From NCBI GenBank assembly GCA_017471245.1, contig JAFUVB010000055.1, positions 1 to 34,458 of the forward strand: a DNA stretch of 34,458 nucleotides, given 5' to 3'. The position numbers were made by a program, and so were the translations under genes. The notes under the pieces were generated by a model. The model had not been told where the DNA came from, did no database searches, and was given only the letters and a program-made list of their open reading frames with translations. This stretch comes from Prevotella sp. Its GTDB lineage: Bacteria > Bacteroidota > Bacteroidia > Bacteroidales > Bacteroidaceae. Below, piece by piece: positions 1 to 34,458 of this stretch. The first letter of the stretch is position 1; each line of letters starts with the position of its first letter.

Positions 1-572
1 CCCGTTTCGAAGTACAGCGAAGTGACATCGTAGAACATCAGCCCAATGCTGCCTCCGAGAATCTTGCGGGTATGCTCCACGCTTATCTGTTGTACCAGTT
101 CACGCTGTCTGTTGTACAGTTTGTCCATGTAGCGGTATATCTGGTCAAGGCTGACGTCCTCATGGAAATAAGACTTCAGATAGTCTGCAGTGGCCGACTT
201 GCTCAGGGGCTGGCAGATGCGGGCGATGACCAGATGACGGAGGATCTCGTCCCTTATCCTGCCAAAGCCGATGCTGTCGTAGACCTGGTTCAGAATCTGC
301 TGGGGACCGTTCAGGACAACGGCAGAGATGTTGTTCAGTACACGCTCCGACTCAAGGAACTCCTGCTGTACGATACTGCTCTGGGCAAAGTCAATCTCCT
401 GCTGCCCGCCATACCTGCGTACCCACTCAGCCGCTTTGGCATACAGGCGGTCTGCCTCTTCCTCGGTCTTTGCAACACCGAAGCTTTTGACCTCCTTGAA
501 GCCGCCACGGCTCTTGTCGACTACCACAACACTGATGGTGCCCGTCCTGTTTCTCTTCTTACGTGGGAACAT
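1..572 (-). mobile_element. IS1634-type transposase, N-terminal part (runs off the window)
   Basis: Reading leftward from an ATG at 570-572, an open frame runs without a stop to the window edge (about 190 codons). It starts MFPRKKRNRTGTISVVVV, has a region ending RYGGQQEIDF near residue 60, then LMFYDVTSLYFETG at the window edge. From memory this matches the N-terminal part of IS1634-family DDE transposases of Bacteroidetes. The Asp in FYDVT would be the first catalytic carboxylate; the rest lies outside the window. A -7-like box (TACCTTTG in minus sense, 577-584) is only a few bases from the ATG, so the message would be nearly leaderless. The outer end of the element could not be located. 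The other strand of this stretch is also open, but that is a shadow. Confidence 0.8.
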
Positions 573-685
573 GCCGCAAAGGTACACAAATTTTCTGAGT
601 CACCCAAGTCACCGAGCAAAATTCCCTGTTTATCGGGGTTTCAACTAGGTTGAGCCTTCGGAAATGTTAAAACCGCCGAAGTCAG

Positions 686-757
686 GAGTGAAGAATTGGA
701 AAGTTAAGAATTAAGAGTGAAGAATTGGAAAGTTAAGAATTAAGAGTGAAGAGTGAA
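686..757. repeat. Tandem 29-bp repeat (GAGTGAA type)
   Basis: Two exact 29-bp copies (686-714 and 715-743), each opening GAGTGAAGAATTGG and ending AAGAATTAA, are followed by two partial 7-bp copies GAGTGAA (744-757). The repeat lies between the insertion sequence and the terminator of the next gene. I see no coding or known regulatory role. Confidence 0.85.
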
Positions 758-764
758 GAATACA

Positions 765-808
765 GAAGAAAGCCGCCATTGTTCCATGGAGCAATGGCGG
801 CTTTCTTC
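765..808 (-). terminator. Strong 17-bp hairpin terminator
   Basis: GAAGAAAGCCGCCATTG (765-781) pairs perfectly with 792-808 around a 10-nt loop. Read on the minus strand, the stem ends in a T-containing tract (CTTTCTTC), and it lies just downstream of the minus-strand gene at 844-1275. It most likely terminates that gene. Confidence 0.85.
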
Positions 809-843
809 GTTAATTGTTGCTACTTGTTTCTTGCCTCCAATGT

Positions 844-1275
844 CTATTTCTGCAGTGCTTCTTTTTTCTTGAACACCACCTTTGTGGGGATTTTCTGCCA
901 TTTGTTGTTGACAGGGAATTTCAAGGTGCTGCCATCCAAGTGCTTGAATGATATGGTGCCGTCGGCGTTCAGCGTCATGGTGGCTTCGAAATCCTCACTT
1001 CCGTAGTTATTGATCATCTCAATGTGAGCTGTGTTGCCATCGGTTTCAGAAGAAACGATAGGCCATACGTGGGCGCATTGAGTGGATCCCATATAGCCAT
1101 CAACATCCCCGAATACTTCCTGACCAGGCACTGTCACATTCTTATCGTGGAAGTTGATGACGATGAAAATCTTAAGATCCTCATTGACATACTTGCCAAC
1201 GAAAGGCTTATCTGCCTGTGCCATGACGTTGGCTGCAAACAGCATGCATGCGAAAAACAGCAGTGACTTTTTCAT
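844..1275 (-). CDS. Small secreted protein of unknown function
   Basis: 143 residues. The ATG at 1273-1275 is chosen because it opens a clean signal peptide (MKKSLLFFACMLFAANVMAQ, cleavage probably near A-Q), whereas a longer in-frame version only adds a hydrophilic leader overlapping the promoter. The mature part is a compact, probably beta-rich domain with two short motifs of alternating polar and hydrophobic residues (NADGTISFKHLDGSTLKF). No cofactor motif, lipobox or catalytic motif is visible. It is probably exported to the periplasm or outside the cell. It stands alone between a Bacteroidetes-type promoter (1298-1329) and a strong terminator (765-808), so it is a single-gene transcript. 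I do not recognise the family. Confidence 0.8.
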   Translation of the reverse strand: MKKSLLFFACMLFAANVMAQADKPFVGKYVNEDLKIFIVINFHDKNVTVPGQEVFGDVDGYMGSTQCAHVWPIVSSETDGNTAHIEMINNYGSEDFEATMTLNADGTISFKHLDGSTLKFPVNNKWQKIPTKVVFKKKEALQK

Positions 1276-1297
1276 CTTGATATTGTTTTGAATGGCG

Positions 1298-1329
1298 CAA
1301 AGATAACTATCTTTCGTCAAGAAATCAAA
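1298..1329 (-). promoter_or_regulatory. Bacteroidetes-type promoter for the secreted protein
   Basis: On the minus strand, TTTG (1326-1329) and TATCTTTG (1298-1305) are separated by 20 bp, matching the -33/-7 consensus of the Bacteroidetes primary sigma factor. The start codon follows about 22 bp after the -7 box. Confidence 0.75.
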
Positions 1330-1356
1330 TGTTTTGCGGAAAAAGTAACATTGAAA

Positions 1357-1388
1357 GTTGGTAATAAAGGATTTTTATGCTATCTTTG
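1357..1388 (+). promoter_or_regulatory. Bacteroidetes-type promoter for the glycogen operon
   Basis: GTTG (1357-1360) and TATCTTTG (1381-1388) are 20 bp apart. The glycogen synthase ATG follows at 1410, giving a short leader. The promoter lies back-to-back with the one for the minus-strand secreted protein. Confidence 0.75.
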
Positions 1389-1409
1389 CAGGCGTTATAA
1401 GAAATCAAG

Positions 1410-3074
1410 ATGGCAAAAGGTATTTTAGTGCCCGACTTTGTTTTTGAGTCAAGTTGGGAGGTTTGCAATAAGGTAGGAGGAATTTATACTGTATTATCTA
1501 CAAGGGCAAAGACTCTTCAGGATATGATGAATGACAGAATTATCTTCATTGGTCCTGATTGTTGGAAGGAGAAAGATTGTCCTTATTTCAAAGAAGACAC
1601 CGCCTTGTTTGCTGATTGGAAGAACGATGCCACGGCTTCCGGCTTGAAGATGAGAATTGGAAGATGGGACATTCCGGGCAAGCCGATAGCCATCCTTGTA
1701 GATTTTAATCCCTATTTTGCTCAGAAAGACCAGATATATACATGGTTGTGGGAGAACTATCAGGTGGATTCCCTTCATGCATACGGCGACTACGATGAGG
1801 CTTCCATGTTCTCTTACGCCGCTGCTTTGGTGGTTGAGAGCTTTTATGCAAAATACTTGAATCCCGGAATGAAGGTTATCTATCATGGAAACGAGTGGAT
1901 GACCGGTCTCGGATTGCTATATATCAATAAGGTGTTGCCCGAGGTTGCCACCATTTTCACTACTCATGCCACCAGCATCGGGCGTAGCATTGCCGGAAAC
2001 AACAAGCCGCTCTACGACTATCTCTTTGCTTATCAGGGCGACCAGATGGCTTGGGAACTGAACATGCAGAGCAAGCACTCTATTGAAAAGCAGACAGCCC
2101 ATTTCGTTGACTGCTTCACCACCGTGAGCGATATCACTGCGAATGAGTGTAAAGAGCTGTTGGACAAGCCTGTAGACTATGTGTTGCCGAATGGGTTCGA
2201 CAACAGTTTCGTGCCAAAAGGAGCCACGTTTACCAAGAAAAGGAAGGCTGCGAGAAAGTGCCTGCTCGGTGTTGCCAACGCATTGTTGGGAACCGACTTG
2301 CAGGATGATACGCTGATTGTTTCCACAAGCGGCCGGTATGAGTTCCGCAACAAAGGTGTTGACGTGTTTATCGAGGCAATGAACCGCTTGCTTCGTGACC
2401 GGAATCTCAACAAGACAGTGCTTGCCTTCATCGAAGTACCCGGTTGGGTGGGGGAGCCTCGGCAGGATTTGGTAGCCCGTCTGCATAGCGGAAAGAAATA
2501 TGATACGCCATTGGAGGTGCCTGAAATTACCCATTGGCTCCACAATATGTCGCACGACAATGTGCTCGGCATGCTGAAATACCTTGATATGCACAACAGA
2601 AAGGACGACCGGGTGAAGCTTATCTTCCTGCCTTGTTACCTCACTGGCGATGACGGCGTGCTGAACATGACCTACTATGATCTGGTGTTGGGCAACGACC
2701 TGTGCATCTATCCGTCCTATTATGAGCCTTGGGGATACACGCCATTGGAGGCAGTGGCGTTCAAAGTGCCATGTGTGACGACCGATCTTTCCGGTTTCGG
2801 CTTGTGGGCGAATACGGTGAAGGGCGGATACAGCGAGATTGAGGATGGCGTGAAGGTGATCCGCCGCACCGACTACAACTACAGTGAGGTGGCCGACAGC
2901 ATTAAAGACACTGTGACCAAGTATTCCAACATGACGGATGCTGAGGTGAAAACCTCGCGGAGCAATGCCGAAAACCTGTCGAAGAAGGCTCTCTGGTGCC
3001 ATTTCATCAAGTATTATCAGCAGGCATACCACTTTGCCCTCCAGAAGGCAGAGGGTCGCAAACGCCAGAAATGA
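1410..3074 (+). CDS. Glycogen synthase, GT3 family (eukaryote-like)
   Basis: 554 residues. It should transfer glucose from a nucleotide sugar to the non-reducing end of glycogen in the cytoplasm. The N-terminus contains SSWEVCNKVGGIYTVLSTRA, the nucleotide-binding signature of animal and fungal glycogen synthases (WEVANKVGGIYTVL), not the KTGGL motif of bacterial GT5 GlgA. The C-terminal domain has PSYYEPWGYTPLEA with Glu439 in the position of the GT3 catalytic carboxylate. The length is shorter than eukaryotic enzymes, which carry extra regulatory tails. The phosphorylase starts 73 bp downstream on the same strand, so synthesis and breakdown are probably co-transcribed. The donor (UDP- or ADP-glucose) cannot be read from the sequence. 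Confidence 0.9.
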   Translation: MAKGILVPDFVFESSWEVCNKVGGIYTVLSTRAKTLQDMMNDRIIFIGPDCWKEKDCPYFKEDTALFADWKNDATASGLKMRIGRWDIPGKPIAILVDFNPYFAQKDQIYTWLWENYQVDSLHAYGDYDEASMFSYAAALVVESFYAKYLNPGMKVIYHGNEWMTGLGLLYINKVLPEVATIFTTHATSIGRSIAGNNKPLYDYLFAYQGDQMAWELNMQSKHSIEKQTAHFVDCFTTVSDITANECKELLDKPVDYVLPNGFDNSFVPKGATFTKKRKAARKCLLGVANALLGTDLQDDTLIVSTSGRYEFRNKGVDVFIEAMNRLLRDRNLNKTVLAFIEVPGWVGEPRQDLVARLHSGKKYDTPLEVPEITHWLHNMSHDNVLGMLKYLDMHNRKDDRVKLIFLPCYLTGDDGVLNMTYYDLVLGNDLCIYPSYYEPWGYTPLEAVAFKVPCVTTDLSGFGLWANTVKGGYSEIEDGVKVIRRTDYNYSEVADSIKDTVTKYSNMTDAEVKTSRSNAENLSKKALWCHFIKYYQQAYHFALQKAEGRKRQK

Positions 3075-3147
3075 CCATCATGCCACGTTGTGCAGGGATT
3101 ATATGAAAGAATTACTTTGCATTTAAAAACATAAATATTGAGAGATT

Positions 3148-5709
3148 ATGAAAATTAAAGCTGATTATGCCAGTGCTCCGCAGTGGAAAGAGATGACCGT
3201 AAAGTCGAGTCTTCCCGAAGAGTTGAAATGTCTCGACGAGCTCGCTCACAACATGTGGTGGGCGTGGAACTATGAGGCACGCGAGCTTTGGAGAAGTCTT
3301 GACGAAGAATTGTATGAGGACGTTAACCACAATCCGGTGCAGCTGCTCGACCGTCTGAGCTATCACCGTAAGGAAGAGATTGTTAAGGACAAGGAGATTA
3401 TGAAGAATGTGAAGAGCGTTTACAAACTCTTCCGCAAGTATATGGACGTGGAACCCGACAATGAGCGCCCTTCCGTGGCTTATTTCTGCATGGAATACGG
3501 TCTCAACCAGGTGTTGAAGATCTATTCAGGCGGTCTGGGCATGCTCGCCGGCGACTATCTGAAAGAGGCTTCCGACAGCAATGTGAACATGTGTGCTGTG
3601 GGATTCCTCTATCGTTTCGGCTATTTCACGCAGAGTCTGAGCATGGACGGTCAGCAGATTGCCAACTATGAGGCTCAGCATTTCAACTCGCTGCCCATTG
3701 AGCGCCAGCTCGACGCCGACGGAAACCCATTAGTGGTGGACGTACCCTATATGAACTATCAGGTGCATGCATACGTTTGGCGCGTGAATGTGGGACGCAT
3801 TCCGCTCTATCTCTTAGATACCGACAATGAAATGAACTCTGAGTTCGACAAACCCATCACTCATGCCCTCTACGGAGGTGACTGGGAGAACCGCCTGAAG
3901 CAGGAAATACTGCTCGGTATCGGCGGTATGCTCACGCTGAAGAAGCTTGGCATCAAGAAAGATATCTATCATTGCAACGAGGGACACGCCGCTCTTTGCA
4001 ACCTGCAGCGCCTTTGCGACTACATCCAGGGCGGTATGTCGTTCAACCAGGCTATGGAACTGGTTCGCGCAAGCGGTCTCTACACATGCCATACGCCCGT
4101 TCCCGCCGGTCACGACTATTTCGACGAGGGTCTTTTCGGCAAGTATATGGGTGGCTACCCCGCACTTCTCGGCATCACGTGGGACGAGTTCATCGGCATG
4201 GGACGCACCAATCCCGAAGACAAGAACGAGAAATTCTCCATGTCAACCTTTGCCATCAACACTTGTCAGGAGGTGAACGGTGTGTCGAAACTGCACGGAT
4301 GGGTGAGCCAGAAGATGTTCGCGCCCATCTGGAAAGGCTATTTCCCGGAGGAAAACCATGTGGGCTATGTCACTAACGGTGTGCACTTCCCGTCATGGGC
4401 AGCATCAGAATGGCGCCATCTCTATGCCAAGTATTTCGACAAGAGCCACATGAGCGACCAGAGCAACGAGCAGATATGGCACGCCATCTACAATGTTCCC
4501 GATACAGAGATATGGGCAACCCGCATGGCTCTGAAGAAGAAGCTCACAGAATATATACGCACGAAGTTCCGCGAGAACTGGCTGAAGAACCAGGGCGACC
4601 CTTCGCGCGTGCTCTCTCTGTTGGAGAAGATCAATCCGAATGCACTGATGATTGGCTTCTGCCGCCGTTTTGCCACATACAAACGTGCTCATCTGCTGTT
4701 CACCGACCTCGACCGATTGAGCAAGATCGTGAACAATCCCGACCGCCCGGTGCAGTTCCTCTTTGCAGGAAAAGCACATCCCGCCGACGGAGCAGGGCAG
4801 GGGCTGATCAAGAAAATCTATGAAATCAGTCAGCGTCCCGAATTCTTGGGCAAGATCATCTTCCTCGAAGACTATGACTTCCGCCTTGCTCGCCGTCTGG
4901 TTTCAGGCGTTGACATCTGGATGAACACACCTACTCGTCCGTTGGAGGCATCAGGCACATCTGGCGAAAAGGCCGAGATGAACGGCGTGGTGAACCTTTC
5001 TGTGTTAGACGGATGGTGGCTTGAGGGCTATCGCGAGGGTGCCGGATGGGCTTTAACAGAGAAACGCACCTACCAGAACCAGGAATATCAGGATCAGCTC
5101 GACGCTGCAACCATCTACGGATTGCTGGAAAACGAGATCGTTCCGCTCTATTATAACAAGAATGAGCAGGGATATAGCGAGGGATGGATCAATGTGATCA
5201 AGAACTCTATCGCCACTATCGCCCCGCATTATACCATGAAGCGCCAGTTGGACGACTATTATGACAAGTTCTACAACAAGGAGGCAAAGCGCTTCAAGGA
5301 GCTTTCTGCCAACGACAACCGCCTTGCCAAGGACCTCGCCCTGTGGAAAGAGACCGTGGCAGAGCGCTGGGATGCCATAACAGTGGTGAACCGTGAGAAC
5401 AATGTGCCTGCCGACGGAATGGAAAGCGGCAAGGAATACAAGTTCAGGTTTGTGGTTGACGAGCAGGGACTCGACGATGCCATCGGACTGGAGATGGTTG
5501 CCACGAGCACCGATAAGAATGGCGAAGAGCGCGTAATCGACGTGCGCCCGTTCAATGTCGTGGGCAGAGAAGGCAATCTCTACACCTTCGAAACCACGGT
5601 GAAGGGTGTTCAGGCCGGTGTCTACAAGGTTGCCGTGCGCATGTATCCCAAGAACGAGCATCTTCCTCATCGTCAGGACTTCGCATACGTGAAGTGGTTT
5701 GAGTATTGA
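3148..5709 (+). CDS. glgP: Alpha-glucan (glycogen) phosphorylase, GT35
   Basis: 853 residues. It releases glucose-1-phosphate from alpha-1,4-glucan with inorganic phosphate, using pyridoxal phosphate. The N-terminal segment (to about residue 110, with HNMWWAWN) is the DUF3417-type head of the short alpha-glucan phosphorylase branch. Core motifs include [29 protein letters not shown] and [10 protein letters not shown]. The cofactor motif [14 protein letters not shown] places the PLP lysine at about K608, followed by NLSVLDGWW. After about residue 750 there is an extra domain of about 100 residues (from [12 protein letters not shown] to the end), probably a beta-sandwich that may help bind or orient glucan. 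A strong terminator follows at 5743-5802. Confidence 0.93.
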
Positions 5710-5742
5710 TGCTGCTGAATAATAATTGCAGTTTTTAGTTTT

Positions 5743-5802
5743 CTTGCCACCAACGCTGCCTCTATTTAATCAAAATGGGGCATCGTTGGTGGCAAGTTTT
5801 TT
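5743..5802 (+). terminator. Rho-independent terminator of the glycogen operon
   Basis: CTTGCCACCAACG (5743-5755) pairs perfectly with 5784-5796 and is followed directly by TTTTTTCTTG on the plus strand. It lies 34 bp after the phosphorylase stop codon. Confidence 0.85.
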
Positions 5803-5893
5803 CTTGTAGTTTACCATTCCTCCCATGTGAAAAAATGAATTGATGTGACACCTGAGGTTATTGCGTTGAAAATCAGACGGTTGTGCGATAATT

Positions 5894-6137
5894 AACCCGC
5901 ACCCGATCCCACACCCGATGCCACACCCACGTGGAGATTTTGAGTATAATATTAAGAGGTGAGAGGTGGGAGGATTAGAAGATTAGAGAATACATTCGAC
6001 TAAAAGTTGTCTGTAGCAAGACTATCGTCTACACTCCTCCACTCCTTTACTCCTATACTCCTTTATTCTCCCTTCTTAATTCTAAACTCAAAACCTCCAC
6101 GTGGGTGTGGCATCGGGTGCGGGATCGGGTGCGGGTT
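5894..6137. repeat. 52-nt imperfect inverted repeat (50/52) with 140-nt spacer
   Basis: The left arm (5894-5945) and right arm (6086-6137) are reverse complements at 50 of 52 positions. Each arm contains two 12-bp direct repeats of the form CACCCGATSCCA, then CACCCACGTGG. Both mismatches become G-U pairs in a minus-strand transcript, so that RNA would be fully paired. A further 13-bp copy of the outer tip (TTAACCCGCACCC, 5892-5904) occurs inverted at 6178-6190. The spacer has a purine-rich tract (about 5955-5990) and a period-9/10 pyrimidine tract with ACTCCT repeats (about 6031-6077). No gene is visible in 5710-6487. Confidence 0.9.
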
Positions 6138-6254
6138 GGAATTCAGATAACTTGCTGATTATAAGCGATTTGTGGTTGGGTGCGGGTTAAAAGCATTTTT
6201 TACATAGGGAGAACATCTTCCCGCCCTTTTACAAGGACGGATGTTTCATCTCCC

Positions 6255-6342
6255 AAAACATAAGGTTTCGAGGTTCAAAAGCATAGGTTTCGAACCTCAA
6301 AAACATAGATTTCGAGGCTTAAAAACATAGGTTTTAGAATTT
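6255..6342. repeat. Four 22-bp tandem repeats (CATAGGTTTCGA type), locus A
   Basis: Four consecutive units of exactly 22 bp (6255-6276, 6277-6298, 6299-6320, 6321-6342) share the pattern AAAAxCATAGGTTTCGA followed by a variable tail. The tails of units 1 and 2 are complementary (GAGGTTC 6270-6276 with GAACCTC 6292-6298), allowing a small hairpin. Related units occur at 22948-23049. Confidence 0.85.
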
Positions 6343-6416
6343 GAAGCTATTTTGGGGAAGTCAAGCAGCTATTCAGAGCCGAAGACTATTGGCATGAAAG
6401 GCTTGATGTAGAAGTT

Positions 6417-6469
6417 ATGCCACCAATGACAACGCACTCAAAATCAAGTGGTTGTTGCATTGGTGGCAT
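6417..6469 (-). terminator. Hairpin downstream of prs, probable terminator
   Basis: ATGCCACCAATG (6417-6428) pairs perfectly with 6458-6469, extended by ACAAC/GTTGT with a bulge. It lies 18 bp past the prs stop codon. There is no clear T-run on the minus strand, so termination is likely but not certain. The stem core GCCACCAA resembles that of the glycogen operon terminator. Confidence 0.55.
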
Positions 6470-6487
6470 GAAAATGTTTTGCTGTTT

Positions 6488-7426
6488 TCAGACGATATAC
6501 TGGTCGCTGATGCTCTTGTTCTCTACCACACGCTGGATGGTATCGGCAAACATGTCGGCAACAGACAGCTGTTTCACTTTGTCGCAACGCTTGGTGTAGG
6601 GGATGGAATCGGTGAAGACAATCTCCTCGAGGGCGCTCTCCTGTACGCGGTCGCTTGCCGGTCCGCTCATCACACAGTGGCTGGCGCAGGCGCGAACACT
6701 CTTTGCTCCGGCTGCTTTCATGATGTCGGCGGCCTTGGTGATGGTGCCGGCGGTGTCGACCATGTCATCAACAATCACAACATTCTTGCCGCATACGTCA
6801 CCGATGATCTGCATGCTCTCCACGACGTTGGCACGTGCGCGGGTCTTGTTGCATAGCACCAGCGGGCAGCCGAGGTATTTTGCGTATGTGTTTGCACGCT
6901 TGGATCCGCCCACATCAGGCGATGCGATGACCATGTCTTCAAGCTTCAGGCTCTTCAGATATGGGAGGATGACACCTGAGGCATACAAATGATCCACGGG
7001 AACATCGAAGAAACCTTGTATCTGGTCGGCATGGAGGTCCATCGTTATCACACGATCCACGCCGGCAACGCTCAGCAAGTCGGCCACGAGTTTGGCGCCG
7101 ATGCTCACGCGGGGCTTGTCTTTCCTGTCCTGTCGCGCCCATCCGAAATAGGGGATAACGGCATTAATGCTCTTCGCCGATGCCCTTTTTGCTGCGTCGA
7201 TCATCAGGAGCAGCTCCATCAGATTGTCGGAATTGGGGAACGTGCTCTGCACCAGGAAGATGTCGCGCCCACGGATTGATTGCTCGTATGACACGGCAAA
7301 CTCACCGTCTGAAAACTTTGTCATCACCAGTTTTCCTAATGGACAGCCAAGACTTTGGCAAATGCGTTCTGCAAGGTATTTGGTGGCGGTGCCAGAAAAT
7401 ACCATAAAAGAATTTGAGTCGATCAT
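6488..7426 (-). CDS. prs: Ribose-phosphate pyrophosphokinase (PRPP synthetase)
   Basis: 312 residues, the usual length. It makes phosphoribosyl pyrophosphate from ribose-5-phosphate and ATP for purine, pyrimidine, histidine, tryptophan and NAD synthesis. The ATP-binding flexible loop (FGWARQDRKDKPR, about 94-106) and the ribose-phosphate/pyrophosphate loop (VVIVDDMVDTAGTI, 216-229) are both intact, as is the MDLHADQIQGFF segment (129-140). These are features of class I enzymes. It lies 85 bp downstream of a ThiE-like gene on the same strand, and I see no separate TAnnTTTG box in that gap, so the two may be co-transcribed. A hairpin follows at 6417-6469. Confidence 0.95.
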   Translation of the reverse strand: MIDSNSFMVFSGTATKYLAERICQSLGCPLGKLVMTKFSDGEFAVSYEQSIRGRDIFLVQSTFPNSDNLMELLLMIDAAKRASAKSINAVIPYFGWARQDRKDKPRVSIGAKLVADLLSVAGVDRVITMDLHADQIQGFFDVPVDHLYASGVILPYLKSLKLEDMVIASPDVGGSKRANTYAKYLGCPLVLCNKTRARANVVESMQIIGDVCGKNVVIVDDMVDTAGTITKAADIMKAAGAKSVRACASHCVMSGPASDRVQESALEEIVFTDSIPYTKRCDKVKQLSVADMFADTIQRVVENKSISDQYIV

Positions 7427-7511
7427 TGTGTCTTTTTGTTATTCATTGATTCGTGTATATTCTCAGTCTGATCATGCTGCAGGAAGTTGTCTTTCGCTCA
7501 TCGTTTCCAGC

Positions 7512-8120
7512 TTATCCCACAGCCTTGCGCAGTTTCTCGAAATGGGTTATCAGTTCTTTATAGTCTTGCTGATTATGAATGTCGAAGCGGTTCCACAGGT
7601 CACCGCAGATCACAACACCTCCGAAGCCTAACTCTTTGGCGATCTTCACGTTGTCGAGATTCATGCCGCCCAATGCGTAGACATGTTTGTCGATGAGTCC
7701 CATGCCGGATGCCTGTTCCAGCTGTTCCATCGTGAAGGTGGCTTCTGCGTCTTTTTCGCTCTGGCTGTGGAAAATATATTTCAGGAAGACATATTCTGCC
7801 TTCTTTTTTGCAGCTTTCAGCTTGTCGAGCTCCATGCAGGTACGGCTGAAACGTCCTTTATAGCCATCGGGTTTGGGCGCATCTGGTGATTCGATATGTA
7901 TGCCTGCCAGTCCGTATTCGTTTTTCAGGTAATAATGGTCGTGTACGGTTATCTTGCGATAATAGCTGTCTGGCAAAAGCGAAAGCAACCGCTCGGCATA
8001 CATGGGCGAGGAGTCGGGCTTGTACAAGTGCAGGTTGTCCAGCCCCTCGTCGAAGAGGGTTGAAATGATTTTGTCTTCTTCCACAAAGAATGTGGGCTTG
8101 GTCATGAGAACGAGTTTCAT
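7512..8120 (-). CDS. Thiamine phosphate synthase-like protein (ThiE/TenI superfamily)
   Basis: 202 residues, the ThiE size. ThiE enzymes join the pyrimidine and thiazole halves of thiamine in a TIM barrel. Matching segments are KITVHDHYYLKNEYGLAGIH (strand and glycine region), FSRTCMELDKLKAAKKKAEY, EYVFLKYIFHSQ (in place of DYVFLSPIFDS) and YALGGM near residue 150 followed by GFGGVVICGDLW. Standard residues of the catalytic TKT-type loop are not evident, so it could be a TenI-like aminase/isomerase relative instead of a true synthase. No thi gene is nearby and there is no room for a TPP riboswitch upstream. A -7 box (TACTTTTG, minus sense, 8143-8150) precedes it. Confidence 0.7.
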   Translation of the reverse strand: MKLVLMTKPTFFVEEDKIISTLFDEGLDNLHLYKPDSSPMYAERLLSLLPDSYYRKITVHDHYYLKNEYGLAGIHIESPDAPKPDGYKGRFSRTCMELDKLKAAKKKAEYVFLKYIFHSQSEKDAEATFTMEQLEQASGMGLIDKHVYALGGMNLDNVKIAKELGFGGVVICGDLWNRFDIHNQQDYKELITHFEKLRKAVG

Positions 8121-8142
8121 CGTCTTTTTTCCTTTTATGGTG

Positions 8143-8150
8143 CAAAAGTA
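8143..8150 (-). promoter_or_regulatory. -7 box for the ThiE-like gene (and probably prs)
   Basis: TACTTTTG in minus sense fits TAnnTTTG and ends 23 bp before the start codon. A weak ATTG lies 20 bp upstream (8171-8174). Confidence 0.55.
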
Positions 8151-8226
8151 TTAAAAATATCGCAAACATGCAATATAATATCAATAAAAAAACAGTTGCT
8201 GTAGCCACTTTCTCGTTATTTTTGCT

Positions 8227-8234
8227 TATCTTTG
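8227..8234 (+). promoter_or_regulatory. -7 box for nspC
   Basis: TATCTTTG ends 22 bp before the nspC ATG, the same spacing as at other promoters here. No good -33 box is visible. Divergent from the ThiE-like gene promoter. Confidence 0.6.
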
Positions 8235-8255
8235 CATTATCAAACGCAATATACA

Positions 8256-9449
8256 ATGAAAGTTAATCCCGAAACCTTTGAGGGGCTGGAAGGTCCTGTC
8301 TACATATTGGAAGAGAAGCGGCTGCGCAGCAATCTTGAGCTTATCAGCAGGGTTGCGCGAGAGGCTGACGTTGAAGTGATACTTGCCTTCAAGGCGTATG
8401 CCCTGTGGAAGACGTTTCCCATCTTCAGAGAATACATACGTTCCACCACTGCCAGTTCACTGAGTGAGGCGCGCCTTGCCTTCGAAGAGTTTGGATCGAA
8501 GGCGCATACCTATTCGCCTGCGTATACGGATAGTGAGATTGAGACGATTGCGCGCTGCTCCAGTCATCTCACTTTTAATTCCCTGAGTCAGTATGCCCGC
8601 TATCACGATTGGGTGAAGCGTGTGGCTGGCGATTCTTCTGATGGCGAAAATGAGGGCATTTCTCTCGGTCTGCGCGTGAACCCCGAGTATTCCGAAGTGG
8701 GAACGGCATTGTATAATCCCTGTGCTCCTGGCACGCGGTTCGGCGTTTCGGCAGACAAGCTGCCCGAGTTTCTGCCAAACGATATCGAAGGCTTTCACTG
8801 CCATTGTCATTGTGAGAGCGGAGCCGATGTGCTGGAACGCACCTTGGTTCACATAGAGGGAAAGTTCTCGAAATGGTTTCCACAGCTGAAATGGCTCAAT
8901 CTCGGCGGCGGTCATCTGATGACCCGAAAGAATTACGACGTGGATTTGCTGATCCGACTCATGAAAGGGTTGCATGAACGCTATCCGTGGCTAAAGATCA
9001 TCTTAGAGCCTGGTAGTGCCTTTGGGTGGCAGACGGGGCCGTTGGTTGCCCATGTCGTGGATGTTGTGGAAGACAAGGGTATCCGTACGGCGATACTTGA
9101 TGTCAGTTTCACATGTCACATGCCCGACTGCCTTGAAATGCCCTATATGCCTGATGTGCGCGGAGCCGAGATTGTGGAAGGCAAGGATATGCCTGTGTCA
9201 ACACCTTATTTATATAGGCTTGGTGGAAACAGTTGTCTCAGTGGCGATTTCATGGGTATGTGGAATTTCGGCCACGAAGTAAAGGTGGGTGAAACCATCG
9301 TTTTCGAAGATATGCTGCACTATACTACTGTGAAGACAAATATGTTTAACGGCATCACGCATCCGTCAATCGGACTGTTGAAAAGCAATGGCGAGCTGGA
9401 GCTGCTTCGCAAATACGGTTATGAGGATTATAAATGCCGCATGAATTAG
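8256..9449 (+). CDS. nspC: Carboxynorspermidine decarboxylase
   Basis: 397 residues from the ATG at 8256; an in-frame extension to 8232 would overlap the -7 box, so the shorter start is preferred. It removes CO2 from carboxyspermidine or carboxynorspermidine in the alternative polyamine pathway used by gut Bacteroidetes. It belongs to the alanine racemase-like fold III PLP enzymes: the PLP lysine is K46 in VILAFKAYALW, with HCHCESGA, LNLGGGH and EPGSAFGW forming the phosphate-binding and substrate pockets. The motif CHMPDCLEMPY and the late GNSCLSGDFMG carry the active-site Asp and Cys typical of the family. The usual partner (carboxynorspermidine dehydrogenase) is not in the window. Monocistronic by layout. 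Confidence 0.92.
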   Translation: MKVNPETFEGLEGPVYILEEKRLRSNLELISRVAREADVEVILAFKAYALWKTFPIFREYIRSTTASSLSEARLAFEEFGSKAHTYSPAYTDSEIETIARCSSHLTFNSLSQYARYHDWVKRVAGDSSDGENEGISLGLRVNPEYSEVGTALYNPCAPGTRFGVSADKLPEFLPNDIEGFHCHCHCESGADVLERTLVHIEGKFSKWFPQLKWLNLGGGHLMTRKNYDVDLLIRLMKGLHERYPWLKIILEPGSAFGWQTGPLVAHVVDVVEDKGIRTAILDVSFTCHMPDCLEMPYMPDVRGAEIVEGKDMPVSTPYLYRLGGNSCLSGDFMGMWNFGHEVKVGETIVFEDMLHYTTVKTNMFNGITHPSIGLLKSNGELELLRKYGYEDYKCRMN

Positions 9450-9510
9450 GAATGAAGCAATTAAGAAAACAAGAAAAATGCAGATGTGAAGAAAAAAAAG
9501 AAGAAAATTA

Positions 9511-9541
9511 TTTGCTAATTCAGAAAAAACTATTACCTTTG
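9511..9541 (+). promoter_or_regulatory. Promoter of the tRNA cluster
   Basis: TTTG (9511-9514) and TACCTTTG (9534-9541) with 19 bp between match the Bacteroidetes consensus. The first tRNA starts 44 bp later, after a small leader hairpin (GCATTT/AAATGC, 9547-9562). Confidence 0.8.
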
Positions 9542-9585
9542 CAACCGCATTTGGAGAAATGCGCTTTCATTTGAAAGTTTTTAAT

Positions 9586-9658
9586 GCGGAAATAGCTCAG
9601 TTGGTAGAGCACAACCTTGCCAAGGTTGGGGTCGCGGGTCCGAGTCCCGTTTTCCGCT
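9586..9658 (+). tRNA. tRNA-Gly (GCC)
   Basis: 73 nt. The acceptor GCGGAAA pairs with TTTCCGC (9651-9657), the anticodon stem CAACC/GGTTG encloses TTGCCAA with anticodon GCC, and the T-arm GCGGG/CCCGT is intact. CCA is not encoded. Identical to the copy at 9951-10023. Confidence 0.97.
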
Positions 9659-9708
9659 CAACATTCTGCAACAAAAGAAGAATAAGTGCCGGACTTATTT
9701 CTGACTTT

Positions 9709-9790
9709 GCCCAGGTGGCGGAATTGGTAGACGCGCACGTTTCAGGTGCGTGTGCCGCGAGGCGTGCAGGTTCGAGTCCTGTTCTGGGCA
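9709..9790 (+). tRNA. tRNA-Leu (CAG)
   Basis: 82 nt class II tRNA. The acceptor GCCCAGG pairs with TCTGGGC including one G-U pair. The anticodon loop is TTCAGGT, giving anticodon CAG. A long variable arm (TGCCGCGAGGCGT) is present and the T-loop is TTCGAGT. Confidence 0.95.
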
Positions 9791-9834
9791 CTTCGAGATA
9801 GGCAATGTTTTTCGGTTGCAGAATGCTTTTTGTA

Positions 9835-9918
9835 GGAGAGGTGGCGGAATTGGTAGACGCGCTACTTTGAGGGGGTAGTGTCAATTGTGACGTGGGAGTT
9901 CGAGTCTCCTCCTCTTCA
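9835..9918 (+). tRNA. tRNA-Leu (GAG)
   Basis: 84 nt class II tRNA. The acceptor GGAGAGG pairs with CCTCTTC with one G-U. The anticodon stem CTACT/GGTAG encloses TTGAGGG, giving anticodon GAG. The long variable arm and the T-loop TTCGAGT are present. Confidence 0.94.
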
Positions 9919-9950
9919 CGCAAAAGAAAATTTCTTGGGTTAGTTTTTAT

Positions 9951-10023
9951 GCGGAAATAGCTCAGTTGGTAGAGCACAACCTTGCCAAGGTTGGGGTCGC
10001 GGGTCCGAGTCCCGTTTTCCGCT
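9951..10023 (+). tRNA. tRNA-Gly (GCC), second copy
   Basis: 73 nt, identical throughout to the copy at 9586-9658. Both are preceded by a short T-rich stretch, suggesting duplication within the cluster. A short hairpin (CTTCC/GGAAG) follows at about 10023-10043. Confidence 0.97.
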
Positions 10024-10079
10024 CTTCCCCTTGATTAAGGAAGAGTATCAGGCGATTATTTACAAGAAAAACAACGTAC

Positions 10080-10628
10080 ATGAATTTATACATACGCTAT
10101 TTTGACAATGAGACATTAGTTGCTAATGTCGATGACGCGATTGATTTTCTGCGTTCTATTCCTGAAATCGGTATGAATCCTGATTTGGAAGCCGATGTCA
10201 GGGAATATGCCGAAGGTGAGGTCTACTATCCAAAACGCTATAAGGTGCGTCCCCGTGTGTATTTCATCATCATCAAGACAGAAGCTGCCACCATGCTCGA
10301 CTTCAAGCAGAAAAAAGCATTGCGTTCTTCTTTGGCTGCTGAGGCAGAACATAGGGAAGTGGTTCCACCGGCAATTGCCCGTCTTAACGAGGAGCGCCCG
10401 GGATGGTATGAGGCATCTCTTGATTTCAAGCGTGTGGTCATGGTGCCCTCTACCGGCAAGCATGAGTATCGCGATACCCGCTTTGTTGCTCAGCTAAAGG
10501 CAAACAGTGCCTATGATGCATACACCAGGATTGTGGAGCATCTGCGCAGCAGGGTTGACAACCGCAGTCAGTTTCCTTCAGCCAAGGGTAAGAACTTCAA
10601 GTTCAAGTATCTTGGACATTGGAAATAA
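10080..10628 (+). CDS. Conserved hypothetical protein upstream of ssb
   Basis: 182 residues with no signal peptide or membrane segment, so probably cytoplasmic. The N-terminal part is acidic (VDDAIDFLRSIPEIGMNPDL). The middle includes YPKRYKVRPRVYFIIIK, and the C-terminus is basic (AKGKNFKFKYLGHWK). No catalytic motif is recognisable. The ATG at 10080 starts 56 bp after the last tRNA and the ssb start is 21 bp past its stop, so it is probably the first gene of the ssb-gldE-phosphopantetheinyl transferase run and may be transcribed partly from the tRNA promoter. Being next to ssb hints at a nucleic-acid role, but that is inference only. Confidence 0.8.
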   Translation: MNLYIRYFDNETLVANVDDAIDFLRSIPEIGMNPDLEADVREYAEGEVYYPKRYKVRPRVYFIIIKTEAATMLDFKQKKALRSSLAAEAEHREVVPPAIARLNEERPGWYEASLDFKRVVMVPSTGKHEYRDTRFVAQLKANSAYDAYTRIVEHLRSRVDNRSQFPSAKGKNFKFKYLGHWK

Positions 10629-10649
10629 TCAACCAACTTTTTTGCTATT

Positions 10650-11060
10650 ATGAATAAGGTAATGTTAATCGGTAATGTCGGAAAAGATCCCGATGTAAGA
10701 TATTACGACCAGGATCAGGCCGTGGCACAGGTGTCTCTTGCTACTACTGAGCGGGGATATACATTGCAGAATGGGACTCAGGTTCCTGACAGGACAGACT
10801 GGCATAATCTTGTTTTCTATCGTAATTTGGCAAAAATCGTTGAGCAGTATGTCCATAAAGGCGATAAACTCTATGTGGAAGGGCGAATCAGATATCGCTC
10901 GTATGACACGCAGAAGGGTGAGCGCCGATATGTTACTGAGATTATTGTGGAGAATATGGAAATGCTGACTCCTAAACCAATACAGCCTGCATCTTCGGCA
11001 GATATCGTTTCCGACACACCTGTATCACCGTCTGAAAGCAATAAAGAACTGCCGTTCTGA
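10650..11060 (+). CDS. ssb: Single-stranded DNA-binding protein
   Basis: 136 residues. It coats single-stranded DNA in replication, repair and recombination. The N-terminal OB fold (1 to about 108) starts MNKVMLIGNVGKDPDVRY, with the aromatic DNA-contacting positions around WHNLVFYRNLA and RYRSYD. A short Ser/Pro-rich linker follows, and the acidic tip ends KELPF, a variant of the DDIPF tail that binds partner proteins. It lies between the 182-aa hypothetical gene and gldE; the gldE ATG begins 1 nt after the ssb stop codon, indicating tight translational coupling. The ssb-gldE pairing is typical of Bacteroidetes. Confidence 0.95.
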   Translation: MNKVMLIGNVGKDPDVRYYDQDQAVAQVSLATTERGYTLQNGTQVPDRTDWHNLVFYRNLAKIVEQYVHKGDKLYVEGRIRYRSYDTQKGERRYVTEIIVENMEMLTPKPIQPASSADIVSDTPVSPSESNKELPF

Positions 11061-11061
11061 C

Positions 11062-12405
11062 ATGGATATATCATCATTACAAGCAACTCTATCAGAGGTT
11101 CATCTCTTGGAGCCAGGGCTGGGCGTAGTCATCGCTGCAGTGCTGGCTGTTGTTTTATTGGTATTCTCAGGCTTAGCCAGTGGATCAGAGATAGCATTTT
11201 TCAGTCTTTCGCCCACCGACTTGAATACTATGGATGCTGACCGCAACCGGGCAGACCGTAATATAGCTATGCTTCGCGAGGATAGCGAGCGTACGTTGGC
11301 AACCATCCTGATTACCAATAACTTCGTGAACGTCACCATCATCATGCTTTGCAACTATGTGTTTGTCAACCTTGTTGATTTCGGGAATGCGCAATGGTTG
11401 CAGTTTCTGTGCATAACAGTGGTTCTTACGTTCCTTCTCTTGCTTTTTGGTGAGATAATGCCGAAGATCTATGCCCGGCAGAATTCCCTGAGGTTCTGCC
11501 GTAGAGTGGTTGGGGGAATCCTTGTTATGCGTCGGTTGTTCTGGCCATTGGAATCAGTGTTGTTGCGTAGTGGTATACTTGCCAAGAAAGTTGTGCAGCA
11601 CGATAACCATGTATTGAGTGTTGATGATCTGGAGCAGGCATTGGAACTTACCGACAAAGATGATATCAAGGAAGAGCAAAGCATGCTGAAAGGTATTATC
11701 CGGTTTGGTGACGAAACGGCAAAGGAGGTGATGACCAGCAGACAAGACGTTGTTGACTTGGATATCAAGAGTAGTTTCGCAGATGTCATTCACTGTGTTG
11801 TCGAGAACAACTACAGCCGTATTCCTGTATATCAGGACAATTCTGATAATATTCGTGGCGTGCTTTACATCAAGGATCTGTTGCCTCATCTTGGAAAACC
11901 AGCCGCATTCCGGTGGCAGAGTTTGATTCGTCCTCCATATTTTGTACCTGAAACCAAGAAGATCGACGATTTGCTGCGTGAGTTTCAGGACACGAAGGTG
12001 CATATTGCCATTGTGGTTGATGAATTCGGCGGCACCAGCGGTATTGTGACGCTTGAGGATATTCTTGAAGAAATCGTTGGTGAGATCAACGATGAATATG
12101 ATGAAGAGGAGAAAACATTCACAAGGTTGAACAAGAATACATACGTGTTTGAAGGCAAAACATTGTTGAGCGATTTCTGTAGAATCTTGGAAATCGACGA
12201 TGATGAGTTTGATGAAGTAGTTGGTGATGCAGATACTTTGGCAGGATTATTATTGGAAATCAAGGGTGATTTTCCAAAGATTCACGAGAAACTGGAGTAT
12301 AAGCATTATTTCTTTGAGATTCTTCAATTGGAAGAGCGTAGGATATCACGTGTAAAAGTGGTATTGAAAGAGCCAGATCAGATCATCAAAGACAAGGAAA
12401 ACTAA
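11062..12405 (+). CDS. gldE: GldE-type CNNM/CBS membrane protein
   Basis: 447 residues. Family layout: a DUF21/CNNM transmembrane domain (about 20-190, with hydrophobic segments such as VVIAAVLAVVLLVFSGLASGSEIAFFSLS and FLCITVVLTFLLLLFGEIMPKIYA), paired CBS domains (about 205-330; VIHCVVENNYSRIPVY, VDEFGGTSGIVTLEDILEEIVGEI), then a CorC/HlyC domain (about 350-435). Relatives export or sense magnesium. In flavobacteria GldE is linked to gliding, but no gliding genes are seen here, so an ion-transport or envelope role is more likely. The stop codon overlaps the next start by 1 nt (TAATG), so translation is probably coupled. Confidence 0.88.
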   Translation: MDISSLQATLSEVHLLEPGLGVVIAAVLAVVLLVFSGLASGSEIAFFSLSPTDLNTMDADRNRADRNIAMLREDSERTLATILITNNFVNVTIIMLCNYVFVNLVDFGNAQWLQFLCITVVLTFLLLLFGEIMPKIYARQNSLRFCRRVVGGILVMRRLFWPLESVLLRSGILAKKVVQHDNHVLSVDDLEQALELTDKDDIKEEQSMLKGIIRFGDETAKEVMTSRQDVVDLDIKSSFADVIHCVVENNYSRIPVYQDNSDNIRGVLYIKDLLPHLGKPAAFRWQSLIRPPYFVPETKKIDDLLREFQDTKVHIAIVVDEFGGTSGIVTLEDILEEIVGEINDEYDEEEKTFTRLNKNTYVFEGKTLLSDFCRILEIDDDEFDEVVGDADTLAGLLLEIKGDFPKIHEKLEYKHYFFEILQLEERRISRVKVVLKEPDQIIKDKEN

Positions 12406-12998
12406 TGCCGCTCATATCTGTTACTCCTGTTTTTCATGATGATGCCATTCTCGGTTTATGGGAAATGACAGAAAGCCCCACGACGTTTAGTTCATGGTAT
12501 GAAGAGGCATCCATGCTTTATAAGTCAACCATTCGTCAGAAAGAATATGTTTGTGTAAGGGCTTTGTTACGAGAGATGATGGGACGCGACATGGCAATTC
12601 TTCATAACAGTGATGGGAAACCGTTTCTGGAAAACGGGTATCATATCAGTGTCAGTCATACGAAGGGTTACTGTGCCGTTATAGTATCCTTGCAATATGA
12701 GGTGGGGGTAGATATAGAGTACATGAGTGACAGGGTGAGCAAAATCGCGAGAAAGTTTATTCGTGATGATGAGAAGGCTTTTACTACCGTTCATCAGTTG
12801 TTGCATTGGTGCGGAAAGGAAACCGGTTACAAACTCTTTTCTGCTGATCATCTTGATCTCTTAGAGATGAGAGTTGAGCCTTTCGAACTCGACGAAAGAG
12901 GTGTTATAAGAATAGAGAATTTAAGGCGAAGTGTGGCTGTTGCTGTTGATTATGTCGTAATGCCACAATATGTCTTGACTTACGGTGTTTTATACTAA
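12405..12998 (+). CDS. 4'-phosphopantetheinyl transferase superfamily protein
   Basis: 197 residues. It transfers phosphopantetheine from CoA to a carrier-protein serine, activating acyl or peptidyl carriers. Family motifs are present: HISVSHTKGYCAVIVS (about 82-97), VGVDIEYMSDR (about 103-113) with the Mg-binding Asp and Glu, and WCGKETGYKLFS, the WxxKE motif. It is Sfp-like in layout rather than AcpS-like (about 120 aa). It overlaps gldE by one base, the last gene of the run. After the stop there is a weak hairpin (GTGTT/AACAC, 12985-13001) followed by T5, a possible terminator. The target carrier protein is not in the window. Confidence 0.88.
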   Translation: MPLISVTPVFHDDAILGLWEMTESPTTFSSWYEEASMLYKSTIRQKEYVCVRALLREMMGRDMAILHNSDGKPFLENGYHISVSHTKGYCAVIVSLQYEVGVDIEYMSDRVSKIARKFIRDDEKAFTTVHQLLHWCGKETGYKLFSADHLDLLEMRVEPFELDERGVIRIENLRRSVAVAVDYVVMPQYVLTYGVLY

Positions 12999-13064
12999 CA
13001 CGGTGTTTTTAACGATAAAAACAGCAAATATTTCTCTAAATATTCAAAAAAAACACATTTTAGC

Positions 13065-13095
13065 ATTGTGATTTCAAAAAAACATTGTATCTTTG
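13065..13095 (+). promoter_or_regulatory. Orphan Bacteroidetes-type promoter
   Basis: ATTG (13065-13068) and TATCTTTG (13088-13095), 19 bp apart, match the local promoter pattern. No open reading frame follows on the plus strand before the terminator at 13167-13203. Confidence 0.6.
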
Positions 13096-13101
13096 CAATC
13101 G

Positions 13102-13203
13102 ACAAACATAACATTTAATAAGGATTAGTTTTTTTTAGTGGTTAATTTAGTTTTAGTAAGTATGTAAAAGGGACATGTCGTGAGACACGCCCCTTTGTTT
13201 TTT
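13102..13203 (+). ncRNA. Candidate small RNA, about 100 nt
   Basis: The interval between the orphan promoter and the terminator at 13167-13203 would give a transcript of roughly 100 nt. It has stop codons in every frame and no plausible ORF. The AT-rich body carries TTTTTTTTAG and repeated TTTAGTT-like stretches. It could instead be the remains of a lost gene. I do not assign it to a known RNA family. Confidence 0.4.
13167..13203 (+). terminator. Rho-independent terminator
   Basis: AAAGGG (13167-13172) pairs with CCCTTT (13191-13196) and TGTC (13076+100, i.e. 13176-13179) with GACA (13184-13187), closing a GTGA tetraloop. GTTTTTT follows on the plus strand. On the minus strand it lies 22 bp past the proS stop, so it may act for both directions, with the stronger T-run on plus. 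Confidence 0.75.
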
Positions 13204-13224
13204 ATCAATGCTATAAAGAGAGGA

Positions 13225-14706
13225 TTAGTAGCTGCGAGCTATAATCACGCGCTTGTCGGCAGGCTTGCCTGATACCATATCAATGCCAGGAGTCTGTTCC
13301 ACACCGAAAGGCACGCAACGAATGGTGGCTTGCGTTTCCTCTTTGATTTTGGCTTCGGTCTCCGCTGTTCCGTCCCAATGGCACAGGAAGAATCCGCCGT
13401 CTTTCACTTTCTCCTTGAATTCTTCATAGTTGTCGCACTCATAAATGCGGGCATCGCGATATGCTTTCGCTTTGTTGAAGATATTCTGTTGGATGTCTTC
13501 AAGCAGCTTTTCCACATATTCAACAATGCCATCGAGTGTATGGGTTTCCTTTTCAAGTGTGTCACGGCGCATCACCTCAATGGTGCCGTTCTCCAAATCA
13601 CGACCGCCCATGACAAGACGTACGGGAACACCCTTCAGTTCATAGTCGGCAAACTTGAATCCTGGGCGCTTGTTGTCGGCATCATCATATTTGACTGTGA
13701 TTCCTGCTGCACGCAATTCTTCAATAACTGGCTGCAGTCGCTCACTGATAGCAGCTAATTGCTCTGCACCTTTGGTGATGGGAACGATTACGACCTGAAT
13801 AGGTGCAAGGCGCGGTGGCAATACAAGTCCATTGTCATCGCTGTGAGTCATGATCAATGCACCTATAAGGCGAGTAGAAACGCCCCAAGATGTAGCCCAT
13901 ACATATTCTGGTTTGTTTTCTTTATTCAGGTATGTCACTTCGAAAGCTTTGGCAAAGTTCTGTCCAAGGAAGTGGCTGGTTCCGCTTTGCAGTGCTTTTC
14001 CGTCTTGCATCATCGCCTCAATGGTGTAGGTGTCGAGTGCTCCGGCGAAGCGCTCAGTCTCGCTTTTCACACCCTGAACCACTGGAACTGCCATCCATTC
14101 CTCTGCAAACTTGGCATAAACCTTGAGCATTTTCTGTGCTTCTTCTTCTGCTTCCTCGCGAGTGGCGTGGGCTGTGTGGCCTTCTTGCCATAGGAATTCG
14201 CTGGTACGAAGGAACGGGCGGGTGCGCATTTCCCATCGCATCACGTTACACCATTGATTGCACATGAGTGGTAAGTCGCGCCAAGACTGAATCCAATTCT
14301 TATATGTGTTCCAGATGATGGTCTCTGATGTAGGACGAATAATCAGTTCTTCCTCCAGTTTTGCAGCGGGATCAACTTCCACACCGCTCTTGTCTTCTTT
14401 TGCACGGAGCCGGTAATGGGTTACAACAGCGCATTCTTTTGCAAAACCTTCCACGTGTTCGGCTTCTTTAGAAAGGAATGATTTAGGAATAAGGAGTGGG
14501 AAATAGGCATTCTGGGCTCCTGTTTCCTTGAACATCTTGTCTAACTGCTGCTGCATTTTTTCCCAAATTGCATAGCCGTATGGCTTGATAACCATACACC
14601 CGCGCACTGCTGATTGTTCTGCCAAGTCGGCCTTTACCACCAGGTCGTTATACCACTGGCTGTAATTGTCAGCCCTCTTGGTCAAATCTTTAAGTTCTTT
14701 TGCCAT
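13225..14706 (-). CDS. proS: Prolyl-tRNA synthetase (eukaryote/archaeon-like, no editing domain)
   Basis: 493 residues. It charges tRNA-Pro with proline. Class II motifs are visible: motif 1 region [17 protein letters not shown], motif 2 [24 protein letters not shown], and motif 3 around [27 protein letters not shown]. The short form (about 490 aa) lacks the INS editing insertion of E. coli ProS and carries the extra C-terminal domain of the type 3 enzymes, ending KRVIIARSY. An anticodon-binding domain lies at about 300-400. It stands alone, with a TACTTTTG -7 box upstream (14741-14748). No T-box leader is visible. Confidence 0.95.
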
Positions 14707-14740
14707 ATTGTATGATGCTTATGTTTATAAATTTTGGTTG

Positions 14741-14774
14741 CAAAAGTACGAAAAAAAATGCTATTATCGGCAAA
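14741..14774 (-). promoter_or_regulatory. Promoter of proS
   Basis: In minus sense TTTG (14771-14774) precedes TACTTTTG (14741-14748) by 22 bp, slightly long for the consensus. The start codon is 34 bp downstream. Confidence 0.6.
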
Positions 14775-14820
14775 TTAGGGCCATTCTTCTTTTCAAAAAC
14801 ATTAAATAATGCTTATTTTG

Positions 14821-14851
14821 CTTGTAATTTCGGAAAATTGAATTATCTTTG
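14821..14851 (+). promoter_or_regulatory. Promoter of the OmpA-like lipoprotein operon
   Basis: CTTG (14821-14824) and TATCTTTG (14844-14851) are 19 bp apart. A 5' leader of about 45 nt follows before the ATG at 14904. Confidence 0.7.
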
Positions 14852-14903
14852 CATTGTTTTTTAAGACTGACGATATTTATAAACAATTTAAAATTACAAA
14901 ACA

Positions 14904-15623
14904 ATGAAATCATTCAGATTATCAATTTTGGGACTTTGCTCCCTCGTATTGCTTTCAGGCTGTGGAATGAACAACACAGCAAAAGGTGGACTCATTGGCG
15001 GCGGTGGCGGTGCAGCTCTCGGTGGCATTCTGGGTCAGATCATCGGTAAGAATACAAAGAGCACAGCCATTGGTGCTGCCATTGGTGCTGCTGTTGGAAC
15101 AACGGCTGGTGTACTCATCGGTAAGAAAATGGACAAGGCAAAGGCAGCAGCTGCTGCTGTTGAGAATGCACAGGTTGAAGGAATCACTGATGCTAATGGT
15201 AATACATTAGGTGTGAAGGTTACTTTCGACTCTGGTATCCTCTTCCCATCAAGCAGTTCTACTCTGCAGACTGCTGCCAAGAACTCGCTGACAGAATTCG
15301 CAAACGTGCTTAAGACCAACAATGATGCTGATGTTGCCATCAAGGGATATACCGACAACCAGGGATGGAAGAACTCTACTGCCGAGCAGAGCATTCAGAA
15401 AAATGAGACTCTCTCATTGCAGCGTGCTCAGTCTGTGCAGAAGTATCTCACTGGTCAGGGTGTGAATTCTTCACAGATCAAGAGTGTTGAAGGTCTCGGA
15501 CAGGCTGATCCTGTAGCCGACAATTCTACTGAAGCTGGTCGCCAGCAGAACCGTCGCGTGGAGGTTTATCTCTATCCCAGCCAGGCAATGATCGATGCCG
15601 CTAACAACGGAACACTGCAGTAA
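14904..15623 (+). CDS. OmpA-family lipoprotein with glycine zipper
   Basis: 239 residues. A lipoprotein signal ends in LLSGC with the lipidated Cys at residue 20. Residues about 28-75 form a Gly/Ala-rich zipper (GGLIGGGGGAALGGILGQIIG, then AIGAAIGAAVGTTAGVLIG), which can insert in or pack against membrane. The C-terminal OmpA domain (about 105-230) has VTFDSGILFPSSSSTL, KGYTDNQG and the peptidoglycan-binding stretch LSLQRAQSVQKYL and RQQNRRVEVYLYP. It is like YiaD and should tie the outer membrane to peptidoglycan. Next are mtgA (32 bp later) and a helicase gene. The family is abundant in Bacteroidetes; the specific role is unknown. Confidence 0.88.
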   Translation: MKSFRLSILGLCSLVLLSGCGMNNTAKGGLIGGGGGAALGGILGQIIGKNTKSTAIGAAIGAAVGTTAGVLIGKKMDKAKAAAAAVENAQVEGITDANGNTLGVKVTFDSGILFPSSSSTLQTAAKNSLTEFANVLKTNNDADVAIKGYTDNQGWKNSTAEQSIQKNETLSLQRAQSVQKYLTGQGVNSSQIKSVEGLGQADPVADNSTEAGRQQNRRVEVYLYPSQAMIDAANNGTLQ

Positions 15624-15655
15624 GTTCTTTACGAAGCAGATTATCATTTAAAGCA

Positions 15656-16387
15656 TTGAAATTCATTAAGAAAACTATCAGATGGATGGTGGTGGCATTC
15701 TTTGCTTCCACCATCCTTGCTGTTGCAGCATTGCGATTCATTCCGGTGTATGTAACGCCGTTGATGCTTATCAGACTGGTGGAACAGCATCAACAGGGAG
15801 AGTCGATGAAGCTGAAACACCACTGGATTCCGCTATCTGAAATGTCTCCCAGCATGCCAGTTGCTGTGATGGCAAGTGAGGATCAGCGCTTTCTGAAGCA
15901 CCATGGCTTTGACTATCAGGCAATAGAAAAGGCTGCCATCCATAACCTGGAGAACAAAAAGAAATTAGGAGCCAGCACCATTAGCCAGCAGACTGCCAAG
16001 AACGTATTCCTCTGGCCGGGGCGTTCATGGGTGAGAAAAGGTCTCGAAGCCTATTTCACCGTATTGATGGAGCTGATGTGGAGCAAGCAGCGCATCATGG
16101 AAGTATATCTTAATTCCATCGAGATGGGTAATGGGATCTATGGTGTAGAAGCCGTGGCAGAGGAGCATTTCGGATGTTCCGCCAAGGAGTTGACACGTGC
16201 CAACTGTGCTCTGATTGCAGCCACGCTGCCAAACCCGCGCAAGTTTTCATCAAAGTCACCCTCAGACTATATGGTGAAGCGCAAGTTCAGGATCATGAAG
16301 GAAATGAAATTCATTCCCCTGTTTCCCTTGGAAGGTCAGGATGTTGATCCGCGAACTGTTGACGGAGGCATCTACAAGAAGAAATAA
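15656..16387 (+). CDS. mtgA: Monofunctional peptidoglycan glycosyltransferase
   Basis: 243 residues, a GT51 enzyme that polymerises glycan strands from lipid II at the outer face of the inner membrane. The membrane anchor is about residues 11-33. Motif 1 is ASEDQRF with catalytic Glu75, then GASTISQQTAKNVFLWPGRSW, KQRIMEVYLNSIEMGNGIYGVEAVAEEHF, and the late region LPNPRKF. There is no transpeptidase domain, so it is the MtgA type. The start is TTG (15656): it keeps the basic KKTIR stretch in front of the anchor. An in-frame ATG at 15686 is the alternative and would remove that stretch. It follows the OmpA-like lipoprotein closely, and the helicase gene starts 28 bp downstream. Confidence 0.9.
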   Translation: MKFIKKTIRWMVVAFFASTILAVAALRFIPVYVTPLMLIRLVEQHQQGESMKLKHHWIPLSEMSPSMPVAVMASEDQRFLKHHGFDYQAIEKAAIHNLENKKKLGASTISQQTAKNVFLWPGRSWVRKGLEAYFTVLMELMWSKQRIMEVYLNSIEMGNGIYGVEAVAEEHFGCSAKELTRANCALIAATLPNPRKFSSKSPSDYMVKRKFRIMKEMKFIPLFPLEGQDVDPRTVDGGIYKKK

Positions 16388-16415
16388 TACATAGAAACGA
16401 AATAAGAGAATCACC

Positions 16416-18827
16416 GTGAATAATGATTTGCTTGAAGCATTGAATGAGTCCCAACGGGCTGCCGTTGAGTATATTGAAGGTCCGTCGCTGGTCATTGCAG
16501 GTGCCGGTTCTGGTAAGACACGCGTTCTTACCTATAAGATTGCCTATCTCTTGCAGAAGGGACTTAAGCCGTGGAATATACTGGCGCTCACATTCACCAA
16601 CAAGGCAGCACGTGAAATGAAAGAGCGTGTGATAGGGTTGGTGGGTGACAGTGCGCGGTATATACAGATGGGAACCTTCCATTCCATATTTTCAAGGATT
16701 CTTCGTGTTGAGGCCGAGCACATCGGATATTCCGGCAATTTCACGATTTACGATGAGGCTGATTCCCGTTCTTTGGTGAAGAGTATCATCAAGGAAATGA
16801 AACTGGACGACAAAGTATACAAGCCTGCAACTGTGCACAACCGCATCAGTATGGCGAAAAACCATCTAATCCTACCTGAAATGTATGCTAATGACAGGGA
16901 TGCGCTGCAAAGAGACAATGAATCGCGCATGCCTGCCATCAGTACAATCTATGCAGCCTATTGTGCGAGATGCCGTCAGGCTAACGCGATGGATTTTGAT
17001 GACTTACTGACTTATACCTTCTTGCTGTTCAGAGATCATGAGGATGTGCGCCGGAAATATGCAGAGCGGTTTCAGTTTGTTTTGGTCGATGAGTATCAAG
17101 ACACGAATTCTGTTCAGCAACGTATTGTATTGCAACTCACGAAAGATACACAGCGAGTGTGCGTAGTGGGTGATGATGCACAGAGCATATATGGTTTCCG
17201 CGGTGCAAATATCGATAACATTCTGGATTTTCAACAGATGTTTGAACACACCAGACTTTTCAAGCTGGAGCAGAATTACCGAAGCACACAGCGCATCGTG
17301 CAGGCAGCCAACAGTTTGATTAAGAAAAATGAGCGCCAGATACCCAAGGATGTTTATAGTCAGAATGATGAGGGAGACAAACTTGTGTTGAAACCGGCAT
17401 ACAGTGATAAGGAAGAAGCTATCATTGTTTGCAATGACATCAAGAGGATTAAACGGCAGGAGAAGTGTGAATACAGTGATTTCGCCATCCTTTACCGCAC
17501 TAATTCACAGAGTCGAAGCTTTGAGGAAACCATGCGCAAGGAGAATATACCCTACAGGATCTATGGTGGACTGAGCTTCTATCAGCGCAAAGAGATCAAG
17601 GATATCATTGCTTATTTCAGAATCGTTGCCAATCCTGACGACGAGGAAGCGCTGAAGCGCATCATCAATTACCCTGCACGTGGGATTGGAGACACCACCG
17701 TAAACAAGATTTCTGCCGTTGCCATGAGCCAGGGCATCAGTCTGTGGACTGTTATCTGCGATCCCCTGCGCTATGGATTGAGTGTGAACAAGGGTACACT
17801 TGCAAAACTACAACAGTTTCATGAACTCATTCTTACGTTTATCAGCCGCTTCGCCACAGCCGATGCCTACGAGCTGGGAACGGAGATTATCAAAGCAAGC
17901 GGCATTTCAGCAGATCTCTATTCTGATACAACACCCGAGTCGATGACACGACAAGAGAATTTGGAGGAGTTCCTCAGCGGAATGCAAGACTTTGTGGCGA
18001 GTAGGAGAGAGGAGGGACGTGAGAACGAAGTATCGTTGACAGACTTTTTGCAGGAGGTATCGCTCCTCACCGACCTCGACAGTGAGGGAGAAGATGACGC
18101 TCACCGTGTGGTTTTGATGACCATTCACAGTGCGAAAGGTTTGGAATTTCCCACTGTTTTTGTTGTTGGCTTAGAAGAAAACATCTTTCCGAGTCCTCTA
18201 TCTGTCAACTCAAAGCGCGAGCTTGAGGAAGAGCGGCGCCTGCTCTATGTGGCAATAACGCGGGCAGAGAAGCACTGTATACTCACCTGTGCCAAGAACC
18301 GCTGGCGTTATGGCAAGATGGATTTTGACACACCAAGCCGTTTTATTAACGATATCGACCGGCGTTTTCTCAAAATAGAGTCGGAAATGGAAGAGGCGGG
18401 AATCAAGGACAATCTCTTTGGAACCACATCGACAGGCTATCGGGGCAGCTATTCTGATGGCAGAAGGTGGCAGAATTCGAATCCTGTAGCCACTCAGTTT
18501 AAAGCAGACCCCAAACCTCGTATTGCCGGGCATCGTGATGAGGCTCCGCAAGATCCGTTCTCTAACCGTTTCAAGCGCACTTACCAGGCAGCGGGAGGCA
18601 ACTTGCGCCGTGTTTCAGAGGTGGTATCCAAGAGTTCCGGTGTCCTTTCTGCTGGCGGTGGATCGCCTCTCCGTGAGGGCAACGTGATAGAACATGAGCG
18701 TTTCGGCGTTGGCGATGTGCTGAAGGTGGAGGGAAGCGGCGAAAACACAAAGGCAACGGTTCAGTTCCGCAATGCAGGAACAAAACAGCTGCTCTTGAAA
18801 TTTGCCCGATACAAAATCCTTAAGTGA
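16416..18827 (+). CDS. UvrD/PcrA-type ATP-dependent DNA helicase
   Basis: 803 residues, superfamily 1A 3'-5' helicase for repair and replication-fork processing. The GTG at 16416 is the start: the nearby ATG is out of frame and the Q-motif region (LNESQRAAVEYIEGPSLV) follows at once. Walker A is AGAGSGKTR (28-36), motif II is VDEYQDT with D225-E226, motif III GDDAQSIYGFRG, motif IV around QNYRST, and motifs V/VI are IHSAKGLEFPTVFVVGLEE and LLYVAITRAE. The C-terminal tail ends with a small Tudor-like domain (GVGDVLKVEGS...QLLLKFARYKIL), as in PcrA. Last gene of the run with the lipoprotein and mtgA; a large hairpin lies downstream. Confidence 0.93.
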   Translation: MNNDLLEALNESQRAAVEYIEGPSLVIAGAGSGKTRVLTYKIAYLLQKGLKPWNILALTFTNKAAREMKERVIGLVGDSARYIQMGTFHSIFSRILRVEAEHIGYSGNFTIYDEADSRSLVKSIIKEMKLDDKVYKPATVHNRISMAKNHLILPEMYANDRDALQRDNESRMPAISTIYAAYCARCRQANAMDFDDLLTYTFLLFRDHEDVRRKYAERFQFVLVDEYQDTNSVQQRIVLQLTKDTQRVCVVGDDAQSIYGFRGANIDNILDFQQMFEHTRLFKLEQNYRSTQRIVQAANSLIKKNERQIPKDVYSQNDEGDKLVLKPAYSDKEEAIIVCNDIKRIKRQEKCEYSDFAILYRTNSQSRSFEETMRKENIPYRIYGGLSFYQRKEIKDIIAYFRIVANPDDEEALKRIINYPARGIGDTTVNKISAVAMSQGISLWTVICDPLRYGLSVNKGTLAKLQQFHELILTFISRFATADAYELGTEIIKASGISADLYSDTTPESMTRQENLEEFLSGMQDFVASRREEGRENEVSLTDFLQEVSLLTDLDSEGEDDAHRVVLMTIHSAKGLEFPTVFVVGLEENIFPSPLSVNSKRELEEERRLLYVAITRAEKHCILTCAKNRWRYGKMDFDTPSRFINDIDRRFLKIESEMEEAGIKDNLFGTTSTGYRGSYSDGRRWQNSNPVATQFKADPKPRIAGHRDEAPQDPFSNRFKRTYQAAGGNLRRVSEVVSKSSGVLSAGGGSPLREGNVIEHERFGVGDVLKVEGSGENTKATVQFRNAGTKQLLLKFARYKILK

Positions 18828-18930
18828 TGTTTGGGGCAGCCAACCGATAATATCAATAATCCTAAAGTGTAGTTCAGTTCAATCAACCGTAAAGATTGAC
18901 CCCCAAAAGAGGGCGTTTCAAAAAGAAACC

Positions 18931-19013
18931 ACAACGGATTTCACGGATTTTACGGATTAAAGTCATGCTGATAATCAGGAACTTAAATCCGTAAAATCCG
19001 TGAAATCCGTTGT
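18931..19013. terminator. Large convergent-gene hairpin (CGGATTT repeats)
   Basis: The left arm 18931-18962 and right arm 18982-19013 are reverse complements at 31 of 32 positions, with a 19-nt loop. Each arm has three CGGATT units about 10-11 bp apart. AGAA/TTCT extends the pairing beyond a small bulge. It lies between the end of the helicase (plus) and the end of the DUF4270 operon (minus), so it probably terminates both. Its repetitive make-up suggests a dispersed repeat family. The remainder of 18828-18930 holds nothing I can identify. Confidence 0.75.
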
Positions 19014-19075
19014 TTCTATAGGAATATCTGTATTTTGACACACCTTCTGGTTTCAGAAATCATGAGCGGAGTGGG

Positions 19076-19204
19076 TTATAACGATTCGTCATCCGGGCGC
19101 TCTATGTTGCGTTTCGTTGCCGGAATATGCTTCTTTTTTCTCAGCCACTCTGCTTTTTTCTGTTCATATTCCTCGCGGTGGCGTTCCAAAAAGTTATCTG
19201 CCAT
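19076..19204 (-). CDS. 42-aa charged small protein
   Basis: Starts ATG at 19202-19204, two bases after the DUF4270 stop codon, and ends TAA at 19076. The product begins MADNFLERHREEYEQKK, continues AEWLRKKKHIPATKR and ends ERPDDESL: a basic, helix-prone body with an acidic tail, no signal peptide and no membrane segment. The very tight spacing and the strongly biased composition argue for a real, co-translated gene. It is the third and last gene of the run that starts with the starch-synthase-like gene. I have seen similar short proteins in this position in Bacteroidetes but cannot name a function. Confidence 0.75.
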   Translation of the reverse strand: MADNFLERHREEYEQKKAEWLRKKKHIPATKRNIERPDDESL

Positions 19205-19206
19205 GA

Positions 19207-20652
19207 CTATTTTCCCGCGAACTTACTGTAGATGACACTTATCTTTATGTCATCATAAGGATTATTCGGACCACCCACGAGCTTAGCACTCGACAGTTTC
19301 ATGTCGTGTGTTACTTTGGCGAGAACAGTCTGTTGCACATACGTTTCCTGCACTGGGATGATAACAACCTTGTTCCAGTTGGGATGCTCATTGAGCCAGT
19401 TGCTGTTTCGTTTCAGCCCATTCTCCTTGGCTTCTGCCATGATGCGGATCAGGTTGGATATGTTGCTGAATGTGTAAGTGTTGCCCGACTGTGACGAGAG
19501 GAATGAGCGTGAACCGTCGGCAATATCGTTCTTTTCAAAGAAAGTGTACATACTGTCGCGCTCCACCATCAACAGAGTGGTTGGTTTGTCAAACGAATAT
19601 TTGCTGTGTGTGCTGTCGATCATGCGGGTGAGACTGATTTTTGCAGCGTTCAGCGTATCATTCTCGTGGTTTCTGATAATGTCGTCCACAGGCAGAGTCA
19701 TCTCCGTGAATATTCCTGCTGGCGTTTTCAGATAGGTGCATGTGTTGTCGCTTGCCAGTCGGTTGATGGTTTCCTTGTCGTTTGTGATGTTTGTTGTCTG
19801 CAACACTTCTTCCGTTCCGGCAAAAACATCGGCTCTGACATAAGTGGTTTCATCACTCTTGAAGCGATAGTAAACAAACAGCTGGCTGATGGATACGTAT
19901 GCCATGGCTCCCAGACCGTCTTTCACCTTGATATAGAACCCTGGACATACGTTATGTATAAAGGTGTATGCATTTTTGAAATAGGAAGGATTCTCATAAT
20001 ACTTGTTGATGATGAACGAACCGAAGTTGTTGTATGTCTTCCCGTTCTTGTCTGTGTATGGTTCATTCAGCGGTATGCGGATGTTCGGCATATAGCTGGT
20101 CGTGGCTCGCAGGCTGTCGCTGTATGTAAGGTTAGCCAGTGTGAACACTTTGTCGGTCTTCATGCCGCCGGTGCGAACATATCCGTTGGTGATAGGGTCG
20201 AAGTTGGAATAGTATCTCACACCTTCTTCCATCGGTTTCTCCATCTCATAGGCAGTCAACTTCATGGTTGCCAGCGAGTCGCCATAGTAGCTGGTATAGA
20301 AAAGCCGTATCTCGCAGGAGTCGGCAATAATCTCATTGTTGTCGTTCAGGCTGACGATGTCCTCTTTCTTGGGCAGCGTGAAGTCTTCAAGTGCATGAAA
20401 CTGCACCATAAAGTCGCCTGTGATATAGCCGCCTGTCTCAGGATCCTTGATTCTTCCTAAGTAGCCGGTGGTGTTTCGTGATAACACGGAATCGGCCACA
20501 ATCGATCTTGTGGCTACCTTGAATGTATCTGTGGATATGGTGAGGTGGTCCATGTTATCCGTGAGAGATGAACCAATCGTTTCTGTAGTGTCATCGCAGG
20601 AGGCAAATACCATGGAGAGCATTGCCAGTGCTGCAAGAATTTTTGTTTTCAT
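19207..20652 (-). CDS. DUF4270 family lipoprotein
   Basis: 481 residues from the ATG at 20650-20652. The signal peptide ends VFASC, with lipidated Cys19; a longer in-frame start would add an unlikely 8-residue leader. The domain is the Bacteroidetes-specific DUF4270, rich in Thr/Ser and aromatic residues, with repeated beta-type stretches and the typical early TIGSSLTDN. Probably anchored in the outer membrane and possibly involved in surface binding or polysaccharide handling, but the function is unknown. It starts 33 bp after the starch-synthase-like gene and its stop lies 2 bp before a 42-aa gene, forming a three-gene run. Confidence 0.8.
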   Translation of the reverse strand: MKTKILAALAMLSMVFASCDDTTETIGSSLTDNMDHLTISTDTFKVATRSIVADSVLSRNTTGYLGRIKDPETGGYITGDFMVQFHALEDFTLPKKEDIVSLNDNNEIIADSCEIRLFYTSYYGDSLATMKLTAYEMEKPMEEGVRYYSNFDPITNGYVRTGGMKTDKVFTLANLTYSDSLRATTSYMPNIRIPLNEPYTDKNGKTYNNFGSFIINKYYENPSYFKNAYTFIHNVCPGFYIKVKDGLGAMAYVSISQLFVYYRFKSDETTYVRADVFAGTEEVLQTTNITNDKETINRLASDNTCTYLKTPAGIFTEMTLPVDDIIRNHENDTLNAAKISLTRMIDSTHSKYSFDKPTTLLMVERDSMYTFFEKNDIADGSRSFLSSQSGNTYTFSNISNLIRIMAEAKENGLKRNSNWLNEHPNWNKVVIIPVQETYVQQTVLAKVTHDMKLSSAKLVGGPNNPYDDIKISVIYSKFAGK

Positions 20653-20685
20653 TGAAGTGTAATTCTTAATGAACATTGTTTTTCG

Positions 20686-21501
20686 TTATTCTTCATCGCC
20701 ATACACCAGATCGTAGAATTGGTCGTAGGCATCGCCAAATCCTTCCTCTCCGGGATATCTCAATACCGGTTTCTTGTCCAAGGCATAGTTCAGCAGTTCT
20801 TCATTCACCTCGCTGCCGGCTTCAACCACACCGTCGGAATAGTCGATTGCCAATTTCCCTAATTCCACGAAGTCGAACTTCTTGTTGTAACTGTCGAGCA
20901 GCGACGACTTTGCCTGTTTGAATTCGATACCTCTCTTGAAATTGTCGCCCAATTCGCTCTTCAATTCCTTGCTGAAAAGTGAAGTGACGACTTTGGTGTT
21001 TGCGAATGATGGCTCGTCGTGATAGGCAGTCTTCACATACAGGGGGATAATGGCGCTCATCCAACCTTGGCAATGAATGATGTCAGGAGTCCATCTCAGC
21101 TTCTTTACTGTCTCAAGAACGCCACGGGCGAAAAACACTGCACGCTCGCCGTTGTCGGGGTATTCTTCTCCGTTTTCGTCAGTCTCCATCTGGCGGCGGC
21201 TGAAATAGTCATCGTTGTCGATGAAGTATACTTGGATGCGCGTTTGCGGTATTGAGGCCACTTTGATGATCAGCGGATGATCCGTTTCATCAATAATCAG
21301 CATCATTCTTGACAGGCGGATCACCTCGTGCAACTGTCCGCGGCGCTCATTGATGTTTCCCCATTTGGGCATGAACGTGCGAATCTCATAACCCTTTTCC
21401 TGAATGGCCTGCGGAAGCTTTCTTCCTAAGAGTGACAATTCACTTTCGGGTACGTATGGGATAATCTCCTGGTTGATGAATAATACTTTCTTTGCCTTCA
21501 T
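20686..21501 (-). CDS. Starch/glycogen synthase-like protein, N-terminal GT5 domain only
   Basis: 271 residues from the ATG at 21499-21501; an alternative TTG start is disfavoured. It matches the N-terminal half of ADP-glucose glycogen synthases (GT5): FINQEIIPYVPESELSLLGRKLPQAIQEKGYEIRTFMPKWG corresponds to the first lobe, but the usual KTGGL is replaced (ESELSLLG), so the donor/glucan lysine is missing. PDIIHCQGWMSAIIPLYVK matches the DxIHxHDW region. The second GT-B lobe, with the donor-binding site, is absent: the gene ends after a short acidic tail. It is therefore probably not a full enzyme alone. Similar one-lobe genes recur near panC in Bacteroidetes. A TACCTTTG box (21525-21532) precedes it. 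Confidence 0.82.
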   Translation of the reverse strand: MKAKKVLFINQEIIPYVPESELSLLGRKLPQAIQEKGYEIRTFMPKWGNINERRGQLHEVIRLSRMMLIIDETDHPLIIKVASIPQTRIQVYFIDNDDYFSRRQMETDENGEEYPDNGERAVFFARGVLETVKKLRWTPDIIHCQGWMSAIIPLYVKTAYHDEPSFANTKVVTSLFSKELKSELGDNFKRGIEFKQAKSSLLDSYNKKFDFVELGKLAIDYSDGVVEAGSEVNEELLNYALDKKPVLRYPGEEGFGDAYDQFYDLVYGDEE

Positions 21502-21524
21502 GACGATAATCTTTAAAACCAATG

Positions 21525-21532
21525 CAAAGGTA
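21525..21532 (-). promoter_or_regulatory. -7 box for the starch-synthase-like operon
   Basis: TACCTTTG in minus sense, 23 bp before the ATG. No convincing -33 box. Divergent to panC. Confidence 0.55.
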
Positions 21533-21678
21533 CGAAAAAAACTTGGATTTGCGATATTATTTTGATTAATTTAGAAAAATGAGTATTATAATTGGTAAAA
21601 ATTAAAACTATTCCTTGCATATTTCATAATAATGTTGTTATTTTGCACTCGATTTTCAAAACCATATATAATAAGAAG

Positions 21679-22530
21679 ATGATAGTTTATCGCAAAGTTG
21701 TGGAACTGCAGAATGCCTTGTTTCCGCTGCGCAAGCAGGGAAAGAATATAGGACTGGTGCCCACAATGGGCGCATTGCACGCCGGACATGCATCGCTCGT
21801 GGAGCGGAGTGTGAGAGAAAACGATGTAACGGTGGTAAGTGTTTTCGTGAACCCCACACAGTTCAACGACAAGAACGACCTGAGAAATTATCCGCGCACA
21901 CTGGAGTCTGACTGCGAACTGCTTGAGAAGGTTGGTGCCGATTTCGTGTTTGCACCGTCTGTTGAGGAGATGTATCCCACGCCAGACAACCGCCATTTCG
22001 AATATCCTCCCGTGTCAACGGTGATGGAAGGAGCACATCGCCCCGGCCATTTCAATGGTGTGTGCCAGGTGGTGAGCCGCCTTTTCTACATCACAAGGCC
22101 CCAACGCGCTTATTTCGGAGAGAAAGACTGGCAGCAGATAGCCGTGGTGAAGGCGATGGTGAAGGCACTTTCGCTCGGCGTGGAAATAGTGGAATGCCCC
22201 ATTGTGCGCGAGGAAGACGGACTGGCAAAGAGTTCGCGCAACACATTGCTTACCCCCGACGAGCGCGCCATAGCACCAACAATCTTCAAGGCACTGAGCG
22301 AAAGCGTGGAATATGCAAAGAATCACACCATAGGGGAGACCCACGACAAGGTGGTTTCAGACATTAATGCCGTTGAAGGTCTTGAGGTGGAGTATTTCTC
22401 CATCGTAGACGGCAACACGCTTCAGGACGTTTCTTCATGGGACGACAGCCAGTATGTGGTGGGATGTATCACCGTTTATTGCGGCAAGACACCCATCCGA
22501 CTCATCGACCATATCAAGTATAAGGAGTGA
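21679..22530 (+). CDS. panC: Pantoate-beta-alanine ligase
   Basis: 283 residues from the ATG at 21679. It condenses pantoate and beta-alanine with ATP to pantothenate, toward CoA. The nucleotide-binding motif [15 protein letters not shown] (27-41), [24 protein letters not shown] and [11 protein letters not shown] (the KMSKS-like loop) are all present. A longer frame to 21592 lacks family similarity in its first 29 residues. panD begins 27 bp after the stop, giving the standard pantothenate pair. The divergent starch-synthase-like gene is a known neighbour in Bacteroidetes. Confidence 0.95.
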
Positions 22531-22557
22531 TTTTCATCAAAACAAAAGCAAAAGGAA

Positions 22558-22905
22558 ATGATGATCGAAGTGCTGAAGAGCAAACTCCACTGTGTTCAGG
22601 TGACGGAAGCCAACCTGAACTACATGGGAAGCATAACGATTGATGAAGACCTGATGGATGCCGCCAATATGATTGCCGGCGAGAAAGTCCAGGTGGTTAA
22701 TAACAACAACGGCGAGCGCATTGAGACATACGTCATCCGTGGCGAGCGCGGATCGGGCTGCATCTGCCTGAACGGTGCTGCTGCCCGCAAGTTTCTTGTT
22801 GGCGACACGGTGATTATCATGTCGTTTGCACTGATGGATTTCGAGGAAGCCAAGCGTTTCAAGCCATCGGTGGTGTTCCCGCTCGATAACAAGATTGCTG
22901 AATAA
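22558..22905 (+). CDS. panD: Aspartate 1-decarboxylase
   Basis: 115 residues. It makes beta-alanine from aspartate for PanC. The pro-enzyme cleaves itself at Gly24-Ser25 (NYMGSI) to create the pyruvoyl cofactor, and the start at 22558 (MMIEVL) puts this pair at the canonical positions 24-25. [21 protein letters not shown] matches the family N-terminus. An Arg-Gly segment [18 protein letters not shown] follows. It sits directly after panC and is followed by a long repeat-rich non-coding region. Confidence 0.95.
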
Positions 22906-22947
22906 AACAACCCTTGTCGCCGCAAGTGCATAGGGACTCTGTGTGAA

Positions 22948-23049
22948 AAAACATAGGTTTCGGCGTGCAAAATCATAGGTTTTGGAGCTCAAAATCATAG
23001 CTTTTGGAGTTCAAAATCATAGGTTTTGCGAGCCGAAACCTTATGTTTT
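22948..23049. repeat. 22-bp tandem repeats, locus B, closed by an inverted unit
   Basis: Four units (22948-22968, 22969-22990, 22991-23012, 23013-23034) follow the pattern AAAAxCATAGGTTTTGGA with variable tails, closely related to locus A at 6255-6342. A fifth unit in reverse orientation (about 23032-23049, GCCGAAACCTTATGTTTT) pairs with the first unit apart from one inserted base, so the whole block could fold into a closed stem-loop. Confidence 0.8.
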
Positions 23050-23093
23050 GCATGGCATCTTAAGATTCTCCTCCTGGCATAATAAAAGAAATG

Positions 23094-23531
23094 TAGTGTC
23101 GCTGCGCATAAATTGCTGACAGACAGTGGATTATAAAAATTTATCTGTTACCTGCTGCGTTACCTGCTGCGTATTTTCATTGACCGTTGACCATTGACCG
23201 TTGACCATTGACCATTGAACATTGACGATTGAGCATTGAGCATTGACCATTGACCATTGAGGATTGACCATTGAACATTGACGATTGACCATTGACAATT
23301 GACGATTGAGCATTGAACATTGACCGTTGAGCATTGAACATTGGCAATTAAACATTAATCACCAACCAATATCCTGTACTCTATATCAAACAGTAAATGG
23401 TCAATGTTCAATGTTCAATGTTCAATGTTCAATGTTCAATGCTCAATGGATTACGCAGCAGGTAACGCAGCGAGTAACGCAGCGTTTCTTGAAACGCGCT
23501 GACACTCAGTGGTTTATGCGTAGTTACACTA
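23094..23531. repeat. 438-bp composite element with 19-bp terminal inverted repeats and heptamer arrays
   Basis: Ends: 23094-23112 and 23513-23531 are inverted at 16 of 19 positions (core CGCATAAA). Inside these lie near-identical direct repeats (23115-23134 and 23498-23517, 17/20 identical), then a perfect 20-bp inverted repeat (23154-23173 and 23452-23471). Its core is an array of 26 heptamers of the form NRTTGAN in one register (23178-23359), and then 7 heptamers TCAATGN on the other strand (23401-23449). No gene is present, and open frames here are repeat artefacts. Between 22906 and 23646 only this element, the 22-bp repeats and a terminator are found. Confidence 0.85.
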
Positions 23532-23555
23532 TTTTCCCGTTTTTACCTATAGAAA

Positions 23556-23586
23556 GAAGCCGCCTCTTGCTCTCAGAGACGGCTTC
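23556..23586 (-). terminator. Terminator of the methylmalonyl-CoA operon
   Basis: GAAGCCG (23556-23562) pairs with CGGCTTC (23580-23586), and CTCT (23564-23567) with AGAG (23575-23578). On the minus strand the stem is followed by TTTCTAT. It lies 60 bp past the biotin carrier stop, and 24 bp from the inner end of the composite repeat. Confidence 0.7.
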
Positions 23587-23646
23587 CTTGATATTACAGG
23601 TTGCACATTGCGACAACGTCGGGCAGGTGCAACACTTGAATTGTCA

Positions 23647-24078
23647 TTATTCAATAACAACGAGCGGGCTGTCTTCCATGACGCTGTCGCCCACTTTCAC
23701 GAGGATGGCTGTAACCTTTCCGCCCTTCTCGGCGTCCAAGTTGTTTGCCATCTTCATGGCTTCGAGCACGATGACGGTATCGCCAGCCTTCACTTCGTCG
23801 CCAACAGCCACCTTGATGTCGGTGATAACACCTGGCAGCGGGGCTTTCAATGCATTGGCAGTGTTTACGGGACCGTTGGAAACGGGGGCATCATCGGCTG
23901 TGGCTTCTTTGGCAACACCCGTCTTTACCACCACTTTCTTCTTTTCCGGCTCCTGTTCGCGCTCCATCTCAACTTTATACTCCTCGCCGTTGACTGTAAC
24001 AGTTGCGATGTTCTCTACGATGTCACCAATGGCGACTTCGTATTTCGTTCCGTTGATTGTATACTTGTATTCTTTCAT
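23647..24078 (-). CDS. mmdC: Biotin carboxyl carrier subunit of methylmalonyl-CoA decarboxylase
   Basis: 143 residues. It carries the carboxyl group on biotin linked to K109 in VLEAMKMANN. The N-terminal region (1-45) is a small beta domain, a Glu/Lys- and Ala/Pro-rich linker follows (about 45-78), and the C-terminal biotinyl domain (79-143) includes APLPGVITDIKVAVGDEVKAGD. The linker plus biotinyl layout is that of the gamma subunit of sodium-pumping decarboxylases. It is the last gene of the operon: the 53-aa gene ends 15 bp upstream, and a terminator lies downstream at 23556-23586. No membrane beta subunit gene follows. Confidence 0.88.
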   Translation of the reverse strand: MKEYKYTINGTKYEVAIGDIVENIATVTVNGEEYKVEMEREQEPEKKKVVVKTGVAKEATADDAPVSNGPVNTANALKAPLPGVITDIKVAVGDEVKAGDTVIVLEAMKMANNLDAEKGGKVTAILVKVGDSVMEDSPLVVIE

Positions 24079-24093
24079 ACGTGATATGGTTGA

Positions 24094-24255
24094 TTATGAA
24101 GGATTGACAGTCATCGTCAGCATACGTGAAGACCAGTCGGAGTGATGCTCCTTGATGGTGATGATTCCTGTCTCTTTGTCGTGTACGTTGTTGCCTTGGA
24201 ACTCATGAAGAGCCAATGCAATGGCAGCATACACTTCTTGGTTGTTTTTTGACAT
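24094..24255 (-). CDS. 53-aa small subunit, MmdE-like / OadG C-terminal-like
   Basis: Starts ATG at 24253-24255, 18 bp after the carboxyltransferase stop codon, and ends TAA at 24094, 15 bp before the biotin carrier. The product begins MSKNNQEVYAAIALALHEFQ, has VHDKETGIITIKE in the middle and DWSSRMLTMTV near the end. AAIALAL...E(x)GIITI...WSSR resembles the C-terminal soluble tail of OadG/MmdD subunits and the Veillonella epsilon subunit MmdE, from memory. No membrane segment is present. It is likely a stabilising subunit that bridges carboxyltransferase and other partners. Easily missed for its length. Confidence 0.75.
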   Translation of the reverse strand: MSKNNQEVYAAIALALHEFQGNNVHDKETGIITIKEHHSDWSSRMLTMTVNPS

Positions 24256-24273
24256 ACGATGGTATTTTAAGAA

Positions 24274-25827
24274 TTACATTGGAATGTTACCATGCTTCTT
24301 TGCAGGCAGGCTCTCGCGCTTAGTGGCGAGCTGAGCCAGTGCACGGCAAATGCGGAAACGAGTGTTACGCGGTTCGATGACATCATCAATGTATCCATAC
24401 TTGGCTGCCTGATAAGGATTCTGGAACAGTTTCACGTATTCCTCTTCCTTCTCTGCCAGGAATGCCTTCGGATCTTCCTGACCCTTTGCTTCCTTTGCAT
24501 AGAGAACGGCAACGGCACCAGAAGCACCCATAACGGCGATCTCAGCGTTTGGCCATGCATAGTTGATGTCTGTGCGGAGCTGCTTGCAACCCATCACGAT
24601 GTGGCTGCCACCGTAGCTCTTGCGCAATGTTACTGTCACCTTTGGTACAGTAGCCTCGCCGAAGGCATAGAGCAGCTGTGCTCCGTGCAGGATCACTGCA
24701 TTGTACTCCTGTCCTGTTCCTGGGAGGAATCCCGGAACGTCGACGAGTGTCACAATAGGAATGTTGAAGGCATCGCAGAAGCGCACGAAGCGGGCACCCT
24801 TGCGGCTTGCATTCACGTCGAGCACACCTGCATAGGCGGCTGGCTGGTTGGCTACGATACCTACGCTCTGACCGTTGAAGCGTGCGAAACCCACGATGAT
24901 GTTCTTTGCGAACTTAGGCTGCACTTCGAAGAACTCGCCGTTGTCGACAATGGCAGAGATCACTTTGTACATGTCGTATGCCTTGTTCGGGTCGTCGGGC
25001 AGGATCTCGTTGAGAGAATCTTCCATGCGGTTGATGGGGTCGTTGCACTCTTTGCGCGGAGCTTCTTCCATGTTGTTGGAAGGAATGTAGCTGATCAGCG
25101 TCTTGATCATCTCGATTGCCTCTTCTTCTGTGCTTGCAGTGAAGTGGGTAACACCACTCTTTGAAGCGTGAACGCTGGCGCCTCCCAGATGCTCCTGGTC
25201 GATATCTTCACCTGTAACGGTCTTCACCACTTTCGGACCAGTAAGGAACATGTAGCTGGTATTCTCCATCATGAGGGTGAAGTCGGTAAGGGCGGGGGAG
25301 TAAACAGCACCACCTGCGCACGGACCGAAGATACCAGAGATCTGCGGAATCACACCGCTGGCGAGAATGTTGCGCTCGAAAATCTCAGCATAGCCTGCCA
25401 AGGCGTTTACGGCTTCCTGAATACGTGCACCGCCGGAGTCGTTGATACCGATGACGGGTGCGCCCATCTTCATACCGAGATCCATCACCTTGCAGATCTT
25501 CTCGGCCATCGTCTCTGACAGAGAACCGCCGTTCACGGTGAAGTCTTGTGCGAAAACGTACACCAGACGGCCGTCGATTGTACCTGAACCAGCCACAACG
25601 CCGTCGCCCAGATACTGCTTCTTCTCCATGCCGAAGTTGGTGCAACGATGCAGTTTGAACATGTCTACTTCCTCGAAGCTGCCTTCGTCAAGCAACATGT
25701 CGATGCGTTCACGAGCTGTATACTTGCCACGTGCATGCTGTTTCTCAATGGCTTTCTCGCCACCTCCAAGACGAGCCTGCTCGCGTTTTGCGATCAGCTC
25801 TTTAATCTTCTCTAATTGTTTGCTCAT
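24274..25827 (-). CDS. mmdA: Methylmalonyl-CoA carboxyltransferase alpha subunit
   Basis: 517 residues. It moves the carboxyl group from (S)-methylmalonyl-CoA to biotin, part of the succinate-propionate pathway; it can also act in propionyl-CoA carboxylase-type enzymes. The two crotonase-fold halves are clear: the first with [40 protein letters not shown] and [17 protein letters not shown] (acyl-CoA binding), the second with [24 protein letters not shown] and [24 protein letters not shown], and [11 protein letters not shown] near the end. Length is normal. It lies between the epimerase and the small subunit on the same strand. Confidence 0.92.
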
Positions 25828-25889
25828 TTTTTTTGTTTGTTTAGGAAATGAAAAAACGGGTTTTCATTTTTCCATTATTTCTTTCTTGA

Positions 25890-26294
25890 TTAATGCTCGC
25901 AAAGTTCTGTCAGGATACCGCAGGTTGATTTCGGATGCAGGAACGCGATGTTCAGGTTCTCTGCGCCCTTGCGTGGAGCCTTGTCAATCAGGCGGATGCC
26001 CTTCTCGTCGCACTCTGCCAGTGCGTTGGCAACACCGTCTTCAATGCAGAAAGCTACGTGATGAACACCCTTGTTGCCCTTGTCGAGCCACTTCTGGATG
26101 GTGCTCTCAGGCGATGTCGGCTCAAGCAGCTCGAGCTTAACCTCACCGCACTTCAGGAAAGCTGTCTTCACTTTCTGGTCCTCTACTACTTCTACAGCAT
26201 AACAATCCAGTCCCAATACTTCCTTGAAGTATGGCAGAGCCTCTTCGATGCTCTGTACTGCAATACCCAAATGTTCAATGTGTGAAATCTTCAT
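25890..26294 (-). CDS. mce: Methylmalonyl-CoA epimerase
   Basis: 134 residues. It interconverts the R and S forms of methylmalonyl-CoA, supplying the decarboxylase. It is a vicinal-oxygen-chelate fold protein: HIEHLGIAV (5-13) supplies His8, GVHHVAF (76-82) gives His79, and LTELCEH ends with the Glu130 ligand; the fourth metal position falls at Glu55 (KLELLEP). First gene of the operon, with its stop 62 bp before mmdA and its own -7 box upstream (26335-26342). Confidence 0.93.
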   Translation of the reverse strand: MKISHIEHLGIAVQSIEEALPYFKEVLGLDCYAVEVVEDQKVKTAFLKCGEVKLELLEPTSPESTIQKWLDKGNKGVHHVAFCIEDGVANALAECDEKGIRLIDKAPRKGAENLNIAFLHPKSTCGILTELCEH

Positions 26295-26334
26295 AATGAC
26301 AATTAAATAGTTGTTATTAAATTATTAGATGTTG

Positions 26335-26366
26335 CAAAGGTACACATTATTTTTCATAGCAGCAAC
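26335..26366 (-). promoter_or_regulatory. Promoter of the methylmalonyl-CoA operon
   Basis: In minus sense GTTG (26363-26366) and TACCTTTG (26335-26342) are 20 bp apart. The start codon of mce is 40 bp downstream. It overlaps no other gene; the upstream TonB-dependent receptor ends at 26386. Confidence 0.65.
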
Positions 26367-26385
26367 AAAAATATACTTAATTTAT

Positions 26386-28803
26386 TCAAAACTCCAATAA
26401 AAGTCGTGCATTTATCTGCCTTCCGGTGAGATAATTCGGCACGGCATATTGGTGATTGGTCACATCGGTTATCCAATAGTATGAGTTTACGTTGTTGATT
26501 CCGAACAGGTTCAGGCAGTCGATGCCAAGCCAGATGTTGCGGAATCTGAATGGATTGTGCTTTTTCCCATTGCCGATAGGGGCGGTTGGAGCGCTCTGCG
26601 GGTCGTCGCTGCCCAGCAACCGGTAGCTCATTCCGATGTCGGCACGTTTGTATGCCGGTGCGCGGAAGGGCATCTGGTCGAGGTTACGGTGAGGTGCACC
26701 GAAGGGAAGACCGTCGGCAAACGCCAGTTTCAACGACATTTTCCATCGTTCCGTGCCGGGGAAGTAGTCTGTAAAATACATGTTCACCGCCCATTGCTGG
26801 TCGGTTGGCATGGGAATGCTCTTGCCGTTGATTCTCATTTTCGTGTCCATGAGCGACAGTGTGAGCCATGAGTCGCTGCCGGGAACGAATTCTCCATATA
26901 GCTTCAGGTCAAGTCCCATGGCATGTCCGCTGCATTGCTCGCTGGCATCGTAGATGATTTTCACGTTGTTCACGGTATATGGCACCAGGTTGCTCAGCAA
27001 CTTGAAGTAGGCTTCGGCTGTGAACTTGAACGGGCGGTTGAGCATTTTGAACCGCTGGTCGTAGGCAGCAATGAAATGAATGGAGCGCTGGCTCTTGATT
27101 TTTCGGTTGAGCGTGGCATAGGTAATGCCCTCAATGGTGGTGGTGTCGCGCAGTTCCTTGAAGAAAGGTGCCTGATAATAAAGTCCTGTGGCTAAGCGAA
27201 TTGTCACGTCATTGTTAAAGGAAGGCACGATGCCCAGTGATAGGCGCGGGCTGAAGATGCTCTCGCGGTTGAAGTTCCAGTGAGAAAAGCGCACGCCATA
27301 GTTCAGCGTATAGAATGTGGTCTGGCTGCTGTTCATGAACTTATACGTATCCTGAGCATATACTTCCAGTCGGTTTGCGCGGAGTTCATTCTGCGAGTTG
27401 AGCGTGTAAACCAGCTGCAGGTCTTCGCCTGTATGTGGAATGCTGTATCCGCTGGAGTCTCTCATCTCATACTCCCGTGACTTTTCCTTCACTCGCTCTA
27501 TCTTATACGTCATGCCGGCCAGCAGGTCGTGGTGCTTCATCTTGTGGTTCACCATCAGTTTCACGCTTTGCACGTTGGCTTTCAGATAGTTGCGTGCGTG
27601 CTCCATATACGTTCCCACGCCCAGGTTCTCGCTCGTTTCGGTCTGTGTGAGCCAATACTGTCCCTGAATGTCATAGCGTTCCTGCTCATTGGTGTGGAAT
27701 GCCGAGTAGAGAAGCGACAGATGCGTGTTGTCTTTGATATGCCGCGTGAGCGTTGCCGTGCCGAAATAAGTGCGGAACACATCCTTTTCCCAGCCGTCGA
27801 AGTATACGCGGAACGACTTCACGTTCTCCATTGTTCCGAACCTTGTCTCGCGGTTCTCAGGGTAGAAGTTGTATTTGTTTTCCGAAATATCGCCGATCAC
27901 CTCTAACGACCAGTTCTTGTTTGGCTCGTATGTGAGGTAAGTCTGGTAGTCGAGAAAGTCGGGGCGATATTCTCCTTTCGTCTCCATGGTTCCCAAGAGA
28001 TACTTGGTTGTCTTGTATCTGATGCCGTTGCTCCATGTGAGGTTCTTGTTTGCCAAGCCTGCATAGCCGCTTGCTCCCAACAGACTGGCTGACACGGCAT
28101 ACTCCTGGCGCTTGGGTTTGCGGTATTGAATGTCGAGTGCCGATGACATCTTGTCGCCGTATTTCGCCTCATAGCCACCAGTTGAGAACCCTATTTTCTC
28201 CACCATGTCGGGGTTGATGATCGACAATCCTTCCTGCTGACCGCTTCTCACGAGGAACGGTCGGTAAACTTCCACATTATTTATATATACAGAGTTCTCG
28301 TCGAAAGAGCCGCCGCGCACGTTGTATTGGCTGGAGAGTTCGCTGTGGGTGGATACTCCTGCCTGGCTTTGGATCATTTCTTCCACCGCATTGCCTGTGG
28401 CTGTGGGTGATTGTTTCAAGTCTTTCGCATCCAACTGCTGTGTCTGTCCCGTCTGCCTCGTGCGCTCCGTCACCACCACTTCACCCAGTTCCTTGCTCTC
28501 GTCGAACAGCTGAATCTGCAGTGTCTGCTTACCTTTCGGGTTGCGAAGCACACGTGTTTTTGTCTTGTAGCCTATCATGGTGAACTTGATAACCACGCTG
28601 TCGGCAGTGTGGAGTGTCATCTTGAACTCGCCTTTCAGGTTGGTCATGGTCACCTTTCCCTGCTGAAGGCACGAAACGGTAGCCAGTTCCACGGGTGCCA
28701 TATTCTGGTCGGTCACGCGTCCTTGCAGCGTGAATGTCTGTGCAGCGGCATCCAAGCAGATGCCGAATACCAGCAGTAAGGCTATCGCGAAAAACTGTTT
28801 CAT
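26386..28803 (-). CDS. TonB-dependent outer-membrane receptor with carboxypeptidase-like head
   Basis: 805 residues. A signal peptide ends near residue 22 (CLDAAAQ). Residues about 24-105 form a CarboxypepD_reg-like domain (TLQGRVTDQNMAPVELATV... VVIKFTMIGYKTKTR), then LGEVVVTERTR leads to the plug (about 115-230, with YNVRGGSFDENSVYINNVEVYRP and EKIGFSTGGYEAKYGDKMSSALDIQ). A beta barrel follows and ends in a terminal Phe (NARLLLEF), as for BAM-inserted barrels. No SusD partner, anti-sigma or enzyme gene is adjacent, so the substrate is unknown. No clear promoter box was found in the short upstream gap, which holds a gene remnant (28852-28926). Confidence 0.88.
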   Translation of the reverse strand: MKQFFAIALLLVFGICLDAAAQTFTLQGRVTDQNMAPVELATVSCLQQGKVTMTNLKGEFKMTLHTADSVVIKFTMIGYKTKTRVLRNPKGKQTLQIQLFDESKELGEVVVTERTRQTGQTQQLDAKDLKQSPTATGNAVEEMIQSQAGVSTHSELSSQYNVRGGSFDENSVYINNVEVYRPFLVRSGQQEGLSIINPDMVEKIGFSTGGYEAKYGDKMSSALDIQYRKPKRQEYAVSASLLGASGYAGLANKNLTWSNGIRYKTTKYLLGTMETKGEYRPDFLDYQTYLTYEPNKNWSLEVIGDISENKYNFYPENRETRFGTMENVKSFRVYFDGWEKDVFRTYFGTATLTRHIKDNTHLSLLYSAFHTNEQERYDIQGQYWLTQTETSENLGVGTYMEHARNYLKANVQSVKLMVNHKMKHHDLLAGMTYKIERVKEKSREYEMRDSSGYSIPHTGEDLQLVYTLNSQNELRANRLEVYAQDTYKFMNSSQTTFYTLNYGVRFSHWNFNRESIFSPRLSLGIVPSFNNDVTIRLATGLYYQAPFFKELRDTTTIEGITYATLNRKIKSQRSIHFIAAYDQRFKMLNRPFKFTAEAYFKLLSNLVPYTVNNVKIIYDASEQCSGHAMGLDLKLYGEFVPGSDSWLTLSLMDTKMRINGKSIPMPTDQQWAVNMYFTDYFPGTERWKMSLKLAFADGLPFGAPHRNLDQMPFRAPAYKRADIGMSYRLLGSDDPQSAPTAPIGNGKKHNPFRFRNIWLGIDCLNLFGINNVNSYYWITDVTNHQYAVPNYLTGRQINARLLLEF

Positions 28804-28851
28804 TCCACTATATAACGCAATCTTCAGCGGATTATTGCGTAGAACCCTTTT

Positions 28852-28926
28852 TTAGAAGTGGCGGGAAGCATTCAATGAGGGAGTGTCATAACCGAGGTTT
28901 TCACCATAGCCAATCATCCTCAGCAT
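28852..28926 (-). pseudogene. Remnant of an AlbA/Schlafen-type ATPase gene
   Basis: The minus-strand frame reads MLRMIGYGENLG, then YDTPSLNASRHF and a stop. A 39-nt stretch (28890-28928) matches the intact AlbA-type gene at 30623-30661 at 38 positions, where the same residues are 367-378, the ATP-lid region. It begins one base past the stop of the YhcG-like gene. No intact gene can be built from it, so it is the scar of a lost or recombined copy. Confidence 0.75.
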
Positions 28927-28929
28927 ATA

Positions 28930-30081
28930 TCACCAGGCTCTTTCATCCATCACCTTACGCAGTTCCTCTTCCGTAGGCAAAACCTTTCTGACATCCTCGG
29001 CAGTCTTATAGGTGGCTACGCCCATAGGGTTATCGTATCCTTGTATCAGGAACTCTACAAAACTCTTGTCAGCCTGCTTACATAGAATAATGCCGACACT
29101 TGGGTTTTCAAACGGCTTTTTGATTTCAGAATCTAATATGCGCAGATAAGCACTCAACTGTCCAAGATACGCAGGTTTGAAGTCTCCGCGTTTTAATTCC
29201 ACAACCACCAAAGCAGCCAACTCACGATTATAAAATAGCAAATCAGGATAACTATGATGCCCATATTTCTCCAGATGATACTGATTGCCCACAAAGGTAA
29301 AATCTCTGCCAAAGGTCATGATGAAGTTTTTCACGTTCTGAATGATTGCTTGTTCCACCTCGCGCTCATCCACGTCAGCCTCATCTCTTGCTCCGATTTC
29401 TTCCACATTGATAAAGTCCAGCAGATACTCGTCCTTGAACATCTCTATGGCTCTTATTGCGTTTTTTGTCGTTGGAATTGCCTTTGCAAAGTTATTAGGC
29501 ATTTGTCCCTGATGGTGATACAAGTCGGCTTTCAATAAGTCGCGGAGCCTGTATTTGTCCCACTTGTTGAGATAAGTCTGATGGATATAGAAGATTCGCT
29601 CATCAATGTCTTCTGTCTTAGCAAGTATTTCATAGTGATGCGAAAAACTAATAGACAAAAATTCTTCGTATGGTAAATCGTTCGCCATTGGCGACCGATT
29701 TACAACGACCAGTGCATTTGCATCAATTTCCTGTTCATTGTTGTTGTGCTCCAAATCGTTCGCCATCGGCGACCGATTTACGATGAACTGCCATTGTTCA
29801 TAGAAAATTCGCATCTTTTTCAGGCTCGCAGAAGAAAACCCTCTCAGCCCAGGCAATTCGCGTTGCAATTGTTCACTGATTCTTTCGATAGCGCCTGTGC
29901 CCCAATATCCCTTTCGCGAGTGTTCAGAGATATAGCGGCCAATACCAAAGTACAGCGAAAGTTGTTCACGGTTCACCATCTTTGCAGCCCTGTATTGGCT
30001 CTGCAAAATAGCCAGCTTGATTGCCCTCACCGCCGAACGCAGTTCGGTGGGTAAAGTCAAGTTATCTTTCATTTCATCCAT
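28930..30081 (-). CDS. YhcG/DUF1016-type PDDEXK nuclease with inserted repeats
   Basis: 383 residues. The N-terminal DUF1016 domain (about 11-170) has LSLYFGIGRYISEHSRKGYWGTGAIERISEQLQ and GLRGFSSASLKKMRIFYEQW. The C-terminal PDDEXK nuclease domain (about 240-365) has the core YPDLLFYN (D280) and VVVELKRG (E295, K297), and YLGQLSAYLRILD. These proteins are PD-(D/E)XK superfamily nucleases reported near defence or mobile genes, with no settled function. Residues 101-110 and 127-136 are identical (VNRSPMANDL), inserted exactly where the DUF1016 domain links two helices. The gene starts after a 31-nt leader shared with the AlbA-type gene at 30225-31757. Confidence 0.85.
   Translation of the reverse strand: MDEMKDNLTLPTELRSAVRAIKLAILQSQYRAAKMVNREQLSLYFGIGRYISEHSRKGYWGTGAIERISEQLQRELPGLRGFSSASLKKMRIFYEQWQFIVNRSPMANDLEHNNNEQEIDANALVVVNRSPMANDLPYEEFLSISFSHHYEILAKTEDIDERIFYIHQTYLNKWDKYRLRDLLKADLYHHQGQMPNNFAKAIPTTKNAIRAIEMFKDEYLLDFINVEEIGARDEADVDEREVEQAIIQNVKNFIMTFGRDFTFVGNQYHLEKYGHHSYPDLLFYNRELAALVVVELKRGDFKPAYLGQLSAYLRILDSEIKKPFENPSVGIILCKQADKSFVEFLIQGYDNPMGVATYKTAEDVRKVLPTEEELRKVMDERAW
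29673..29703. repeat. In-frame near-palindromic 31-bp insert, copy 2 in protein order
   Basis: GTAAATCG (29673-29680) and CGATTTAC (29696-29703) are the tips; TCGCCA and TGGCGA sit inside, with three single-base mismatches. It encodes residues 127-136 of the nuclease. The other copy is at 29751-29781. Confidence 0.85.
29751..29781. repeat. In-frame near-palindromic 31-bp insert, copy 1 in protein order
   Basis: Same unit as at 29673-29703, starting 78 bp away. 29753-29781 and 29675-29703 differ at one base. It encodes residues 101-110 of the nuclease. Confidence 0.85.
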
Positions 30082-30084
30082 ATT

Positions 30085-30115
30085 TCTATAACGTTTTGTT
30101 TCTATCAGATATTAT
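30085..30115 (-). repeat. 31-nt leader repeat, copy in front of the YhcG-like gene
   Basis: Identical over 31 nt to 31761-31791. In both places it ends just before the start codon of the next minus-strand gene, within about 4 nt. The minus-strand text reads ATAATATCTGATAG, then AAACAAAACG and TTATAGA. It has no TAnnTTTG box, so it may be a leader or recombination scar rather than a promoter. Confidence 0.85.
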
Positions 30116-30221
30116 CTAATTCCCTGATGATCTCACCAATCATGTGCGGCTCATCATTGTTATGTTTAAACTCCACCCATCCCGTTTCGTCAGGGAGTTT
30201 GCAGAGTTCCGCCAGTACAAC
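30105..30221 (-). pseudogene. N-terminal AlbA_2 domain fragment
   Basis: In-frame between a TAG and a TGA the minus strand reads VVLAELCKLPDETGWVEFK, then HNNDEPHMIGEIIRELDNI and stop. This is the start of an AlbA_2-type domain (usual pattern LxKLPxExxWVEFKxNNxxPxxIGxxISALAN), with no start codon. It is broken off at the Asn of the ISALAN helix, exactly where the 31-nt repeat begins. It lies between the AlbA-type gene and the YhcG-like gene. Confidence 0.75.
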
Positions 30222-30224
30222 CTA

Positions 30225-31757
30225 CTAATTGCCAATTACCCATTTACCGGTTTTGCTGGGTCCCTCATAGTGTACGCCATATCGCTCTTTCAGGATTCGG
30301 AGATCCTTCAATATTGTGGTACGACCAACACCAATCATATCTGCGATTTGTTCGCGAGTAATCGACGGATTTCCTTTGATATGAGCAATAATCATGTCAA
30401 GTCGTTCTTGTGGAGACAACTTTTTGGTGCCACTTTTTCTGTTTTTGGGGTCACTTTTGGGGTCACTTTTGGGGTCACTTTTGGGGTCACTTTTGGGAGC
30501 AGTGCCCTCTATTCGTTTAATTGGGAGCACTAAGGCTACCTCGTCCACCTCTAAACGATTCTCCAATACAGGCTCTCCCCAAGCAGCCTGTTTCCAAGCG
30601 CCAAGTATCATCGGGAAACCAGAACCGAGGTTCTCACCATAGCCAATCATCCTCAGCATATTCTGCATCTTCGGGTTACGGGCTTTTGATACGCCACCCT
30701 CGTAGATGTCCTTCAAGGGTAGCATCAATAATCCAGGATTGCGGAATACCAAGCGGTCTTCATGCTTTTCTATCCGAAGCACACCAGACTCCAACAAAAT
30801 ATCAGCATGGATAATGGCGTTCGTAAATGCCTCGCGTACTGCTTTATGCAGTGGCGTGTCATCTACTCGCTGAATACCTTCCATGCGGAATGGACGCGGA
30901 AGGTCGAAAGTCACTTTGGGAATGACACGGCTAAAGAACTGATACAAATTGTTCTCCCAGCGTCCGTCGTAAGTCAATCGGTCACTATAACGCTCCTCAC
31001 CTATCAGATTGCAGAAGTCAATATAGTCCATCCTAAAGTTGGCAAACCGCTCTTGTATCGATAGTCCTTTGCCAAACATCATCAGTCCAGCCATCGTCAA
31101 GCCCTCTTTTCCTGTTTCACGGTCAACGATATAGCCACCAAGATTCTTCAGGAAAGTCTTGTCGTCCACTTCATTCCATACATGTCCCTCATTTCTAAAT
31201 TGGAATAGTGTGCGGTATCTGCGTAGCGTGTCTGGGTCAACATCATTCATGTCGTAATGCTCCATCAGTGCTCCGTCGTTTCCTCCCTCGTAAGAGTCAC
31301 GAATCATTGCCCTCACCTGTTGTTCCGTGCAGTGATAGTCACCTTCATGATTACGTTTGAACGTATTCTTATAAACATTCTCATTCAGATAGACAGGCTT
31401 TACATGCCAATCAGCCATCGGCACATGGATGCAGACAATTTGCTTGCCATCCACATCCACCACTTTCACATCACTATCCGACAGGATGTTGTCGCTCACC
31501 TTATTACTATTGATGGTGTTCCAGAAATCCTTGCGAATCTTTTCAACATCATCAACACCTTCTATCCGAAACCTCTTTGCAGGGTCTTTCTCCTTCAAGT
31601 CCTCAAAGACACCCAAAAGAATGGTTCCACCCATCGTATTTGCAAAGGCCGAATAGCTCTCCCAAACAGACTTGGGCACATCAGTTTTAGCCAGTTTCGC
31701 CTCCAACGTCAACCGCTCACCTTTTTGTAACAGTTTCTTTATGTCGTTCTTATTCAT
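30225..31757 (-). CDS. AlbA_2/Schlafen-type ATPase-like regulator with HTH
   Basis: 510 residues. The N-terminal AlbA_2 domain (about 8-150) includes LTLEAKLAKTD and SYSAFANTMGGTILLGVFED. A GHKL-like ATP-binding domain follows: HKAVREAFTNAIIHAD (304-319) is the N box and GYGENLGSGFP (372-382) the ATP lid. A low-complexity segment, PKSDPKSDPK, is repeated as KSDP units (421-438), encoded by a 12-bp tandem repeat. The C-terminal winged-helix (about 448-500) has SITREQIADMIGVGRTTILKDLRILK. Such proteins are common in mobile and defence islands, as putative regulators; direct targets are unknown. It lies between the WG-like gene and the nuclease. Another copy is present only as debris. Confidence 0.85.
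   Translation of the reverse strand: MNKNDIKKLLQKGERLTLEAKLAKTDVPKSVWESYSAFANTMGGTILLGVFEDLKEKDPAKRFRIEGVDDVEKIRKDFWNTINSNKVSDNILSDSDVKVVDVDGKQIVCIHVPMADWHVKPVYLNENVYKNTFKRNHEGDYHCTEQQVRAMIRDSYEGGNDGALMEHYDMNDVDPDTLRRYRTLFQFRNEGHVWNEVDDKTFLKNLGGYIVDRETGKEGLTMAGLMMFGKGLSIQERFANFRMDYIDFCNLIGEERYSDRLTYDGRWENNLYQFFSRVIPKVTFDLPRPFRMEGIQRVDDTPLHKAVREAFTNAIIHADILLESGVLRIEKHEDRLVFRNPGLLMLPLKDIYEGGVSKARNPKMQNMLRMIGYGENLGSGFPMILGAWKQAAWGEPVLENRLEVDEVALVLPIKRIEGTAPKSDPKSDPKSDPKSDPKNRKSGTKKLSPQERLDMIIAHIKGNPSITREQIADMIGVGRTTILKDLRILKERYGVHYEGPSKTGKWVIGN
30443..30497. repeat. 12-bp tandem repeat (TTTTGGGGTCAC) in the regulator gene
   Basis: Four full units (30443-30454, 30455-30466, 30467-30478, 30479-30490) and a 7-nt partial unit. 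Each unit equals four codons (KSDP), so gain or loss of units changes linker length without a frameshift. Confidence 0.9.
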
Positions 31758-31760
31758 ATC

Positions 31761-31791
31761 TCTATAACGTTTTGTTTCTATCAGATATTAT
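31761..31791 (-). repeat. 31-nt leader repeat, copy in front of the AlbA-type gene
   Basis: Identical to 30085-30115. The bases just before it (minus sense) read DISALYNI and a stop, like the AlbA_2 helix motif ISALxN, so this copy also seems to abut an AlbA_2 fragment, though only 8 codons remain. Confidence 0.85.
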
Positions 31792-31816
31792 ACAACGCAC
31801 TGATATCTTAACCTAT

Positions 31817-32659
31817 TCATGTACGGAGACTATCAACCCTATAGACAGCAGTTTCTCCTTTATAGTAGAATCTCACATACCCTTCAGGGTCTTTATAAAT
31901 ATAATTCCCTACTAAATTTCTGTGAGAATCCTCTTTCCCTCCCCATTTTATTTCATCAAAAACACATTTTATAACAATATTTCCAGTATCATTATTACGA
32001 ATCCCATACTTTCCCGTATTATCATCAATAATTATTTCATAGTCCTTATAAAAATTTTCTGGTTTATAACTAGAGAGTGTCATAATATTCTTTTCTCCAT
32101 GAACGTTTTTAGCAAAACTGAAAACAGTCACTTTACGTGTACGAATGCCAGCAACTTGTCCAGCTGCATTATATCGTGCTGTAGTTACATCATTATGTCC
32201 TACAACTCGGAGTGTCTTTCCCTTTATTGTGTTATAAACATCTAATTCTGTTGAACAATGCCGTACCATATTGTATACATCTGAATATTCATTATTTATT
32301 CCACGAACGAAATTACCCGTAGGTTTAAGGTCGCTACCATATTCTGGTAATGATTTTGTAAACTCTGCAAAAGGTAGCATTCGTACTTGTATCCCGTGTC
32401 TCTGCGACATACATATCACTATCACTCCACCTTTTGAGGCCATTTCTGATATTCTTCTTACAGACGAGTAGAGAATTACGTTTTCAATATTATTTGGTAC
32501 ATAAATCTCATCATACAATTCTAATTGAGATCCCGAACAATCATTAGATATAGGAATCTCTTTCAATTTATTCAAAGCTTTTTCTCCACGAATACGAAAT
32601 CGTCTACTTAAGTTTGATTGTTCCTCATCAATCGTTAATATTTTTGTTTCTTTCTTCAT
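31817..32659 (-). CDS. Protein of unknown function with one WG-like repeat
   Basis: 280 residues, no signal peptide or membrane segment, so probably cytoplasmic. A basic N-terminal stretch (about 15-35, SRRFRIRGEKALNKLKEI) is followed by a possible alpha/beta core (about 55-200) with VIVICMSQRHG. Residues 216-237 (GKYGIRNNDTGNIVIKCVFDEI) fit the WG repeat pattern, also seen several times in the adjacent PLD-like gene, whose stop lies 11 bp upstream. The pairing and the shared repeat suggest the two proteins act together. Codon and base use are AT-rich compared with the core genes. I do not recognise the family. Confidence 0.75.
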   Translation of the reverse strand: MKKETKILTIDEEQSNLSRRFRIRGEKALNKLKEIPISNDCSGSQLELYDEIYVPNNIENVILYSSVRRISEMASKGGVIVICMSQRHGIQVRMLPFAEFTKSLPEYGSDLKPTGNFVRGINNEYSDVYNMVRHCSTELDVYNTIKGKTLRVVGHNDVTTARYNAAGQVAGIRTRKVTVFSFAKNVHGEKNIMTLSSYKPENFYKDYEIIIDDNTGKYGIRNNDTGNIVIKCVFDEIKWGGKEDSHRNLVGNYIYKDPEGYVRFYYKGETAVYRVDSLRT

Positions 32660-32670
32660 GTTTTAATCCT

Positions 32671-34032
32671 CTAAATTAATGGAGTGTCCTTTTTTAGGAT
32701 TAATTTATCACCATGAAAACTATCTATACATGGCATGTTAAAATATTTTTCATGGTAAATACAGGGGGTTGTCTTTCCACCTGCACAGATACCATACATT
32801 CCATCCTTCTTTAGAATAAAGCAACCACATCCGAATGGTTCCCAATATTCAATTTCGTCATATTCAAAACCAAGAATGACCTTGCCTTCATAACCAATCA
32901 AACCATACTTCCCATGATTTGAAACTACGCCATGAGGAGTTCTGCTATCGAATTCTACCATCAAATTCCCATGATTTATGATTGCATATTTATTATTCAA
33001 TCTAACCTGATAATGATGATTCCCCAAGATGCAAACATCATCAAACATACACTTTACCAACCACTCTCCTTTGGTGTCTGCAACCCCATGTTTATCTCCT
33101 ATAACTACTTCAAACTGATTGAATATTTGTCCCCATGATTTAAATGAGTCAAATATAGCAGGGATACAAAATTTTTTTAATTTAATATTATACAAGCCCC
33201 ATTTCTCGCTGCAACAAAGCCATATAAGTGGTTCTGATGGAAAATAATGACAGGGTACATCTCCGACGATAACATAATCAGAAAATGAAAAATTGTTTAT
33301 GGGTAAAAAGGTGCAGGCATCTAAGATTAAATATTTATTAAATAGTCTTGCAATAATTATATTTGTTGTTGATGATGTTTGAACTATTGTTATATCATCA
33401 TAAAAGTTAAATGTTACATATGGCTCATAATGTAGCGGTCTTAATGTTTCTACATTGATTAAACTTGCACCTATTATTTTTTGTGGGTGACAAGCATTGT
33501 TTATCATTGAGTTATCAAATACTTCCTTTTTAGAAATCTGTTTGTTGACTATTTCTATTGAATTTTTGCTTTCTATATTCTTTATAATAAAATTCTGAAC
33601 TGTATTATATTTAGTGGATAATCTTTCGTATTTTTTACAATAAAAATAAATCGTTTCTGTTTCGTCCTTAAATATGGTTATATTTTCTTCATTGTGTTCA
33701 GCCTTATTAGTCCAATTGTAGGAACCTGAAATAACGATTTTGTTGTCTATTATACAAAATTTATCGTGCATTAACTGTTTAGTGTCATTCCATCTTAATA
33801 CTCCTCCTGCTTTTACGAACTCATCAAAATCTATTTCATTATCATCAGAACAATTTATCTCATCCTTGTTTAGGATAAGTTCAACACTAACGCCTGAAGC
33901 AAGTTTCAGCAACAAGGGTTGGAATAGCAAATCATTAGTAAACCAAGCGACAGCAATCTTTATGGAACTATTGGCTTTGAATAGTTCTTTCTGAATAGCG
34001 TTCTGTATTTTATGTGAATAATGTTCTACCAT
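32671..34032 (-). CDS. Phospholipase D-like (HKD) protein with WG-type repeats
   Basis: 453 residues. Residues 1-140 form a PLD-like domain: IKIAVAWFTNDLLFQPLL, then MHDKFCIIDNKIVISGSYNWT, in which H89, K91 and D96 form the HxKxxxxD motif and GSYNWT is typical of Nuc-type nucleases. Only one HKD motif is present, so it would work as a dimer. The rest carries WG-type units at about 277-296 (KWGLYN), 315-333, 348-363, 375-397 (KYGLIGYEGKVILGF) and 411-431. WG repeats usually form beta-sheet binding scaffolds. It starts 11 bp after a broken gene and is followed 11 bp later by a small WG-like gene. AT-rich. Function as nuclease or lipase is not settled by sequence. Confidence 0.82.
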   Translation of the reverse strand: MVEHYSHKIQNAIQKELFKANSSIKIAVAWFTNDLLFQPLLLKLASGVSVELILNKDEINCSDDNEIDFDEFVKAGGVLRWNDTKQLMHDKFCIIDNKIVISGSYNWTNKAEHNEENITIFKDETETIYFYCKKYERLSTKYNTVQNFIIKNIESKNSIEIVNKQISKKEVFDNSMINNACHPQKIIGASLINVETLRPLHYEPYVTFNFYDDITIVQTSSTTNIIIARLFNKYLILDACTFLPINNFSFSDYVIVGDVPCHYFPSEPLIWLCCSEKWGLYNIKLKKFCIPAIFDSFKSWGQIFNQFEVVIGDKHGVADTKGEWLVKCMFDDVCILGNHHYQVRLNNKYAIINHGNLMVEFDSRTPHGVVSNHGKYGLIGYEGKVILGFEYDEIEYWEPFGCGCFILKKDGMYGICAGGKTTPCIYHEKYFNMPCIDSFHGDKLILKKDTPLI

Positions 34033-34043
34033 TGTATAGGGTA

Positions 34044-34458
34044 TTAATAAATCATTCTATATTTTTTCATTTCCTCTTTCGCCGGCAATCTTAGAACCAC
34101 CCAATTGAAGAAATTGAAAGCCTTGGAATTATTCTTCGCATTTTCATCCTGTCCATATTTGTCTGTCAAATAGTCGTTAAGTTCTTTTGTTCCATCTATG
34201 CCTGAGTCATAAATGGATTCTCGGATAGGTGTAAGGTCGTGTTAAAGCAAAGACATTGCGAAATCGAAAACCATCATCATTTCTGGCATCTTTTTAGATG
34301 TCTTGATGAAAGAGGCTGAATCTCTTAGCTGCTCATCATTACTCTTACTCATAAATTCCAACAGCAGATCAGCCGTGGTCTCAAGGCCACTGGGAAGCTG
34401 CTTCTTAACTTCTTCCTTGATATAGAGAACTTGTGAAATATATGGATTCTTCATATTG
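34044..34458 (-). pseudogene. Gene 3' end broken by an in-frame stop
   Basis: The minus frame runs in from the right edge through MKNPYISQVLYIKEEVKK to FDFAMSLL, meets TAA at 34242-34244, and continues in the same frame with HDLTPIRESIYDSGIDG to FFNWVVLRLPAKEEMKKYRMIY and a final TAA at 34044. The second half lacks a usable start codon. Either the gene is inactivated, or the stop is a sequence error. The product is not recognised; predicted helices in both parts look continuous. It ends 11 bp before the PLD-like gene, so it would be the upstream gene of the same operon. Confidence 0.65.

Follow-up and report, generated by a model that had tools for sequence, protein, structure and literature searches.

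The far end of a Prevotella sp. contig (assembly GCA_017471245.1, contig JAFUVB010000055.1; the whole stretch of 34,458 nt was analysed and is called the window here) carries a gene whose product joins a single HKD motif to WG-type repeats, which raises the question of what such a protein and its neighbours do for their host. The answer favoured here, to which we give an about even chance, is a defence cassette that Prevotella-type bacteria acquired horizontally and carry in the chromosome, an HKD nuclease with WG recognition, for which protection is predicted. Among the titles listed in a literature search, none concerned an HKD-WG system and none was devoted to bacterial WG repeats.

Layout and boundaries of the cassette

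The two open reading frames of the preliminary description lie on the minus strand at the positions given there, 11 bp apart; they had been taken for a stand-alone two-gene unit, which has to be corrected, as they belong to a cassette of four genes, one of them of the Schlafen family, that recurs in the same order (136-aa gene, HKD gene, partner, Schlafen-type gene) in L050 (Prevotella sp. UBA2746) and L051 (Bacteroidales RUG13423). In the window the cassette begins with the 136-aa-type gene (minus strand, 34454-34047; this copy is P0003), followed by the gene of the HKD-WG protein P0001 (453 aa; minus strand, 34032-32671; ORF call, Pfam match and structure model), that of the partner P0002 (280 aa; minus strand, 32659-31817; no Pfam family above cut-off) and, last, the Schlafen-type gene (P0004, 510 aa; minus strand, 31757-30225). 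The small gene precedes the HKD gene by 11 bp (10-11 bp in L050, L051 and the further relative L052), and the partner follows the HKD gene after 11 bp, or 23 bp in L050 and L051. Scans of the cassette region for promoters and terminators gave chance level only. Elsewhere in the window, a cluster of four tRNAs (Gly, Leu, Leu, Gly) lies at 9586-10024.

The small gene begins just four bases short of the contig's end and is interrupted in the window by one in-frame stop after 70 codons; it is uninterrupted in L050, L051, L052 and L141, and was present in five of eight genomes picked for a close Schlafen gene and in 3/399 family genomes. P0004 matches SLFN_AlbA_2 (44.3 bits, cut-off 25.3) and HATPase_c_4 (39.4 bits, cut-off 26), while its C-terminal HTH-like part stays just below the threshold (best HTH_11, 21.5 bits against 25); DNA matches to its gene, of any length, occur in 51 of 299 genus genomes, its own included. 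As the small gene of the window is interrupted, and the Schlafen gene of L050 likewise has an in-frame stop within its first part, parts of the cassette may be decaying or dispensable. The AT-rich base use remarked on earlier is borne out, with a GC content of 0.314 for the P0001 gene and 0.335 for that of P0002 against 0.477 for window positions 1-28803 and 0.458 for the next gene, that of P0004; since the latter value is the host's and the cargo ranges from 0.31 to 0.335, the Schlafen gene may be a resident neighbour and not a working part.

By eye, L050, L051, L052, L141 and L183 resemble one another from about 100 bp upstream of the small gene as far as the stop codon of the Schlafen gene, past which only L141 and L183 stay similar to each other. 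At the upstream start of similarity there is a TAtcTTTG-type stretch, which we take to resemble the Bacteroidota -7 box. The L052 cassette is flanked by a yebC-like and a lepA-like gene (named from their translations) that are 5.1 kb apart; it is best read as an insertion, because in 6 of 14 relatives' loci these two genes are 0.56-1.02 kb apart, too short for the cassette, the arrangement not being seen in the stretches examined of the other eight. A piece of the Schlafen gene, 42 bp long and 40/42 identical, recurs at 28887-28928 of the window, just past a DUF1016/YhcG gene (28930-30081; PDC-S02 in PADLOC); the remnant may mark an earlier recombination, and the DUF1016 gene perhaps represents older cargo.

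The HKD head

Residues 1-145 of P0001 (33598..34032, minus strand) form the head, the part that is conserved across tails; it belongs to PLDc_2 (75.9 bits, cut-off 27) and has the Nuc/NucT/MitoPLD fold. The HKD motif reported earlier is real: HDKFCIID (residues 89-96; 33745..33768, minus strand) supplies H89, K91 and D96, and the second half of the catalytic motif follows as GSYN (residues 103-106; 33715..33726, minus strand). H89, K91, D96, G103, S104 and N106 are each at least 90% conserved in an alignment (A6) of 95 HKD proteins, that is, P0001 and all but three short members of a set of 97 distinct ones. The assignment to the single-HKD proteins of the Nuc type, likewise made earlier, is supported by Pfam, alignment, structure model and structure comparison, the nearest solved structures including the nucleases Nuc and NucT, and Zucchini; the VIA table covered residues 1-149 and so bears on the head, not on the fold of the tail.

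The head could not be assigned to a described system, as the preliminary description had anticipated: P0001 stays far below the NCBIfam NucT equivalog (34.8 of 225 bits), the DISARM DrmC equivalog (12.9 of 133) and the DpdK model (19.1 of 100). A PADLOC match to DrmC (21.7 bits, E 3.4e-5) is probably due to the shared PLD domain. Nor does it score as a housekeeping lipase of the cardiolipin synthase type, the respective equivalog giving 14.6 of 290 bits.

A constant head with a variable tail

P0001 as a single query found nothing in genome or viral scans; the head-rich alignment A1 succeeded and gave 320 relatives in a collection of 84,980 species genomes. Among the best 80 of 320, which were used, two loci (L050, L051) have a match that extends into the tail. 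Compared with these two, the window is 80-81% identical in the small gene (over 70 codons), 81-83% in the head and 92% in the Schlafen protein; tail and partner are 34% and 29-31% identical, respectively. At the DNA level similarity to L050, L051 and L052 ends at about head residue 116 and returns no more than about 70 bp from where the Schlafen gene begins, the sole exception in between being one 39-bp match in L051. Between L050 and L051 dN/dS is approximately 0.06 for the head, 0.08 for the Schlafen gene, 0.12 for the small gene, 0.27 for the tail and 0.29 for the partner. Tail and partner are thus the fast-changing pair; as the ratio is below 1 in every region compared, their rapid change is no proof of an arms race.

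The tail of P0001 (residues 146-453; 32674..33597, minus strand) had been credited with about five WG repeats. The whole protein scores 32.7 bits against WG_beta_rep (gathering cut-off 25.6), with two stretches at E values of 1 or less, neither of which individually reaches 0.001, and a small profile of our own, built from 9 WG units and judged against 300 shuffled tails, finds two repeats at a score equalled by 1/300 shuffles. WG repeats are thereby supported, five of them are not by sequence, and the number is compatible with a run of beta-strands at residues 269-419 of the structure model, the confidence of which is low past residue 360 or so. Foldseek matches to WD40 or propeller models were too weak for use. 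The tails of L050 and L051 cluster with that of P0001; they count as WG solely through this similarity, the L051 tail having no Pfam WG match at E 0.1 and being equalled by 67/300 shuffles on our profile. The window's own genome (C43) also encodes a 228-aa WG protein with, by eye, a signal-peptide-like start (L146, 2517-3203), which may point to another use of such repeats in this genome.

The WG-like repeat of P0002 (residues about 216-239; 31943..32014, minus strand), on which the earlier view of a WG-bearing partner was built, lies below the Pfam gathering score (14.2 against 25.6 bits), and 6/300 shuffles score as high on our profile. Weak alone, it gains support through relatives, being stronger in the L051 partner, which no shuffle of 300 equals; the A2 profile of the partner family also matches WG proteins. 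Both partner homologues found follow an HKD gene with a P0001-like tail at a distance of 23 bp, and the two genes hence co-occur; with no described system or lipase model reaching its cut-off either, the conditions named earlier for refuting the two-gene view did not refute it here. As a single query P0002 matched nothing among plasmids or phages (E 1) or in the viral-contig scan, it matched its own genome and, weakly, a SusC-like protein (named by eye) in 301 family genomes, and A2 gave, its own genome aside, two weak matches each in 299 genus and 198 order genomes. A single-sequence AF2 model of P0002 reached a pLDDT of 32.5. The similarity of P0002 to the L054 tail that had been noticed by eye did not reach significance.

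L052 (Prevotella sp. UBA4330) retains the small gene, the Schlafen gene and a head of 83% identity, the tail is of the LRR_5 type and there is no partner gene; figures comparing this tail with WG tails were forced alignments at shuffle-level scores and were discarded. L141 (6562-11914), from a genome of the same genus, has just the two end genes in common with the window; they enclose a HipA-like kinase gene, a DUF3037-like gene (19.7 bits, below cut-off), a DUF1848 gene and, on a weak match, a methyltransferase-like gene. As L052 and L141 differ between the same end genes, the cargo between these is exchangeable.

All 95 proteins of the alignment match PLDc_2 in a Pfam tally, and their further matches are to HSP70 (22), DnaJ (19), LRR_5 (8), TPR_2 (5), vWA-TerF-like (3) and WG (2) families, those with HSP70 or DnaJ being chiefly from Bacteroidota. 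The proposal that the WG part senses a ligand or phage product therefore has to be modified: WG is one of several tails on the head family, which makes recognition by the tail likelier than a WG-specific chemistry. Pfam tallies were preferred where possible, as earlier home-made WG and LRR profiles of four seeds each were weak and missed the WG repeats of P0001 and of a 1112-aa protein in L041; with these profiles L057 has WG and LRR in a single protein. In a tree of 93 heads (five of the 97 dropped, P0001 added), made quickly from few columns and with 43 of 89 forks open, P0001 falls into a clade of nine (SH-aLRT 99), three members of which have tails of its own cluster and six of the LRR cluster; the HSP70 and DnaJ groups, to judge from the numbers, would be tail clusters T0 and T1. 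With 16 labels, tails change at least 18 times, the minimum being 15, and are accordingly mostly lineage-bound, swapping not being rampant; on this quick tree the recent exchange is that between WG and LRR in the window's clade. For five of the nine members a downstream same-strand gene has repeats of the same type as the tail (WG-like in the window, L050 and L051; LRR in L053 and L056).

Three further arrangements were seen: an HKD protein with an N-terminal extension beside the 1112-aa WG-like protein and a Schlafen-type gene (L041, 8141-13885); an HKD protein followed after 10 bp by a WG protein with many repeats, cut off by the end of the stretch, on a contig of a viral collection (L130, 7911-10279); and an HKD gene overlapping that of a SecA-like ATPase, with a convergent E1/ThiF-like gene (L040, 9814-15855; names by eye).

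Defence context and proposed function

Of the 105 ORFs near HKD genes, called by a simple longest-first script, 84 were scanned, which with two added by hand and P0002 makes 87 proteins; the matches listed, covering 25 of 82 PADLOC families, include BrxL, AbiP2, a CBASS cyclase, PDC-S02 and PDC-M16A, each a single match among the 87 proteins and without a background rate. On the Schlafen side, 16 regions from 15 of the 51 matching genomes, mostly picked by identity, gave 13 contexts, eight with same-strand cargo ahead of the gene, one at a contig edge with masked bases and one a fragment; L178 (a solo Schlafen gene) and L185 have no same-strand genes just ahead, and L188, where Sus-like genes precede, was left out of the cargo count, so that these three are without defence-like cargo. 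The genes ahead of related Schlafen genes at nine loci (23 genes, L141 included) were scanned against defence models, and the matches listed (25 of 101 families) include type III R-M, Avs2, GmrSD, HNH, TIR and protein-kinase types.

In passages of a paper on BREX, at least 1017 taxa are reported to have Schlafen-HATPase-wHTH genes linked to BREX or related loci, and the HKD domains there are termed endoDNases (PMC12839542). P0004 has the same domain set, its HTH just below cut-off, but ends an HKD-WG cassette, and the BREX core was not found among five proteins scanned beside it. DISARM DrmC, Dpd DpdK, BREX BrxL-HKD and the Type-2 BR helicase-HKD proteins, as treated in the same passages (PMC12839542), resemble P0001 in placing HKD in a defence context; P0001, however, has no helicase part, and DrmC and DpdK score low. 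AbiJ N-terminal domains fused to HKD nucleases are reported in another paper (PMC3710099) and likewise join an HKD effector to a presumed sensing domain, but the head of P0001 begins at residue 1, with no AbiJ-NTD or other N-terminal extension, and its presumed sensing part is the C-terminal repeat tail. The single-HKD nucleases Nuc, NucT and MitoPLD/Zucchini share fold and HxKxxxxD-GSxN motif with P0001, whereas their solved chains of 150-200 residues lack a P0001-like tail and the NucT equivalog cut-off is not reached.

If the genes are a defence cassette, the HKD head would be a dimeric nuclease of the Nuc/NucT/MitoPLD kind that is idle in the resting cell, and the WG tail with the WG-bearing partner would be the recognition part, binding an infection-linked protein. 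Binding may gather heads or uncover the active site; the activated nuclease would cut nucleic acid, which would stop either the phage or the cell that it infects. The Schlafen-HATPase-HTH protein could be a regulator or a second, RNase-type effector, and a change of the tail (WG or LRR) on the constant head would shift the recognition target. A broader proposal, possible but rather doubtful, is a family of immune receptor-effectors in which a constant HKD head is re-aimed by tail exchange (WG, LRR; in the wider family Hsp70-like, J-domain, TPR) with a tail-matched partner, as exchangeable cargo between the fixed 136-aa and Schlafen genes.

The tight spacing of small gene and HKD gene and of HKD gene and partner could instead reflect a self-acting HKD toxin restrained via its repeats by the partner or the 136-aa protein, with a role in persistence or stress, and a HipA-like kinase does lie at the same cargo place in L141; we regard this as unlikely, since long modules of a repeat or chaperone type are frequent among the tails, L052 does without a partner, and the small gene of the window is interrupted, yet the HKD gene is whole. 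Human FAM83 is a catalytically idle HKD scaffold, and the head of P0001 might be such a scaffold, or act on lipids or other phosphodiesters; conservation of HKD and GSxN, nucleases among the nearest solved structures and a cardiolipin synthase score far under cut-off make that quite improbable.

The entirely different cargo of L141, the 42-bp Schlafen remnant, which hints at recombination, and the solo Schlafen gene of L178 would all suit unrelated recombination passengers between the 136-aa and Schlafen genes, the WG match of tail and partner being incidental; such a hot-spot seems improbable to us as well, because HKD gene and partner are together in all three cases found (window, L050, L051) and two LRR heads (L053, L056) adjoin LRR genes. 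Were the defence reading with exchangeable tails true, the family would be a nuclease counterpart of sensor-swapping immune receptors and bacterial WG repeats would gain a role; as one effector head would carry different scaffolds in near relatives, what the tails bind would be directly comparable.
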